The notes under the pieces are model-generated. The model was not told where the DNA came from. It did no database searches and worked only from the letters and a program-made list of their open reading frames with translations. 58,243 nucleotides of DNA from Sulfurovum sp. (GTDB lineage Bacteria > Campylobacterota > Campylobacteria > Campylobacterales > Sulfurovaceae), in the NCBI GenBank assembly GCA_027071315.1, contig JALSUP010000148.1, positions 1 through 58,243 of the forward strand, read 5' to 3'. This document shows positions 1 to 58,243 of the stretch, one piece after another. The number at the start of each line of letters is the position of its first letter. Positions within the stretch are counted from its first letter, which is position 1. Both the position numbers and the translations under genes were made by a program.

Positions 1-2
1 CC

Positions 3-122
3 ATACTTGATGAAATAGCTAAAATCGAAGATGTTGTCAACAGGAATGAGGATTTAGTGAGTATTATCGCTGTGTTGCAGGATGTCACTCAGAAAATGCT
101 TGGGTTTAGGTGCGAAAGTTAA
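3..122 (+). CDS. C-terminal fragment of an unidentified protein
   Basis: The reading frame is open from the left edge and closes at TAA 120-122, giving the last 39 residues (starting ILDEIAKIEDVV, ending MLGFRCES). The fragment is acidic and probably helical. I do not recognise a family from so short a piece. It converges on hslU, whose stop lies one base beyond, so the two transcripts run tail to tail with no room for a separate terminator. The start and most of the gene lie outside the window. Confidence 0.45.
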   Translation: MLDEIAKIEDVVNRNEDLVSIIAVLQDVTQKMLGFRCES

Positions 123-123
123 G

Positions 124-1452
124 TTATAATATATATCTTGTTGTGTCTTCATCTTCAACCACCGCACCGATCTTCTCTTTTACCAATGATTTATCAATAG
201 TGATCGTTTCACCTACATGTTCATCGGCAGAGAAAGAGATCTCTTCGAGTATCTTTTCCATGACTGTGTGCAGACGTCTCGCACCGATATCTTCTGTCTT
301 TTCATTGGCCAGAAGTGAATAGGCTGCAATAGAGCGCAGGGCTTCTTCATCAAAAACAAGTTCCACCTCTTCCACTTTCATTAAAGCCTGATACTGCTTA
401 ATGAGTGAATTGTTCGGCTCTGTCAAAATGCGGTAAAGTGTCTCTTCATCCAAAGAGTCCAACTCTACTCGTAAAGGAAAACGTCCCTGAAGTTCAGGCA
501 TCAGATCACTCGGCTTGGAGACATGAAACGCCCCTGCTGCAATGAAGAGAATATGGTCTGTTTTGACCATACCCAGCTTTGTATGCACCGTTGAGCCTTC
601 TACAATAGGAAGCAGATCTCTCTGAACACCCTCTTTACTCGGATCCTGGCGCCCTTGTGAGTTGGCAGAGACAGCGACTTTGTCGATCTCATCCAAAAAG
701 ACAATACCGCCTTTCTCTACTTTTTCAAGTGCAAGTTCCTTGAGCTGCTCTTCATCCAGTAACTCTTCACTGGCTTCCTGCGCAAGGATCTTCTTCGCAT
801 CTTTCACTGTCACCTCTTTTTCAGGCCCTTTTTTCCCCATACCGCCAAGTACTTTGACAATAGACTCCTGCACCTGGATCATTTGAGGCGGCAGACCCTC
901 TTCAGGCATAGCCGGGTTGTTCGGCATGGTCACTTTAATTTTCAGATGATCAAGCTCTCCTTTGGCGAACTTCTCCTGCATACGGGCAAACGAGGCATCA
1001 TACTCTGCCTGCTTCTGCTCGGTTGCACCCGCAGGCAGCGGCGGAAGCAGTTTTTCAATGATCTTGTTCTCTATATAATTTGCGATCTTCTCTTCATTTT
1101 TCTCATTTTCAGACTCACGCACAATACTCATGGAAATGGCTGCCAGGTCACGGATCATCGACTCGACATCTCTACCGACAAATCCTACTTCCGTGTATTT
1201 GCTCGCTTCTACTTTAATGAAAGGCAGGTTCATCATCTTTGCCAAACGTCTGGCAATTTCTGTTTTACCCACACCGGTACTACCGATCATTAAAATGTTC
1301 TTTGGTGTGACATCCTGCTGCATCTCTTCTGTGAGCTGCATACGCCGATAACGGTTTCTCAATGCCACAGCAATGGTCTTTTTGGCATCATTCTGACCGA
1401 TCACATACTGATCCAGATGAGATACGATCTCTTTAGGTGTTAAATTATCCAA
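124..1452 (-). CDS. hslU: ATP-dependent protease ATPase subunit HslU (ClpY)
   Basis: AAA+ unfoldase that feeds substrates to the HslV peptidase in the cytoplasm. The 442-residue length is normal. Walker A is GSTGVGKT at about 57-64, the inserted I-domain spans roughly 105-245, and Walker B (VFLDEID) follows at about 251-257. The C-terminal tail TTRYIL is the element known in this family to dock into HslV and activate it, and it is intact. The start codon is 15 bases downstream of the hslV stop, so hslV and hslU are co-transcribed with rplI upstream. The gene order rplI-hslV-hslU is typical of Campylobacterota. Confidence 0.97.
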   Translation of the reverse strand: MDNLTPKEIVSHLDQYVIGQNDAKKTIAVALRNRYRRMQLTEEMQQDVTPKNILMIGSTGVGKTEIARRLAKMMNLPFIKVEASKYTEVGFVGRDVESMIRDLAAISMSIVRESENEKNEEKIANYIENKIIEKLLPPLPAGATEQKQAEYDASFARMQEKFAKGELDHLKIKVTMPNNPAMPEEGLPPQMIQVQESIVKVLGGMGKKGPEKEVTVKDAKKILAQEASEELLDEEQLKELALEKVEKGGIVFLDEIDKVAVSANSQGRQDPSKEGVQRDLLPIVEGSTVHTKLGMVKTDHILFIAAGAFHVSKPSDLMPELQGRFPLRVELDSLDEETLYRILTEPNNSLIKQYQALMKVEEVELVFDEEALRSIAAYSLLANEKTEDIGARRLHTVMEKILEEISFSADEHVGETITIDKSLVKEKIGAVVEDEDTTRYIL

Positions 1453-1467
1453 TTTAATGTCCTTATT

Positions 1468-1998
1468 TTATAGTTCTAAAATCTTAATATTTTTATTCGT
1501 GTAAATACAAAGGTCTCCGGCAACTTCCAAAGACTCCTGTACCAATACTCTTGGCTCAAGATCTGTATGTTTGGCCAATGCTCTTGCAGCAGAGATGGCA
1601 TAATTCCCTCCTGATCCAATAGCGGCAATCTGTCCGTCCTGAGGTTCGACCACATCGCCTGTTCCTGACAGAATAAAAATATGCTCTCTGTTCAAGACGA
1701 TCATCATCGCTTCAAGCTGACGCAAATGTTTGTCTTTTCGCCACATTTTGGAAAACCCGATAACCGATTTAAACAGATCACCTTTTTTCTCAGCCAGGAT
1801 CTCTTCAAACATATCAAAAAGGTTAAAAGCATCTGCCGTACTTCCCGCAAAACCTGCAAGTACTTTTCCCTCATGCAGGGTACGGATCTTCGTGGCATTA
1901 CTCTTTAGTACCGTATCACCGAAAGTCACCTGGCCGTCGCCACCGATGACCGCTTTACCGTCGGCCTTATAGCCCAGTATCGTAGTAGCGTCAAACAT
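1468..1998 (-). CDS. hslV: ATP-dependent protease peptidase subunit HslV (ClpQ)
   Basis: N-terminal nucleophile threonine peptidase that forms the proteolytic core of HslUV. The protein begins [11 protein letters not shown]. The catalytic threonine is expected to be T5, so a four-residue propeptide (MFDA) must be removed, whereas the enterobacterial enzyme loses only methionine; my recollection is that H. pylori HslV has the same kind of leader. The [13 protein letters not shown] stretch and the downstream lysine of NATKIR match the conserved active-site region. The 176-residue length is standard. The gene starts two bases after the rplI stop and precedes hslU. Confidence 0.96.
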
Positions 1999-2000
1999 AC

Positions 2001-2444
2001 TTAGACACCTACGATTTCAACTTTAAGTGCTGCATGGATCGCGTGACCCAGCTTTGCATCTACTTCATGAATACCCGTAGACTTCAGTGCCTTTTTGAGG
2101 TTAATGTGTTTTTTATCAAGGTCAATATTGAGTTGTTCTTTGATGGCAGCAGAAATATCTGCATTACCTACAGAACCTTTTATACCAACAGGAGCAGACT
2201 GCTTTTCAATTCTGATGGTCGCTGCTTCTAAGGCTACTTTTTCAGACTCCAAACGTGCAACTTCTTCTTTAAGCTCTTTTGCGATGCGTTCCTGCTCTGA
2301 TTTCCAATTCTCTACCACTTCAGGTGTCGCCAGTTTTGCCAACCCTTTGTTAATGAGGAAGTTTTGACCATAACCGTCTTTTACCTCTTTAATTTCACCC
2401 ACTTTTCCAAGTGTTTTGACGTCTTTTATTAATAATACTTTCAT
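2001..2444 (-). CDS. rplI: 50S ribosomal protein L9
   Basis: Large-subunit ribosomal protein binding 23S rRNA domain V. The N-terminal globular domain starts [14 protein letters not shown] and contains GYGQNFLI. A charged connecting helix follows (about residues 45-75), then the C-terminal domain with [14 protein letters not shown] chose the ATG at 2444 (147 residues), not the upstream in-frame TTG, because MKVLL is the universal L9 start and a GAGGA ribosome-binding site lies about eight bases before it. It is the first gene of the rplI-hslV-hslU operon. The upstream gap to the divergent peptidase gene carries the promoter region. Confidence 0.96.
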
Positions 2445-2558
2445 TTTGATATCCTCGTTCAAGTTATAATTTGTAATATTTTATCTAAACTTTACTAATA
2501 GATGATATTTATTATTGTAGCTATGATACAATCAGCCAAAATCAATATTGGATACCCT

Positions 2559-4508
2559 ATGTTTCAAGAATTTAAAATAGATAAACTGGAAACGTTTCCC
2601 CAGTCATTGGAAACACTTTTAAACCAACAAAGAGAAGTCATTGAAAGCATTACCAAAAGTAGTGAAACGGACTATGTCAAAGTCCTCAAACCCTTGCAGG
2701 ATCTTGATGAAGCGTTGGGACTCTTCTTCACCCCGCTCTCACACCTCAACTCAGTCATGAACTCCGATGAGACACAAAAAGCCTACGAGGAGTCTCTCCC
2801 CCTGCTCTCCAAGTTCTCTTCTGAAATTGCACAAAATGAAGCCCTTTTCAAAAAGATAGAGCAGATCAAAGCTGATGATGAAGAAGCAAAAATGGTGGTA
2901 ACACATGAAGTGAGAGACTTTGTCCTCTCCGGAGCAAAACTCCCAAAAGAAAAGAAAAAAAGAATGGAGGAGATTTCTCTTAAACTCTCAGAACTCTCCA
3001 ACAACTTTTCACAAAACCTGCTCAATGCCACCAATGCCTTTGAACTCATTATGACAGATGAAAAAGATGTAGAGGGTATGCCGCAGTCCGATATTGATGC
3101 AGCCAAAGAAGAAGTTGAGGACAAAACCGTCTACAAATTCACCCTTCAAATTCCTTCATACCTTGCCTACATGACTTACGGGCCGAACAGAGAACACAGA
3201 AAAACCATTTCAAAAGCCTACAGTACCAGAGCCCCGGAAAATGCGGAGGTGATTGACCAGATGCTGGCACTCAAGCAGGAGAAAGCAAAGATGCTCGGTT
3301 TCGACAATTATGCAGAGTATGCTTTGGAAACCCGTGATGCTTCAACTCAGGAAGAGGTACTTGGCTTTCTAAATGACCTTGCCAATGCTGCCTTGCCACA
3401 GGCAAAAAATGAGTTGGCAGAGTTGAAAGACTTTGCCCAAAGAACCGACGGCATTGATGATCTGCAGGGCTATGATGTTGCCTACTACTCTGAAAAGCTC
3501 AAAAAAGAGAAATTTGATTTTGATGATACTATGACAAAACCTTACTTTGAGCAGGAAAAAGTACTCAATGGTATGCTCGACATTGTCTCAGAACTCTTTT
3601 CTGTGACCTTCAAACCTACAGAAGTACCGACCTGGCATGACTGTGTCAAACCTTTTGATATCTTCGAAAACGGCGAACTGTCGGGACGTATCTATTTTGA
3701 TCTTGAAGCACGCAAAGAGAAGCGTGGCGGTGCCTGGATGAATGACTGGGAGACACACTACACCGACAGTGACGGCAAACAGCACCTGGCTTCAGCTTTT
3801 GTGGTCTGTAACTTCTCCCCTGCCATAGAAAATACCCCTTCCCTCCTAAGACACGATGATGTTGTCACCCTCTTCCATGAAATGGGTCATGCCATTCACC
3901 ATCTTTTCGGAAAATGTCATGAACGTTCCGTTTCCGGCATTAACGGTGTGGCCTGGGATGTGGTAGAGTTCCCTTCACAGTTCCTGGAGAATTTTGCTTA
4001 TGAAGCAGCCATTCTCAAACGTTTCGGTTTCCATTATGAAACAGGTGAGCCTATCTTAAATGACTTGATGGCAAAGATCAAAGAGACCAAGAATTTCCAG
4101 GCGGCACTTGGCATTTTACGTCAGGTAGAATTCTCACTCTTTGACTTTATGCTTCATCAAAAACTCTATCAGGGTGAAGAGGTGCAGACTCTTATTGACA
4201 GTGTGAGAAAAAAAACCTCTCTGCTCAAAGCACCAAGCTACAACAAATTCCAGCACGGTTTCGCACACATCTTTGCAGGAGGCTATGCCGCAGGGTACTA
4301 CTCATACAAATGGGCAGAAGTCCTCTCTGCCGATGCCTTCTTTACCTGCATCGATGAAGAGAACGGATTTAACAAAGAGAAAGCAAAAGGCTATAAAGAG
4401 TATATTCTGGCCAAGGGTGGATCAAAAGAGATGTCTAAGCTTTACCAGGAATGGTTAGGACGTAAAGCAGATGTCAAGTCATTGACAAAACTATACGAAA
4501 TTGCATAA
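2559..4508 (+). CDS. prlC: M3-family oligopeptidase (oligopeptidase A-like)
   Basis: Cytoplasmic zinc metallopeptidase expected to degrade short peptides, possibly including HslUV products and cleaved signal peptides. The zinc motif HEMGH is at residues 440-444 counted from the ATG at 2559, within LFHEMGHAIHHL. The third ligand is probably the glutamate of FLENF further downstream. The 649-residue length suits the PrlC/Dcp group. I preferred ATG 2559 (MFQEFKIDKLE) to the longer frame from 2502, whose first 19 residues are hydrophobic and unlike the family. No strong ribosome-binding site precedes it. It is divergent from rplI. Confidence 0.9.
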   Translation: MFQEFKIDKLETFPQSLETLLNQQREVIESITKSSETDYVKVLKPLQDLDEALGLFFTPLSHLNSVMNSDETQKAYEESLPLLSKFSSEIAQNEALFKKIEQIKADDEEAKMVVTHEVRDFVLSGAKLPKEKKKRMEEISLKLSELSNNFSQNLLNATNAFELIMTDEKDVEGMPQSDIDAAKEEVEDKTVYKFTLQIPSYLAYMTYGPNREHRKTISKAYSTRAPENAEVIDQMLALKQEKAKMLGFDNYAEYALETRDASTQEEVLGFLNDLANAALPQAKNELAELKDFAQRTDGIDDLQGYDVAYYSEKLKKEKFDFDDTMTKPYFEQEKVLNGMLDIVSELFSVTFKPTEVPTWHDCVKPFDIFENGELSGRIYFDLEARKEKRGGAWMNDWETHYTDSDGKQHLASAFVVCNFSPAIENTPSLLRHDDVVTLFHEMGHAIHHLFGKCHERSVSGINGVAWDVVEFPSQFLENFAYEAAILKRFGFHYETGEPILNDLMAKIKETKNFQAALGILRQVEFSLFDFMLHQKLYQGEEVQTLIDSVRKKTSLLKAPSYNKFQHGFAHIFAGGYAAGYYSYKWAEVLSADAFFTCIDEENGFNKEKAKGYKEYILAKGGSKEMSKLYQEWLGRKADVKSLTKLYEIA

Positions 4509-4517
4509 AATATAGCC

Positions 4518-4588
4518 GTAGGTTCGATTTCATCGAACACCTACCCAAAAATAAATATCATATATGCATTCGATAAAATCGAACTTAC
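4518..4588. repeat. REP-like inverted pair, family F
   Basis: The first unit has GTAG at 4518-4521, then stem GTTCGAT (4522-4528) paired with ATCGAAC (4532-4538), then CTAC at 4541-4544. A second unit in the opposite sense has stem TTCGAT (4569-4574) with ATCGAA (4578-4583), followed by CTTAC, a one-base variant of CTAC. The layout is that of the other REP families here (GTAG plus hairpin, inverted pair) with a different stem sequence. It lies just downstream of the M3 peptidase gene and abuts a family A element. Confidence 0.6.
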
Positions 4589-4594
4589 AAAAAT

Positions 4595-4672
4595 CGCGTA
4601 GGGTGCGTATTCACGCACCGCATAAATAAATTTGCATACAACAAAAATATCTGCCGAAAGGCCAAAATAATA
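4595..4672 (+). repeat. Truncated REPIN, family A
   Basis: GTAG at 4598-4601 is followed by the hairpin GGTGCGT (4602-4608) and ACGCACC (4613-4619). The conserved spacer with the inner hairpin GCCGAAAGGC follows at 4653-4662. The second inverted REP present in full copies is missing. The element instead runs straight into the ribosome-binding site of the next gene, so it forms part of that gene's 5' region. Confidence 0.8.
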
Positions 4673-4685
4673 TATGGAGAAAAAA

Positions 4686-5213
4686 ATGAAAGAGTACCGT
4701 TCCCTAGCCCTCATTGTCATCGCACTCTTTGTCATTACCCTTGTCGGCGCCTATTTCAGCCCGACCTTCAATGAGCAAAAAACCTTCCTTGAGCTTTTCA
4801 TACTCATGGGCGCCCTTCTCTTTATCTTCTCCGCACTGGTCATCTTTGCCACCATCGGCTTTGCCTCTTTTGCCATCTACCTCGCCATTTTCATTGCAGC
4901 GGTCATGGGGATGTACGGTATTGAAGGTGCTTTCCTTGTCACTGGTCTGACCTACCTCGTTTGGGGTTCCATCTTTTCCATGGAAGTACTGCTCTTTTAC
5001 AATGGACTCAAAAGTGCACAGGAGTGGTTTGAGGAACGCTATACATTCAAATCCTTTAAAAATGAATATTATGCCTTCTATCCGATGTTGTTTATTGCTT
5101 ATCTGTTTCTGGAATTGATACCGAGTTTTTTGTATAGAGAGAGTTTTTTGAAGTTCAAGCCTTCGAAAGTGTTGAAGAGAATGGAAAAATTTCTACCTGA
5201 GGGGAAATCGTAG
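4686..5213 (+). CDS. Hypothetical integral membrane protein
   Basis: A 175-residue protein with about four hydrophobic segments: near residues 5-25, 35-60, 60-90 and 125-145. A charged loop (EWFEERYTFKSFKNE) precedes the last, and the tail is basic and acidic. No family is recognised. I set the start at ATG 4686 because GGAGA lies six bases upstream; an in-frame ATG at 4674 would place that site inside the gene. The TAG stop (5211-5213) is part of the GTAG tetranucleotide of the REPIN that follows, so the present C-terminus may have been set by insertion of that repeat. REP elements flank the gene on both sides. Confidence 0.75.
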   Translation: MKEYRSLALIVIALFVITLVGAYFSPTFNEQKTFLELFILMGALLFIFSALVIFATIGFASFAIYLAIFIAAVMGMYGIEGAFLVTGLTYLVWGSIFSMEVLLFYNGLKSAQEWFEERYTFKSFKNEYYAFYPMLFIAYLFLELIPSFLYRESFLKFKPSKVLKRMEKFLPEGKS

Positions 5214-5306
5214 GGTGCGTATTCACGCACCACATAAATAAATCTGCATAAACTACAAATCTCCGCCGAAAGGCTTAACAACAAGGTGCGTAATTACGCA
5301 CCCTAC
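5210..5306. repeat. REPIN, family A (complete)
   Basis: A 97-bp element bounded by GTAG (5210-5213) and CTAC (5303-5306). The left hairpin is 5214-5231 (GGTGCGT, ACGCACC), the inner hairpin GCCGAAAGGC is 5265-5274, and the right hairpin is 5285-5302. It sits between the convergent membrane-protein and argG genes. Its left GTAG overlaps the membrane-protein stop codon, and its right end is three bases from the argG stop. Confidence 0.9.
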
Positions 5307-5309
5307 AGT

Positions 5310-6647
5310 TTATTTTTCGTCTTTCTTTCCAAACCCGAAGAAACGTTTAATACGCTCACAGATCGTTACAGAACCGGTTTCGATACGACAGACTTCCGTC
5401 TCTTCAAAATCACCGATCATCGTCTTGATACGTTCAGGCTGTTTTTTACCTTCGATCATAAAACGCAATGCATTGAGTCTGATGAACCCTTCTGCATCTT
5501 TCTGATCATAGACATCATCCGCTTCAAATGTTGAGTGCTCTTCAGAGTAGAGTGTGACATCTGACTTTCTACCGACAACAGTCACAGAACCTTTGTAAAG
5601 CTTCAACTTCACAAGACCCTCTACCTGATCCTGGGTTGCATCTATAGCTGCCTGCAGCATACGACGTTCAGGAGACCACCAGAGACCGTTGTAAATGAGT
5701 TTGGCATACTTTGGCATCAGCTCATCTTTCATGTGTGCCTCTTCTCTGTCAAGCGTGATGGATTCAATGGCTCTGTGTGCTTTTAGCATAATGGTACCGC
5801 CCGGTGTTTCGTAACACCCACGTGCCTTCATACCCACCATACGGTTCTCAACAATGTCAATACGACCGATACCGTGTTTGTTACCATAGTCATTCAACGT
5901 TTTAAGGATCGTTGCAGGAGACATCTCCTCACGGTTGATCGCGATCGGGTCACCGTTCTTGTAAGAGATCGTAATATACTCCGGCTCATCGGGTGCTTTT
6001 TCAGGAGAGACAGACCAGAGCCACATATCTTCTTCAGGCTCTGCATACGGATTCTCCAGATGCTCACCCTCGTAAGAGATGTGAAGCAGGTTGGCATCCA
6101 TTGAGTAAGGTTTAGCCTGTCCTTTTCCATCGATGTCAATACCATGCTCTGCCGCATAGGCAAGAAGTTTTGTACGTGAGTTCAAGTCCCACTCTCTCCA
6201 TGGTGCGATGACAGCAATGTCCGGGTCAAGGGCAAGGTAACCAAGTTCAAAACGTACCTGGTCATTTCCTTTTCCTGTCGCTCCGTGAGAAACAGCATCA
6301 GCACCTGTCTGATGTGCGATCTCGATTTGCTTTTTAGAGATCAATGGTCTTGCAATAGAGGTTCCAAGAAGATACTCACCCTCATAAATGGCATTGGCTC
6401 TGAACATTGGGAATACGAAGTCTTTCACGAACTCTTCTCTTAGATCCAAGATGAAGATGTTCTCTTCTTTGATCCCCATATCTAGGGCTTTCTGACGTGC
6501 AGGTTCAACCTCTTCACCCTGACCAAGGTCAGCTGTAAATGTCACTACTTCACACTCATACTCGTCCTGAAGCCACTTTAAAATAATACTTGTATCGAGC
6601 CCGCCTGAGTAAGCCAATACTGCTTTTTTAATTGTTCTTTTTGCCAT
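5310..6647 (-). CDS. argG: Argininosuccinate synthase
   Basis: Ligates citrulline and aspartate with ATP cleavage, the penultimate step of arginine synthesis. The N-terminal PP-loop is AYSGGLDTS at about 12-20, and the conserved [13 protein letters not shown] block follows near 122-134. Family members of this class are usually about 400-410 residues. Here the chain is 445 because of a tail of about 40 residues after the canonical end (from [10 protein letters not shown] to [11 protein letters not shown]). The ATG follows AAAAGG closely, and a TATAATCGCG promoter lies about 30 bases upstream. In C. jejuni I recall argG next to rplI; here the peptidase and membrane-protein genes intervene. Confidence 0.96.
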
Positions 6648-6677
6648 TTTATAAGCCTTTTAAATAATATTGACGCG

Positions 6678-6683
6678 ATTATA
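6678..6683 (-). promoter_or_regulatory. -10 box of argG
   Basis: On the minus strand the sequence reads TATAATCGCG, about 30 bases before the argG ATG. The CGCG block directly after the -10 hexamer is shared with the leuD, pyrH and bpt promoters in this window. Confidence 0.6.
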
Positions 6684-6715
6684 TCGAAAGATTGGTTATG
6701 GTTGGGTTTACTAAA

Positions 6716-6739
6716 GGGCACCTCTAATAATAGGTGCCC
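6716..6739 (-). terminator. Hairpin terminator after the thioredoxin-like gene
   Basis: Stem GGGCACCT (6716-6723) pairs perfectly with AGGTGCCC (6732-6739) around an 8-base loop. On the minus strand it follows immediately after, and shares one base with, the TAG stop of the thioredoxin-like gene, and is followed by TTT. It would also insulate the argG promoter downstream of it. Confidence 0.6.
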
Positions 6740-7077
6740 TAAACAAAACCCCACTTCTTCAAAATGATATCAAGCACCGGCTTTTTATAGGCACCGGTAT
6801 GACGGAAAACTTCCTCCCCCGCTGCATTAAAGAAGATCTGTGTGGGCATCTCTTTGAGTTTGTAGATGTCACGGCTGACCAGACGCTCTTTTTGTCCGTC
6901 TATAGAGAAGATCTGGTATTCAGGATGTTCTTCCAGAACTTCAGCAAAGACTTTGGACATGGCCAGACAGGAGTAGCAGTGGGACATCCCAAAAGCCAAA
7001 ATAGTGGGCTTTCCGTTACCGATGTTGTGTTTAATATCTTTATAGTAACTGGTTGGAAGTGGTTTTTTTTCGGACAT
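6739..7077 (-). CDS. Thioredoxin-like protein
   Basis: A 112-residue protein with a thioredoxin fold. After an extended N-terminus comes the strand PTILAFGMSHC and the redox motif CYSC. The conserved cis-proline follows in KEMPTQIFF, then the strand FFNAAGEEVFRHTGA. The Cys-x-x-Cys motif points to a disulfide reductase or thiol-handling role in the cytoplasm, since no signal peptide is seen. The GGAG site lies six bases before ATG 7077 and three before ATG 7080, so either could start. It is divergent from pdxJ. Substrate unknown. Confidence 0.8.
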   Translation of the reverse strand: MSEKKPLPTSYYKDIKHNIGNGKPTILAFGMSHCYSCLAMSKVFAEVLEEHPEYQIFSIDGQKERLVSRDIYKLKEMPTQIFFNAAGEEVFRHTGAYKKPVLDIILKKWGFV

Positions 7078-7124
7078 CATTAACTCCAAGGTAGATTATG
7101 AATGGATTATACAAAAACTTTTGC

Positions 7125-7130
7125 TATAAT
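7125..7130 (+). promoter_or_regulatory. -10 box of pdxJ
   Basis: TATAAT at 7125-7130 lies 29 bases before the pdxJ ATG and is followed by CAAAC. A ribosome-binding site AGAGGA is seen between them. No good -35 match is evident, which is common in this phylum. Confidence 0.55.
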
Positions 7131-7159
7131 CAAACTAATATTACTAGAGGACAGCCAAG

Positions 7160-7942
7160 ATGTTATTAGGCGTGAACATAGACCATATTGCAGTATTGAG
7201 AGAAGCACGAAAAGTAGCCGACCCCGACCCTTTGGATGCCTTGGGCATCTGTAGGCGTGCCGGTGCAGACCAGATCACCATTCACCTGCGTGAAGACAGA
7301 CGTCACATGCAGGATGCTGATGCTAAAAACATTATAGAACTTTCCATGCTTCCCGTCAACCTTGAGTGTGCCATCTCTCCTGAAATGATAGACATTGCCT
7401 GTGACTTAGGCCCCCACAGAGTGACCCTCGTACCTGAAAAACGTGAAGAGGTGACCACAGAAGGCGGCTTAGCCGTTGAGGGTGAACAGCCAAAACTCAA
7501 AGAAGCCATTAAACGTCTGCAAAAAGAGGAAATAGAAGTTTCTCTCTTTATTGACCCGACACTGGGTGCCGTTACCGCATCTCTTGACCTGGGTGTAGAG
7601 TGGATAGAGTTCCATACAGGAAAATATGCCAATGTCTATGCCATGCTCTACTCCAACCTTGCCAAAACACACCACAGCATCCCGGAACTTGAACTTTCAA
7701 GAAAAATACTCAAACAGATGCTCGATGATGAGTTGAGAAACCTGCGTCTTTTAAGCTGTTATGCCATGGAGAGAGGTCTCCGCGTGGCTGCCGGTCACGG
7801 ACTCAACATGCAGAATCTCAAAGAGATCGTTGAAATAGAGACCATTGAAGAGTTAAACATCGGACAGAGTATTGTGGCACGTTCTGTTTATGTTGGATTG
7901 GAACAGGCCATTTTAGATATGAAAGCCCAAATGATCAGATAA
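7160..7942 (+). CDS. pdxJ: Pyridoxine 5'-phosphate synthase
   Basis: Condenses 1-deoxyxylulose 5-phosphate with 3-amino-2-oxopropyl phosphate to make pyridoxine 5'-phosphate. The TIM-barrel start GVNIDHIAVLREAR is canonical, and the catalytic histidine and arginine region (ADQITIHLREDRRH) is intact. The C-terminal phosphate loop includes GHGLNMQNL and ELNIGQSIVARS. The 260-residue length is slightly above the usual 240. AGAGGA lies ten bases before the ATG. It is followed by pdxA on the same strand, making a two-gene vitamin B6 unit interrupted by a REPIN. Confidence 0.96.
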   Translation: MLLGVNIDHIAVLREARKVADPDPLDALGICRRAGADQITIHLREDRRHMQDADAKNIIELSMLPVNLECAISPEMIDIACDLGPHRVTLVPEKREEVTTEGGLAVEGEQPKLKEAIKRLQKEEIEVSLFIDPTLGAVTASLDLGVEWIEFHTGKYANVYAMLYSNLAKTHHSIPELELSRKILKQMLDDELRNLRLLSCYAMERGLRVAAGHGLNMQNLKEIVEIETIEELNIGQSIVARSVYVGLEQAILDMKAQMIR

Positions 7943-7947
7943 TTCGC

Positions 7948-8043
7948 GTAGGGTGCGTAATCACGCACCTCATCATACAATTTGCATATCACAAAAATAT
8001 CTGCCGAAAGGCCAAACAAAAGGTGCGTGATTACGCACCCTAC
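7948..8043. repeat. REPIN, family A, inside the pdxJ-pdxA gap
   Basis: A 96-bp element running from GTAG (7948-7951) to CTAC (8040-8043). Hairpins are at 7952-7969 and 8022-8039, with the inner GCCGAAAGGC at 8003-8012. It fills almost the whole space between pdxJ and pdxA. Its right end directly touches the GGAGG ribosome-binding site of pdxA, so it lies inside the presumed common transcript. Confidence 0.9.
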
Positions 8044-8052
8044 GGAGGATAG

Positions 8053-8982
8053 ATGTCTTTAAAAAAAGTTGCTATTTCAATCGGTGACCTCAACGGTATC
8101 GGGATCCAACTCGCACTGGAAAACCATGATGCTGTTTCAGAGATCGTTGAACCACTCTACTGTATTGATGAAGCTATGCTTCAACAGGCTTCTGACAAAC
8201 TCAAACTCCCCATTCCTGAAAACTTTCAAACTATTGAAAAAGTAGCACCCTATTTTGAGATAGAAGCAGGAGTTGTTTCCAAAGAGAGTGGTCACTACGC
8301 TTACGAATCATTCAACAAAGCTGTCATTATGGCAGACCTTAAAAAAGTCGATGCCATTTGTACCCTTCCCATCCATAAAAAAGCCTGGGAATTAGCGGGC
8401 ATAAACTACAAGGGTCATACCGATGCACTCAGAGATTTTTTTGATGCGGAAGCCATTATGATGCTTGGTTGTGACAAAATGTATGTCGCTCTCTTTACAG
8501 AGCATATTCCCTTAAAAGAAGTAGCAGGCAGTATCAATGAAAAACATTTGACACGTTTTTTACTGGATTTTTACAAAACAGCCAAACCAGACAAGCAAGT
8601 TGCTGTACTGGGATTAAACCCACATGCGGGAGATGATGGTGTATTGGGAGAAGAAGAGAAGATCATTCAACAAGCCATTGACAATGCCCATGAAGTACTG
8701 AGGGGAGAGATATTCACAGCACCTTTAGTGCCCGATGTGGCATTCACTCCCAATGTCAGAAAAAATTACAGGCATTACATTGCCATGTATCATGACCAGG
8801 GTCTGACACCTTTAAAAGCTTTGTATTTTGATGAAGGAATTAATGTGAGTTTGAATTTACCGATCCTGCGTACCTCTGTCGATCACGGTACAGCCTTTGA
8901 CATTGCCTATAAAGGGGTTGTGTTGAACAGTTTAAGTTATTTGAATGCGATCAAGTATATTGAAGCAACGTTGGGTGACTAG
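8053..8982 (+). CDS. pdxA: 4-hydroxythreonine-4-phosphate dehydrogenase
   Basis: NAD-dependent oxidation of 4-phosphohydroxy-L-threonine, giving the amino-ketone used by PdxJ. Metal-binding histidine motifs are visible in KGHTDALRDFF, LNPHAGDDGVLGEEE and MYHDQGLTPLKAL. The N-terminal motif reads GDLNGIG where most homologues have GDPAGIG. At 309 residues it is a little short for the family (about 330). GGAGG lies five bases before the ATG and immediately follows the REPIN. The last four bases overlap the convergent Cys-rich gene. Confidence 0.95.
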   Translation: MSLKKVAISIGDLNGIGIQLALENHDAVSEIVEPLYCIDEAMLQQASDKLKLPIPENFQTIEKVAPYFEIEAGVVSKESGHYAYESFNKAVIMADLKKVDAICTLPIHKKAWELAGINYKGHTDALRDFFDAEAIMMLGCDKMYVALFTEHIPLKEVAGSINEKHLTRFLLDFYKTAKPDKQVAVLGLNPHAGDDGVLGEEEKIIQQAIDNAHEVLRGEIFTAPLVPDVAFTPNVRKNYRHYIAMYHDQGLTPLKALYFDEGINVSLNLPILRTSVDHGTAFDIAYKGVVLNSLSYLNAIKYIEATLGD

Positions 8983-9206
8983 CAGAAAAGTGTCGGTTCT
9001 GCCTCATCATAGACGATTTCACAATTTTCATTCATCATAGAGCACAACTTTTCCTGACAACAGTTACATAAAAAACGGTAATTCTGCATATCATAATGAA
9101 TGGTATCACCTTCATTCAAATCTGCATAACACTCACCACAGACATTGGTCACTTTTAACAAAATATCTTTGGTCGCTTCCTGTGTGACAAAACATGCACT
9201 ACTCAT
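8979..9206 (-). CDS. Small cysteine-rich hypothetical protein
   Basis: A 75-residue protein with two or three metal-ligand-like clusters: CGECYADL near residue 24, then CNCCQEKLC about 25 residues later, and single cysteines near both ends. This looks like a zinc-ribbon or treble-clef-like domain, but I cannot name a family. The GGAGGGG site lies six bases before ATG 9206; ATG 9209 is the alternative. The start overlaps the end of the upstream TPR gene, suggesting translational coupling, and the stop overlaps the pdxA stop from the other strand. Confidence 0.65.
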   Translation of the reverse strand: MSSACFVTQEATKDILLKVTNVCGECYADLNEGDTIHYDMQNYRFLCNCCQEKLCSMMNENCEIVYDEAEPTLFC

Positions 9207-9843
9207 CATTCCCCTCCAGTTTTTCTATCATCTCTTTGGCTGCATCAATACTGTCATCCAACTCATAGGCTTTTTTATACCCGATCAGGGCTTCTTTTTT
9301 TCTGTCAAGGTCATAAAGTGTATTGGCATAATTAAAATGGTGAGGTGCATATTCTGGATCAAGCGAAATCGCTTTTTCATGATGTTTTTCGGCACCCTCA
9401 TCATCTCCTAGTTTATGCAGGGCGTTGGCCAAAAGGGCATGTGCCATATCATCTTTGTCATCTATGGCTATCAGTTTTTCACAACTCTCTTTGGCTTCTT
9501 CATAATCTTTACTCTGCATAGCAACCTGTGCCATTTTTTGAAGTACTTCTATATTGTTTTCATCAATGATCAATGCTGACCCAAGTGCTTTTTTAGCCTC
9601 TTCAAGATCATTTCTCTCAATGGCTTCATCTGCCATGCTTAAAAGCTGTTCCATACGGGACGGCTGTATGGTTGGTTTTGAAAATGTTTTATCGGGACGA
9701 TTGACGCCGCCTATTTGTGCATCTGCATTTTTAGCTTCAAAATCTACCCCACGTTTAGGGTATGAACCTGAAAAAAGTTGCTTGAAAAAGGCATAAAGTA
9801 TAGCTGCAGCGAGGATTAAAAGAAAAAGTTGAAATGTTGACAT
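9199..9843 (-). CDS. Membrane-anchored TPR protein
   Basis: A 214-residue protein with one N-terminal transmembrane helix (about residues 4-21, FQLFLLILAAAILYAFF). A linker leads to about four tetratricopeptide repeats from residue 63 on, for example ALLANALHKLGDDEGAEKHHEKAISLDP. It probably acts as an assembly scaffold at the inner membrane. The direction of the soluble part cannot be fixed from sequence. It shares a short overlap with the downstream Cys-rich gene. No enzyme motif is present. Confidence 0.75.
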   Translation of the reverse strand: MSTFQLFLLILAAAILYAFFKQLFSGSYPKRGVDFEAKNADAQIGGVNRPDKTFSKPTIQPSRMEQLLSMADEAIERNDLEEAKKALGSALIIDENNIEVLQKMAQVAMQSKDYEEAKESCEKLIAIDDKDDMAHALLANALHKLGDDEGAEKHHEKAISLDPEYAPHHFNYANTLYDLDRKKEALIGYKKAYELDDSIDAAKEMIEKLEGNDE

Positions 9844-9939
9844 AAATTCTCCATTTTTAGATTAGGAATAATAGACTAAACTAACTTAAATCCAAAGAAA
9901 ATCTGTTATGATGAGGGAAATATTTAAAAAGGATAAAAA

Positions 9940-10335
9940 TTGTCTTATAAAATTGAATTAGATAAAGATAAACTCAGACAGGAGTTGAGCCCACTGGAGT
10001 ATAACGTTTGTTTAAACCATGGTACAGAAGCCCCTTTCCAAAATGAATTTTGGGATAACAAAGCCGAAGGTACCTACAGCTGTAAATGCTGTCACACACC
10101 TCTCTTTACTTCAGAGACTAAATTTGACTCAGGTACAGGGTGGCCAAGCTATTTCAAACCTGTGAATGAAGAATGCATTGAAGAGATCGTTGATGACTCT
10201 TTGGGTATGAGACGCGTTGAAGTCTGCTGTGCTGCCTGCGGTTCCCACCTTGGGCATGTCTTTCCGGATGGACCGGCACCGACTTATCAGCGTTACTGTA
10301 TCAATTCGGCTTCTTTGGATTTTGAGGAGAAGTAG
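9940..10335 (+). CDS. msrB: Peptide methionine-R-sulfoxide reductase
   Basis: Reduces methionine R-sulfoxide in proteins, with electrons from thioredoxin. Zinc-binding CxxC pairs are in [11 protein letters not shown] and [14 protein letters not shown]. The substrate pocket [11 protein letters not shown] and the catalytic cysteine in YCINSASL are intact. The 131-residue length is that of a single-domain MsrB with no MsrA fusion and no signal peptide. Translation starts at TTG 9940, with AAAAAGGA just upstream and no ATG in frame nearby. A family C REP follows the stop. Confidence 0.95.
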
Positions 10336-10347
10336 GTCATTTGTTAT

Positions 10348-10369
10348 GGTCGGCTGAAGCCAACCCTAC
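10348..10369 (-). repeat. Solo REP, family C
   Basis: On the minus strand GTAG (10366-10369) is followed by GGTTGGCTTCAGCCGACC, an 18-base imperfect hairpin with one wobble pair. An identical unit occurs at 14497-14518 and again at 19360-19381. It sits between msrB and the convergent repeat-protein gene. Confidence 0.8.
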
Positions 10370-10397
10370 GCGATTATGCATACCGTAAAATACAGTT

Positions 10398-11201
10398 TTA
10401 CCAGCCTTCAGCCAGGTCTGTGAGGCTGTAGCCCTCTTTTTGACGTTCACTCAGTTTCTCTTTGAGGTTTTCTACCGTTGGGCTTGTCTCGTAGCCTTGT
10501 GCTTTTTCATGCTTTGACTTAACAAAAAGACACATCCACTTTCCCAACGTCTGTTCAATGTTTAAAACACGATACCCTTTTTTCCAATGGGCATCAATCA
10601 CACGTACCATTTCACTCCAGCGCGGACGGATGACCATAGACTGTCCCGTGTAACCGGTGTTTTCAGCAAAGATCCCTGTCCATCGTCCCTGACCATATTC
10701 AAGGTCTATGAGGTCGTAGCCCTCTTTCCATCTTTTCTCCACATTGTCTGTGAATTCATCCAAAGTTTTTCTGCGTTCGTAAGACTGGTTGGTATAGCCG
10801 GTATTCTTTTCAAATACAACGATCCACTCTGCCAGACCATGTTCGATCTGTGTCATATAGTAGCCCTGTTTCCAGTACGATTCCAGTACATTGTTCACAC
10901 CGCCCCAGCGTGGTGCTACGATGTAGGTTTGCTGAGAATCTTTGTTACTTTTTGAAAAGATACCTATCCATTTCCCGTTGCCGTATTTGAGTTCTGTAAT
11001 GTCATACCCCATATCCCACTCTTTACGGATCAGTGTCTGAAAGGTATCTAGACTCATGGCACTCTGCATGTGCTGAGAAACTGCCTTCTTTTCATAGACT
11101 GAAATATACTTATAATGCGATGAAGCATAGTCTGTCTCTCTTGCTGACAACGTAAGTGTGACCAATACGGCTACCACTAATCCCCAAAATATTCTCTTCA
11201 T
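10398..11201 (-). CDS. Exported protein with tandem W-GY-G-W-F repeats
   Basis: A 267-residue protein with a signal peptide (MKRIFWGLVVAVLVTLTLSA, cleavage probably after SA). The mature part is built of about 4.5 copies of a 45-residue unit: W-x-x-GY, two or three residues of strand, YG-x-G-x-W, then G-I-F. Good copies read WDMGYDITELKYGNGKWIGIF and, later, RWKEGYDLIDLEYGQGRW. This resembles the repeat domain I know as DUF7477, but I am not certain. It is likely a periplasmic or surface beta-rich binding protein. The preceding small gene ends five bases before its ATG, so they form a pair. Confidence 0.7.
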   Translation of the reverse strand: MKRIFWGLVVAVLVTLTLSARETDYASSHYKYISVYEKKAVSQHMQSAMSLDTFQTLIRKEWDMGYDITELKYGNGKWIGIFSKSNKDSQQTYIVAPRWGGVNNVLESYWKQGYYMTQIEHGLAEWIVVFEKNTGYTNQSYERRKTLDEFTDNVEKRWKEGYDLIDLEYGQGRWTGIFAENTGYTGQSMVIRPRWSEMVRVIDAHWKKGYRVLNIEQTLGKWMCLFVKSKHEKAQGYETSPTVENLKEKLSERQKEGYSLTDLAEGW

Positions 11202-11205
11202 AGGT

Positions 11206-11472
11206 TTACCTTTTTATTTGTGACGCAATACGTCCTATCTCTTCATCCATCTCTTCTTTCGTATCAAAAATAAAAGAGTGTTTCTCCTCATCTCCCAAAT
11301 AGACGAAAATTCCAAACCCGACCACTTCCACTTTTCCTTTGGCTTCCACATCAAGCCACTCAAGACTGACCTGCGTGGTTTCATCTTCATATCCTGTTTT
11401 TACGATCCCTGCCGGGTATAGCTGTGTAATCTCTGCTGTGTCGAACTCTTTGTCTTTTATTGTAATTTTCAT
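11206..11472 (-). CDS. Small hypothetical protein
   Basis: An 88-residue soluble protein (MKITIKDKEFDTAEITQLYP...), acidic, probably a mixed beta fold, with no motif I recognise. It starts at ATG 11472 only five bases after a TATAAT box on the minus strand, and no ribosome-binding site precedes it, so its mRNA may be leaderless. It is followed four bases later by the secreted repeat protein, with which it is probably co-expressed. Confidence 0.6.
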   Translation of the reverse strand: MKITIKDKEFDTAEITQLYPAGIVKTGYEDETTQVSLEWLDVEAKGKVEVVGFGIFVYLGDEEKHSFIFDTKEEMDEEIGRIASQIKR

Positions 11473-11477
11473 GCTTT

Positions 11478-11490
11478 ATTATAGTATAAT
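11478..11490. promoter_or_regulatory. Back-to-back divergent -10 boxes
   Basis: ATTATA at 11478-11483 is a minus-strand TATAAT for the small hypothetical gene. TATAAT at 11485-11490 is the plus-strand -10 for yqeY. One base separates them, so polymerase binding at one should exclude the other. Confidence 0.55.
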
Positions 11491-11515
11491 CGAATTAAAT
11501 TACACAGGAGATTCC

Positions 11516-11959
11516 ATGAGTTTAAAAGAACAGTTAAAAAGTGACATTAAAGATGCGATGAGAGCCAAAGAAGTGGTAAAGAGAGATACACTCAGAAATA
11601 TTCAGGCTGCAATTAAGCAGATAGAGGTTGATGAGCGAAGAGATGTCTCTGATGCTGATGTTGAAGCCATCATGATGAAGTACCTCAAGCAGCGTGAAGA
11701 TGCAAAAACACAGTTTGCAGATGCAGGGCGTGATGATCTTGTAGAGAAAGAGAATGCAGAAATAGCCATTGTCAAAGCCTATCTGCCTGAGCCAATGGAT
11801 GATACAGAACTGGAAAATATTTTAAAAGAAGTCATTGCCTCTGTCGGTGCTGAAAGCATGAAAGATATGGGTAAAGTGATGGGTGCCGCTAAAAAAGAGA
11901 TTGGTTCCCGTGCTGATGGTGGAAGAATTAATGTGATGGTGAAGAAGCTCTTAAGCTAA
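11516..11959 (+). CDS. yqeY: GatB/YqeY domain protein
   Basis: A 147-residue protein of the YqeY family, related to the tail domain of the GatB amidotransferase subunit that contacts tRNA. The function of stand-alone members is not settled. It starts MSLKEQLKSDIKDAMRAKE and carries the family signature PEPMDDTELENIL and DGGRINVMVKKLL at the end. CAGGAG lies five bases before ATG 11516. The frame is open further upstream, but that part is antisense to another gene and has no start signal. A solo REP follows the stop. Confidence 0.9.
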   Translation: MSLKEQLKSDIKDAMRAKEVVKRDTLRNIQAAIKQIEVDERRDVSDADVEAIMMKYLKQREDAKTQFADAGRDDLVEKENAEIAIVKAYLPEPMDDTELENILKEVIASVGAESMKDMGKVMGAAKKEIGSRADGGRINVMVKKLLS

Positions 11960-11972
11960 TCAGCATTCCCGC

Positions 11973-11994
11973 GTAGGGTGCGTGGTTACGCACC
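11973..11994 (+). repeat. Solo REP, family A
   Basis: GTAG (11973-11976) is followed by hairpin GGTGCGT and ACGCACC with loop GGTT (11977-11994). There is no partner unit and no conserved spacer. It lies in the 39-base gap between the convergent yqeY and trpC stops. Confidence 0.8.
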
Positions 11995-11998
11995 CTGG

Positions 11999-12793
11999 TT
12001 ATATCCCGTATTTCACCGCTTTGATCGCCGCAGTAATATCATCCTGACGCATAAAGTGCTCACCAACCAGGAAAGCATCTGCCCCTATTTTATTGAGTTC
12101 AACGACTGTTTCATGGTCATCAATACCCGACTCTGCCACAATGATCTTCCCGTTAGGAATAAGGGGAATAAGCTTTTCACTTAAGGTCATATCCATCTCA
12201 AAGGTTTCAAGGTTTCGGTGGTTGATACCGATAATTTCCGCACCGGCAAAAATGGCTTTGACCAGGTCTGTTTTATTGTGTACTTCTACCAATACATCCA
12301 GTCCCAGGTGTCTTGCATACTGATAGAGCTCTTTGAGCTCTTTTCTTGAGAGTGCCATCGCAATAAGCAGCACATAGTCAGCACCAAATGCCAACGCTTC
12401 TACCAACTGGTATTTGTCAACAATGAAATCTTTTCGCAGCAGAGGGATACTGACATAACGGCGTATCATGCCAAGGTACTCTTTGTCTCCCTGGAAAAAA
12501 TGCGGTTCAGTCAAAATGGAAAGGGAATCTGCCCCACCCTCTTCATAGGCCTGGGCAATCGTTACCGGGTCAAAATCTTCACGAATGATCCCTTTGCTGG
12601 GACTTGCTTTTTTCACTTCTGCAATAATACGGTAAGGATTCTCTTCTGTCGAACGTAATGCACTTTGTACATCTTTGGGAACAAAAGGGTTAAAAGCCAG
12701 AGAACGTCCTAACCACTCGACCGGATAGTCTACTTTTCGCTTCTCAAGATCTTCTCTTGTTTTTTTGATGATATCGTCTAAAATCTGTGCCAT
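11999..12793 (-). CDS. trpC: Indole-3-glycerol phosphate synthase
   Basis: Closes the indole ring in tryptophan synthesis by converting carboxyphenylaminodeoxyribulose phosphate to indoleglycerol phosphate. It is a TIM barrel of 264 residues. Conserved motifs are [12 protein letters not shown], the catalytic lysine in [30 protein letters not shown] and VAESGI. It is monofunctional (no TrpF fusion) and stands alone rather than in a trp operon. A -10 box lies about 28 bases upstream, with a heptanucleotide array immediately before it. Confidence 0.95.
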
Positions 12794-12820
12794 GTTTTTC
12801 TCACTAAAAATTTTTGCTGT

Positions 12821-12826
12821 ATTATA
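12821..12826 (-). promoter_or_regulatory. -10 box of trpC
   Basis: The minus strand reads TATAAT here, 27 bases before the trpC ATG. The region where a -35 element would sit is occupied by the CTGAACG tandem array. Confidence 0.55.
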
Positions 12827-12827
12827 C

Positions 12828-12855
12828 CTGAACGCTGAACGCTGAACGCTGAACG
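12828..12855. repeat. Heptanucleotide tandem repeat (4 x CTGAACG)
   Basis: Four perfect copies of CTGAACG, 28 bp in all, sit between the TPR gene stop and the trpC promoter, one base from its -10 box. A related 4-unit array lies inside mnmC at 16723-16750. Perfect short tandem repeats can change copy number by slippage. Confidence 0.9.
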
Positions 12856-12862
12856 TCTTTCT

Positions 12863-14119
12863 CTATTGGCACTTTTGGATGACATTCCAATGCTCTGCGA
12901 TCTCAGGTTCATCCAAACCTTCCATGTCCACCACTTTTTTCATCATATCATAGGCTTTATTACATTGTTTTTCTTTAAAGTATCCCCAAGCCAGAGAGTC
13001 AAGATAATAGGTATTGTCCGGCTGCTGTACCAATGCATCAGAGATGATCTTCATCCCTTTTTTCACATCAATATCTTTATCAATAAGCGTATAACCATAA
13101 TAGTTCAGGTAAATACTGTCATCGACACCCTCTGCCAATGCTTTGTCAAAATAGGAGACCACTTGTCGGATCATCTGTTTATCATTTTTATCTTTGGCTT
13201 TTTCAAAAGTCAAAATGGCTTTTTCTGCAAGCCAGCGGGGATCATTGTCTTTTTTGTAAAATTTATCTGCCAGATTTAAAGCTTTATCGAAATATTTCTT
13301 ACTTTTATAGAGATCATAAAGAATTTTATCGTCTTCACTGTTCTTTTCCAGGAAGGCAATGGCTCCATCAATATCTTTTTTATAGGCATAAGCCTCAATG
13401 ATCTTTGTCAGGTACTCATCTTTTTTATCGTTCTCGTATAACACTTTATACATTTCAAGCACACCATCAATGTTGTTCTCTTTCACATAGAGTGAGAGCA
13501 GCTTGAAGTAGAGTTGGTTTGAAGTCACAATATTCATACGACGGTGTGTTTCTAAAAGCTGTATGGCTTTTTTTCGTTCATGCGTATATTCATCCATAAT
13601 GACAACCATACGCAGCAGCACATCTTCATTGGAAGTTTTAACATAGGCGGCATTAAGCAATTCAAGTGCTTTCTTGAATTCACCGGAGTACAGATAGGGG
13701 TTGGATGCCAGGTCAAGATCCTTTGCTTCCGTCGACACTTCCAGAAGGAATTCCGCCTCAGCTTTTGCCTCTTTGACTTGTCGGTTCGTCAAATAAAGCG
13801 GAATAAGTAAACGCTTTACCTCAATGGAATTCGGATGCTCCTTATCCCATACTTTCAATCTTTCAATACTGTTGATCACATGTGTATTACCAAGCAGGGA
13901 AGCCGTCATTTCTCTGAAAAGAAATGCCTTCTCTCCTGTTTCATCAAACAGTTTGGCAAAAACCTGTCTGCTTTGTTCATAGGCTTTGTACTCTTCAAAA
14001 AGCAAGCCTTGAATAATAAGCTCATCTTGGCTCAACACTCTTAAATGTTTTGTGGGTGTATTAGCTACGGAGAATGTTACCATGGCTAAGACCATTATAA
14101 TTATACGATTCCAGGACAC
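12863..14119 (-). CDS. Exported TPR-repeat protein
   Basis: A 418-residue protein with an N-terminal signal-like segment (IIIMVLAMVTFSVA). Tetratricopeptide-like helical repeats run through its length, with clear ones near the C-terminus (YLNYYGYTLIDKD, DNTYYLDSLAWGYFKEKQCNKAYDMM). The start is probably GTG 14119, preceded by GAGGTAAG. ATG nine codons later is the alternative. It overlaps the upstream YkgJ-like gene by 19 bases and is likely translationally coupled. Homologues are typically periplasmic or lipoprotein scaffolds, but no partner can be named. Confidence 0.75.
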   Translation of the reverse strand: MSWNRIIIMVLAMVTFSVANTPTKHLRVLSQDELIIQGLLFEEYKAYEQSRQVFAKLFDETGEKAFLFREMTASLLGNTHVINSIERLKVWDKEHPNSIEVKRLLIPLYLTNRQVKEAKAEAEFLLEVSTEAKDLDLASNPYLYSGEFKKALELLNAAYVKTSNEDVLLRMVVIMDEYTHERKKAIQLLETHRRMNIVTSNQLYFKLLSLYVKENNIDGVLEMYKVLYENDKKDEYLTKIIEAYAYKKDIDGAIAFLEKNSEDDKILYDLYKSKKYFDKALNLADKFYKKDNDPRWLAEKAILTFEKAKDKNDKQMIRQVVSYFDKALAEGVDDSIYLNYYGYTLIDKDIDVKKGMKIISDALVQQPDNTYYLDSLAWGYFKEKQCNKAYDMMKKVVDMEGLDEPEIAEHWNVIQKCQ

Positions 14120-14481
14120 TCTTTTCTTACCTCTTCTTCATCATTTTTAAATTGTTCCCAAAAAGGGAAAGTACGGCACTGTAAAGGCCGAACAGGGTAA
14201 ATGGCACACTGTTTCTTCTCTTCATCAAAAAAGACACAGGCATAATTGTCTTTTGCCAACTTCTTTTCAACAAGAGAATAGCGATGTTTCACTTTCTTTA
14301 AATACATTGTAGCAAATTCTTCCACACTAAGGTTAACGAACGTTGCCATATTTTGGATTTCATTGTATTTTGCCCAGATATAACCGCTCTCTCCGGTACA
14401 GCAATGCCCGCCGCAGGCTTCGCATTCTGATGGCTTGAATTTGTAGTTGTAGCCTTCTTGCTGTATAAGTTCTTCTTCCAT
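14101..14481 (-). CDS. YkgJ-family Cys-cluster protein
   Basis: A 126-residue protein of the YkgJ / CxxCxxCC family, thought to bind zinc or an iron-sulfur cluster. The first cluster is CEACGGHCCTG near residues 20-28. The second region is CVFFDEEKKQCAIYPVRPLQCRTFPFW, ending with a single cysteine near the C-terminus (KECPG). The spacing fits the family pattern. Its biochemical role is unknown. GGAC lies four bases before the ATG. It is the first gene of a pair with the exported TPR protein. Confidence 0.85.
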   Translation of the reverse strand: MEEELIQQEGYNYKFKPSECEACGGHCCTGESGYIWAKYNEIQNMATFVNLSVEEFATMYLKKVKHRYSLVEKKLAKDNYACVFFDEEKKQCAIYPVRPLQCRTFPFWEQFKNDEEEVRKECPGIV

Positions 14482-14496
14482 TTTTGTCCTTATCTT

Positions 14497-14518
14497 GGTC
14501 GGCTGAAGCCAACCCTAC
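14497..14518 (-). repeat. Solo REP, family C
   Basis: Minus-strand GTAG (14515-14518) is followed by the hairpin GGTTGGCTTCAGCCGACC, identical to the copy at 10348-10369. It lies between two minus-strand genes, ten bases after the stop of the TrmN6-like gene. Confidence 0.8.
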
Positions 14519-14527
14519 ATTGGTTAT

Positions 14528-15229
14528 TTAGCATTCGAACTCGCCTTTGATGCTGTGGGTATTGGCTTTTTTGAATGCTTCTTCTGCTTCTTTTGTATAG
14601 ACACTCTCTTCATTGAACACAACCAAAGGCGGCAATATCTGCGTCATCGACTTTGAGTTGTTACGTGCTGCGATCATTACCAATTTTGAATCTCTGTCCA
14701 GCTTTGAGTGTACGAACCTGATCTTTTCAGGGTTGATACCATTGATCTTTAAGTGATACAACAATAGATCTATCTGCTTGGCATCATAACAGAAAATGAA
14801 CCAACCTTTGGGCCGTAAAAAGGTCTTGACACGTTTCATAAAGCCTTCAATGGGCAAATGATGGGCATAACGGGCAATATTGAGATGGGTATCTTCACTT
14901 TGTGTCACCGCAGCATCATAAAAAGGAGGGTTTGAGACAATGAAGTCATAGCGGTCTTCCGTTTCAAGTGCTTCAAATGCTCCCAAATATGCTTTCACTT
15001 CCAAACGGTTCAATGCAAAGTTATGCCTGGCATAGTTCAGCATCTTCTCCTGCTTGTCAACAATGCTTGTCTGAAGCGGGAAATCACGGGTCAAAAGCAG
15101 AGAGATGATCCCTACACCACAGCCTACATCCAACAGCTCACCTTTTGGTTTAAAAGAAGCAATAAAATCGTAAAGAAAAATGGAATCACTGTTATAACAG
15201 TAACCTGAAGTGGGCTGATAGAGAAACAA
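14528..15229 (-). CDS. TrmN6-like adenine-N6 tRNA methyltransferase
   Basis: A SAM-dependent Rossmann-fold methyltransferase of the YfiC/TrmN6 type, which in E. coli methylates A37 of tRNA-Val. The SAM loop is LLDVGCGVGIISLLL at about 33-47, and the catalytic motif NPPFYD is at about 101-106, diagnostic of amino-group methylation. The Q-P-x-x-G-Y-C-Y-N-x-D start resembles the substrate-binding loop of YfiC homologues. The 233-residue length fits. Translation appears to start at TTG 15229, with GAAGG eight bases upstream. The exact base modified is inferred. Confidence 0.8.
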   Translation of the reverse strand: MFLYQPTSGYCYNSDSIFLYDFIASFKPKGELLDVGCGVGIISLLLTRDFPLQTSIVDKQEKMLNYARHNFALNRLEVKAYLGAFEALETEDRYDFIVSNPPFYDAAVTQSEDTHLNIARYAHHLPIEGFMKRVKTFLRPKGWFIFCYDAKQIDLLLYHLKINGINPEKIRFVHSKLDRDSKLVMIAARNNSKSMTQILPPLVVFNEESVYTKEAEEAFKKANTHSIKGEFEC

Positions 15230-15276
15230 AAAACATACCTTCGCTCAAAAATTGTACAATTTTACAACAATTTGAG

Positions 15277-15282
15277 TATAAT
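15277..15282 (+). promoter_or_regulatory. -10 box of bpt
   Basis: TATAAT at 15277-15282 followed by CGCGATT and then ATG at 15290. Only seven bases separate the -10 box from the start codon, and there is no ribosome-binding site, so the transcript is probably leaderless. Confidence 0.6.
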
Positions 15283-15289
15283 CGCGATT

Positions 15290-16048
15290 ATGAACGAAGA
15301 ACTGGACCTACTCAACCCGCCATCAACAGACTTTTCCATGCTGGACTACGAATGTGCCTACATTCCGGGCAACAAAGTCCGCATGAATTACAAATATGTC
15401 GACAAAGCCAGCAAATCGTTTGCCACCGCAGTCATTGACCGCGGATGGAGACGCTTTGGAAAGTATTTTTTTCACCCTATCTGCAATGGCTGCAATGAGT
15501 GTAAAAGTATCCGCATCAATGCGGCAGACTATGCCTTTTCAAAATCCCAGAGAAAAGTCATCCGTAAAAATGAAAATACACAGATCATTGTCCAGGAACC
15601 AAGCCTCACCTCAACCCACATAGACCTCTACAACAAATACCATGCCTTCAAACACAAAAAAGACGGCTGGAGTCACCGCAATATCTCACAAAGAGAGTAT
15701 CATGAAAACTTTGTAGACGGTGCCAATGATTTCGGGAAAGAGGTGCTCTATGTTATTGACGGTAAACTTGTAGGAGTTGACCTCATCGATATTTTAGATG
15801 ATGGCATCTCTTCGATTTACTTTTACTATGACCCTGACTATAATCAGCTCTCTTTAGGGACGTACTCCCTGCTCTATCAGATCAAACTAGCAAAAATTCT
15901 GGAACTGCCATGGATCTACCTGGGCTACTGGGTTGAGGGATGTAAAGCGTTTGCCTATAAACCGAAATTTCAACCTCAGGAAATACTGGATGGGTTTCCC
16001 CATATTTCTGAGCAGCCTTTATGGGAAACGTGGGACAAAGAACAATAA
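15290..16048 (+). CDS. bpt: Aspartate/glutamate leucyltransferase (arginyl-tRNA-protein transferase family)
   Basis: Transfers leucine (Bpt type) or arginine (Ate type) from aminoacyl-tRNA to the N-terminus of proteins, marking them for Clp degradation through the N-degron route. The N-terminal cysteine motif is CNGCNECKSIRI. The C-terminal domain includes YFYYDPDYNQLSLGTYSLLYQI and LGYWVEGCKAFAYKPKFQP, both family signatures. The 252-residue length from ATG 15290 is standard. I rejected the six residues upstream because they read through the -10 box. A REPIN of family B follows. Confidence 0.92.
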   Translation: MNEELDLLNPPSTDFSMLDYECAYIPGNKVRMNYKYVDKASKSFATAVIDRGWRRFGKYFFHPICNGCNECKSIRINAADYAFSKSQRKVIRKNENTQIIVQEPSLTSTHIDLYNKYHAFKHKKDGWSHRNISQREYHENFVDGANDFGKEVLYVIDGKLVGVDLIDILDDGISSIYFYYDPDYNQLSLGTYSLLYQIKLAKILELPWIYLGYWVEGCKAFAYKPKFQPQEILDGFPHISEQPLWETWDKEQ

Positions 16049-16056
16049 TGCTTCGC

Positions 16057-16151
16057 GTAGGTCGGGGTGTCCTCACCCCGACATTTGATTCGCATACAAT
16101 GATATGTGAATACGTTTAAATATTTGTCGGGGTAAGGGTACCCCGACCTAC
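16057..16151. repeat. REPIN, family B
   Basis: A 95-bp element from GTAG (16057-16060) to CTAC (16148-16151). The left hairpin 16061-16082 pairs GTCGGGGTG with CACCCCGAC. The right hairpin 16126-16147 pairs GTCGGGGTA with TACCCCGAC. The stem differs completely from family A, but the layout and length are the same. Its right end provides the TAG stop of mnmC. Confidence 0.85.
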
Positions 16152-17269
16152 AATTTACGACACCACTTCAAAAACAACCTGTCCGGAGTCACCCGTTTAT
16201 CCATCTCTTTTTTATTGACGATTAGATCGGCCAGCCATTCTGCCATCAACGGAGCGAAAACAAACCCTCTCCCCCCTACCCCGTTACAGATAAACAGATT
16301 GTCCAGGTGTGTCAATGCAGGCTTTGCACCCCTCACGATCTTTGGATAGGTTTCAAGCATGTACGGAACATCGATCACTCTTCCCGCCAAAGGAAAATAA
16401 TCCTTAGACCCTGCCCGCATCCCGCAAAAAGTCTCTTTAAGTTTAAAGTCGGAAGTATCTACCATAGTGGAAGCTGTTTCAAATAAACCTTTTAAAGGTT
16501 CACCGTCACAGGCGACACAGGGTTCTTTTCCCTTCACATGGGTGGCACCTATTTTGATGATACCCTTGACATTCGCAGAGACAGAGATACTTTTATGCAT
16601 ACTGACTTTTAGATCCAAACTGCTCTCATAGTCCCCCCGAGATCCCCAGGTACCCTTGACAGCCATATATCGCATATCGAAAAGGGTATTTTCGTAGCCG
16701 GTGGAAAGCACTATGTGCTTAGCGTTAAGCGTTAAGCGTTCAGCATTCAGAAGTTGCCAATTCTGACCGTCAAAACTAAGTTGGTCTACATTAAATTGTT
16801 GAAAAGGGACTTCTTTTGATATTGCCGTACAAAGTTCGGGAGCATCGCACACACCAGCCTCTTCAAAAAGAAAACTCTTTTCAGAATTTTGAATACCGAA
16901 AGCTTCAAGTTCTGCTTTCTCTACCCAAGTATATTGTGCATTATTATGAGGTTCATACACTTTAAATTTGAGTGCATCTTCCTCATCTTTAGGAATGCGT
17001 ATGACACCTGTCTGATGAAAATAGTCCGGAAAATGTCTAAGGTAGAAATCTTTAGCAAAATGAAAAGCTTCATTGGTCAGCGTTTGAAGAGGAGACCCTT
17101 TCCCGATCTTGGGAGAGACAAAAGCACCTGCTGCTCCGGAACCACCTGTAGCAGGTGTTGCAGAACGGTCGATCAACAGTACATTCTGCCCTTTTTGCTG
17201 TAACGTAAAAGCAGTACAGCATCCGGCGATGCCTGCGCCGATGACAATTGTATCGTAGTGTTTAGGCAT
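16148..17269 (-). CDS. mnmC: FAD-dependent oxidoreductase, MnmC C-terminal-domain type
   Basis: A D-amino-acid-oxidase-fold enzyme with an N-terminal FAD motif (TIVIGAGIAGCCTA, residues 7-20). The stretch GSGAAGAFVSPKIGKGSPLQTLTNEAF and the C-terminal GVGGRGFVFAPLMAEWLA match the oxidoreductase half of MnmC, which removes the carboxymethyl group from cmnm5s2U at the wobble position of tRNA. The methyltransferase half (MnmD) is absent, so this is a stand-alone 373-residue form. The TAG stop is supplied by the REPIN of family B. An internal heptamer array lies at 16723-16750. A generic amine oxidase is the alternative. Confidence 0.75.
   Translation of the reverse strand: MPKHYDTIVIGAGIAGCCTAFTLQQKGQNVLLIDRSATPATGGSGAAGAFVSPKIGKGSPLQTLTNEAFHFAKDFYLRHFPDYFHQTGVIRIPKDEEDALKFKVYEPHNNAQYTWVEKAELEAFGIQNSEKSFLFEEAGVCDAPELCTAISKEVPFQQFNVDQLSFDGQNWQLLNAERLTLNAKHIVLSTGYENTLFDMRYMAVKGTWGSRGDYESSLDLKVSMHKSISVSANVKGIIKIGATHVKGKEPCVACDGEPLKGLFETASTMVDTSDFKLKETFCGMRAGSKDYFPLAGRVIDVPYMLETYPKIVRGAKPALTHLDNLFICNGVGGRGFVFAPLMAEWLADLIVNKKEMDKRVTPDRLFLKWCRKL
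16723..16750 (-). repeat. Heptanucleotide tandem repeat inside mnmC
   Basis: On the minus strand four 7-base units follow one another: CTGAATG, CTGAACG, CTTAACG, CTTAACG. They encode part of LNAERLTLNA. The unit matches the CTGAACG array at 12828-12855. Because seven is not a multiple of three, gain or loss of one unit would shift the mnmC frame. Confidence 0.75.
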
Positions 17270-17271
17270 GC

Positions 17272-19320
17272 CTAAACCGTGATCTCTTTAATATCTGCAA
17301 TATCTTTAAAGGTTTTATAGACAGAAGCAATGGTATTGAGTCTGTTCTGTTTCAAATCTTTCTCTTCCGCATTGACCATCACATCATCAAAATAGGCATC
17401 GAGTTCTCTTTTGAGTCCAAAGAGGGCTTCAAACTGTGTTTTGTAATCAGCATAGTCCTGATTGATCACTTTTTCATAAGCATTGTAGAGACTCACTTCG
17501 GCATCTTCCCTGAACAAGGCAGTATCAATACTCAAATCAGCATCAAGATCGACATCTTTTGAAATGTTTGCCACACGCTTGAAAGTAGAGAACTGCTCTT
17601 TGAACGTATCTGAAGAGACGATCTCATTGAGTGCTGTTACTTTTTTAGCAATTTCATTAATGTCTCTTTCTCCCGAAGCCAATACTGCTGCGATCACGGA
17701 CGGGTTGGCATCGAGTGATTTATTAATACGCTCAATGATGAAATCTGTGAGCAGTTTGGTATCAAATTCATTGTAAGCCTCTTTCAGAAGTGCCACAACA
17801 TCATCAATATGGAAAGAGAGATCATACTCCGTCACGATACGGACAATACCGTTGACCGCACGACGAAGTGCAAAAGGATCTTTTGAACCTGTAGGGATCT
17901 TCCCTACAGAGAAGAGTCCCAAGAGGGTATCAAGTTTTGCAGACATGGCAACGATTGAAGAGAAGATGGATGAAGGAAGTTCTGCGCCTTCTCCTACAGG
18001 CATATACTGCTCTTTAATGGCAATATAAATGAGTGCATCTTCGCCAAGTGCTTTGGCATAGTAATACCCCATAAGTCCCTGAAGTTCTGTAAACTCATAG
18101 ACCATTTCAGACATAAGGTCTGCTTTGGCCAGGTTGACTGCTCTGTCCATGGCTTTTTCCAGTTCAGAAGCACTTTTACCTGTCTCTTTTTCAAGTTTGT
18201 CCATGTAAAGGGCAAGCAGACGGATGGCAATGTTTTTCTCTCTGACGATCTTGTCTGCCAAAGTCCCCAGTCCGTCAATGAACTGTACTTTTTCGAGACC
18301 ATCCGTTGAGAGGCCGTTTTTCAAGTCATTCTGGTAGAAGAAAAGTCCATCTGCCAAACGTGGTTTAAGGACACGTTCATTCCCCGCGACTACTTTGGAG
18401 TAGTCATCCGTATAGGCATTGGAAACCACAACAAATTTGTTGGCGATTTTTCCGTTTTCAAACACAGGAAAATAACGCTGATGCTCTTTCATGGAAGTGA
18501 TGATGACTTCAGGCGGCAATTCCAAAAAGAGTTCATCAAAAGTACCCACCAGGGCTTTAGGGTTTTCCGTAATAGCCACGACTTCAGCAAGCAGAGAAGC
18601 ATCTCTCTCTATGACAATGTGATGTTCTGCTTCCAGCGCATCAAACTCAGACAAGATCACAGACTCTCTCTGCTTTGGCTCCAACATAACTGCACCTTCA
18701 GCAAGGATGTTTTCATAGGCATCAATCGTCGGCACCTCTACAGCATCATAACTGACCATACGGTGTACATAGGTTTTGGTATCTGACTTGACGCCAAAGA
18801 GTTCAACGTTAACGGAGTTTTCACCCATTCTTACCTGTAACCATCTGACAGGACGGATGTACTCGTCTGAACGGCTTCCCCAACGCATCATTTTTCCAAA
18901 AGCCATAGAGGCGATCCACTTCTCGATCATCTCCTGAAGTAAAGCAGAAGTCTCTTCACCCTTCTCCTCTTTTTTAAAGTAAAGCACCTCTTTACCGTTC
19001 TTCTCTCCTCGTCCCAGAGCTTCAAAGTCCACACCGCATTTACGGGCAAAGCCTTCTGCCGCTTTTGTCGGTACACCCTCTTTTATGGCAGCAACAAGCG
19101 GTGGTCCAAAAAACTCTACAGTACTGTCTTCCTGTTTGACAGGCATAGCAGCATGTTTCAAAACCAGTCTTCTCGGAGTATAAATAAATTCAAAATCATT
19201 TGAAAGTTTATAGTCTTCTAAAATGTTTTTCCAGGATTTTTCAATAGTGTTGACGATTTTAAGTAGGGGGATAGCAGGAAGTTCTTCTACGCCGATTTCA
19301 ATAAGTAGTGCTTGTGTCAT
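17272..19320 (-). CDS. glyS: Glycyl-tRNA synthetase beta subunit
   Basis: Beta chain of the heterotetrameric bacterial GlyRS. It recognises tRNA-Gly, while the alpha chain (glyQ, not in this window) makes glycyl adenylate. The N-terminus LLIEIGVEELPA is canonical. Further family blocks include MRWGSRSDEYIRPVRWL, the degenerate HD-type region, and GSKDPFALRRAVNGIVRI. The C-terminal anticodon-binding region ends near DIKEITV. The 682-residue length is normal. The gene is two bases upstream of mnmC and is probably co-transcribed with it. Confidence 0.96.
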   Translation of the reverse strand: MTQALLIEIGVEELPAIPLLKIVNTIEKSWKNILEDYKLSNDFEFIYTPRRLVLKHAAMPVKQEDSTVEFFGPPLVAAIKEGVPTKAAEGFARKCGVDFEALGRGEKNGKEVLYFKKEEKGEETSALLQEMIEKWIASMAFGKMMRWGSRSDEYIRPVRWLQVRMGENSVNVELFGVKSDTKTYVHRMVSYDAVEVPTIDAYENILAEGAVMLEPKQRESVILSEFDALEAEHHIVIERDASLLAEVVAITENPKALVGTFDELFLELPPEVIITSMKEHQRYFPVFENGKIANKFVVVSNAYTDDYSKVVAGNERVLKPRLADGLFFYQNDLKNGLSTDGLEKVQFIDGLGTLADKIVREKNIAIRLLALYMDKLEKETGKSASELEKAMDRAVNLAKADLMSEMVYEFTELQGLMGYYYAKALGEDALIYIAIKEQYMPVGEGAELPSSIFSSIVAMSAKLDTLLGLFSVGKIPTGSKDPFALRRAVNGIVRIVTEYDLSFHIDDVVALLKEAYNEFDTKLLTDFIIERINKSLDANPSVIAAVLASGERDINEIAKKVTALNEIVSSDTFKEQFSTFKRVANISKDVDLDADLSIDTALFREDAEVSLYNAYEKVINQDYADYKTQFEALFGLKRELDAYFDDVMVNAEEKDLKQNRLNTIASVYKTFKDIADIKEITV

Positions 19321-19359
19321 TTGGAGTGTCCTATGGTAAGGTCATTTTCATCCTAAAAC

Positions 19360-19381
19360 GTAGGGTTGGCTTCAGCCGACC
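19360..19381 (+). repeat. Solo REP, family C
   Basis: GTAG (19360-19363) is followed by GGTTGGCTTCAGCCGACC (19364-19381), the same unit as at 10348 and 14497 but on the plus strand. It lies between glyS and the small membrane-protein gene upstream of it. Confidence 0.8.
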
Positions 19382-19438
19382 ATCGATCCGAACGAAAAAT
19401 TTTAATAAGATTTTATCCAAATCTTGGTAAATGGGGGT

Positions 19439-19633
19439 TTAGTCTTTATTCTTGTCTTCGGCTGCCTTCTCTTCATCGCTGGAAGAGACATAATCATCTT
19501 CATATTCATCTACCAGGTCTTTACGTCTCTGCTCTTCATCAAATTTTGATAAAAAGTTGTTTCGTATGATGGTAAAGGTCATATAGGCAAAAAGAATGGC
19601 CACCACAATATACAGATAATCTCCAAATGACAT
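19439..19633 (-). CDS. Small single-span membrane protein
   Basis: A 64-residue protein with one hydrophobic helix (YIVVAILFAYMTFTII, about 7-22). A highly charged soluble tail follows, rich in D, E and K (DEEQRRKDLVDEYEDDYVSSSDEEK). The ATG directly follows the TAA of trmL, so it is the second gene of that operon. No family is recognised. The layout recalls the short membrane proteins often found with respiratory or secretion complexes, but nothing here supports a specific role. Confidence 0.65.
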   Translation of the reverse strand: MSFGDYLYIVVAILFAYMTFTIIRNNFLSKFDEEQRRKDLVDEYEDDYVSSSDEEKAAEDKNKD

Positions 19634-20128
19634 TTACTTCTCCTCCAATGAATTTTCTATGGTGATCTTTTCAAATCCTTCATAGTTTTGACGCAGGGCA
19701 TCATAAATGACCACACCGACAGAGACCCCAAGGTTCAGGCTTCTGCCTTTACCGCCCATAGGAATGGTGATGCATTGTTCCGGGTGTGCCAGAAGGACCT
19801 TTTCATCGATACCTTTGGTTTCAGATCCGAAAAGGATGTAGTCATCTTTTTTGAAGGGGGCATTGAAGTAAAGGTTATCTGTTTTGGTCGTTGACATATA
19901 GCTGTTCTTTGTAATAGGATGCTCTTTTAAAAAGTCTTCAAAACTTTCCCAGACGATCAGGTCCAGATCTTTCCAGTAGTCAAGCCCTGCACGTTTAACG
20001 GCTTTATCATCAATGTCAAAGCCAAGGGGTTTTATAAGGTGCAAGGTCGCACCTAAATTGACGCATAGACGTCCTATGGTACCTGTGTTTGGTGGGATCT
20101 GGGGTTCTACTAATACGATATTGAACAT
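19634..20128 (-). CDS. trmL: tRNA (cytidine(34)-2'-O)-methyltransferase
   Basis: A SPOUT-fold methyltransferase that 2'-O-methylates the wobble nucleotide of tRNA-Leu isoacceptors. The minimal 164-residue form starts FNIVLVEPQIPPNTGTIGRLCV. The knot motifs are LFGSETKGI and IPMGGKGRSLNLGVSVGVVIYDALRQ. It has no separate RNA-binding domain, as is typical of TrmL homodimers. A small membrane-protein gene follows without a gap. The upstream gap (20129-20315) is unusually structured. Confidence 0.92.
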   Translation of the reverse strand: MFNIVLVEPQIPPNTGTIGRLCVNLGATLHLIKPLGFDIDDKAVKRAGLDYWKDLDLIVWESFEDFLKEHPITKNSYMSTTKTDNLYFNAPFKKDDYILFGSETKGIDEKVLLAHPEQCITIPMGGKGRSLNLGVSVGVVIYDALRQNYEGFEKITIENSLEEK

Positions 20129-20205
20129 TATTTCATCCTCTTTTAAAGTAGTGTTTTATTTTTTACAACTTACCCATACATGTAACTTGTGGCGTTGTTT
20201 CTCTC

Positions 20206-20298
20206 CTTACTTTTCTAGAAAAGTAAGCAAAAGTCGTCGCTGTTCTCAAATCGCTTCGCTTTCAAGGGTGTTCACAGCGACAGGCACGCTATCGCGTG
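20206..20298. repeat. Highly structured intergenic region
   Basis: Three inverted repeats lie in a row between purU and trmL. The first is a perfect 22-base palindrome (CTTACTTTTCT mirrored, 20206-20227). The second is GTCGCTGT (20236-20243) with ACAGCGAC (20274-20281). The third is CACGC (20285-20289) with GCGTG (20294-20298). It has no GTAG foot and so differs from the REP families. It may be the purU terminator or the trace of another mobile repeat. Confidence 0.5.
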
Positions 20299-20315
20299 AT
20301 TTGATGGAGGATTTT

Positions 20316-21152
20316 TTAAAATATGACTGTTTTGTTTCCGTTTACAAAGACTCTGTCTTGTAGAACCAGAGCCAAAGCTCTTGAAAGTACAATCTTTTCT
20401 CCGTCTCTCCCTGCTCTCTGCATATCTTTCCATGAAAGTCTGTGATTGACGGGGATGACATCCTGGGCGATGATCGGGCCTTCGTCGAGGTCGTCGGTGA
20501 CAAAGTGTGCCGTCGCACCGATGATCTTTACACCACGTTCAAAGGCTTGTTTATAGGGATTTGCTCCAATAAATGCCGGCAGGAATGAGTGGTGGATGTT
20601 GATGATCTGCTGCGGGTAGGCTTTAACGAATGTCGGTGTCAGTATACGCATATATTTGGCAAGGACAATAAAATCAAAGGTATGCGCATCTATACGCTCC
20701 ATCACTTTTTCTTCATGTGCTTCACGACTCAAATCTTCAGCAGGCACATGGTAAAAAGGAATGTCAAAACGTTCGACCAGATCTTTTAAAGTATCATGAT
20801 TGGCAATGACACATTCAATCTCTGCCCCCAGTTCTCCGTCGGCATAACGGATGAGTATATCACCCAGGGCATGAGACTCTTTGGTTGCCAAAATGACGAC
20901 CTTTTTGTCTTTGGGTTCGATGACACGGATATGTGCATCTTTGGGAGCGACAAGTTTCAGCTCTGCCAGTAACTCTGCCACATCGAACAGACCCGTGACG
21001 ACGGTACGCATAAAGAAACGTCCTGCCTCTTTATCGACGAATTCGCGGTTATTGTCAATATTCAGGTCTCTGTCGTAAAATACCTTGGAGATCTTATAAA
21101 CCAATCCTTTGGCATCAGCACAATCAATGAGAACCCTTGCTCGCTTTTCCAT
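20316..21152 (-). CDS. purU: Formyltetrahydrofolate deformylase
   Basis: Hydrolyses 10-formyl-tetrahydrofolate to formate and tetrahydrofolate, balancing the one-carbon pool and supplying formate for PurT. An N-terminal ACT domain (about 1-85, ARVLIDCADAKGLVYKI) is followed by the formyltransferase fold. The catalytic asparagine-histidine region is INIHHSFLPAFIGANPY, and the aspartate is in DLDEGPIIAQDVI. The 278-residue length is normal. AGGG precedes the ATG within the end of leuB, so it is the third gene of a leuD-leuB-purU unit. Confidence 0.95.
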   Translation of the reverse strand: MEKRARVLIDCADAKGLVYKISKVFYDRDLNIDNNREFVDKEAGRFFMRTVVTGLFDVAELLAELKLVAPKDAHIRVIEPKDKKVVILATKESHALGDILIRYADGELGAEIECVIANHDTLKDLVERFDIPFYHVPAEDLSREAHEEKVMERIDAHTFDFIVLAKYMRILTPTFVKAYPQQIINIHHSFLPAFIGANPYKQAFERGVKIIGATAHFVTDDLDEGPIIAQDVIPVNHRLSWKDMQRAGRDGEKIVLSRALALVLQDRVFVNGNKTVIF

Positions 21153-21159
21153 TTAAACC

Positions 21160-22227
21160 CTAACGACTGGCGTAGTCAGCAATGATGTCACCCATTTCTG
21201 TACAGGTACAGATCTCTTTGGCATCATAGTCACCAAGATCACCGGTTCTGTAACCTTCTGACAATGCTTTTTTAATAGCATCATCAATTTTGTCTGCTGC
21301 TTCATTTTCATTCAATGCATAACGCAGTAACATGGAAGCAGAAGAGATGGTCGCTAACGGATTGGCGATCCCCTGCCCTGCAATGTCCGGTGCAGAACCA
21401 TGGATAGGCTCAAACAGTCCAACACCTTTTCCAGTACTGGCAGAAGGTAACAGTCCGATTGAACCCGAAAGCATAGAAGCGGCATCTGAAAGGATATCTC
21501 CAAAAATGTTTCCTGTTAAAATGACATCAAACTGTTTTGGATCACGAATGAGTTGCATGGCAGCATTGTCAACATACATATGCGAAAGTTCTACTTCCGG
21601 GTAATCTTTGGCTACCTCTTCAACGATCTCTCTCCAGAACTGGCTCACTTCAAGCACATTTGCCTTGTCCACAGAACAGACACGCTTGTCACGTTTCATG
21701 GCAATATCAAAAGCAACAAGTGCAATACGTTTGACCTCTTCTCTTGTATAGATCATCGTATTGAATGCTTTGTCTTCATGTAACTCTCTTGGCTGACCAA
21801 AATAGATACCGCCTGTCAATTCACGCACCACCATAATATCCACACCCTGAATAACCGCAGGTTTCAAGCTTGAAGCATTCACAAGTTCGTCATAGACCAT
21901 CGCCGGTCTGAGGTTTGCGAAAGTTCCCATCTCTTTACGGAGACCCAAAAGTCCTGTCTCAGGACGCAAGTGTCTCTCCAGATTATCCCATTTTGGTCCG
22001 CCGATGGCACCGAAAAGCACAGCATCACATTTTTTGACACCCTGAATGGTCTCTTCCGGTAATGGCACGCCTGTTGCATCAATGGCTGCACCGCCAAGAA
22101 GCATCTCTTCATACTTAAGGTTAAACCCTTCTGTCACAGAAACAGCATCGAGTACTTTAATGGCTTCATCTATGATCTCGGGACCGATCCCGTCACCTTT
22201 GATCACACCAATTTTATAATTTTTCAT
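21160..22227 (-). CDS. leuB: 3-isopropylmalate dehydrogenase
   Basis: NAD-dependent oxidative decarboxylation of 3-isopropylmalate in leucine synthesis. The N-terminus [15 protein letters not shown] is canonical, as are the arginine loop [14 protein letters not shown], the metal-binding aspartates in [13 protein letters not shown], and [21 protein letters not shown]. The 355 residues match the bacterial family. It starts two bases after the leuD stop, with GGAG inside leuD. Confidence 0.97.
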
Positions 22228-22229
22228 AC

Positions 22230-22721
22230 TTACGCTCCTGCTTTTATTTCATTTTTTGCAAACTCAATGAGTCCGCCTGCATTCACCAACTCCTGCATAA
22301 AATCAGGAATAGGTGTGAATTTATAGGTTTTTGCCTGTGACACATTGATCACTTCACCGGCCTTCATATCAATTCTGACAGTATCGCCTTCATTGATCTC
22401 TGCTGCCTCTTCCAATTCGAAGATCGGCAGTCCCATATTGAATGCATTTCTGTAAAAAATACGTGCGAATGTCGGAGCAATGACCGCTGAAATACCTGCT
22501 GCCTTAATGGCAATAGGTGCATGCTCACGGCTTGAACCGCAACCAAAATTCTCTCCGGCAACAATAATGTCACCTTCTTTAATTTTAGAAACAAACTCCG
22601 GGTCTGCATCTTCCATCACATGTTTTGCCAATGCTGCCGGCTCTGAAGTATTAAGATATCTTGCTGCGATGATCAGGTCCGTATCGACGTTGTCACCAAA
22701 TTTCCAAACTTTACCTTGCAA
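22230..22721 (-). CDS. leuD: 3-isopropylmalate dehydratase small subunit
   Basis: Small (swivelling) subunit of isopropylmalate isomerase. It needs LeuC, which is not in this window. Signatures are [20 protein letters not shown] and [21 protein letters not shown]. The 163 residues match the archaeal-type short family. The start is TTG 22721, preceded by AAGGATG. An ATG five bases upstream is in a different frame and gives only five codons (MKLAR). A TATAATCGCG promoter lies about 47 bases upstream. Confidence 0.95.
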
Positions 22722-22767
22722 GTTTCATCCTTATAAACGGGAAGTAAATTCCCTTAAAATTTTCGCG

Positions 22768-22773
22768 ATTATA
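22768..22773 (-). promoter_or_regulatory. -10 box of the leuD-leuB-purU unit
   Basis: The minus strand reads TATAATCGCGAAAA here, giving a leader of about 40 bases before the leuD TTG. Confidence 0.6.
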
Positions 22774-22825
22774 GCTAAAAAAATGAAAATTAACAAATTT
22801 ACGCACTTTTTTAATAAAATTTCGG

Positions 22826-22831
22826 TATAAT
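22826..22831 (+). promoter_or_regulatory. -10 box of rpoD
   Basis: TATAAT preceded by an A/T-rich tract in place of a clear -35 box. It implies a 5' leader of about 100 bases before the rpoD ATG, with a small hairpin (ACGGA and TCCGT) near 22897-22912. Confidence 0.55.
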
Positions 22832-22937
22832 CCTACCTTAATAAAAACTTTGGAAATATTCACGATTCCCAATCCACTGCACTACTAATTTGAAAACGGA
22901 CAATGCTCCGTAATTTAGCTACAAAACAAGGATCCCA

Positions 22938-24797
22938 ATGGCTGCAAAAGACAGTATGAAAAATATAGAAGCGTTATTCAAGTCTAAAAAAAAGGCTGAT
23001 GTTGTCACTCTGGAGAACATTGCAAAAGAGTTTACAAAAGCCCCTACAGCAGCACAGGCAAAAAAGATACACAAATTTGCAAACGATGCGAAAGTGGAAG
23101 TCATTTCTGCTTCAGAGTTTGCACAGTTCATGTCTGAAAAAGAGGCAAAGAAAAGAGCCGATGCCAGAAAAAAACGTGCCGAAGGCGGAGAAGAAGATGA
23201 ATTTGACCTTCATAAAGAGAAAGAGCTACTGGAGTGGAGCCGTTCTGACTCACCTGTCAGAATGTACCTGCGTGAAATGGGAAAGATCCCTCTTCTGACC
23301 AAAGAAGAAGAAGTTGATCTCTCTATGCGTATTGAAGAGGGTGAAGACATCATCATCGATGCTATCTGTTCTGTTCCTTACCTCATTGGGTATATCTTGA
23401 ACTATAAAGAGCCTTTGCTTAACCGTGAAAGACGTGTAAAAGAGCTTTTCAAGAGTTTTGAAGATGAAAAAGCAGACACAAGCGACAAAGAAGAGAGTAC
23501 GGACGATGCAGCTGCTGAGACGACTACAAAAGAAGCACCAAAAGACAATAAACGTGTCAAGCAGGTCATTGAAAGTTTCAAAAAACTTGAAAAAGCCAAA
23601 AAAGAGTGGATGAAAGCACGTGATGATCTTGAAACATTTATGGAGACTGAAACAGACCCTGTTAAAATTTTACATGAACGTTTGAAAATCGCCTTCAAAA
23701 AAGAGCAGCTTAAAGCCGCACTTCTGGACCTTGGTCCAACGTCAAAACTCATTAACGAACTTGTAAAAGCCATGGAAACAGCACTCACTTCTGATGACTC
23801 TTTCGACAAAGAGTTAAAGAGACTTGAGTACAAACTCCCCCTTTTCAATGAAACACTTAAAGAGAATCACCAGAAGATACTCGATAACATCATTGATATG
23901 GACAAAGATGACATCATTGATGCCGTACCGGAAACCACAATGGTCTCTACCTATGTCGAGATCAAGAAACTCTTTGAGACCAGAGAAGCCAGTAAAGGCG
24001 GATTTGACCTTTCAGAAGAAAAACTGAAAGACATCCTCAACCAGATCCGTCAGGGTAAAGCAAAATCGGAAGTAGCAAAAACACGTATGGCAAAATCAAA
24101 CCTTAGACTGGTTGTTTCTATTGCCAAGCGATACACGAACAGAGGCTTACCCTTCCTTGACCTCATTCAGGAAGGTAACATCGGACTGATGAAAGCCGTT
24201 GATAAGTTTGAGTATGAAAAAGGGTACAAGTTTTCAACCTATGCAACGTGGTGGATCAGACAAGCAATTTCACGTGCCATTGCAGACCAGGCGAGAACCA
24301 TCCGTATTCCTATTCACATGATTGAGACGATCAACCGTATTAACAAGATCATCAGAAAGCATCTTCAGGAAACGGGTAAAGAGCCAGACCTTGATACCAT
24401 TGCAGAAGAAGTTGGACTTTCGGTTGACAAAGTGAAGAATGTTATTAAGATCACCAAAGAGCCTGTTTCTCTTGAAACACCGGTCGGTGATGAAGATGAC
24501 GGTAGATTTGGAGACTTCATTGAAGACAAAACCACTTTGAGCCCAACCGATGTCGTACTGAAAGATGACCTCAACAACCAGATCGATGATGTCCTTGACC
24601 AACTCAATGAAAGAGAAAAAGCCGTTATCCGTATGCGTTTCGGTCTGCTTGAAGATGAGAGTGACAGAACATTAGAAGAGATCGGTAAAGAGCTCTCAGT
24701 CACAAGAGAGAGAGTCAGACAAATTGAATCTTCTGCTATTAAAAAGTTGAAACACCCTAAAGTCGGGCGTAAACTTAAAAATTATATCGAAGAGTAA
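22938..24797 (+). CDS. rpoD: RNA polymerase sigma factor RpoD (sigma-70)
   Basis: The housekeeping sigma factor. Region 1.1 occupies about the first 80 residues and region 1.2 lies in [21 protein letters not shown]. The non-conserved region carries an acidic, Thr-rich insert (about residues 175-200). Region 2 is [23 protein letters not shown] with the -10-binding [18 protein letters not shown]. Region 4 is [20 protein letters not shown], contacting the -35 element. The 619-residue length is normal. AAGGATCCCA directly precedes the ATG. The gene is monocistronic and is followed by a REP pair that may serve as its terminator. Confidence 0.97.
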
Positions 24798-24810
24798 TTT
24801 TAATCTTAAA

Positions 24811-24883
24811 GGGCACCCACAAGGGATGCCCCTACAATATTTTATACAATCCAAACCTGTAGGGGTGCCCCTTGTGGGTACCC
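24811..24883. repeat. REP pair, family D, tail to tail
   Basis: The left unit (24811-24831) pairs GGGCA with TGCCC and an inner CCC with GGG, and is followed by CTAC (24832-24835). The right unit has GTAG (24859-24862), then GGGTGCCCCTTGTGGGTACCC (24863-24883). Here the GTAG feet face each other, the reverse of the REPIN layout. It lies 14 bases after the rpoD stop and could act as a terminator in either direction. Confidence 0.75.
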
Positions 24884-24919
24884 TTTCAACAAGCTCCAAA
24901 ATCAGGAGAACCATCCAAC

Positions 24920-25672
24920 ATGACAGAACCTCACTTTTTCACCCTCATTATCGGTACCGAGATCCTCAACCGCAGACGCAGAGACAAACACTTTGACTTT
25001 GTTACAGAAGCCTTACTTGCCAAAGGGCATAAACTCACAGGCTCTTTTACCATTGAAGATGACCCTGCACTCATTGTACAGACCATCAAATTCATCGCTT
25101 CCCAACCCAACCCCGTACTCTTCTCTTTTGGGGGTATCGGTTCAACCCCGGACGACTATACGCGTAAATGTGCTTCTATTGCACTCCGTGACGGGAATCT
25201 TCCCGTACATCAGGAAGCACTTCGCATCATTGAAGAAAAACTCGGAGAGAAGGCCTATCCGCATGCGGTTAAGATGGCAGAGCTTCCTAAAGGTGCAGGA
25301 CTGTTAGCAAACCCTGTCAATCAGATGCCTGCTTTTTCTGTTGATGAACGTTTTTTCTTTATGCCGGGCTTTCCGGAAATGAGCCATCCCATGGTTGAAG
25401 CTGTTTTAGAAAAACTCATTCCCCATAAAAAAGAGGTGTATCGTCATACTTTGACAGCTCTGTGTAAAGAGAGTGCCCTCATCCCTGTGATGGAGAAAAT
25501 GCCTAAAGGGGTAGAGTTCTCCTCTCTTCCCAAACTCTATGAAGATGGCTGGCGTGTCTCCATCTCTGTGGCTTCCGATGATGAAAAGCTGGCAGATGAA
25601 GCATTTCAAATGTTTGTTCAGGAACTTGAAACACAAAAGATCAGGTATGGTCTGAATGATGAGAGCAACTGA
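24920..25672 (+). CDS. CinA N-terminal / molybdopterin-binding-like domain protein
   Basis: A 250-residue protein with the MoCF (MogA/CinA-N) fold. The start TLIIGTEILNRRRRDKHFDFV and the nucleotide-loop motif SFGGIGSTPDDYTR correspond to the GEILxG and TGGxGPTxDD blocks of CinA. The C-terminal nicotinamide-nucleotide amidase domain is missing. CinA-type enzymes hydrolyse ADP-ribose or FAD-like pyrophosphates, but the activity of this short form is not predictable. ATG 24920 has CAGGAG 11 bases upstream; the longer frame would start inside the REP. It heads a three-gene unit. Confidence 0.8.
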   Translation: MTEPHFFTLIIGTEILNRRRRDKHFDFVTEALLAKGHKLTGSFTIEDDPALIVQTIKFIASQPNPVLFSFGGIGSTPDDYTRKCASIALRDGNLPVHQEALRIIEEKLGEKAYPHAVKMAELPKGAGLLANPVNQMPAFSVDERFFFMPGFPEMSHPMVEAVLEKLIPHKKEVYRHTLTALCKESALIPVMEKMPKGVEFSSLPKLYEDGWRVSISVASDDEKLADEAFQMFVQELETQKIRYGLNDESN

Positions 25673-25674
25673 TC

Positions 25675-26862
25675 TTGGGATACAGAGAAACACTTAAACA
25701 TCCCATTATTGCCAGACTCTCGCTGATACAGCTCATCTCCTACTTTGGAACCTGGTTCTCCCAGGTAGCCATCTTTTCCATGCTGGTCGCCTATGGGGCA
25801 GATGCACTTACCATCTCCTTTACTGCGGCGATGGCTATGCTGCCTGCGGTCGTTCTGGCACCGATCATTGGTGTGCTCATTGACCGTATCAACTTTAAAA
25901 AACTGATGACCATACTCATCATTGTTGAGATATGTATGACACTTGGATTTTTACTCATCAACTCTCTCGACTGGGTCTGGCTTCTGATGATCCTCATTTT
26001 CATCCGTTCTGCTGCTGCCTCTCTACTTTTTTCTGCGGAGATGGCATTCTTACCCAAGATCGTTCAGGATGAGATGCTCAAAAACACCAATGAGATCCAC
26101 TCCATCATCTGGTCTTTTACCTATGCCTTTGGTATGGCTGTGGGTGGTGTGGTCACCTACTATTTTGGTTACGATTCTGCCTACATGATAGATGCCGCAC
26201 TCTACAGCATTGCCCTTGTTATTCTACTGGGACTCAAACTTCATATTGATGATGTGACACACAGCGATTCAAACTGGAAAATGTTCAAAGACGGTTTTGA
26301 CTACATACGTTCACAGCGAAAGATCTGGCACCTTATCTTGCTGCATGCTTCCATTGGTCTGACCTCTTTCGATGCCCTGGTCACACTCCTGGCTGACTTT
26401 CAGTACAAAGAGCTCATAGCCGTTCCTCTGGCCATTGGCTTGATGAATGCCACACGTGCTCTGGGCTTAATGATTGGGCCTTTCATCATAGGGAAGATCA
26501 TATCAAAAGAGAATCTGCATTGGTTTTTTATACTGCAGGGAATTTCGATCATTTTCTGGTCACAGGTTGAGCATGATTTCTACTGGGGACTAAGTGGTCT
26601 TTTTGTCACCGGTTTTTTTGTCACCACACTCTGGTCCTATACCTATCTGCTTATTCAGGAAGAGACGGAAGCCAAATTTATGGGCAGGGTCATCTCTTAT
26701 AACGATATGTTCTTCATGCTCTCCAATGTGCTTACCGCCATGTTCATCGGTTATGCAACGAAAGCGGGTATTTCGCTTGAAAGTATTACGCTCACTTTAG
26801 GGCTAGGTTTTATTGCTACAGCACTCTATTATAGGTGGTTCAAGAAAGTGTACCTGAAATGA
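25675..26862 (+). CDS. MFS transporter
   Basis: A 395-residue major facilitator with about 12 hydrophobic helices. The cytoplasmic loop after helix 2 reads GVLIDRINFKKLM, a relaxed form of the MFS motif A. The pattern fits the EntS/MFS_3 type of proton-driven exporters. The substrate cannot be inferred. The start is TTG 25675, two bases after the stop of the CinA-like gene, suggesting coupling. The stop overlaps the next ATG by four bases (ATGA). Confidence 0.82.
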   Translation: MGYRETLKHPIIARLSLIQLISYFGTWFSQVAIFSMLVAYGADALTISFTAAMAMLPAVVLAPIIGVLIDRINFKKLMTILIIVEICMTLGFLLINSLDWVWLLMILIFIRSAAASLLFSAEMAFLPKIVQDEMLKNTNEIHSIIWSFTYAFGMAVGGVVTYYFGYDSAYMIDAALYSIALVILLGLKLHIDDVTHSDSNWKMFKDGFDYIRSQRKIWHLILLHASIGLTSFDALVTLLADFQYKELIAVPLAIGLMNATRALGLMIGPFIIGKIISKENLHWFFILQGISIIFWSQVEHDFYWGLSGLFVTGFFVTTLWSYTYLLIQEETEAKFMGRVISYNDMFFMLSNVLTAMFIGYATKAGISLESITLTLGLGFIATALYYRWFKKVYLK

Positions 26863-27467
26863 CACCTGAAACCAGAGAAGTCTGCTATACGTGCTACAGA
26901 CCCAAAAGCTCCTGTATGTGTCAGTACATTGAGCCTCTGGAGACGAACACACGCTTTGTCATACTCATGCATCCCAAAGAGTTCAAACGCACCAAGAACG
27001 GTACAGGGCACTTTACCAATCTCTCATTAAAAAAGTGTACACTCTTTGTGGGTGTTGATTTTACAGCACATCAAGAGATCAATCAAATGATTAACGATCC
27101 CCATAACGCTTGTTATGTTCTCTACCCGCATGAAAAAAGTATCAATTTGAATGAAGAAGTCATTGGGGCACAAGAGAAGCAGACTGTCATTTTTCTCATA
27201 GACGCTACCTGGCCCTGTTCACGTGCCATGCTCACCGCCAGTCCCAATATAGATGCCTTGGAAAAAGTAAGTTTTACCCATACAGAGGTATCGGGCTTTA
27301 AGTTTAAACAACAGCCAAAGGAGTACTGTCTGAGTACCATGGAGTCAACACTTTGTGTCTTAAAGCTTCTCAATACCCATCAGCTGGAACAGATAGAAAC
27401 AGAGAAGCTGAGACATTTTTTACTGCCCTTTAAAAAGATGGTACGCTACCAGCTCTCCTGTCAATAA
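26859..27467 (+). CDS. DTW-domain tRNA-uridine aminocarboxypropyltransferase
   Basis: A 202-residue protein of the TapT/DTWD family, which adds a 3-amino-3-carboxypropyl group from SAM to uridine in tRNA (acp3U). The N-terminal metal-like cluster is CYTCYRPKSSCMC. The name-giving motif is present as DATWPCSRAM, with alanine where many members have glycine. The Y-C-L-S-T-x-E segment near the end is also conserved. ATG 26859 overlaps the MFS stop. An in-frame GTG at 26835 would add eight residues and is less likely. Confidence 0.85.
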   Translation: MTPETREVCYTCYRPKSSCMCQYIEPLETNTRFVILMHPKEFKRTKNGTGHFTNLSLKKCTLFVGVDFTAHQEINQMINDPHNACYVLYPHEKSINLNEEVIGAQEKQTVIFLIDATWPCSRAMLTASPNIDALEKVSFTHTEVSGFKFKQQPKEYCLSTMESTLCVLKLLNTHQLEQIETEKLRHFLLPFKKMVRYQLSCQ

Positions 27468-27470
27468 GGC

Positions 27471-27986
27471 TTAGAAGTTAGCCTTAATGAGGGCAATAAG
27501 CTTTTTAATTTCGCTATTTGAGAGTTTTCCAAATTTCTTATAAATGAGTTTTCCGCTTTTATCGAAAAGTAAAATGTCGGAGTTGTCATCGGCCAGGGAC
27601 CACTTTTTCACTAAGACTTTCGCTCTGTCACGTACATAAATCGTACGTTTAAACTCTTCCTGTTTATGTTTTAGTAAAGCTTCAATGGCAACATTCGGCA
27701 TCCAGGTTGCTGCCATATTGACCACTGCCACAGAAGCAAAATCTTTACTTGCAAAAAGCTCTTTCTGCAGGGCTTTTGTAAAGGCTTCATTGACATCTTT
27801 TTTGTCAGGATCTACATAAAAGAGTAAATGCACTTTTCCTTTTAAGCTGGAAGAGTGCCATGCTTTGCCATTGGTTTTACCCCCGTTGTCTCCGGAAATG
27901 GTCACTGCCGGGGGTACCGTACCCAACTCTATGGCAAGCAGACTTGCGGTTAGTAACATTAAACCCAATACTGTTTTTTTCATCAT
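27471..27986 (-). CDS. YtfJ-family periplasmic protein
   Basis: A 171-residue exported protein with a signal peptide (KKTVLGLMLLTASLLA). The mature domain has the thioredoxin-like outline of the YtfJ family: WHSSSLKGKVHLLFYVDPDKKD, VVNMAATWMPN, KKWSLADDNSDILLFDKSGKLIY. There is no CxxC, so it is not a disulfide enzyme. Function of the family is unknown. It starts at ATG 27986, sharing one base with the TAA of the upstream amidase (TAATG), so the two are translationally coupled. Confidence 0.75.
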   Translation of the reverse strand: MMKKTVLGLMLLTASLLAIELGTVPPAVTISGDNGGKTNGKAWHSSSLKGKVHLLFYVDPDKKDVNEAFTKALQKELFASKDFASVAVVNMAATWMPNVAIEALLKHKQEEFKRTIYVRDRAKVLVKKWSLADDNSDILLFDKSGKLIYKKFGKLSNSEIKKLIALIKANF

Positions 27987-28765
27987 TAAATTCCTGTCTC
28001 TTTTCTTCTGGTATCCAGATAATGGTTCACACCTTCAACAATACCTTCTGCAATACGTTCCTGATAGTCAGAAGTAAAAAGCCGTTGTCTCTCTTTTGTA
28101 TTTGTAATGTACCCGACTTCCACAAGAATAGAAGGGCGGCTTGCACCCACAAGTACATAAAAAGGTGCAGGTCTGGCACCCCCGCTTTTTGCATCAGGAT
28201 AGCCTCTTTTTACTTTTTGCATAATATTCTTCTGTACATCAATAGCCAGTTTATTCGACTCAACGATCTTCGGACCGTTCAATACAGAATCAATGATCAC
28301 ATTTTTACTTAACGCATCTGTACCTTGCAGCACAGATGCATTTTCTCTGGCCGCAATACGCTGAGAACGGGCATCCCTTGTTTTCTGAAGGAAATAGGTC
28401 TCTATTCCTTCTGCCAGTTCAAAACGGCTCTTGTTTGCAATGGCATTGGCATGAATAGAAATGAATACTTTCGCATCCATCTTGTCTGCGATACGTGTAC
28501 GTTCACCCAGTTTTAGAAATCTGTCATCTCCTCTGGTCATGTAGACTCTGTACCCTTCACTCTTCAACTCTTTTTTCAGTTTATGGGTGATTTGAAGTAC
28601 CAGGTCTTTCTCCTGCTTCCCCGCACATAAAGCGCCGGAGTCATGTCCTCCGTGTCCTGCATCTATGACGATCAGATCATTTGAACGATTTCCGCCGGGA
28701 CCGATACATCCGGTCAGAAACAAAGACAAAGCTAAAGAGAAGACAATACTTTTCATATAATTCAT
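27986..28765 (-). CDS. Lipoprotein N-acetylmuramoyl-L-alanine amidase
   Basis: A zinc amidase (Amidase_3) that cuts the bond between N-acetylmuramic acid and the stem peptide. The N-terminus is a lipoprotein signal with lipobox LTGC, so it should be membrane-anchored. Zinc ligands are visible as IDAGHGGHDSG, SIHANA and the glutamate in ILVEVGYI. The domain is about 230 residues with no AMIN domain. It is closely similar to the next gene upstream (shared blocks RFLKL.., QRIAAREN, SVLNGPKIV), so the pair arose by duplication. AGGA lies seven bases before the ATG. Confidence 0.92.
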   Translation of the reverse strand: MNYMKSIVFSLALSLFLTGCIGPGGNRSNDLIVIDAGHGGHDSGALCAGKQEKDLVLQITHKLKKELKSEGYRVYMTRGDDRFLKLGERTRIADKMDAKVFISIHANAIANKSRFELAEGIETYFLQKTRDARSQRIAARENASVLQGTDALSKNVIIDSVLNGPKIVESNKLAIDVQKNIMQKVKRGYPDAKSGGARPAPFYVLVGASRPSILVEVGYITNTKERQRLFTSDYQERIAEGIVEGVNHYLDTRRKETGI

Positions 28766-28799
28766 TCAATTATCCTATTTATTTTTTAACTGTAATACT

Positions 28800-30071
28800 T
28801 TAGAATTCTATCTCTTTTTGTCTGTTATTCAAGTAAGTTTCTATCCCTTCGGCTATGCCTTTGGCAAGTCGTTCCTGATAATCAGCAGAAAAAAGTCGTT
28901 TTCTCTCTCTTGGGTGGGAGATATATCCTACCTCTACAAGAATAGAAGGACGGCTTGCACCGACAAGTACCCAAAAAGGTGCAGAACGTACCCCACCGTC
29001 TCTTACGCCTCTGTATTTGGCACGAAGATTGGTCAGCATGCGTTTCTGCACATCAATAGCAAGCTTGTTGGACTGTACGATCTTGGGTCCGTTCAGAACA
29101 GAATCAACAATGACTTTCTTACTCAAAGAACTCCCTGCCCCTTTAAGGACGGCTTTGTTCTCTCTTGCCGCAATACGCTGGGACTTGGCATCACGGGTAT
29201 TTTGCAGAAAGAAGGTCTCTACACCCTGGATCTTATTGCGTTTTTTCTTCGGTACTGAGTTGGCATGGATGGAAACAAAGACTTTGGCATCTTTTCTGTC
29301 TGCTATTTTCGTACGCTGAGGCAACTTTAGGAAGCGGTCACTTTTACGTGTCATGTAGACTGTATAGCCTCGACGTTTCAAATGTTTTTCAAGTCGTTTG
29401 GCAATTTGAAGTACCAGGGTCTTCTCTTTTTTACCGCCCCCAACTGCACCGGAGTCATGTCCGCCGTGCCCGGCATCGATCACTATACGCCCATGCTGTT
29501 TTCCTTTCCCTGATACAGGGAGTACATAGGCTTCTATCTTCTCTTCACGTTTCTTGACTGTTTTCTTTTTTGGAGGACTTTTGTGACTTTTACTATGAGG
29601 CTTTTTCTGATTTTTAGTGCTTTTTTTGCTCTTGGTGACAGTCGCTTTTTTCTTATATGCCGATCGTCCTTTGCTTTTATATTTGGGCAGAGGAATATGG
29701 TATGACAAATAGGAGAACATCGGCCTGTAGGCTTCACAGGCATAAGGTTTATCAACTTCCAGTACAATACGCACCACAGCACTTTTATATTGAGAGATAC
29801 GTATAGAGCGGCAATGGCTGCTTTTGAGTTTTCGGTCTATGCGTTTGTCAGCCAGACGGGCATTGGGAATATCAAATACTTTTCGGGTAGGTCGACTGAG
29901 TGTCGAGATTTTAATATGTCTTTTATTGTACGCCTGGTCGAACTGAAGTCTCAACTCTCCATTTTTAAGTTCTGCTTTTTTCAGTACTGCAATGGAAGAG
30001 AATAGTGTCGTTGATGAGAGTATCAACAGAAGAAGAAGCGTTAGGTGTTTCACCCTAGTTCTCTTCTCCAT
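28800..30071 (-). CDS. N-acetylmuramoyl-L-alanine amidase with AMIN domain (AmiC-type)
   Basis: A 423-residue periplasmic amidase. It has a signal peptide (LTLLLLLILSSTTLFSS) and an AMIN peptidoglycan-targeting domain (about 30-130). A Lys/Ser-rich linker (about 133-180, almost pure basic) leads to Amidase_3 with IDAGHGGHDSG, SIHANS and ILVEVGYI. It is the main candidate for septal splitting, activated by the FtsEX-EnvC-like system. It overlaps the upstream gene by 17 bases. ATG 30071 has little ribosome-binding signal; GTG 30053 has GGAGAAG upstream and may be the real start. I recall the same neighbour order in H. pylori. Confidence 0.93.
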   Translation of the reverse strand: MEKRTRVKHLTLLLLLILSSTTLFSSIAVLKKAELKNGELRLQFDQAYNKRHIKISTLSRPTRKVFDIPNARLADKRIDRKLKSSHCRSIRISQYKSAVVRIVLEVDKPYACEAYRPMFSYLSYHIPLPKYKSKGRSAYKKKATVTKSKKSTKNQKKPHSKSHKSPPKKKTVKKREEKIEAYVLPVSGKGKQHGRIVIDAGHGGHDSGAVGGGKKEKTLVLQIAKRLEKHLKRRGYTVYMTRKSDRFLKLPQRTKIADRKDAKVFVSIHANSVPKKKRNKIQGVETFFLQNTRDAKSQRIAARENKAVLKGAGSSLSKKVIVDSVLNGPKIVQSNKLAIDVQKRMLTNLRAKYRGVRDGGVRSAPFWVLVGASRPSILVEVGYISHPRERKRLFSADYQERLAKGIAEGIETYLNNRQKEIEF

Positions 30072-31155
30072 TCATAAGTTTAGAGATAAGTTCTTTAACG
30101 CTGATGATCTCATTGAGTTTATAGCCGTTCGCACCGGTAAAGAAAAGGCCGCTTTCTATTTTACCGTCATAAGCATCAGAGAGTCTGTCCGCAATACAGT
30201 AACCGACTATTTTAGCCTCTTCACCTCTGTGACATGGAGCAACACAGTTTGAAATACAGGCAATTTTCGGTGCCGTCTTCTCTTCGATCATCTCTTGAAG
30301 ATGTGTCCTGACACCACGTGCCGGATACCCTACCGGTGATTTTAAAAGCTTGATATCTTCCTCTTTGGAATCCAGGATCACCTGTTTAAAGTTCTCATGG
30401 GCATCACACTCAAAAGTACCGATAAAACGGGTACCCATCTGTACAGCGGCAGCACCAAGTTCCATCATTTTGACAATATCATTATGATCCCAAATACCAC
30501 CTGCTGCGATGACAGGAATATCACCCCAGTTTTTTGCCTCTTCAATGACCGGAGGCAAGATCACTTCCAGCTGATTTTCAGGGAGGAAACACTCTTCATA
30601 TTTAAATCCCTGGTGTCCACCGGAAAGGGGTCCTTCCACAATGACAGCATCCGGAAGTCTGTCATGTGTTTTTTTCCAGCGACGACAAAGAATTCTCAAT
30701 GCTTTTGCAGTTGAGACAATAGGCACAAGGGCAACATCCGGATACTCTTTTGTCGCATCAGGCATGGTAAGCGGCAATCCCGCTCCGGTGATGATCATAT
30801 CGGCACCGGCTTCACAGGCATCTTTCACGATCCGGTTGTAGTCACTTGAAGCATACAGGACATTACAGGCCAGAGGCTTGTCCCCGCATATTTTTCTGGC
30901 ATTTTCAAAAATAACTTTAAGTATGTCACCCGAATAGAAGTTATCGGCTTCAATCGGTTGACCGTGTTTAGCCACATGTGCTGTCAATTCACGGTTTTTA
31001 TAGACACCCGTACCCACCGAAGAGATGACACCCAGTCCACCCTCTTTACTGACGGTTCCGGCAAGCTGATCCCAAGAGATACCAACACCCATACCACCCT
31101 GCACAATAGGCTTCTCTATTGTATATTTTCCAATTTTGAAAGATTTAAATTCCAT
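30055..31155 (-). CDS. Nitronate monooxygenase-like flavoprotein
   Basis: An FMN-dependent TIM-barrel enzyme of the nitropropane dioxygenase/FabK group. It starts KPIVQGGMGVGISWDQLAG. FMN-phosphate contacts are expected in IPVIAAGGIWD and AAAVQMGTRFIGT, and the catalytic-histidine region is VEGPLSGGHQG. It has an unusual cysteine cluster near residues 301-321 (CISNCVAPCHRG and a further C in VGYC), suggesting a metal or iron-sulfur site not typical of nitronate monooxygenases. Substrate unknown. Start and stop overlap the neighbouring genes, so it is embedded in the tyrS operon. Confidence 0.8.
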   Translation of the reverse strand: MEFKSFKIGKYTIEKPIVQGGMGVGISWDQLAGTVSKEGGLGVISSVGTGVYKNRELTAHVAKHGQPIEADNFYSGDILKVIFENARKICGDKPLACNVLYASSDYNRIVKDACEAGADMIITGAGLPLTMPDATKEYPDVALVPIVSTAKALRILCRRWKKTHDRLPDAVIVEGPLSGGHQGFKYEECFLPENQLEVILPPVIEEAKNWGDIPVIAAGGIWDHNDIVKMMELGAAAVQMGTRFIGTFECDAHENFKQVILDSKEEDIKLLKSPVGYPARGVRTHLQEMIEEKTAPKIACISNCVAPCHRGEEAKIVGYCIADRLSDAYDGKIESGLFFTGANGYKLNEIISVKELISKLMNGEEN

Positions 31156-32354
31156 TACCCTACCTTCACTTTTGCAAATTTACGTTTCCCTACTTGCAGA
31201 ATATACTCTCCTGCTGAGAGATTTAACTTTTCATCAGAAATTTTTTCCTGATCAATACTGACTGCATTTTGTTTAATGTCTCTTCTGGCCTGTGATGTTG
31301 AAGGTTCTATACCCGCATCTACCAAGGCCTTACAGATCCAGATACCCTCTTCTGCTTCAATTTCATTCATATCAGAAGGAAGCTGATTTGACTTAAATAC
31401 ATTGTCAAACTCTGCTTTGGCTAGTGTAGCCGATTCTTCATTATAAAATCTTGTAACCAACTCCAACGCGAGGTTCTCTTTGGCGACTTTAGGGTGTACT
31501 GTACCGTTTTGTACCTCTTCTTTCAAAGTTGAAATTTCAGAGAGTGATTTCTCCGATAACAGTTCATAATAACGCCACATAAGATCATCTGAAACAGAAA
31601 GTGTTTTCGCGTAAATGTCTTTAGGCTCTTCGGTAATACCGATATAGTTGTTCAAAGATTTACTCATCTTTTGAACACCGTCCAGTCCTTCCAGAATAGG
31701 CATCATTAAGACTGCCTGCTCTTTCCCCACATTGTAACTGCGCTGTAACTGTCTTCCCATCAGAAGGTTGAATTTCTGGTCTGTCCCGCCTATCTCAATA
31801 TCTGATTTCAATTCAACAGAGTCATAGCCCTGAAGCAGAGGATAGATAAATTCGGAAATGGAAATACTCTGTCCGCTCTTATATCGTTTTTCAAAATCAT
31901 CACGTTCAAGCATACGTGCCACGTTAAAGGTAGTGGTCAATGCCACCATACCGCTTGCACCCAGTTTTTCCAACCAAACTGAGTTAAAGACCACATCGGT
32001 CTTTGATTCATCAAGAATGTTAAAGACCTGATCCTGATAAGTCTGTGCATTAGCCAAAATGGTCTCTCTGTCCAAGACTTTTCTGGTTTCACTTTTTCCG
32101 GTCGGGTCACCAATGGTTGCCGTGAAATCACCGATGAGTAACTGCACACGCCCACCATGCTTTTGAAAAGCGTTAAGCTTTTGAAGCAAAACCGTATGTC
32201 CGAGGTGAAGGTCTGCACCGGTCGGGTCAAACCCGGCTTTTACCGTATATGTCGTACCGTCTTCATAATATTTGCTGACGAGTTTCTCTATTCGTTCCAT
32301 ATCAATGACTTCCGCAGTTCCTCTGCTTATCTCTTCCAGTGCTTTACTTACCAT
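31155..32354 (-). CDS. tyrS: Tyrosyl-tRNA synthetase
   Basis: Class I synthetase charging tRNA-Tyr. The HIGH motif appears as LHLGHT (about 50-55) and KMSKS as QKMSKS (about 232-237). The C-terminal S4 RNA-binding domain covers about 335-399 (ARRDIKQNAVSIDQ). The 399 residues correspond to the TyrZ-like subgroup. GAGGAA lies eight bases before the ATG. It follows spoT by 14 bases and overlaps the next gene by one base (TAATG). Confidence 0.96.
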   Translation of the reverse strand: MVSKALEEISRGTAEVIDMERIEKLVSKYYEDGTTYTVKAGFDPTGADLHLGHTVLLQKLNAFQKHGGRVQLLIGDFTATIGDPTGKSETRKVLDRETILANAQTYQDQVFNILDESKTDVVFNSVWLEKLGASGMVALTTTFNVARMLERDDFEKRYKSGQSISISEFIYPLLQGYDSVELKSDIEIGGTDQKFNLLMGRQLQRSYNVGKEQAVLMMPILEGLDGVQKMSKSLNNYIGITEEPKDIYAKTLSVSDDLMWRYYELLSEKSLSEISTLKEEVQNGTVHPKVAKENLALELVTRFYNEESATLAKAEFDNVFKSNQLPSDMNEIEAEEGIWICKALVDAGIEPSTSQARRDIKQNAVSIDQEKISDEKLNLSAGEYILQVGKRKFAKVKVG

Positions 32355-32368
32355 GTTCTTTTCCTCTG

Positions 32369-34516
32369 TTATTTATTATATGCATCGTCCATACTGATGA
32401 TCTCTATCAGCTTGAACTTTTTTGAAATTTTCTCTGCAAGCAGATTTTTATTGGAGATATCACTCTCCACTTCTATTTGACAATACTCCGCCGAATCTGA
32501 GCTCTGAATACCCAACTCTATACTGATGACATTCAAATTCAAAGAGGAGAGCTGTCCCAAAAGGTCAGCCAACACACCTTTTTGATTTTGAAGAGAGATG
32601 ATCAGTCTGTACTTCGAAAGTTTTTGTGCACTCCATGAGACCGATAACATCGGCGTTTGATCTAACATTTTCTCATAGGCCTTTTTACACAATTTGTGGT
32701 GTATAATAGCTTTACCATCCTTATAGAATGCAACGATCTGGTCCCCTACTTTCGGATGACAGCAATAATCGAATTCTATCCCTTCCAAAGGCTTATTGGT
32801 AAAGAACCTGAAGTGCTCCAACTCTTTAAGCACAGGCTTTTTATAGCCCTTTTTAAGCAATTCCCAAAAACGTACCTCTTTGGCTCCCAGATAATCTGCC
32901 ACTTTACGAATGACATCTTTATAATAATCAAGCTGAAGCGGGAGTTTATGAATAGTATCATGCATACCCAGGGCATCAATAAGATTTCGAATAGTCTCAT
33001 TGTCCTGCGTAAAGAGTGTCGCAAGAATATTGTAGGCACTCAGGGTATCGGACTCTTTCAGACGTGCACGGCACATACTGCGTATACCATCCTGTGCTTT
33101 GGATGTCTTGACGGCATCCAGCCAGGAACAGTGCAGGTGGGGTTTGTCATCTTTAATAATGTTGACAATGTCACCGTTACTCAAAACGGTAAGCAGAGAA
33201 GCTCTGCGTTTATTGACCAGCGCATCTAAGGCATTCTTCCCCACTTCAGAGTGGATAGCATAGGCAAAATCAAGTGCTGTTGAGCCTTTCGGAAGGGTAT
33301 AGTAGTCTCCTTTGGGAGAGAAGACCGTAATATCTTCAGAAAAAAGGTCAGATTTTGCCAACTCATAAAACTCTTCCACCGAATCATTCTGATAGTGCAG
33401 AGACTCAAGCCATTCAAGGTTGACACCATCCCCGCCCTCTTTATATTTCCAGTGTGCCGCGACCCCGTACTCTGCCAGTCTGTGCATTTGCAAAGTACGG
33501 ATCTGCGCTTCAATGATCCCCTCTTCGTCAAAGAGTGTGGTATGAATGGTCTTATAACCATTCTCTTTAGGCACTGCGATGTAGTCTTTAAAACGTGAAA
33601 TAAGCGGTGTGAACTGCAAGTGCATCACGCCAAGCACACGGTAACACTCGATCGGTTCTCTGACAATAATACGGACAGCAAGCAGGTCAAGCACCTCTTC
33701 AATACTGACACCTTTACGATGCATTTTCAGATAGATGGAGTAGTAATGTTTGACCCTGCCGAAAATATCGAATTCATCTTCATCAAAACCCTCCTGAACA
33801 ACCTTTTTCTTTACTTTTTGAATAAAAGCATTCAGTTTGAACTGCAGGTTCTGGGCATTGTTTTGAATGTAAGTGTCGATCTTTTTATAATCTTCCGGAT
33901 AAATATAATAAAAAGAGAGATCTTCCAGATGGTTCTTTAAACGTGAAATACCCAAGCGGTGGGCAATGGGAGCATACACGACCAAAGTCTCTTCTGCAAT
34001 ACGTTTTTGTTTCTCGGGACTTAGGGCATCGAGTGTCAGCATGTTGTGCAGTCTGTCACAGAGTTTAATGACCAGAACACGGATATCTTTAATAGAAGCG
34101 ATCAGCATTTTACGGAAGGTCAGGGCCGAGTTGATGAGTCTCTCGTTGGATTCGGAAGATGCAAGTTCTACATCACGTATCTCAACAATTTTGGTTAAGC
34201 CTGCCACCATATGTGTGACATCTTCCCCGAATTCCCGCTGCAGATCTTCAAGATCAAAAGAGGTATCTTCAACCACATCATGCAGCAGTGCTGCCTGTAC
34301 CATGGTTTCATCTTCAGAAAAAGCCGCGGTGATCGCTGCTACCAGTATGGGGTGGATGATATAGGGTTCGCCGCTTTTGCGCACTTGACCGTCATGTGCG
34401 GTCAGAGCGACATCAAGGGCTTTTTGGGTGGCAGGCTGTGGAGATTTCACCTGTTCCCATAGAAGTGCTTTCGCTGCTTCTATTGTATGAATCTCTTTAA
34501 CTTTACTGAGATCCAA
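32369..34516 (-). CDS. spoT: Bifunctional (p)ppGpp synthetase/hydrolase (Rel/SpoT)
   Basis: The single long RSH enzyme expected in this phylum. The HD hydrolase is about 30-180, with HDGQVRKSGEPYIIHP and LLHDVVEDT. The synthetase is about 230-350; RFKDYIAVPKENGYKTIHT contains the RxKD motif typical of bifunctional enzymes. The TGS domain starts about residue 390 (ITVFSPKGDYYTLPKGSTA), and a C-terminal ACT domain follows (about 640-715). Length 715. It begins at TTG 34516, six bases after the rpoZ stop, with no ATG in frame for about a hundred codons, so it is probably translated weakly and coupled to rpoZ. Confidence 0.96.
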   Translation of the reverse strand: MDLSKVKEIHTIEAAKALLWEQVKSPQPATQKALDVALTAHDGQVRKSGEPYIIHPILVAAITAAFSEDETMVQAALLHDVVEDTSFDLEDLQREFGEDVTHMVAGLTKIVEIRDVELASSESNERLINSALTFRKMLIASIKDIRVLVIKLCDRLHNMLTLDALSPEKQKRIAEETLVVYAPIAHRLGISRLKNHLEDLSFYYIYPEDYKKIDTYIQNNAQNLQFKLNAFIQKVKKKVVQEGFDEDEFDIFGRVKHYYSIYLKMHRKGVSIEEVLDLLAVRIIVREPIECYRVLGVMHLQFTPLISRFKDYIAVPKENGYKTIHTTLFDEEGIIEAQIRTLQMHRLAEYGVAAHWKYKEGGDGVNLEWLESLHYQNDSVEEFYELAKSDLFSEDITVFSPKGDYYTLPKGSTALDFAYAIHSEVGKNALDALVNKRRASLLTVLSNGDIVNIIKDDKPHLHCSWLDAVKTSKAQDGIRSMCRARLKESDTLSAYNILATLFTQDNETIRNLIDALGMHDTIHKLPLQLDYYKDVIRKVADYLGAKEVRFWELLKKGYKKPVLKELEHFRFFTNKPLEGIEFDYCCHPKVGDQIVAFYKDGKAIIHHKLCKKAYEKMLDQTPMLSVSWSAQKLSKYRLIISLQNQKGVLADLLGQLSSLNLNVISIELGIQSSDSAEYCQIEVESDISNKNLLAEKISKKFKLIEIISMDDAYNK

Positions 34517-34522
34517 AATAAG

Positions 34523-34729
34523 TTAGCTCTCTAGGCTTACTATGATCTTACCTTCAGCGATCTCCTGAAGTGCAATGTCAGCATATTTCATATCTGAAGT
34601 ATCAAAGTCAAGCAGTGTTTCTGCACCGTTGGCAATTTTTTCTGCTCTTTTTCCTACGGCATTTGCCAAAAGATATTTATCGAAATTTACTTTTTCCAGT
34701 GCGACTGCTGTTAATTGTTCTGTTCTCAT
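34523..34729 (-). CDS. rpoZ: RNA polymerase omega subunit
   Basis: A 68-residue subunit that helps the beta' chain fold and forms part of the (p)ppGpp site in proteobacteria. The conserved core is NFDKYLLANAVGKRAEKIANGAE, and the C-terminal ALQEIAEGKI is typical. It is directly followed by spoT, a common pairing that links the alarmone enzyme to its target. AAGGA lies about eight bases before the ATG. Confidence 0.95.
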   Translation of the reverse strand: MRTEQLTAVALEKVNFDKYLLANAVGKRAEKIANGAETLLDFDTSDMKYADIALQEIAEGKIIVSLES

Positions 34730-34751
34730 ATTTTTTCCTTAATTTTTTCTA

Positions 34752-35491
<740 letters not shown>

Positions 35492-35521
35492 TCCAAATGT
35501 GCATTAGGAGGTGGTTAACAC

Positions 35522-37228
35522 CTACACATAGAGGTATCGTTTGATCTTCTTGGTCGGTGTTTTAATGAACTCCTCACGCTGTTCAACCACTTTTTTAATA
35601 CGTGAAAACGTAGAGACGGAAGCATTCACTTCTGTACGTATCTCTTCAAGGATCTCTTCTACTTTGGCACGTGTCTGTGTCTCAGACTTTTGTCTTACAC
35701 CGAAAAATTCATCGAGTTTGTCATAGTCCAGAAAAATACGTGCCGTCAGTACACCTTCATTGTCAAAGACAAGCGAATCTGCAACCAGTTTATGTGCATT
35801 AATGGTCGCTTCTATCTGCTCAGGGTAAATATTCTCCCCGCTGGCCCCCACAATAATATTTTTAGCACGCCCAGACATGAAAAAGTAACCGTCTTCATCG
35901 ATGTATCCGATATCTTCAGTATTGAACCAGCCGTCTTCATCCATCACTTCTGCCGTTTTTTCAGGATCTTTGTAGTACCCCATCATGATGTTGGGACCTT
36001 TGGCCCAGAGTGTCCCGATCCCCTCTTCATTTTGCTCTCTGAGTTCCAGTTTTGTACCCGGGATGACCGGACCGATGGCTTTGTATTTGGTATGCTCAGG
36101 GTTCGTTCCCGCAAGAAAAGGTGCTGTTTCTGTCAAGCCGTAACCAATACAGTAAGGGAACTCTGCCTCGCGTAAAAATGCTTCAACCGTAGGCGAAACA
36201 CCCGCCCCGCCGATACCGAAAAACCGAATGTTCCCACCAAAAGTTTCTATCAGTTTTTTACCTGCGATCTTATTGAGTTTTTTACGCACAAAAGGAATAG
36301 CATAGAGTGTACGTATAATGGCATTTTTCTGGAAGTTCGGCAAAATCTTGTTTTTATAGATCTTTTCAATGATCAGTGGTACTGTCAGCATAAAGTCAGG
36401 TTTGACTGTCGCCATGGCTTTTATGAGTACCGTTGGCGTAGGTGCTTTTTGAATATAGTGGATAGAAGCACCGTTCAAAATAGGAATAAGCATGCCCACC
36501 GTACATTCGAAAGTATGTGCCAGAGGCAGCACAGAGAGAAATCTGTCTTCTGGGTAAATGTCAACCACTTTTTGTGCCGCAGTGGCATCAAAGGTCAAAT
36601 TTCGGTGACTCAGCATCACCCCTTTTGAACTCCCTGTTGTCCCGGAAGTATAGATTATGGCTGCCATGTCCTCTTCCTTTATTGCGGTTTCACTCTCCTC
36701 TTTTTTACCTTTATTCATCTTTTCCATGGCTTTGGAAAACTGCTCTTCTCCTTTTTGAATCACTTTACTCATTTTCGAAGGAATAGAGAGCTTTTCCAGA
36801 ATATGAAGCGTGTCCAGAATAACAAGCAGGTTCATATGGGGCGGCTGGCTTTCATCGAGCATTGTTTCAAAAAGCTTTTGGGAAATAAAGGCGGCCTTAC
36901 ACTCTGCATGAATGGCAATATGCATTGCTTCCGAAATATGGAAATCGGGTAAAATAGGGACGATCACGGCACCCATGGTCGTCACGGCAAAATAGACAGC
37001 GACCCAGTTCGGCATGTTTTCACTGTAAAGTGCCACCCTGTCACCAGGTTTAACATCATAGGCAGCAAGCATCTCCTGTATCTCTTCGACCTTTTTTCCA
37101 AGCATTGCATAGGTCATGGTCTCACCATCGACAAACTGCAATGCAGGGCGATCAGCATAAGAATTCAGGGAATTTTCAAAGAGTGCTTTAAGTGTAAGTT
37201 CTGGAAGTTCAATCAATGTTTTACGCAT
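35522..37228 (-). CDS. AMP-forming acyl-CoA synthetase (long-chain fatty acid-CoA ligase type)
   Basis: Activates a carboxylic acid as acyl-AMP and transfers it to CoA. The P-loop-like A3 motif is IYTSGTTGSSKGVMLSHRN. A5 is GYGLTETAPF, A7 is NTEDIGYIDEDGYFFMSGR, and the A10 lysine is in KTPTKKIKRYL at the extreme end. The length (568) and ending fit the FadD-like subgroup. A soluble or membrane-associated role in fatty-acid recycling is likely; the chain length preferred cannot be inferred. Monocistronic, with AAAGG before the ATG. Confidence 0.9.
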   Translation of the reverse strand: MRKTLIELPELTLKALFENSLNSYADRPALQFVDGETMTYAMLGKKVEEIQEMLAAYDVKPGDRVALYSENMPNWVAVYFAVTTMGAVIVPILPDFHISEAMHIAIHAECKAAFISQKLFETMLDESQPPHMNLLVILDTLHILEKLSIPSKMSKVIQKGEEQFSKAMEKMNKGKKEESETAIKEEDMAAIIYTSGTTGSSKGVMLSHRNLTFDATAAQKVVDIYPEDRFLSVLPLAHTFECTVGMLIPILNGASIHYIQKAPTPTVLIKAMATVKPDFMLTVPLIIEKIYKNKILPNFQKNAIIRTLYAIPFVRKKLNKIAGKKLIETFGGNIRFFGIGGAGVSPTVEAFLREAEFPYCIGYGLTETAPFLAGTNPEHTKYKAIGPVIPGTKLELREQNEEGIGTLWAKGPNIMMGYYKDPEKTAEVMDEDGWFNTEDIGYIDEDGYFFMSGRAKNIIVGASGENIYPEQIEATINAHKLVADSLVFDNEGVLTARIFLDYDKLDEFFGVRQKSETQTRAKVEEILEEIRTEVNASVSTFSRIKKVVEQREEFIKTPTKKIKRYLYV

Positions 37229-37302
37229 GAGAGGATACCTTTAAGAGAATGTTTAATACTATACCAAAAAATGATATGAAAAAAAAGGTATCCAAACCCT
37301 TT

Positions 37303-38685
37303 TTATATCTTGATAAGCTTTAAAGGGTTGATATGTCTGGAATTTTTGGTCGCCTGAAACATCAATTTCTGTTTCACCCGTCCTACCACATACCCTCTTT
37401 TAATTTTTCGTCCCGTCTTAATGTTCGGCGCGATCATGGACAAGCCTGCATAGACCGTGTGCATTTTACCGCTGTGTGCCACTACAACGACTTTTCCAAG
37501 CATGGAACTTTTTCCGGCAAAAACCACTTTACCGTCTTTCACGTTTTGGACTTTGGCATTGGAAGACGGTGCCAGCAGCGTGATAGACTCATTAAAGATT
37601 TTAATTTTATAGATCGGATCCACATAGGTACCGAATTTTTTAATGACACGTGCGCCTGCAATGGGTGAAATGGTTTTTCCGCTTCTGTACGCATAGACTT
37701 TTGGTTTCTGATAAGAGGAGTTGACGTTACGTACACGTTGGCTCTGCTTCTTCGCCTTTTTCCTGACGACTTCAACCTCTTTTGTCGCTTGTTTCGCAGC
37801 AAGTTTAGCCGCTTTTTTTGCCTCTGCTGTTTTTGCCGCTTTGAGTGCTGCTTTTGCTTTTTTCTCTTTGGCACGTGCCAGGGCCTGCTCTTTACGTATT
37901 TTACGCTGTCTCTCTTTCTCTAAACGTATGGCCTCTTTTCTGGCAGCTGCCTGTTTTCTTGCCTTCTCAACCTCTTTTTTCTTTAAAATGTTCAATTGTG
38001 CAAGTGTCGAACGTAAAGAGTTCTGCTTGTCTACGATCTTTTGCAGCTTGGCATTGTATTTTTCTTCATCTTCTGAGAGTTTTTTCAGCAACTTGCGTTT
38101 CGCCTCTTTCTTCTCTGCATAAGCTTCACGCTGTTTAATGATCTTTCTGATCTTATTTTGTGTATGGTTACGCAGATAGAGCTTGTCCTCTTTACGTTTT
38201 TTCACTTTCTTAATATCTGATTTCAGGGCTTCTAGCATATGTAGGTTCTGTTTTTTATAGGTCTGATACACTTCTCTGGTCATGATAGACTTACGTGTAG
38301 GGTCATGGGCCTGTTCCATGGCAAAGGTAATTGAAAACTGATCAGAAAGCAGAGAGATGAACTTATGTCTTTTCTCTTCCAGCTCTCTGCTTGTCTGCTC
38401 ATAGGCTTCTGTACTCTCTTTCAGCTCTTTACGTAAGAGTACATATTTCTTTTCATTTTCACTCTGGTCACGGCTGAGTTCATCGAGCTTTTTCTCAAGT
38501 ACATCAATGTCTTTCTCTGCACGTTTAATATCTTTTGCTATTTTATCCAAACGTCTGCTTGCATGTTTTTTTTCATTTTTTACGGCAGAAAGGGTTTTCT
38601 TTGAATTCTTGATCTTCTTATCCGTCGTCGTAGCAGCATTCAGGAAAACCAAAAATACCAAAGTGTAAAAAAGAAAAAGTCTCAC
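37303..38685 (-). CDS. EnvC-like murein hydrolase activator with degenerate LytM domain
   Basis: A 460-residue periplasmic protein. A signal peptide (LFLFYTLVFLVFLNAA) leads to two long coiled-coil stretches (about 20-235), then an Ala/Lys-rich helix (about 235-310) and a C-terminal M23/LytM domain (about 345-460). The catalytic histidine and aspartate are missing: the usual YAHLS is YAGLS, and the first zinc motif is absent. It is therefore an activator, not a hydrolase, as EnvC is for AmiA/AmiB. It starts at GTG, overlapping the ftsX stop (GTGA). The ftsE-ftsX-envC order indicates a septal amidase switch. Confidence 0.88.
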   Translation of the reverse strand: MRLFLFYTLVFLVFLNAATTTDKKIKNSKKTLSAVKNEKKHASRRLDKIAKDIKRAEKDIDVLEKKLDELSRDQSENEKKYVLLRKELKESTEAYEQTSRELEEKRHKFISLLSDQFSITFAMEQAHDPTRKSIMTREVYQTYKKQNLHMLEALKSDIKKVKKRKEDKLYLRNHTQNKIRKIIKQREAYAEKKEAKRKLLKKLSEDEEKYNAKLQKIVDKQNSLRSTLAQLNILKKKEVEKARKQAAARKEAIRLEKERQRKIRKEQALARAKEKKAKAALKAAKTAEAKKAAKLAAKQATKEVEVVRKKAKKQSQRVRNVNSSYQKPKVYAYRSGKTISPIAGARVIKKFGTYVDPIYKIKIFNESITLLAPSSNAKVQNVKDGKVVFAGKSSMLGKVVVVAHSGKMHTVYAGLSMIAPNIKTGRKIKRGYVVGRVKQKLMFQATKNSRHINPLKLIKI

Positions 38686-39497
38686 TCCTGTACTCCCTTA
38701 CTTGAAAAAACCACCGAGTAAACGGCAATGATCACGATGAGCAACGCAGCACCAAGCAAAACAGCCATATCTGTTATTTTAAACAAATCATCCTGTTTTT
38801 CCATCATGATCTCAATACCACTTTTGGCTGCCCACTGAAACTTGATGTAAAAAAAGACTGCCGATGTCAGTAAAGTCGCGGTGATCGCATCCATGATCGC
38901 CACTTTAAAAAGTACCCCTGAACGTAACATCAGAGGTGCCCCGAAGATCTCCATCACCTGCATACGCTCTTTGTGTGCATATTTCCAGATCTCCATCTGT
39001 TTAATAATGAGGAACAAACTCACGATCCCCATAAAACCGATAAAGAGTTTGAGGGTAAATTTAATGAAAGTAAAAAGTTTAAAAGCTGAATTGTAAGAGC
39101 TTCCGAATGTCTCTACTCTTTTAATATTCGTCGCAGACTCAAGGTCAGTCTTCACCTTTTCAAGTGCTGTCGTATTCATATAACTGTCCAGACTGACATT
39201 GTAAAAATAGGGTAAAGCATCTAAAATTGCTTTGGTCGTACTCTGGCTGATACCCTTGGCGACTTCAGAAATGATCTCTTTACGCTCAATAGGCTCACTC
39301 TTGTCAATATGGCTGTTCAGTGCTTTAAAATCTGAAAGGGTGGCAGGCTTCTTTGTCACCACGAGCATAGAGTACCCTTCTCTCAAACCTTTTTCATACG
39401 AATCCGTTGTCCGGTCAAAGACCATGTAAAATTCGATCCCGAGCAAAATAGCCATCAACGGCAAAATAAACATAAGATGGTTTTTAATGAACTTCAT
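38682..39497 (-). CDS. ftsX: Cell division protein FtsX
   Basis: ABC-type membrane subunit that passes the ATPase state of FtsE to a periplasmic activator. There are four predicted transmembrane helices (about 8-27, 153-175, 200-225 and 240-262), with a large periplasmic loop between the first two that binds the EnvC-like partner. The start is ATG 39497 (MKFIKNHL); an upstream GTG in frame lacks support. It overlaps ftsE by 14 bases and the EnvC-like gene by four. Confidence 0.9.
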   Translation of the reverse strand: MKFIKNHLMFILPLMAILLGIEFYMVFDRTTDSYEKGLREGYSMLVVTKKPATLSDFKALNSHIDKSEPIERKEIISEVAKGISQSTTKAILDALPYFYNVSLDSYMNTTALEKVKTDLESATNIKRVETFGSSYNSAFKLFTFIKFTLKLFIGFMGIVSLFLIIKQMEIWKYAHKERMQVMEIFGAPLMLRSGVLFKVAIMDAITATLLTSAVFFYIKFQWAAKSGIEIMMEKQDDLFKITDMAVLLGAALLIVIIAVYSVVFSSKGVQE

Positions 39498-40158
39498 ACA
39501 CACCCTTACTCTCTATAATAAAATGTCTGTACGGCAGAGAAAAGATCGTTGGTATCTTGTGTGTCACTACCAGTACTGTTGTTTCAAGCTGTTGACAGGC
39601 ATTTTCCATCAGGTCCCAGATAACATTGGAGGAGTAATCGTCAAGGTTACCTGTCGGCTCATCTGCCAGTATGACCACCGGGTTTTTTGCCAATGCTCTG
39701 GCAACGCCCACACGCTGCTGTTCTCCACCACTCAACTCTTTGGGGTACCTGTCGGCATGCTCTGAAAGTTTCACATGCTTAAGCAGTCTGTGTGCCTGTG
39801 TATTTTGCACATCGACAGCATAACCGGCGATCATCAGAGGCAGTACCACATTTTTGGCAACTGTCCACTCATTGACCAGTTTATAGTCCTGAAAGATGAT
39901 ACCCAGGTGTGTTCTCAGCTCCTGAAGTTTCCCCTGACTGATGGTCGCAAGGTCAAGGCCACCCACAACAAGGTTCCCCCGTCTGGGCTTTATTTGCCCG
40001 TAGAGTGCTTTAAGTAGCGTCGATTTACCTGAACCGCTCGGCCCGGTAATAAAAACGAACTCACCCTTTTTGATGTTAAAACTGGCATCTTTAATGATCT
40101 CTTTGGCACCATTGTCATAGGCAAGTGTTAAGTGTGAAGCACTGATCACATTAGACAT
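39484..40158 (-). CDS. ftsE: Cell division ATP-binding protein FtsE
   Basis: ABC ATPase partner of FtsX. Walker A is GPSGSGKST (about 39-47), the signature is LSGGEQQRVGVA, and Walker B is VVILADEPTGNLDD, with the H-loop in VVTHK. The 224 residues are normal. AAGGGGA precedes the ATG, which lies inside the end of trmB (8-base overlap), so trmB-ftsE-ftsX-envC is one transcript. Confidence 0.95.
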   Translation of the reverse strand: MSNVISASHLTLAYDNGAKEIIKDASFNIKKGEFVFITGPSGSGKSTLLKALYGQIKPRRGNLVVGGLDLATISQGKLQELRTHLGIIFQDYKLVNEWTVAKNVVLPLMIAGYAVDVQNTQAHRLLKHVKLSEHADRYPKELSGGEQQRVGVARALAKNPVVILADEPTGNLDDYSSNVIWDLMENACQQLETTVLVVTHKIPTIFSLPYRHFIIESKGVYEVH

Positions 40159-41341
40159 CTTTTTCCCCTTCGCTGGATAATAATTCCATTAATTTTTTAT
40201 GCGCTTCGTAGTTGACCTGTGTTCTGACAGGTGCTGAGACAAAATATCGGCACTCATTTTCATCAAGGAGTATATATTTGTGTTCCGGTCTGTCAAAAGA
40301 GCCAAAGGCGCACTTTACAAGTAAAACACCGGACTGACTCTTGTACATACGTTCAAAATGCACAAAAAAACCGTCAAAGACCATGGCCTTTTTCGACAAA
40401 CGCTCTTCCAGACCTTTGGTATATTTTACTCCATTAAAATTAAAACTGATAGATAATTTTTTTTCCTCAGACTCTTCCAGACACTTTACATAGACATCGT
40501 AAATATCTTTCTCCTGTCTCAACCATCTGGCTTCATACTTACTCGTCACTTCCAAAGCTTCATTTTTGCGTATCTCTACCTGTGTTTTGGGTACAGCAAA
40601 AAAAGTCTCCAGCGCATACCAGTAGTAGTTATCGCTGTCTGTACGTAGTTCGAGTCGGCCGTCTTTAGACAATACACGCATCGATTCATTTAAAAAAGAG
40701 GGAGAGATGACACGTCTGTGAGGCTTTTTATCCCAGGGGACAGGGAAATGCACAAATATCTGTTCACAGGCATTGGAAGGCAGCATTTCAAGAAAAAGTC
40801 GGGCATCATAATTGACCACCCAAATGTTCTCCAGACCCTGCAGTTCTATCTGCTTGAGTACCTGCTGTGCTGAGGGGGTGTGTATCTCAAGACCTATAAA
40901 AAGGGTGTCAGGATTTTTCTGTGCCTGGTAAAGCAAGTGCTTCCCCGAACCAAAACCGACCTCAACCGATATTTTCTCTTTGGGATAAATAATATTTTCA
41001 AAATCTTCGATCTTCTTAAAATACTCGGAAGAGAGTGCTGCTTTGGTGTTGTGAATGGTAATATTGGAACTCTTGACCTGCAGATTCAACTCTTTGGAAA
41101 CACGGTCCAAGGCCTCTTTTAAAAGGTTCACTTTTAAAGGTCGGGTCACTTTGTCATACTTGACCAGTGTCGCAGCAGCATCAGGTTTTATTTGTATTAA
41201 AAACTCTTCACCTCCCAGTTCAATCCCTATTATTTCATCACTTGAAGTCAGAGAGGTCGCACGAAAGGTCATAAGATCACTTTGTGCCAAATGGTTTTCA
41301 ATGTCGGAGCTGTCAAAGGGAGAGACTTTTAAGTGTGGCAT
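40151..41341 (-). CDS. trmB: tRNA (guanine-N7-)-methyltransferase
   Basis: Makes m7G46 in the variable loop of tRNA. The catalytic core (about 125-270) has the SAM motif VEVGFGSGKHLLYQA, then IGLEIHTPSAQQVLKQ and the family block FVHFPVPWDKKPHRR. The enzyme is 396 residues, far longer than the 210-240 usual in other bacteria. It has about 110 extra residues before the core and about 120 after, a form I associate with Campylobacterota. AGGAA lies eight bases before the ATG. Confidence 0.93.
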   Translation of the reverse strand: MPHLKVSPFDSSDIENHLAQSDLMTFRATSLTSSDEIIGIELGGEEFLIQIKPDAAATLVKYDKVTRPLKVNLLKEALDRVSKELNLQVKSSNITIHNTKAALSSEYFKKIEDFENIIYPKEKISVEVGFGSGKHLLYQAQKNPDTLFIGLEIHTPSAQQVLKQIELQGLENIWVVNYDARLFLEMLPSNACEQIFVHFPVPWDKKPHRRVISPSFLNESMRVLSKDGRLELRTDSDNYYWYALETFFAVPKTQVEIRKNEALEVTSKYEARWLRQEKDIYDVYVKCLEESEEKKLSISFNFNGVKYTKGLEERLSKKAMVFDGFFVHFERMYKSQSGVLLVKCAFGSFDRPEHKYILLDENECRYFVSAPVRTQVNYEAHKKLMELLSSEGEKDV

Positions 41342-41375
41342 AATGTTCCTGATCTGTAAGGGTATGCAACCTACA

Positions 41376-42332
41376 CTATTTTACTGTACTGAAACTGGCA
41401 TCCAAACGTACGGGGTCTATCTTTTCCGATAGCAGTTCATCATCGAAATATTTAGCCAGATAAGCCTTCATATCGTCAAATAAAGGTGCAGTAAACTGCA
41501 TCTTTTCGCCTGTCGCAGGATGTGTCAAATATAATAAATAAGCATGTAGATTAACGCGTGCTATTTTATCTCTTTTGCTCTTAAAACCATATAAATTATC
41601 ACCCAATATGTGACGTCCCAAAACATTCAAATGCACACGTATCTGATGCGTTCGCCCCGTAAAGAGTTTCGCCGCGATCAACTCTGTTCCGTGTGCTGTA
41701 TCTAAAAGCTTTTTAAAGGCAGTTTTCGCACTTTTTCCATGCTGGACGACATCCATTCTGAGTCTATTGTTGGGGTTGCGCCCGATGGGTTTATCGACAA
41801 TGACATCATCTTTTAACGGACAGTCTATCAAAGCCAGATAGTAACGCCCCATACTCTTGTCCTGTAGCTGCTCACTCAGGGCTTCATGTGTTTTATTGTC
41901 TTTAGCCACCACCAAAGCACCGGTAGTCTCTTTGTCTATTCTATGCACGATCCCATGACGTTCTTCCCCCGAAATAGTCGAAAGAGAGATGCCTTTATGT
42001 ATGAGCCAGTCCACCAGGGTAGGCTCTTTCACAGAAGGGGCAGGATGCACCACAAGACCAGAAGGCTTATTGATGATCAAAAGATATTCATCTTCATACA
42101 GTATCTCCACATCAAAGTCTATCTCCACCGCCTCACGCTTTTCTGCTTCTTTGAAGGTATAAGCAATCTCATCACCCTCGGCTACCTTCACACTGTTCTT
42201 GGTAATGGTTTTCCCATTGACAGAAACCAAGCCATCCTTGACAAGCTTCTCAACCTGATTACGACTGACATCAAGTTGTGCAGCTAAAACTTTGTCAATT
42301 CGCCCAGTAGTAGTCGTTATAAATTTATTCAT
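41376..42332 (-). CDS. rluD: RluA-family 23S rRNA pseudouridine synthase (RluD-like)
   Basis: Isomerises uridine in 23S rRNA; RluD acts on helix 69. It has an N-terminal S4 domain (about 14-75, KVLAAQLDVSRNQVEKLVKDGLV). The catalytic aspartate lies in HRIDKETTGALVVAKD (about 131-146), followed by GRTHQIRVHL. The 318 residues fit. A weak GAGATGA site precedes the ATG. A REPIN starts 16 bases upstream of the ATG and occupies the likely promoter region. Specificity towards the RluD rather than RluC sites is inferred. Confidence 0.9.
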   Translation of the reverse strand: MNKFITTTTGRIDKVLAAQLDVSRNQVEKLVKDGLVSVNGKTITKNSVKVAEGDEIAYTFKEAEKREAVEIDFDVEILYEDEYLLIINKPSGLVVHPAPSVKEPTLVDWLIHKGISLSTISGEERHGIVHRIDKETTGALVVAKDNKTHEALSEQLQDKSMGRYYLALIDCPLKDDVIVDKPIGRNPNNRLRMDVVQHGKSAKTAFKKLLDTAHGTELIAAKLFTGRTHQIRVHLNVLGRHILGDNLYGFKSKRDKIARVNLHAYLLYLTHPATGEKMQFTAPLFDDMKAYLAKYFDDELLSEKIDPVRLDASFSTVK

Positions 42333-42347
42333 TTCATCTCATCTCGC

Positions 42348-42444
42348 GTAGGGTGCGTAATCACGCACCTTTTTGTTTGGCCTTTCGGCATAATTTTTCA
42401 TTTTATTCAAATCGTATTATGTGGTGCGTGATTACGCACCCTAC
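42348..42444. repeat. REPIN, family A, RAYT locus copy 1
   Basis: A 97-bp element from GTAG (42348-42351) to CTAC (42441-42444), with hairpins 42352-42369 and 42423-42440. The inner hairpin is in the reverse orientation (GCCTTTCGGC, 42380-42389) compared with the copies at 5210, 7948 and 43150. It lies directly upstream of rluD. Confidence 0.9.
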
Positions 42445-42504
42445 GGTGTATCTATCACTCACTCTATTCTTAATATAAATTATAACCAATTTTTACAAAT
42501 CCCC

Positions 42505-42602
42505 GTAGGGTGCGTAGTCACGCACCATGAAACCAAAATATCATCGCAATAATACATTCTCCGAAAAGACCAAACAAAAAGGTGCGTGATTACGCACCCT
42601 AC
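42505..42602. repeat. REPIN, family A, RAYT locus copy 2
   Basis: A 98-bp element from GTAG (42505-42508) to CTAC (42599-42602), with hairpins 42509-42526 and 42581-42598. The inner hairpin has decayed (CCGAAAAGACC near 42561). It ends nine bases from the stop codon of the transposase gene. Confidence 0.88.
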
Positions 42603-42611
42603 GCGTGGTTT

Positions 42612-43082
42612 TTATGTCTGTTTATGGAACGATGAATATTGCCACTTTCTGGGATCATCTGTATATTCATGTTTAACAGGATTCTTATACATGTATTTTA
42701 ATTTTTCCTGGAGAACTTTGTCATTTCTAATGGTATGCTCATAAAATCTTTTTTGCCATATTGGCTTTATACCTCTGTTCTCTCTACTTACAGACTGCTC
42801 CAGACCAGCATAATATTTCGGATCACAATACCGACTGAAATATCTTTTGATGGATGAAATGATCTTTGGATATTCCGTGGCATTTTGGGGAGAGATGATC
42901 ATGTGAAAATGATCAGGTAGAATGACAATAGCATCAATACGGTAATCATACTTTGTTCTGCTTTCTCTAAATGCAGTTCTCAACAATGCCAGCTTTTCTA
43001 TCAATATAGGATTTCTTTGATGTGTCACAACCGTGATGAAATAACTGTAACCATCCAGAAATATACGTGTATAATTTGCCAT
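42612..43082 (-). CDS. REP-associated tyrosine transposase (RAYT)
   Basis: A 156-residue Y1/HUH single-strand nuclease of the IS200-like RAYT family. The HUH pair is H58-F-H60 in LPDHFHMIISP. Candidate nucleophile tyrosines are Y81 and Y85 in SIKRYFSRYC. The C-terminal blocks IWQKRFYEHTIRN, YKNPVKHEY and WQYSSFH are the typical RAYT signature. No second gene or insertion-sequence end accompanies it. It is flanked on both sides by inverted REP pairs with 5' GTAG feet, the expected substrates of this family. No strong ribosome-binding site precedes the ATG. Assignment to RAYT is strong; activity is inferred. Confidence 0.88.
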   Translation of the reverse strand: MANYTRIFLDGYSYFITVVTHQRNPILIEKLALLRTAFRESRTKYDYRIDAIVILPDHFHMIISPQNATEYPKIISSIKRYFSRYCDPKYYAGLEQSVSRENRGIKPIWQKRFYEHTIRNDKVLQEKLKYMYKNPVKHEYTDDPRKWQYSSFHKQT

Positions 43083-43149
43083 ACAACAATTCTAACCATA
43101 TACAAAAGCATATGACAAAAATATGTCATATTGTCATTTTTTTTCACGC

Positions 43150-43246
43150 GTAGGGTGCGTATTCACGCACCACATAATAAAATCTGCATAAAATATAAAT
43201 GGACGCCGAAAGGCCAAACAAAAAGGTGCGTGAATACGCACCCTAC
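43150..43246. repeat. REPIN, family A, RAYT locus copy 3
   Basis: A 97-bp element from GTAG (43150-43153) to CTAC (43243-43246). Hairpins are at 43154-43171 and 43225-43242, with inner GCCGAAAGGC at 43205-43214. It lies between the RAYT start and the ttcA stop. With the two copies on the other side it brackets the transposase gene. Confidence 0.9.
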
Positions 43247-43273
43247 GCGAAACCAAGATAGATGTATGATGCG

Positions 43274-44125
43274 TTAAATATCATCCCTGTCCCAGCGTTC
43301 CGGGTCTAAGAAGGTATCATCGTGAATATGTTTGAATGAGGCTTTGAACATTTTGAAAATATCTTTATTCTCTTCTTCCAAACCTGCAAGCCATGCTTTT
43401 GTCGAGGCTCTGGCATGGGGCATTTTGACATCTTTAAGCATGGCTGGGCAGGCTTCGTCGCCTATGACCTGGAGGTTGTTGTCTTCGGCAAATCCTCTGA
43501 GCTGTGATTCACGTACCTGTATCAGCGGGCGAATGAGGTGGAAACCTCTGCCTGTTTTGTAGATGGGTGCCAGGGCTCTCATGCTTCCATTGTAAAACAT
43601 ATTCATGAAAAAACTCTCTACTGTGTCATCAAAGTGGTGACCGAGTGCCACTTTGTTAAAGCCGCCCTCTTCTGCAAAAGTATAGAGTGCACCTCTTCGC
43701 ATACGGGAGAAGTAAGAACAAAATGAAGAGTTTTCTCTGATGGTATCATGCGAGATTTCAAAGATGTTCGTGTCATAAACCGTATGTTTAATTTCATACT
43801 CTTCACAATGCTTGCTCAAGAAGTCATAATGTTCATCGGGCATACCATACTTAATGGTACAGGCTTCAAATTCAAACTTGAAGGGTGCATGGCGCTGTAC
43901 ATGTTTGAGGGCATGCACCAAAGCTAAGGAGTCTTTTCCGCCACTCAATCCCACAAGGATCTTGTCTCCCTCTCCAATGAGTTTGAATTCGGCATTGGTT
44001 CTGCCGATGACTCTGAGGAGTTTTTTACTCATGGGTATTTTTTTGGGTAATACTCTTTTTGGTTTTATCTCTTCCAATTGTTTCTCTTTATTTTGGTGCG
44101 TGACTACGCACCCTACATTTTTCAT
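43274..44125 (-). CDS. ttcA: TtcA-like PP-loop tRNA thiolation enzyme
   Basis: A PP-loop ATPase of the TtcA/TilS superfamily; TtcA makes 2-thiocytidine at position 32 of tRNA. The PP-loop SGGKDS is at 61-66 and the family segment FSRMRRGALYTFAEE follows at 139-153. The E. coli enzyme needs a CxxC before this segment plus a third cysteine for a [4Fe-4S] cluster; here C136 is present but the partner is F139, and C226 may be the third. The start is uncertain. From ATG 44125 the first codons read through a REP hairpin (VGCVVTHQ). TTG 44077 and ATG 44032 (MSKKLLRVIGRTN) are alternatives. Confidence 0.8.
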   Translation of the reverse strand: MKNVGCVVTHQNKEKQLEEIKPKRVLPKKIPMSKKLLRVIGRTNAEFKLIGEGDKILVGLSGGKDSLALVHALKHVQRHAPFKFEFEACTIKYGMPDEHYDFLSKHCEEYEIKHTVYDTNIFEISHDTIRENSSFCSYFSRMRRGALYTFAEEGGFNKVALGHHFDDTVESFFMNMFYNGSMRALAPIYKTGRGFHLIRPLIQVRESQLRGFAEDNNLQVIGDEACPAMLKDVKMPHARASTKAWLAGLEEENKDIFKMFKASFKHIHDDTFLDPERWDRDDI

Positions 44126-44152
44126 ATTCCGTAGGGTGCGTAATCACGCACC
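44095..44152. repeat. REP pair, family A, tail to tail
   Basis: The left hairpin 44095-44112 is followed by CTAC (44113-44116). After 14 bases comes GTAG (44131-44134) and the right hairpin 44135-44152. The GTAG feet face inward, unlike in REPINs, and the conserved spacer is absent. The ATG usually taken for ttcA (44123-44125) sits between the two units. Confidence 0.85.
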
Positions 44153-44165
44153 TTTGAAACCCTAT

Positions 44166-44858
44166 CTACTTAATTTTTTCAACCATTGAGAGTATGAAAT
44201 CTGCAGAGATCTTTGCAGAACTCTCCAGAAATTCATCAAAATTAAAACTGGCATCCATATCGGCCGAATCTGAAATGGCGCGAAGAATGAAGAATGGTAC
44301 TTCCAACGAGGAACAGACCACTGCGACGGAAGCACCTTCCATCTCTAAAGCGTGTGCTTTAAATGTTTCACCGATCCAGTCTTTTCTCTCAGGGTTCGCC
44401 ACGAACTGGTCACCTGTTGCAATGATGCCCTCGACCAGTTTAAGTCCTTTGTCTGCCGCCACTTCTTTCGCGATGTTTCTAAGTGCCACATCGGTAGGAA
44501 TACACACTTCACCCTCCGGTACATACCCATAAGGATGTCCAAATGCCGTAATGTCAAGATCGTGCTGACAGAGACCATCGGCAATAATGAGATCACCGAT
44601 ATTTAACTCTGGAGAAATAGCTCCAGCAACCCCTGAAAAGAGTAATAGATCACAGCCGAATTTTTCTATGAGGCTGGTTGCAGTCAAGGTTGCGAAGACT
44701 TTTCCTATTTTCGAATAGGCAACCACCACTTCTTGTCCATCATACTGGCCTTCATAGTACGTATTTGCCGCATACTTCGTCTCTTTGAGGTTCTCGAGTT
44801 TCGAGATGATCGGTTCAATCTCTTCGGGCATGGCACCCATAATAGCTATTTTATTCAT
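44166..44858 (-). CDS. mtnN: 5'-methylthioadenosine/S-adenosylhomocysteine nucleosidase
   Basis: Cleaves adenine from methylthioadenosine and S-adenosylhomocysteine. In Campylobacter and Helicobacter the same enzyme also cleaves 6-amino-6-deoxyfutalosine in menaquinone synthesis. It starts KIAIMGAMPEEIEP. The core has SGVAGAISPELNIGDLIIA, and the substrate loop is ALEMEGASVAVVC with the conserved glutamate. The catalytic aspartate is in ISDSADMDA. The 230 residues are standard. AGGA precedes the ATG. I recall pfs-fabD adjacency in C. jejuni. Confidence 0.94.
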   Translation of the reverse strand: MNKIAIMGAMPEEIEPIISKLENLKETKYAANTYYEGQYDGQEVVVAYSKIGKVFATLTATSLIEKFGCDLLLFSGVAGAISPELNIGDLIIADGLCQHDLDITAFGHPYGYVPEGEVCIPTDVALRNIAKEVAADKGLKLVEGIIATGDQFVANPERKDWIGETFKAHALEMEGASVAVVCSSLEVPFFILRAISDSADMDASFNFDEFLESSAKISADFILSMVEKIK

Positions 44859-44894
44859 TTCAATCCTATCTGATAAATATACGTGTTAAATTGT

Positions 44895-44913
44895 GGTGGG
44901 AGATCCACCCTAC
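44895..44913 (-). repeat. Solo REP, family E
   Basis: Minus-strand GTAG (44910-44913) is followed by the hairpin GGTGG, loop ATCTC, CCACC (44895-44909). It is the only copy of this stem in the window. It lies between fabD and mtnN. Confidence 0.6.
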
Positions 44914-44927
44914 GCGTTATTTTCTTT

Positions 44928-45866
44928 TTAAAGTTTGCTTACTTCTTCTATGGCCGTTGCCAATGAAGCCATGTCTGAGACAACAAAGTGTGGTTTTTTT
45001 GTAGCTCTTCTGTTGAGTCCTTTTAAGACACCACCATGACCAAACTCAATATAACAATCAACATCGTCATCAAACTTGGCAATAGACTGCTTGTACATTA
45101 CAGGAGAGACCAACTGCTTCGGTAACAACTCTAAAGCTTCTGCTTTGGTATTGTACTTTTCAGCTGTCACGTTTGAAACAACCGGTGCAATAAATTCATC
45201 TTTTAACATCTCTGTCAACTTCTCAGCCAAAGGTGCTGTTGCAGACTCCAATAATGGACAGTGAGACGCTACAGACATATTGAGAAGCATGGCTCTTTTT
45301 GCTTTGGCTTCTTTTAAAATAGGAGCCAGGACTTCAAGGTCCGGCTTGATCCCGGCAATCACGATCTGCCCTGCTGCATTATAGTTCACAGGCCATACTT
45401 TCAGTCCCGCTTCTCTCTGTGTTTCACAGATCTCTTCAACAACCTCATCATCCAGTCCCAAAGAGACCATCATTCCAACATCCTGACCGGCACAGGCTTC
45501 TGCCATAAGCTTTCCACGAAGGTTTACAAGTTCTACCGCATCAATGGCATCAATGGCACCCACCGATACCAAAGCAGAGAATTCACCCAGTGAGTGTCCT
45601 AAAGCATACACAGGCTTAATAGGCATTTGATCTTCAAAAAGTTTATGCGCAATAGCTGAAACCAGTAAAATAGCCGGTTGCGTGAACTCTGTTTTTTCAA
45701 GATCATCATTTTCTGTAAAAAGCAGTGTTTCAAAGTTAATACCTGTTCTTTTTGAAGCTTCCGCTACCATATTTTTAGCAACATCAGAGTTGTTGAAGAA
45801 ATCTTCACCCATACCTACAGCTTGAGAACCTTGACCCGGAAATAGAAATGCACATTTGATCGACAT
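44928..45866 (-). CDS. fabD: Malonyl-CoA:ACP transacylase
   Basis: Loads malonyl groups onto acyl carrier protein for type II fatty acid synthesis. The N-terminus CAFLFPGQGSQAVGMG is canonical. The active-site serine lies in GHSLGEFSAL (about 92), and the catalytic histidine in ASHCPLLESA. The 312 residues are standard. AAGGA lies six bases before the ATG. A perfect 19-bp inverted repeat sits just 24 bases upstream of the start, inside the expected leader. Confidence 0.96.
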   Translation of the reverse strand: MSIKCAFLFPGQGSQAVGMGEDFFNNSDVAKNMVAEASKRTGINFETLLFTENDDLEKTEFTQPAILLVSAIAHKLFEDQMPIKPVYALGHSLGEFSALVSVGAIDAIDAVELVNLRGKLMAEACAGQDVGMMVSLGLDDEVVEEICETQREAGLKVWPVNYNAAGQIVIAGIKPDLEVLAPILKEAKAKRAMLLNMSVASHCPLLESATAPLAEKLTEMLKDEFIAPVVSNVTAEKYNTKAEALELLPKQLVSPVMYKQSIAKFDDDVDCYIEFGHGGVLKGLNRRATKKPHFVVSDMASLATAIEEVSKL

Positions 45867-45890
45867 AATTGTCCTTTAGTAAAATTTAAA

Positions 45891-45943
45891 GCATCTCAAA
45901 TTAATAGGTATTGTTGTGAGTATCACCTATTAATTTGAGATGC
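45891..45943. repeat. Perfect 19-bp inverted repeat upstream of fabD
   Basis: GCATCTCAAATTAATAGGT (45891-45909) is mirrored exactly at 45925-45943, with a 15-base loop. It lacks a GTAG foot. On the minus strand it follows the Mrr-type gene and is followed by TTTAAATTTT, then the fabD ribosome-binding site. It could be a terminator for the upstream gene, an attenuator of fabD, an operator, or a small mobile repeat. Confidence 0.75.
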
Positions 45944-46006
45944 CTCGTATTTTACCATTTTTACATTAACTCAACACAGAGAACACTTTAGCTTCTAAAT
46001 GGTCTT

Positions 46007-46513
46007 CTATGAAGATGTATGATTGATCATTTTTACCAAAGCCACACCATCTATGAGTTCCATGGGTTTGCCTTCGATGAATTTATAACACTCTTTGGTA
46101 AAGCGATTGCTCGTGACCACATACGCTTTGTCTACATCATACTCGTACATCAGACCATACATTTCACGTATGACTTTTATGGTAACAAGGGAATCATCAT
46201 AACGTTTACACTGTACAATGGCCGAGGTTTTTTTTCCAAAACGTCCTTTGTTCATCCAGATATCGACACCCCCGTCGGCACCTTTTTTTTCATTACCCTG
46301 TACTTTCCAGCCTTTTTTTTCAAAAAGTTCCATACAGAGTAATTCAAAGTCATCCCATGAGAGTTTTTTCAATTTTTTAATGCTTCGATTACGGGCCAGG
46401 AGACTTCTGTTTTTGAGACTTCTATAGAGGTTTCGAAATTGCAGCAGTAGATACAGGAGCAGTATCACACTTAGCACTATCAATGGGGTTTCAGAAGTTA
46501 TATAGTTGGGCAT
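46007..46513 (-). CDS. Membrane-anchored Mrr-type restriction endonuclease-like protein
   Basis: A 168-residue protein with one N-terminal transmembrane helix (about 9-26, TPLIVLSVILLLYLLLQF) and a basic linker. A Mrr_cat domain follows (about 48-165). The nuclease motif is complete: E57 region FELLCMELF, D84 in KGADGGVDIWM, and Q101-x-K103 in AIVQCKRY. Mrr enzymes cut modified DNA; membrane-tethered forms are often annotated only as restriction endonuclease-like. No methylase or second subunit is nearby. Relative to the C. jejuni order (fabD-slyD), this gene is inserted. Confidence 0.82.
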   Translation of the reverse strand: MPNYITSETPLIVLSVILLLYLLLQFRNLYRSLKNRSLLARNRSIKKLKKLSWDDFELLCMELFEKKGWKVQGNEKKGADGGVDIWMNKGRFGKKTSAIVQCKRYDDSLVTIKVIREMYGLMYEYDVDKAYVVTSNRFTKECYKFIEGKPMELIDGVALVKMINHTSS

Positions 46514-46594
46514 AGTTTATTATAGGGCAAAATAGGGAAAAGAGATAAAAAGATGTCGAATTGTAATATTTTTGAGAAAAAAGAAGAAGTGTGC

Positions 46595-46619
46595 TGTCAT
46601 TTTCTTAAAGAAAATGACA
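46595..46619 (-). terminator. Terminator of slyD
   Basis: TGTCATTTTCTT (46595-46606) pairs perfectly with AAGAAAATGACA (46608-46619). On the minus strand it lies 17 bases after the slyD stop and is followed by a T-rich stretch ending in TTTTTT. Confidence 0.7.
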
Positions 46620-46636
46620 ACGCAATGTGTTTGGGA

Positions 46637-47149
46637 TTAGTTACAACCACACCCTGTACCACATGATTCACCTTCTGAGTGTCCGCCAACCTGTCCGCTT
46701 GCTGCTTCGTCTGCTGTCGCTTCTCTTTCAGTAAGTACTGTCACAGAAAACATAAGGTCTTTACCTGCCAATGGGTGGTTAAAGTCTACTTTTACTTCTT
46801 TGTCGTCAAATGAAGTCACTGTTACCTGTACAGTTTGACCATCTTCTCCCTGACCATAAAGTGTCATACCTTCTTTAAGATCAACACCTTCGAACTGATC
46901 TACAGGTAATGTCTGCTGTGCTTCAGGGTTAAGCTCACCGTATGCTTTTACAGCTGTTACAAGTGCATCTTTGCTCTCTCCGGCAGTCATACCGACAAGT
47001 GCTTCTTCAAGACCTGGAATGATATGACCCTTACCTGTAATAAACTCCAGTGGCTCTGCACCTTTGTTTGTATCTACAACTTCTGTTGTACCAGCTTCTT
47101 TTACTTCGTACTCGATTCCTACTACACTGTTTTCAGCTTGAATTGCCAT
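46637..47149 (-). CDS. slyD: FKBP-type peptidyl-prolyl isomerase SlyD
   Basis: Prolyl isomerase and chaperone, with a nickel-binding tail that assists hydrogenase or urease maturation in related bacteria. The FKBP core is split by the IF chaperone insert: it begins VVGIEYEVKEAGTTEVVDTNKGAEPLEFITGKG, and the flap region lies in VDFNHPLAGKDLMFSVTVL. The C-terminus is short and cysteine-rich (HSEGESCGTGCGCN) with few histidines. The 170 residues are normal. AGGA precedes the ATG. Confidence 0.94.
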   Translation of the reverse strand: MAIQAENSVVGIEYEVKEAGTTEVVDTNKGAEPLEFITGKGHIIPGLEEALVGMTAGESKDALVTAVKAYGELNPEAQQTLPVDQFEGVDLKEGMTLYGQGEDGQTVQVTVTSFDDKEVKVDFNHPLAGKDLMFSVTVLTEREATADEAASGQVGGHSEGESCGTGCGCN

Positions 47150-47221
47150 GTTATATCCTATTATTTAAATTTGTGCTATTTTATCAAAGCAAACTTTAGT
47201 CAGGCTTATAAAAACAGACTT

Positions 47222-48454
47222 TTATCGTGTCTCACCATTCCCGTAAATTTTATATTTATACGTGGTCAATTCACTCACGCCCATTGGGCCTCTTGCATGC
47301 AGTTTGTTGGTTGATATACCCACTTCTGCACCAAAACCGAACTCACCACCATCGGTAAACTGTGTGGAAGCATTAAGATAGACACAGGCTGCATCGACTG
47401 CATTTAAAAACTTCTCGGCAGTCGTATAGTTTTCGGTGATGATGGCTTCTGAATGTTGGGAGCCGTACTCTTCAATATGGGCAATAGCCCCTTCTACACC
47501 CTCTACAACGCGAATGGTTAAGATGTTGTCCAAATACTCAGTCGCATAATCTTCTCTTGTGGCTTCATTGGCTTCTATGATCTCTCTGGTTCTTGCACAT
47601 CCACGTATCTCTGTACCCTGTGAGGCATAGGCTTTTTGAACCTGTGGGAGTATCTCTTCTGCAACCACTTCGTCTATCAGCAATGTTTCCAAAGCACCGC
47701 AGATACCGGTACGTCTACACTTGGCATTGACCATGACAGCCAATGCTTTTTCAAAGTCTGCATCTTCATCGACATAAGTATGGCAGAGCCCTTTATCATG
47801 TTTGACCACCGGTACCGTAGCATTCGTAGAGACATACTTAATGAGTGCTTCTCCGCCACGAGGTACAATAAGATCCACATAACGGTCTTGCTTAATGAGC
47901 TTTGCCACACCCTCTCTTGAAGAGTCAGGCAAAAGGGAAATCGCGCCTTTTGGAAGCTCATTTTCCACAAGTACTTCTTGCAAGACTTTGGCAATGATCT
48001 GGTTAGAGTGCTCTGCTTCTTTACCCCCTTTAAGAATGGCCACATTTCCACTTTTAAAACAGAGTGCACCCACATCCGCAGTGACATTTGGACGCGATTC
48101 ATAAATAACTCCAATGACACCAATAGGCACAGAGACTTTTTCTATTTTAAATCCAGCATCGGCATACCAACCGTCAAGCACACGCCCCACAGGCTCTTTG
48201 AGTCCCGCGATCTCTTCAATGGCCACAGCCATCCCCTCTACTCTACCCTCGTCTAAAAGCAGTCTGTCCTTCAAGGCTGCAGAAAGGTCATTCTCATCTG
48301 CTGCCTGCATGTCAAGTACATTGGCTGTGAGTATTTCAGAGGTACGCTTTCTAAGCCCCTCTGCCATTGCTCTGAGTATGCTGTTTTTCTCTTTACCGCT
48401 TAAGGTTGACAAGACCCTGCTCGATGCTTTTGCTTCTTCTAAAAATTTTTCCAT
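47222..48454 (-). CDS. proA: Gamma-glutamyl phosphate reductase
   Basis: NADPH-dependent reduction of glutamyl-5-phosphate to the semialdehyde, the second step of proline synthesis. Aldehyde-dehydrogenase-like fold. Motifs are IGVIGVIYESRPNVTADV, LKGGKEAEHSN, the catalytic cysteine region NAKCRRTGICGALE, and RGPMGVSELTTYKY at the end. I chose ATG 48454 (410 residues), preceded by GAGAGGAA, over an upstream in-frame GTG-type start. It is divergent from proC, and proB is not in this window. Confidence 0.95.
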   Translation of the reverse strand: MEKFLEEAKASSRVLSTLSGKEKNSILRAMAEGLRKRTSEILTANVLDMQAADENDLSAALKDRLLLDEGRVEGMAVAIEEIAGLKEPVGRVLDGWYADAGFKIEKVSVPIGVIGVIYESRPNVTADVGALCFKSGNVAILKGGKEAEHSNQIIAKVLQEVLVENELPKGAISLLPDSSREGVAKLIKQDRYVDLIVPRGGEALIKYVSTNATVPVVKHDKGLCHTYVDEDADFEKALAVMVNAKCRRTGICGALETLLIDEVVAEEILPQVQKAYASQGTEIRGCARTREIIEANEATREDYATEYLDNILTIRVVEGVEGAIAHIEEYGSQHSEAIITENYTTAEKFLNAVDAACVYLNASTQFTDGGEFGFGAEVGISTNKLHARGPMGVSELTTYKYKIYGNGETR

Positions 48455-48512
48455 TTTTCTATTTCCTCTCACTATAATGAAGGTCATTTTAACAAAGTTA
48501 TACTAATAATGG

Positions 48513-48518
48513 TATAAT
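48513..48518 (+). promoter_or_regulatory. -10 box of proC
   Basis: TATAAT lies 29 bases before the proC ATG, in the 93-base divergent gap with proA. A minus-strand proA promoter is expected in the same gap (ACTATAATGA near 48471-48480 reads in the other direction). Confidence 0.5.
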
Positions 48519-48547
48519 CCTTACAATTCAGCACAAGAGAGTTTATT

Positions 48548-49306
48548 ATGCAAACCATCACATTTATAGGCAATGGGAATATGGCACTGAGTATTGCTCA
48601 GGGACTTAAAGGGAAATACAACATTGAAGTTGTCGGAAGAGAAATGAAGAAACTGGATGCCTTTGAAAAAGCACTCAATGTACAAATTGACAAATCTCTC
48701 CTTGAAGATTTTGACATCAACAATAAAACGCTCATGCTGTGTGTCAAACCTGCCAATGTAGAAGAAGTTTCCAAGAAGCTCAAAGGAAAAGCCAGAGTAC
48801 TCTTGTCTGTACTTGCAGGCACCAGTATTGAAAAACTGAAAAAGCATTTTAAAGCAAAAGCAGTGGTACGTACCATGCCGAATCTTGCTGCTTCGGTAGG
48901 GGCTTCCATGACCACACTCACAGGAGATGAAAGTGTTAAAAAAGAAGCAGAAGACCTTCTTGCTTCTGTGGGAAGTACCCTGTGGCTTACTTCAGAAAAA
49001 GAGATAGACATTGCCACAGCACTGGCAGGTTCCGGTCCTGCCTACCTCGCGCTTGTTGCAGAAGCACTGGCTGACGGTGCCGTGAAACAGGGGCTTAAAA
49101 GAGAAGATGCCATGGTCACAATGAGAGGACTCTTTGCAGGCTTTGGCAGCCTCATTCAGGAGGTTCACCCTGCTTTGCTTAAGGATGGGGTGATGAGTCC
49201 GGGAGGAACCACTGCCGCAGGCTATGCTGCACTGGAAGAGGGAAATGTCAGAGCATCCTGTATGCATGCCATTGAAAAAGCCTATGAGAAGACCAAGGGG
49301 CTTTAA
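48548..49306 (+). CDS. proC: Pyrroline-5-carboxylate reductase
   Basis: Final step of proline synthesis, using NADPH. The N-terminal Rossmann motif is ITFIGNGNMALSIAQGL (residues 4-20). The conserved C-terminal blocks are ALAGSGPAYLALVAEALADGAV and VMSPGGTTAAGYAALEEG. The 252 residues are slightly shorter than the usual 260-270. AAGAGAG lies upstream of the ATG. It converges with cpoB. Confidence 0.95.
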   Translation: MQTITFIGNGNMALSIAQGLKGKYNIEVVGREMKKLDAFEKALNVQIDKSLLEDFDINNKTLMLCVKPANVEEVSKKLKGKARVLLSVLAGTSIEKLKKHFKAKAVVRTMPNLAASVGASMTTLTGDESVKKEAEDLLASVGSTLWLTSEKEIDIATALAGSGPAYLALVAEALADGAVKQGLKREDAMVTMRGLFAGFGSLIQEVHPALLKDGVMSPGGTTAAGYAALEEGNVRASCMHAIEKAYEKTKGL

Positions 49307-49318
49307 GGCTTTAACTTT

Positions 49319-50155
49319 TTACGACTTTAACTTCTTTTTGGCGATCTTTGCGGACTTCCTGTCCGGATAATTGTCTATAATATTTTTATAAAATATCTTT
49401 GCCTGCTCTTTATCACCTGTTTTTTCAAGCGAAATAGCCGTGTGCAGGAGCAGTACATCAATATAGCTTGCCTGGTCATAAAGACTGGCACTCTTTTTAT
49501 AAAAGAAGATCGCATCTGCATACTTCTTTGTATAATAGGCGATCTCACCCAAGTAATAATTGGAAGCAGCAGGTTTGTAGCCTTTTCTATCGGTAATAAT
49601 AAAACGTTTTCTTGCTTCATCATAACGCTGTTTGACAAAAAAACGCACCCCTTCACTATAGAGTTTTGAAGTGGCTTTACCGGTCATTGTTTCATCTGCA
49701 ACAGTGCTGCTTTGACTACCTGGCTTTTTGGCTGAGCTTATTTTTTTTCCGGCAAGGGCCTGTTTCAGATCATCTTTGGATATATAATTTTCATTGATAT
49801 TGTCTATCATCAGCCCAAGCTCTTTAAGAAGCTGTGTATTGTCAGGTGCCGTTGTTGAAGTGCCGGACTGTGTCATTTTCATTTCGGCAATGGTCGCATT
49901 CAGGCCTTCCATTAAAGAGGTGACACCATTGAGCCGTTCTTCAAGTTCTGCCACTCTTCGCTTGAGTGCCGTGATCGATTTTCTGTTCTGAATGATCACC
50001 TGTTTGGCAGGAATGGTTTTTTTAGGTTCGGCATACGCATCACGGGGAGGCTCGTCGTAACGTGTGTCATAGCCGTAAGGATCAAACTCTGCAAATGACA
50101 CAGATGACCCCAGTAACAAAAATAGTAAAAGTGATTTGCTCGCTCTAAAGTTCAT
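49319..50155 (-). CDS. cpoB: Tol-Pal system protein YbgF/CpoB
   Basis: A periplasmic TPR protein that couples outer-membrane constriction with peptidoglycan synthesis. It has a signal peptide (SLLLFLLLGSSVSFA) and an N-terminal coiled coil (about 50-100, KSITALKRRVAELEERL). A linker leads to C-terminal TPR repeats (about 165-278, SKLYSEGVRFFVKQRYDEARK). The 278 residues are normal. It follows pal by seven bases. The order tolB-pal-cpoB is conserved; tolQRA are not in this window. Confidence 0.9.
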   Translation of the reverse strand: MNFRASKSLLLFLLLGSSVSFAEFDPYGYDTRYDEPPRDAYAEPKKTIPAKQVIIQNRKSITALKRRVAELEERLNGVTSLMEGLNATIAEMKMTQSGTSTTAPDNTQLLKELGLMIDNINENYISKDDLKQALAGKKISSAKKPGSQSSTVADETMTGKATSKLYSEGVRFFVKQRYDEARKRFIITDRKGYKPAASNYYLGEIAYYTKKYADAIFFYKKSASLYDQASYIDVLLLHTAISLEKTGDKEQAKIFYKNIIDNYPDRKSAKIAKKKLKS

Positions 50156-50162
50156 GTCGGTC

Positions 50163-50684
50163 CTACTTCATCAAACGAAGGTCAACTCGTCTGTTCTTTG
50201 CATAACAACTGTCTGTGGGAGAAGAACACACCGGGTTACTCTCACCAAAACTCACAAGCACCATTTTTGAGGCGCTAATACCCCGGGAGGCCAAAGCATC
50301 TTTGACCGCTTTTGCTCTTTTAAGACCGAGTGCATAGTTGTACTCATCGGTACCGAATTCATCACAATTTCCTTCTATTTTGATCTTACTGCTGCTTTTT
50401 GAACCGACACTCACATTTCGGGCGATCGCTCTCTCCGTTTTTGACGAGAGACCATAGTCGGCAAAATCAAAATAGATACTCTGGAAACCGTCACTGCTGC
50501 TGTTACCCCTGCTTCCGGATCCATTTCCGTAGCCACTTTCATCAATGCTCACTGCATCACCGGTAATGGCCGTTGCATCTGAAATATTACTTGTGCTTCC
50601 GGGAAGTTCAGGTACAGTTTGCCCGCACCCCGTAAGTAAAAGCAGTGAAAGTGCCGATGTTGCTAAAAGTAGTTTTTTTATCAT
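50163..50684 (-). CDS. pal: Peptidoglycan-associated lipoprotein Pal
   Basis: Outer-membrane lipoprotein tying the membrane to peptidoglycan and interacting with TolB. The lipobox is LLTGC (cysteine 20). A Gly/Ser-rich linker (about 50-66) precedes the OmpA-like domain (about 68-173). Diaminopimelate-binding residues lie in GNCDEFGTDEYNYALGLKRA, and the family end is KNRRVDLRLMK. The 173 residues are normal. Confidence 0.95.
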   Translation of the reverse strand: MIKKLLLATSALSLLLLTGCGQTVPELPGSTSNISDATAITGDAVSIDESGYGNGSGSRGNSSSDGFQSIYFDFADYGLSSKTERAIARNVSVGSKSSSKIKIEGNCDEFGTDEYNYALGLKRAKAVKDALASRGISASKMVLVSFGESNPVCSSPTDSCYAKNRRVDLRLMK

Positions 50685-50702
50685 AAATATCCTTTGTGTC
50701 TT

Positions 50703-51944
50703 TTACCAGTCAAGTGATTGTATTTTTCTGCCGCCAAGCGGAAAGAGCAGACTCTGTTTACTTTTTAAATTGATATAGCCTATAGAAGAACTTCCGCCCC
50801 TGTGCTTGATATACTGTATTACCGTACCGTCTGTCGAAAAATTCGGAAACTGATTGGTACCCGTTGTTGTCAGGGGTCTTGTCCCTGATCCGTTGGAAGA
50901 GGTCAGGTAGAGGTTAAAGGTATTGTTTCCAAAACTTTTCTGACTCTCTCTGCTGGAGTAGACCACTTTGGAACCGTAGGCATCGACGGCATTGTTATTG
51001 CGCCCGTGGTACACCACCTGTGTCACACCCGAACCGCTTATGGATTTTTTAAAGATATTGGCATACCCCAGCCTGTTTGAAACAAATACGATACGGCTTT
51101 CATTGTCAACATATTTACCTGAGACATCAATACCATTAAAAAAGGTAACACGTCTTTTACCTCCGCCTGAAGCGGACATTTCATAAATATCTGCCTGGGC
51201 ATCGGGAGCCATGGTCACAAGTATTTTGGAACCGTTTCGACTGACATCGGAACAGATGATCATCCCCTCTGAAGAGGCTATTTTGCGTTTTGAGCCGGAA
51301 TATATGTTCAGTTTGTAGAGTGCGGGAATATCTCCCGCATAGGAGGTATAGTAAAAACTCTGCTGTTTGGCATCTGCCCACTTTGGAAAAAGGTTTAAAC
51401 CGCCGCGTATGATGTCTTTCTGATATGAAAAACTGTAGTCAGCCAAGATGATCTCGCTCTTTTTTGCTCCCGTATAACGTGCATAGATCACATACCTGTT
51501 GATCCATGAAATACTGGGATATTTTAAAACATCGTTGACATCCGAGATGGCTTTATGTGCCAGAAACGGTGCTTTGGCTGTTGTCGGAATAGCATAACTC
51601 TTTTTAAATACTTCTGCCCCGTTTGATGCTTTTAAAAGACGTATACGCAACTTTGTACCGGTACTCTGTGTCAGTGTATACTTCAAAATATACTCTTGGC
51701 TTTTAAGTGCCGGTGCCACAAAACTGCTCTTAAAATCACCCTTATGCTGTCTGCTGTCCGCGAGAAAGTGCCCGGAGATCTTCAAATCAGCCAAAAGTGT
51801 CTTGAAAAATTTTCCATTGGAGATTGCCGATCCGTCTTCAAGTGAAATACGGGAGCGATGTTCAACATCTGTCTCAATTTTGAGTGTGGCATCTACGGCA
51901 AAGAGGTGCAGCGAAAATACAAAAAGTAGTAAAAGATATCGCAC
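50703..51944 (-). CDS. tolB: Tol-Pal system protein TolB
   Basis: A periplasmic beta-propeller protein that binds Pal. It has a signal peptide (YLLLLFVFSLHLFA), an N-terminal domain (about 17-130) and a six-bladed propeller of WD40-like (PD40) repeats such as NGSKILVTMAPDAQADIYEM and NESRIVFVSNRLGYANIF. The 413 residues are normal. The start is GTG 51944, preceded by AAGGA. It heads the tolB-pal-cpoB unit. Confidence 0.93.
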   Translation of the reverse strand: MRYLLLLFVFSLHLFAVDATLKIETDVEHRSRISLEDGSAISNGKFFKTLLADLKISGHFLADSRQHKGDFKSSFVAPALKSQEYILKYTLTQSTGTKLRIRLLKASNGAEVFKKSYAIPTTAKAPFLAHKAISDVNDVLKYPSISWINRYVIYARYTGAKKSEIILADYSFSYQKDIIRGGLNLFPKWADAKQQSFYYTSYAGDIPALYKLNIYSGSKRKIASSEGMIICSDVSRNGSKILVTMAPDAQADIYEMSASGGGKRRVTFFNGIDVSGKYVDNESRIVFVSNRLGYANIFKKSISGSGVTQVVYHGRNNNAVDAYGSKVVYSSRESQKSFGNNTFNLYLTSSNGSGTRPLTTTGTNQFPNFSTDGTVIQYIKHRGGSSSIGYINLKSKQSLLFPLGGRKIQSLDW

Positions 51945-52101
51945 TTAAATCCTTCATGAAGTTTTATTTGGTAAATATTGTAGCTAAATTTTCATTAACA
52001 CATATGAAGAACAGACAAAGCAGAAAGAAGCGGTACATTTATCTTTTGCCCAAAAATTATGTTAGAATAAAACTATGACATTTCTCTGAATAGGAGTTTT
52101 T

Positions 52102-52659
52102 ATGAATGATATTATGATCGCCCTGGCAAAAGCGGCTATCCTGGTCGCCCTCAATCAGGAAGAGAATTTTGACTTAAATAAAGCACTTGAGACTTACCCC
52201 GTGTTAAAAGAAAACGCTGCCGTCTTTGTCACACTGACCACTAAGCAGGATCACCAGTTACGCGGATGTATCGGATCGCTGGAAGCCTATCGTCCTCTCT
52301 ATAAAGATATTATTGCCAATGCACAGGCCGCTGCACTGCAGGATCCCAGATTCCCGCCACTGAAGCCGGATGAGTTAAAGAATATCAGCATTGAAGTCTC
52401 ACTTCTTTCCAAACCTGAACCGCTCTCCTATCACAACACAGAAGAGTTAAAAAAGAAGATCAGACCGTTCAAAGACGGTGTAGTACTTGAACATCAAGGC
52501 AAACGTGCCACCTACCTACCCTCTGTCTGGGAACAACTCCCTCACTTTGATGACTTTTTTTCAAACCTTTGCCAAAAAGCCGGTCTGTCGCACGACTGCC
52601 TTTCTATGCATCCTACGATCCTGACCTATCAGGCTACTATCTTTAAGGAGAACCAATGA
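52102..52659 (+). CDS. AMMECR1-domain protein (AmmeMemoRadiSam system protein A)
   Basis: A 185-residue protein of the AMMECR1 family, conserved from bacteria to humans. The signature LRGCIGSLEAYRPL is at about 53-66, followed by the block AALQDPRFPPLKPDELKNISIEVSLL and, near the end, KRATYLPSVWEQLP. Function is not established. In many microbes it is encoded beside a MEMO-family gene and a radical SAM enzyme. Here the MEMO gene follows with a four-base overlap, and no radical SAM gene is in the window. AGGAG lies before the ATG. Confidence 0.88.
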   Translation: MNDIMIALAKAAILVALNQEENFDLNKALETYPVLKENAAVFVTLTTKQDHQLRGCIGSLEAYRPLYKDIIANAQAAALQDPRFPPLKPDELKNISIEVSLLSKPEPLSYHNTEELKKKIRPFKDGVVLEHQGKRATYLPSVWEQLPHFDDFFSNLCQKAGLSHDCLSMHPTILTYQATIFKENQ

Positions 52660-53465
52660 TGCCTGACTCACTGAGAAAAGCTGCTGTTGCAGGACAGTTT
52701 TATCCTGCGAACTGTCAAGAGATAACAGCGACTATTAAACATTTTAACCAGGACTTTCAAAAAATAGATCTCTCTGAAACTGTAAAGTCTATAGTGCCCA
52801 GAGCGGTCATCGTTCCACATGCAGGGTACATCTACAGTGGCTTTACTGCCAACATGGCTTACCAGTTTTTGAAAAAAGCAAAGGCAAAGCGTATTATTGT
52901 CATTGGTCCAAGTCATCATCACTATTTCAAAGGCATCTCCGGAGCCTATTATGAAAAATATGAAACACCCTGCGGAGACCTCAAGATCGACTCTGCCTAC
53001 CTGTTTGCACTCTCCAAAGAGTTCAACATCTTATTTGAACCCAAGGCCCATGCACATGAGCACAGTACCGAAGTACAAATGCCTTTCATTCAGCACTACT
53101 TTAAAGAGAGTGAAGTCATTGAGCTTGTCTATAGCGACATCTCCGTAAAGACACTGGCGAATATCGTCTATGCGCTCCTCAGCAACCCCGAGAACCTGGT
53201 GGTCATCTCCTCAGACCTCAGTCACTTTCATACGCTGGAAAGAGCGAAACAGCTTGACCATAGCTGCCTGAAAGCCATTGAAACACTCGATATCGAATAT
53301 TTCAGACAGGGCTGTGAAGCCTGCGGTATTCTTGGTATACAGGCGGTCATACTGGCAGCGAACAAACTGAAACTCAAGTCAACACTTCTGGACTACCGAA
53401 CTTCAGCAGATGCAAGTGGTGACACGTCCTCAGTTGTCGGTTATCTTTCAGCTATGTTATACTGA
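52656..53465 (+). CDS. MEMO-family protein (AmmeMemoRadiSam system protein B)
   Basis: A 269-residue protein of the MEMO family, related in fold to extradiol dioxygenases. It starts RKAAVAGQFYPANCQEI. Candidate metal-binding residues are the histidines in VPHAGYIYSG, GPSHHHYFKG, AHEHSTEVQMPF and SDLSHFHT. MEMO proteins bind iron or copper in other organisms; the bacterial reaction is unknown. It overlaps the AMMECR1 gene by four bases (ATGA), so it is translationally coupled. Confidence 0.88.
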   Translation: MMPDSLRKAAVAGQFYPANCQEITATIKHFNQDFQKIDLSETVKSIVPRAVIVPHAGYIYSGFTANMAYQFLKKAKAKRIIVIGPSHHHYFKGISGAYYEKYETPCGDLKIDSAYLFALSKEFNILFEPKAHAHEHSTEVQMPFIQHYFKESEVIELVYSDISVKTLANIVYALLSNPENLVVISSDLSHFHTLERAKQLDHSCLKAIETLDIEYFRQGCEACGILGIQAVILAANKLKLKSTLLDYRTSADASGDTSSVVGYLSAMLY

Positions 53466-53614
53466 AGTGCTTCATCAATATATTTTATTGTATTTGAAAA
53501 AATCATCATTATTGGTGTGATATTCCCTGTAAAAAGAGTAAAAAAGAGCAATTTCAATCTTATTTAATCTGCTTTACTTCATAATATTGCACTTACTTAT
53601 TAAAAGGATCATAT

Positions 53615-54349
53615 ATGCACAAACTACTTATTGCAGCCACTGCAGCATCACTGCTTACTTCAGCACTTTTTGCTGAAGCACACCACGAAGAACATAAAAA
53701 ACACTGGGACTACAGTCAGAACGGTCCGACTCACTGGGGTGAATTTTCAAAAACCTGTGCAAAAGGACATGCACAGTCTCCTATCAACATCGTTCCGGGA
53801 AAGTCAGTACAACTCAACCCTCAGTATACACTCAATCTGAAAGAAGATGTACATACAACAGCTAAAGTCATTGACAACGGCCACTCTATTAAAGTAACAC
53901 CAAAAGAGGGTGGTACTGTCCAACTTCACGGAGAAACATTCAAACTCTTGCAGTTCCACTTCCACGGAAAGTCTGAGCACACAGTAGACGGGAAACGTTA
54001 TGACATGGTCGCACACCTTGTACACCAAAACCCGAAAACAAAACAACTTGCCGTCATTGCCGTATTCTTTGAAGAGGGGAAAAACAACCCTGTACTCGAT
54101 AACGTGCTAAGTGGTATGGATAAAGAGATCCGTATCGATCCGGCAGACCTGCTTCCTAAAGACACAAGTCACTATTTCCACTATGTGGGTTCATTAACAA
54201 CACCACCATGTTCAGAAAATGTACAATGGTACCTGCTTAAAGAGCCTGTTCAGGCATCAAAAGAGCAGATCGAAGCATTTAGAAAATATTATGTAGACAA
54301 TGAGCGTCCTGTCCAGGAACTCAATGACAGAGCTATAGAAGCCAAATAA
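53615..54349 (+). CDS. cah: Periplasmic alpha-carbonic anhydrase
   Basis: Hydrates CO2 to bicarbonate with a zinc ion. It has a signal peptide (LLIAATAASLLTSALFA, cleavage before EAHHEEH). The alpha-class core begins KHWDYSQNGPTHWGEF. The zinc histidines are in LLQFHFHGKSEHTVDG and MVAHLVHQ. Substrate-pocket blocks are SLTTPPCSENVQWYLL and ERPVQELNDR at the end. The 244 residues are typical. A periplasmic location fits acid tolerance or CO2 supply for carbon fixation. AAAAGGA precedes the ATG. Confidence 0.96.
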   Translation: MHKLLIAATAASLLTSALFAEAHHEEHKKHWDYSQNGPTHWGEFSKTCAKGHAQSPINIVPGKSVQLNPQYTLNLKEDVHTTAKVIDNGHSIKVTPKEGGTVQLHGETFKLLQFHFHGKSEHTVDGKRYDMVAHLVHQNPKTKQLAVIAVFFEEGKNNPVLDNVLSGMDKEIRIDPADLLPKDTSHYFHYVGSLTTPPCSENVQWYLLKEPVQASKEQIEAFRKYYVDNERPVQELNDRAIEAK

Positions 54350-54356
54350 GCTATCG

Positions 54357-54383
54357 GGAAGCGGTCTTCGCGCTTCCTTTTTT
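54357..54383. terminator. Terminator between cah and the PilT-like gene
   Basis: Stem GGAAGCG (54357-54363) pairs with CGCTTCC (54371-54377) around a 7-base loop, followed by six T residues. This is a clean intrinsic terminator for cah, and may also serve the convergent gene. Confidence 0.8.
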
Positions 54384-54392
54384 ACGATTTTC

Positions 54393-55535
54393 CTACTTTT
54401 TCAAAGCAAATATATCTTCATCACTATCAAATTCTGTTGTTTCCACCTTTTTATAATCCATCTGTTCACCGATCCCCTGCAGTTTTAAATTGGTATCTGA
54501 CACATTGGTCGCATATTTTAAAACTTCCTCTTTGGAAATCTTCTTCTGTAGCAGCAGATCCATCAGGGACTGGTCAAAAGACTGTGTGCCGTAAATATCT
54601 TTTCCTTTTTCAATGGCTTCAAGAATTTCATTGTCTCTTTTGTCCAAAATAAGATCGGAAATGAATTTGGTCAGACGCATCACTTCAACCGCAGGAATAC
54701 GCCCTCCCTCTTCACTTTTGACCAGTCTCTGGGAAATGACACCCTTGAGAACAAATGACAAAGTCATACGGATACGGTCCTGCTCCTCATTTGGAAACAT
54801 GCCCACAATACGGCTAATGGTCTCTTTGGCATCAAGCGTATGCAGTGTTGAGACGACCAGGTGTCCCGTATTGGCAGCATGCAGTGCAATTTCAACAGAT
54901 TCATAATCACGCAACTCCCCGATAAAAATGATATCGAGATCTTCCCTGAGTGCAGATCGCAATCCGCTGGTAAAGGAGTGGGTATTGAGCCCGATAGCCC
55001 GCTGGGAAAAGAGTGATTTTTTGGAAGTATGAATATACTCGATAGGGTCTTCAATACTGATGATATGTTTTCTCTCTCTTTCATTGACTCTGTCTAGCAT
55101 CGCAGCGATCGTCGTTGACTTACCTGCCCCTGTTACTCCGGTCACAATGACAAGCCCGTTCTGCAAGTCTGAAAGCTCTTTGACAATAGAAGGAAGGTTC
55201 AGCTCATCTATAGTGGGAATTGTATCAGGGATGAGTCTCATCACAGCAGAAAGTCCGTCTATCTGATAAAAAAAGTTGATCCTGAAACGTGTCTTCTCAT
55301 CAAATGAGTAGGCGCAGTCCAACTCTTTGTCTTCAAGCAACTTGGCATAGAGTGTCTCATTGAGTATGATCTTCGCCACTTCGACCATTTCATCATTGGT
55401 AAAGGGCTTTGAACTTCTTACTTCATTCAGATCACCGTCAATACGCACATAGACTTTTTCACCGGCATTCAAATGCAGGTCACTCCCGCCCTTTTCTATT
55501 AAAAAATCAACATATCTCTTCAGCTTATTCTGCAT
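54393..55535 (-). CDS. PilT/PilU-family twitching motility ATPase
   Basis: A hexameric secretion-type ATPase that powers type IV pilus retraction. It has an N-terminal PAS-like domain (about 1-100). Walker A is GVTGAGKST (about 133-141), the Asp box is IEDPIEYI, Walker B lies in IIFIGELRD, and the His box is TLHTLDAKETISRIVGMFP. GELRD stands where many PilT proteins have GEMRD or GELRD. The 380 residues and the DSDEDIFALKK tail suit a PilU-like member. Whether it is PilT or PilU cannot be decided. No pilin gene is adjacent. Confidence 0.88.
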   Translation of the reverse strand: MQNKLKRYVDFLIEKGGSDLHLNAGEKVYVRIDGDLNEVRSSKPFTNDEMVEVAKIILNETLYAKLLEDKELDCAYSFDEKTRFRINFFYQIDGLSAVMRLIPDTIPTIDELNLPSIVKELSDLQNGLVIVTGVTGAGKSTTIAAMLDRVNERERKHIISIEDPIEYIHTSKKSLFSQRAIGLNTHSFTSGLRSALREDLDIIFIGELRDYESVEIALHAANTGHLVVSTLHTLDAKETISRIVGMFPNEEQDRIRMTLSFVLKGVISQRLVKSEEGGRIPAVEVMRLTKFISDLILDKRDNEILEAIEKGKDIYGTQSFDQSLMDLLLQKKISKEEVLKYATNVSDTNLKLQGIGEQMDYKKVETTEFDSDEDIFALKK

Positions 55536-55620
55536 ATACTCTCCTTGTTTTAAACGATTATAGCATAATGCATAAATAAAAGTAAAAATGATTTTTGGAT
55601 ATTAAGAAGTAAAAAGAATG

Positions 55621-55651
55621 TACTTCTCATCCCTTTACGAGATGAGAAGTA
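55621..55651 (-). terminator. Terminator of the surface operon
   Basis: TACTTCTCATC (55621-55631) pairs perfectly with GATGAGAAGTA (55641-55651) around a 9-base loop. It lies 15 bases after the stop of the VWA lipoprotein gene on the minus strand, followed by CATTCTTTTTA. It separates the operon from the PilT-like gene downstream. Confidence 0.7.
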
Positions 55652-55666
55652 TTGTTAAACGATTAT

Positions 55667-57250
55667 CTATTGTACATAAAGATAATTCACCTGAACCGTG
55701 TCTCCAGCTGTGGGGACATATGTACCGTGGAAAACAATTGATTTAGATCTTTGAACATAAGTCCAACCATTAACCGCATCAAAAGGTATGGTACTACCAT
55801 TTACACTTACATTGAAGATTGCAATTGCAAAGTAGTCTAAGGTATATGCACTTGCTACACCACCGGCATCTTGTGCAATTTTTCTCATAATATCAGCAAA
55901 ATCACTTTGATCAATATCTGCTGTAATACCACCCGTAGCAGTTGAGAGGTCATCATATTGTCCTGCGCCACCATACCCTTTACTATTATCTGCATCGACA
56001 ATAGAATAGACTGTTATATTTCTATCAATAAACATATTACTGAGAGGATCAAATACAATACCACCTGAACGACTTGTATATTGACTCGGCTCATCACTTA
56101 ATATAATAACAGAAAGTGTCGCACCGTTTTGTGGCATACCTAAGGTGGTAACGGTACCATCAGTTGCATCACCTTCAGCTGTAGACTGAAGTACTCTTTC
56201 TGCATTCCAAATACCTGTTTCAGTAGCTGAACCACTTGTTCCTGCTACGAGTTTTTGCTCCAGTAAAGTATCATTATTTTCAATAATACCTACATCTCTC
56301 AATATACTATTTGCCGCACCACTAAGCTGCTCAGCATTATATCCGGTTGTGATAATTGCTGAACGATAAGCCAAACCTGAAGTACTCATTTCTGCAGTAA
56401 AATTAGAAGCAGCAGTTGCTATGGCAGTTTGTTCTTCGGACATACTTCCAGAATCATCAACAACAAATAAGAAGTCAGCTCTCTGTTTAGCAGCAGCTAC
56501 TGTAAATGTTTGTGTTCCCGTCTTTAAAATAGAACCAATCTCTGTTACTCTTGCAGCAATCAGTGAATCAAATATTTTTGGCTCTAAAGTACTGTAAAGA
56601 TTATCTGGAACCAATGCAGAGATACATACTCTTTGCCCCTGAAACTCTCCATTAAAGAGGAAAAGTCTATAGTCTGTTTCTTCAGGTGCATTGGCTATAG
56701 GCGTTACACTTGGTAAAATACCTGTAGAGAACAAGCCTCCAATGTCTCCAGCAATCACAGCTGGCTGTTTCGCTGGATCAACTGTCAAGTCATACTCTCC
56801 AATTGTGTAAGGGTATGGATCTGAAATAGACTGTTCACCACGCTTTACAAGCGTATAGTTTGTACGTAACAACGTTTCCATGTCAGATAAACTGCTACTT
56901 GTACACAACTGCACAGTACTTGCATACTCACCACTTTCAGGTAGCAGCACTTTTCCATCACTCATATCAGCACCCATACTTAAATCAGCAGGAATAAAGT
57001 ATGTGATCAATCCTCCCATATCAAAAAAGTCTGTTTGTGGGGCTGATGGTGGAGCTGGTGTTCCCGGATTGTTGGGTGCGGTAGGAGTACCAGGAGTAGC
57101 AGGATTATTTGGTAGTGTTACGGTAGGTGGTGTTCCACTACCTACCAATTGAGAATCAGATGGTATCCCCTCTGTGCTACATCCAGTCATCATCATAACT
57201 GCTGAAGTAGACAATATGGTTGTTAATATTTTTAATGTTGTATTTTTCAT
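55667..57250 (-). CDS. VWA-domain lipoprotein
   Basis: A 527-residue lipoprotein with lipobox MMTGC (cysteine 24), then a Pro/Thr/Asn-rich linker (about 38-72). An uncharacterised domain (about 73-250) precedes a von Willebrand A domain (about 257-450) with MIDAS motif DDSGSMS (D265, S267, S269). A C-terminal beta-rich domain of about 75 residues follows. VWA domains bind metal-dependent protein ligands, so an adhesion or cell-surface role is likely. It is 11 bases downstream of the beta-barrel gene and probably under the same riboswitch. No close family is recognised. Confidence 0.8.
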   Translation of the reverse strand: MKNTTLKILTTILSTSAVMMMTGCSTEGIPSDSQLVGSGTPPTVTLPNNPATPGTPTAPNNPGTPAPPSAPQTDFFDMGGLITYFIPADLSMGADMSDGKVLLPESGEYASTVQLCTSSSLSDMETLLRTNYTLVKRGEQSISDPYPYTIGEYDLTVDPAKQPAVIAGDIGGLFSTGILPSVTPIANAPEETDYRLFLFNGEFQGQRVCISALVPDNLYSTLEPKIFDSLIAARVTEIGSILKTGTQTFTVAAAKQRADFLFVVDDSGSMSEEQTAIATAASNFTAEMSTSGLAYRSAIITTGYNAEQLSGAANSILRDVGIIENNDTLLEQKLVAGTSGSATETGIWNAERVLQSTAEGDATDGTVTTLGMPQNGATLSVIILSDEPSQYTSRSGGIVFDPLSNMFIDRNITVYSIVDADNSKGYGGAGQYDDLSTATGGITADIDQSDFADIMRKIAQDAGGVASAYTLDYFAIAIFNVSVNGSTIPFDAVNGWTYVQRSKSIVFHGTYVPTAGDTVQVNYLYVQ

Positions 57251-57261
57251 CTTTGTACCTT

Positions 57262-57873
57262 TTAAAATTTATACGACAGTCCAACTGTCCATGCATCAGC
57301 ATCTACATCTTCATCCTGAGCTCTATAATCGAATCCTGTACCGTCATACAGCTTGACATAGTCAGCAAAGATCAAGATGTTTTCCATCACTTCATACTGT
57401 GCTCCCAGTCCCCAATGGAATCCACTCTCATAGGCATCTCCACTCTCAAGGTTTCCAAGCTGTGCACCGCCATATCCAAGTAAGGCATAAATATCAAATG
57501 CATCTGTTATCGGATACATTGGTTTAACATAAATCCCCCAAGATGAGATATCATTGTCATAATCTCCACCAGTATTACCAGTATTACCAGGATCATAATC
57601 TGTATTAAATCCGAACGAAAGACGTCCTTCAAGTGCCACATAGGCATTGTACTGATACCCGGCCTGTAACATTACTAAGGTAGACTGAATTTCTTCAATA
57701 GTCTGGTCATCATTAATTGATACCTGTCCAAAACCGATACCAACATAAAATGCAGAGTTGTCTACCACTTCGGGAACAACTACAGGTTCTTCAATAGGTG
57801 CGACATCTCCACCTGCATAAGCCAGTCCACTTAATGCCATCACTGACACTAAAGACACAATTCTCGTTTTCAT
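57262..57873 (-). CDS. Outer-membrane beta-barrel protein
   Basis: A 203-residue porin-like protein with a signal peptide (IVSLVSVMALSGLAYA, cleavage before GGDVAP). The rest is an eight-stranded barrel pattern (FYVGIGFGQVSI, LVMLQAGYQYNAYVALEGRLSFGF, SWGIYVKPMYPI, IYALLGYGGAQL, GFHWGLGAQYEV, ILIFADYVKLY). It ends AWTVGLSYKF with the aromatic C-terminus required for outer-membrane insertion. It resembles the generic OMP beta-barrel family. AAGGAG lies nine bases before the ATG. Long structured leader with a probable c-di-GMP riboswitch. Confidence 0.85.
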   Translation of the reverse strand: MKTRIVSLVSVMALSGLAYAGGDVAPIEEPVVVPEVVDNSAFYVGIGFGQVSINDDQTIEEIQSTLVMLQAGYQYNAYVALEGRLSFGFNTDYDPGNTGNTGGDYDNDISSWGIYVKPMYPITDAFDIYALLGYGGAQLGNLESGDAYESGFHWGLGAQYEVMENILIFADYVKLYDGTGFDYRAQDEDVDADAWTVGLSYKF

Positions 57874-57896
57874 TGTAAAACTCCTTGTCTAAAAGC

Positions 57897-57938
57897 GGGT
57901 AATATACCCTATAGAGAAATATTGAAGAGCAATATTTC
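57897..57938 (-). promoter_or_regulatory. Candidate expression platform hairpins
   Basis: Two hairpins follow the aptamer in the leader. GAAATATTG (57916-57924) pairs with CAATATTTC (57930-57938), and GGGTA (57897-57901) pairs with TACCC (57905-57909). They sit just before the AAGGAG site of the beta-barrel gene and could control translation. Neither is followed by a good U-run, so a translational rather than transcriptional switch is more likely. Confidence 0.45.
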
Positions 57939-57989
57939 AGTGCGTAAGATACAAACAACCATATGTATGTAACTGATAAGTAAATGATT

Positions 57990-58066
57990 TTCTGAGTAGT
58001 CTGGCAATCTTCGTGAGACCCATAACTTTCCGCCCTGTCCTCGCAAACAGTTTAGCTTTGTGCAGA
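57990..58066 (-). promoter_or_regulatory. Probable c-di-GMP class I (GEMM) riboswitch aptamer
   Basis: On the minus strand the leader reads GCTAAAC, then a 6-bp hairpin closed by a GCGA tetraloop (58035-58050), then GGGCGGAAAGTTATGGGTCT (58014-58033), then a short hairpin, and finally GATTGCCAGACTACTC (57994-58009). This order matches the GEMM layout as I know it: GCAAAC, hairpin with GNRA loop, GACGCAAAGCYAYGGGNCU, second hairpin, then AGCCAGNUACC. The match is by eye and several conserved positions deviate. A -10 box sits eight bases upstream and the surface operon lies downstream. Confidence 0.6.
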
Positions 58067-58073
58067 TGTTTAC

Positions 58074-58079
58074 ATTATA
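58074..58079 (-). promoter_or_regulatory. -10 box of the riboswitch-led surface operon
   Basis: The minus strand reads TATAATGTAAACATCTGC, so transcription should start only a few bases before the aptamer, giving a leader of about 190 bases. Confidence 0.55.
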
Positions 58080-58243
58080 ATATAATAAATAAACGTTGTA
58101 TTATAACACGTAATATATAAGGGAACCTCTAAAAATACTTCTCCAGCCTTCCTGTTTTATCAGTTTTCAATTTAAAAAAATTATAGCGCCAATATTCCCG
58201 ATAAAATAGTTATTTTTCCATATTTTTCTTCCATAATTGCTCA
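58080..58243. other. Gene-free right edge
   Basis: I see no supported gene from 58080 to the end. The sequence is very A/T-rich. The stretch AGGGAACCTCTAAAAATAC (58119-58137) resembles the end of an insertion sequence, but no transposase frame is seen before the window closes. Together with the leader this is a gene-free stretch of about 370 bases from 57874. Confidence 0.4.

What the first reader, a model, noticed from the sequence alone, without database searches (positions are those of the whole stretch)
42348..43246. A RAYT transposase bracketed by its likely REP targets in a Campylobacterota genome
The 156-residue gene at 42612-43082 has the HUH pair and the C-terminal signature of REP-associated tyrosine transposases. 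It is flanked by three inverted REP pairs (42348-42444, 42505-42602, 43150-43246), all with GTAG at the 5' foot of a hairpin. In E. coli and Pseudomonas, RAYTs bind exactly this kind of GTAG-plus-hairpin single strand. I know of REP/RAYT systems mainly from Gammaproteobacteria, so a complete locus here would extend the picture. Function in this host is inferred.
Basis: partly seen in the sequence, partly recalled or inferred. Interest (0 to 1): 0.85.

Follow-up and report, generated by a model that had tools for sequence, protein, structure and literature searches.

The report
RAYT transposase flanked by its REPINs
A Sulfurovum-like bacterium carries a small DNA-cutting enzyme flanked by the short hairpin repeats that it most likely spreads around the genome; this is an already described kind of bacterial system, though in this bacterial family the pairing between enzymes and repeats is unusually easy to see.

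Summary
The gene at 42612-43082 lies on the minus strand and encodes a catalytically intact REP-associated tyrosine transposase (RAYT): 147 bits against NCBIfam REP_Tyr_transpos, and its model fits E. coli TnpA-REP (4er8) at Z 19.2. Three REPINs flank it: GTAG plus a perfect 7-bp stem with a 4-nt loop, paired head to head over about 97 bp. The genome holds 72 such REPs. Many relatives lack the cassette (flanking genes 24 bp apart, against 945 bp here). Across the family, 60 of 72 related RAYTs have GTAG hairpins alongside, and RAYT divergence tracks REP stem divergence (Mantel r=0.54; 0 of 2000 permutations). Best reading: a RAYT that binds, nicks and spreads its own REPINs as single-stranded DNA; activity was not tested. 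It is not new to the phylum: GTAG REPs in Sulfurovum and TnpA-REP relatives in epsilonproteobacteria were published in 2013 and 2018. Site comparison shows these are partly inherited and partly lineage-specific, which fits RAYT loss or turnover better than no link. Verdict: new member of a known kind.

The parts
42612..43082 (-). RAYT (TnpA-REP) gene, 156 aa, HUH H58/H60, catalytic Tyr Y130
   Evidence: NF047646 147.3 bits, cut-off 80; 4er8 Z 19.2, rmsd 1.6
42348..42444 (.). REPIN 1: head-to-head family A REPs 42348-42369 (+) and 42423-42444 (-) with 53-nt spacer
42505..42602 (.). REPIN 2: REPs 42505-42526 (+) and 42581-42602 (-)
43150..43246 (.). REPIN 3: REPs 43150-43171 (+) and 43225-43246 (-)
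44095..44152 (.). tail-to-tail pair of family A REPs, 44095-44116 (-) and 44131-44152 (+), at the 5' end of the ttcA-like gene
41376..42332 (-). rluD-like gene (RluA-family pseudouridine synthase), one border of the insertion junction
43274..44125 (-). ttcA-like gene (PP-loop family), other border; its true start is probably further in, since relatives align from residue 20-30
5210..5306 (.). family A REPIN elsewhere in the window
7948..8043 (.). family A REPIN elsewhere in the window; empty junction in several relatives
4598..4619 (+). single family A REP
11973..11994 (+). single family A REP

Best explanation
This is a REPtron: a RAYT gene with its cognate REPs arranged as REPINs, inserted between a ttcA-like and an rluD-like gene in a Sulfurovum-like genome. 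Most likely the RAYT binds one strand of a family A REP or REPIN when it is single-stranded, for instance at the replication fork. It would read the GTAG foot through its W109-Q110...E115-H116..R119 motif and the GGTGCGT hairpin through its alpha-3 region. It would then nick with Y130 under HUH-metal catalysis and rejoin the strand elsewhere, so that ~95-bp REPINs spread to other intergenic sites. Shown here: fold, catalytic residues, genomic pairing of RAYT and REP, co-variation of the two across the family, REPIN unit structure, and filled versus empty sites in relatives. Inferred: binding, cleavage, copying and any benefit to the host.
For: The family match and fold are clear. The residues of the GTAG-reading region in E. 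coli (W94, Q95, E100, H101, R104; PMC6006769) are all kept at 109, 110, 115, 116 and 119, and all five are invariant in 51 relatives. Family A units form ~93-98 nt REPINs with a shared asymmetric spacer at scattered sites, and fold far better than shuffles (z -5.5 for a single REP, -8 to -10 for REPINs). Sixty of 72 related RAYTs have GTAG hairpins within 500 bp; permuted feet give 0-5 loci, apart from the shifted echo TAGG. Mantel r is 0.54, 0 of 2000 permutations. REP labels need 25 changes on the RAYT tree against 55 when shuffled, 0 of 200 as low. The window genome carries two further RAYTs of this subfamily, each with a different stem of its own. The ttcA-rluD gap is 945 bp here and 24 bp in G154, G014, G138 and others. 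The 7948-8043 REPIN is absent at the same junction in G154, G156, G134, G042, G108 and G100.
Against: No activity was measured. A clade of relatives (G150, G092, G110, G102, G148, G118) has many family A REPs and no cognate RAYT. G090 has the closest RAYT (70%) but only two exact family A copies, both beside that gene. So presence of the RAYT and REP number do not track each other within the genus.
Confidence: 0.88

Rival explanations
1. The RAYT is a passenger or a domesticated host enzyme, and family A REPs persist as host elements (for instance transcript-end hairpins or protein-binding sites) independent of it.
For: Six genomes of one clade keep family A without a cognate RAYT, and many of their sites are shared by descent with intact or nearly intact stems. 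Some copies have a T-run after the hairpin.
Against: Lineage-specific copies with clean empty sites exist in the same clade (the L288 site and L305:1184), so the repeats moved after the clade split. REP stem type follows RAYT type across the family. In the window REPs sit in co-directional and convergent junctions alike, so there is no terminator layout.
Confidence: 0.15
2. The locus is a classical IS200/IS605 insertion sequence whose ends happen to be hairpins.
For: The protein belongs to the Y1 transposase superfamily (PF01797, 39.6 bits), and the cassette has a clean empty site in relatives.
Against: The NCBIfam IS200 model scores 32 bits, below its cut-off of 55, while REP_Tyr_transpos scores 147. 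The three related RAYTs of this genome are only 54-57% alike to the window one, so they are not recent IS copies. There are 72 family A REPs but one copy of the gene with them.
Confidence: 0.04
3. The repeats beside the gene are chance neighbours: the junction is merely a hot spot where REPs of any kind collect.
For: The ttcA-rluD junction holds REPs or RAYTs of several kinds in other species: G112, G158/G159, G118, G042, G090 and G094.
Against: RAYT and REP kinds match within each locus. In the window all six REPs beside the RAYT are family A although at least five GTAG stem types exist in this genome.
Confidence: 0.03

Closest known systems
E. coli TnpA-REP / RAYT (PDB 4er8), group 2 = subclass 2.2
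   Same: Fold (Z 19.2, rmsd 1.6 over 139 residues), HUH, Y115 equivalent, and the W, Q, E, H, R residues of the GTAG-reading region; REPs in inverted pairs beside the gene.
   Different: 34% identity in the structural alignment. It lacks the E. coli C-terminal tail (with G160/E161), though 14 of the 72 related Sulfurovaceae RAYTs carry a 19-26-residue tail. Its REPs are short perfect palindromes without the E. coli bulge.
Group 3 (subclass 2.5) REPtrons of Stenotrophomonas and Marinomonas (PMC8266576)
   Same: Short perfect hairpins behind GTAG, and no E. coli-type C-terminal tail.
   Different: Keeps E at the position of E. coli E100, where PMC6006769 reports D in subclass 2.5.
GTAG repeats and tyrosine transposases reported for Sulfurovum NBC37-1 and other epsilonproteobacteria (PMC3733652, PMC6006769)
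   Same: Same phylum and same kind of GTAG repeat, with tyrosine transposases encoded in the genome.
   Different: The consensus of the published Sulfurovum family sits in a figure that the tools do not hold, so identity with family A could not be checked.
REPINs of Pseudomonas fluorescens (PMC3116915)
   Same: Two inverted REPs with a spacer dispersed as one unit.
   Different: Tens of copies here, and several RAYT/REP pairs in one genome.

Membership tests
RAYT / TnpA-REP | Y1-type HUH fold with H-u-H and a single catalytic tyrosine | tested here: met
   H58, H60, Y130; H58/H60 invariant and Y130 in at least 90% of 51 relatives; model vs 4er8 Z 19.2
RAYT / TnpA-REP | Scores over the curated REP_Tyr_transpos threshold and above the IS200 model | tested here: met
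   147.3 bits vs cut-off 80; IS200 32.2 vs cut-off 55
RAYT / TnpA-REP | Gene flanked by GTAG-footed hairpins in inverted pairs that are also dispersed in the genome | tested here: met
   three REPINs; 72 copies genome-wide
RAYT / TnpA-REP | Residues of the GTAG-reading region (W94, Q95, E100, H101, R104 in E. coli) | tested here: met
   W109, Q110, E115, H116, R119, invariant
RAYT / TnpA-REP | Strand-specific cleavage and rejoining of single-stranded REP | not testable with these tools
   needs purified protein
Subclass 2.2 (E. coli type) | Bulged long REPs and a C-terminal tail contacting GTAG | tested here: not met
   perfect 7-bp stems; protein ends where E. coli residue ~140 aligns
Subclass 2.5 (group 3) | Short perfect REPs, no tail, D at the E100 position | tested here: inconclusive
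   short perfect REPs and no tail, but E at that position
IS200/IS605 insertion sequence | Several near-identical full-length mobile copies; IS200-type transposase | tested here: not met
   IS200 model below cut-off; nearest paralogues 54-57% identical
REPIN | Two inverted REPs with a conserved spacer, found as one unit at unrelated sites and absent from the same sites in relatives | tested here: met
   15 of 16 distinct units are 93-98 nt long, most with a shared spacer motif; empty sites

The most novel reading that the evidence does not exclude
In Sulfurovaceae the RAYT-plus-REPIN cassette itself is still a mobile or frequently exchanged unit, not a settled single-copy domesticated gene. 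Genomes carry up to seven matches of this RAYT subfamily, most pairing with their own stem. Cassettes of different kinds occupy the same ttcA-rluD junction in different species. REPIN families go on moving, or persist, in lineages where the matching RAYT has disappeared. This would make the family a natural system for learning the RAYT-hairpin recognition code.
Probability: 0.35. Interest if true: 0.55.

Novelty: new member of a known kind. Interest (0 to 1): 0.33.

Why it matters
Three RAYT/REP pairs were compared in vitro in the 2021 study (PMC8266576), and recognition of perfect-hairpin REPs has no structure yet. Here one bacterial family offers about 60 RAYTs with identified flanking REPs, including three matched pairs in one genome and clear empty sites. 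That makes the recognition code, and the question of whether REPs outlive their RAYT, directly testable.

Tried and rejected
I considered that REPINs insert just upstream of ribosome-binding sites (GGAG), because several window junctions look that way; only 1 of 48 family A flanks fits, so this was rejected. I considered that other Y1 transposases of the genus (C-terminal HTH type, subclass 2.1-like) explain family A in RAYT-less genomes; none of those examined has family A REPs beside it. Rfam has no family for the repeats. A permuted foot, TAGG, scores in 41 loci, but these are the same hairpins read one base in. A tail-versus-stem rule (C-terminal tail with 3-nt loops) is suggestive but confounded by descent. 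Stem conservation among shared sites cannot be read as selection, because most sites were found by exact match.

Full report
What is there. The window is contig C148 of a 2.59-Mb, 217-contig genome. The relatives that carry the closest RAYT genes are named Sulfurovum, Campylobacteraceae or Epsilonproteobacteria in their records, so the host is a Sulfurovum-like member of Campylobacterota. The gene at 42612-43082 is on the minus strand and encodes 156 residues. It scores 147 bits against NCBIfam REP_Tyr_transpos (cut-off 80) and only 32 against IS200 (cut-off 55). The nearest solved protein by sequence is E. coli TnpA-REP, 4er8. An AlphaFold2 model (pLDDT 92.9) aligns with 4er8 at Z 19.2, rmsd 1.6 over 139 residues, well above the IS608/ISDra2 and other IS200-type transposases at Z 9-12. 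H58, H60, W109, Q110, E115, H116 and R119 are invariant in 51 relatives and Y130 is present in at least 90%. In E. coli the five W/Q/E/H/R positions belong to the GTAG-reading region (PMC6006769, PMC8266576).

The repeats. Family A is GTAG-GGTGCGT-NNNN-ACGCACC, 22 nt. The window has 15 matches at up to 3 mismatches, and shuffles give none. The genome has 72 at up to 2 mismatches, and the reversed pattern gives none. A general foot-plus-hairpin scan finds 17 GTAG hairpins in the window and at most 3 for any permuted foot. Fifteen of 16 distinct paired units in the genome are 93-98 nt long, most with a shared asymmetric spacer (one arm followed by a T-run and GCCTTTCGGC, the other by ACATAAT or similar), so the dispersed unit is a REPIN. 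A single REP folds as DNA with z -5.5 and REPINs with z -8 to -10 against shuffles. The base before GTAG is a pyrimidine in all 48 flanks read.

Empty sites. In relatives of the same genus the two flanking genes (ttcA-like and rluD-like) are neighbours with a 24-bp gap in many species (G154, G014, G138, G033 and others). In the window genome the gap is 945 bp and holds the RAYT and three REPINs. At the junction of the 7948-8043 REPIN, G154, G156, G134, G042, G108 and G100 have no insert, while G090, G024 and G014 have REPs of other families in the same spot. So the REPINs are additions, and junctions are re-used.

RAYT-REP pairing across the family. In 120 genomes of the family, 41 have a match to this protein; in 78 genomes of the genus, 30 do. 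In a sample of 397 genomes of the phylum only 10 do, all in the same family. Of 72 full-length RAYTs collected, 60 have GTAG hairpins (stem at least 7 bp) within 500 bp. Permuted feet give 0-5 loci, apart from TAGG, which is the same hairpin shifted. Pairs of RAYTs less than 10% apart always share a stem; at 40-50% apart under 1% do; Mantel r is 0.54, 0 of 2000 permutations. On the RAYT tree the stem labels need 25 changes against 55 when shuffled. The window genome has three such RAYTs with three stems: family A here, GGTGCGTT at C78, and GGTGTTGT at C7. Some relatives outside the phylum (Marinicella, Alcanivoracaceae, Acinetobacter, a Planctomycetota bacterium) also have GTAG hairpins beside the gene.

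Family A exact copies in the genus: window genome 65, G150 70, G092 36, G110 32, G102 23, G042 22, G024 13. Among the RAYT loci read, only those of the window genome and G090 (2 exact copies, both beside its RAYT) have family A flanks. G150, G092 and G102 have no RAYT of this subfamily at E 1e-10; G024 and G042 are single-contig genomes with RAYTs of other stems. Other Y1 transposases examined there are not flanked by family A. G150, G092, G110, G102, G148 and G118 form one clade on a ttcA/rluD tree. Comparing sites, 8 of 26 G110 sites coincide with the 20 G150 sites sampled, about what full sharing would give, while some G150 sites are cleanly empty in G092, G110 and G102. My reading is that family A spread in an ancestor, went on moving for a while, and the RAYT was lost or sits in assembly gaps. 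REPs without a RAYT are already reported (PMC3733652, PMC6006769). This weakens any claim that REP count reports a resident RAYT; it does not separate family A from RAYTs.

Comparison with what is known. GTAG repeats in epsilonproteobacteria and in Sulfurovum NBC37-1, and tyrosine transposases encoded in that genome, were reported in 2013 (PMC3733652). TnpA-Y1 subclasses in epsilonproteobacteria, the rule that each tnpA-REP has its own REP family, and horizontal transfer were discussed in 2018 (PMC6006769). Group 2 and group 3 recognition was studied in vitro in 2021 (PMC8266576). The present locus mixes traits of both groups: E. coli-type residues in the GTAG-reading region, but short perfect hairpins and no C-terminal tail. 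I file it as a RAYT/REPIN system and leave the subclass open.

What is shown and what is inferred. Shown: anatomy, family, predicted fold, pairing, co-variation, empty sites. Inferred: binding, cleavage, copying, benefit to the host. Confidence that the gene is a RAYT paired with these REPs is high. Confidence in recent activity is moderate, resting on intact catalytic residues and on the near-identity of family A copies: 65 of 72 are exact in this genome, against 13 of 30 in G024 and 22 of 43 in G042; with a single RAYT-positive, REP-rich genome this contrast is only suggestive.

Noticed in passing
L038-L097 and L128-L149, 3' ends of RAYT genes: In 20 of 72 RAYT genes the stop codon TAG is the TAG of the GTAG foot of the downstream REP, so the gene ends inside its own presumed recognition site. 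The window RAYT is not one of them (TAA, REP about 10 bases further on).
   Followed up: partly
window 41376-44125 (ttcA-rluD junction) and the same junction in G112, G158, G159, G118, G042, G090, G094: One intergenic junction carries RAYTs or REPs of several unrelated kinds in different species; hot spot or cassette replacement is undecided.
   Followed up: partly
window 16057-16151: A REPIN of another family (GTAGGTCGGGGT..., 9-bp stem) whose matching RAYT kind exists in G090 and G035 but was not found in this genome.
   Followed up: no
window 4518-4538: A REP of the GTTCGAT kind next to a family A REP; matching RAYTs were seen here only in other genera of the family.
   Followed up: no
L063 / L077 (G060:C46:6495-7561): Two RAYT genes 98.7% identical in tandem, each with the same REP pair behind it, which suggests a recent cassette duplication.
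   Followed up: no
window 57992-58066 (-): c-di-GMP-I riboswitch, 42.8 bits.
   Followed up: no
G000:C133, C68, C181, C149: Four further Y1_Tnp genes of other classes in the window genome, without family A REPs beside them.
   Followed up: partly
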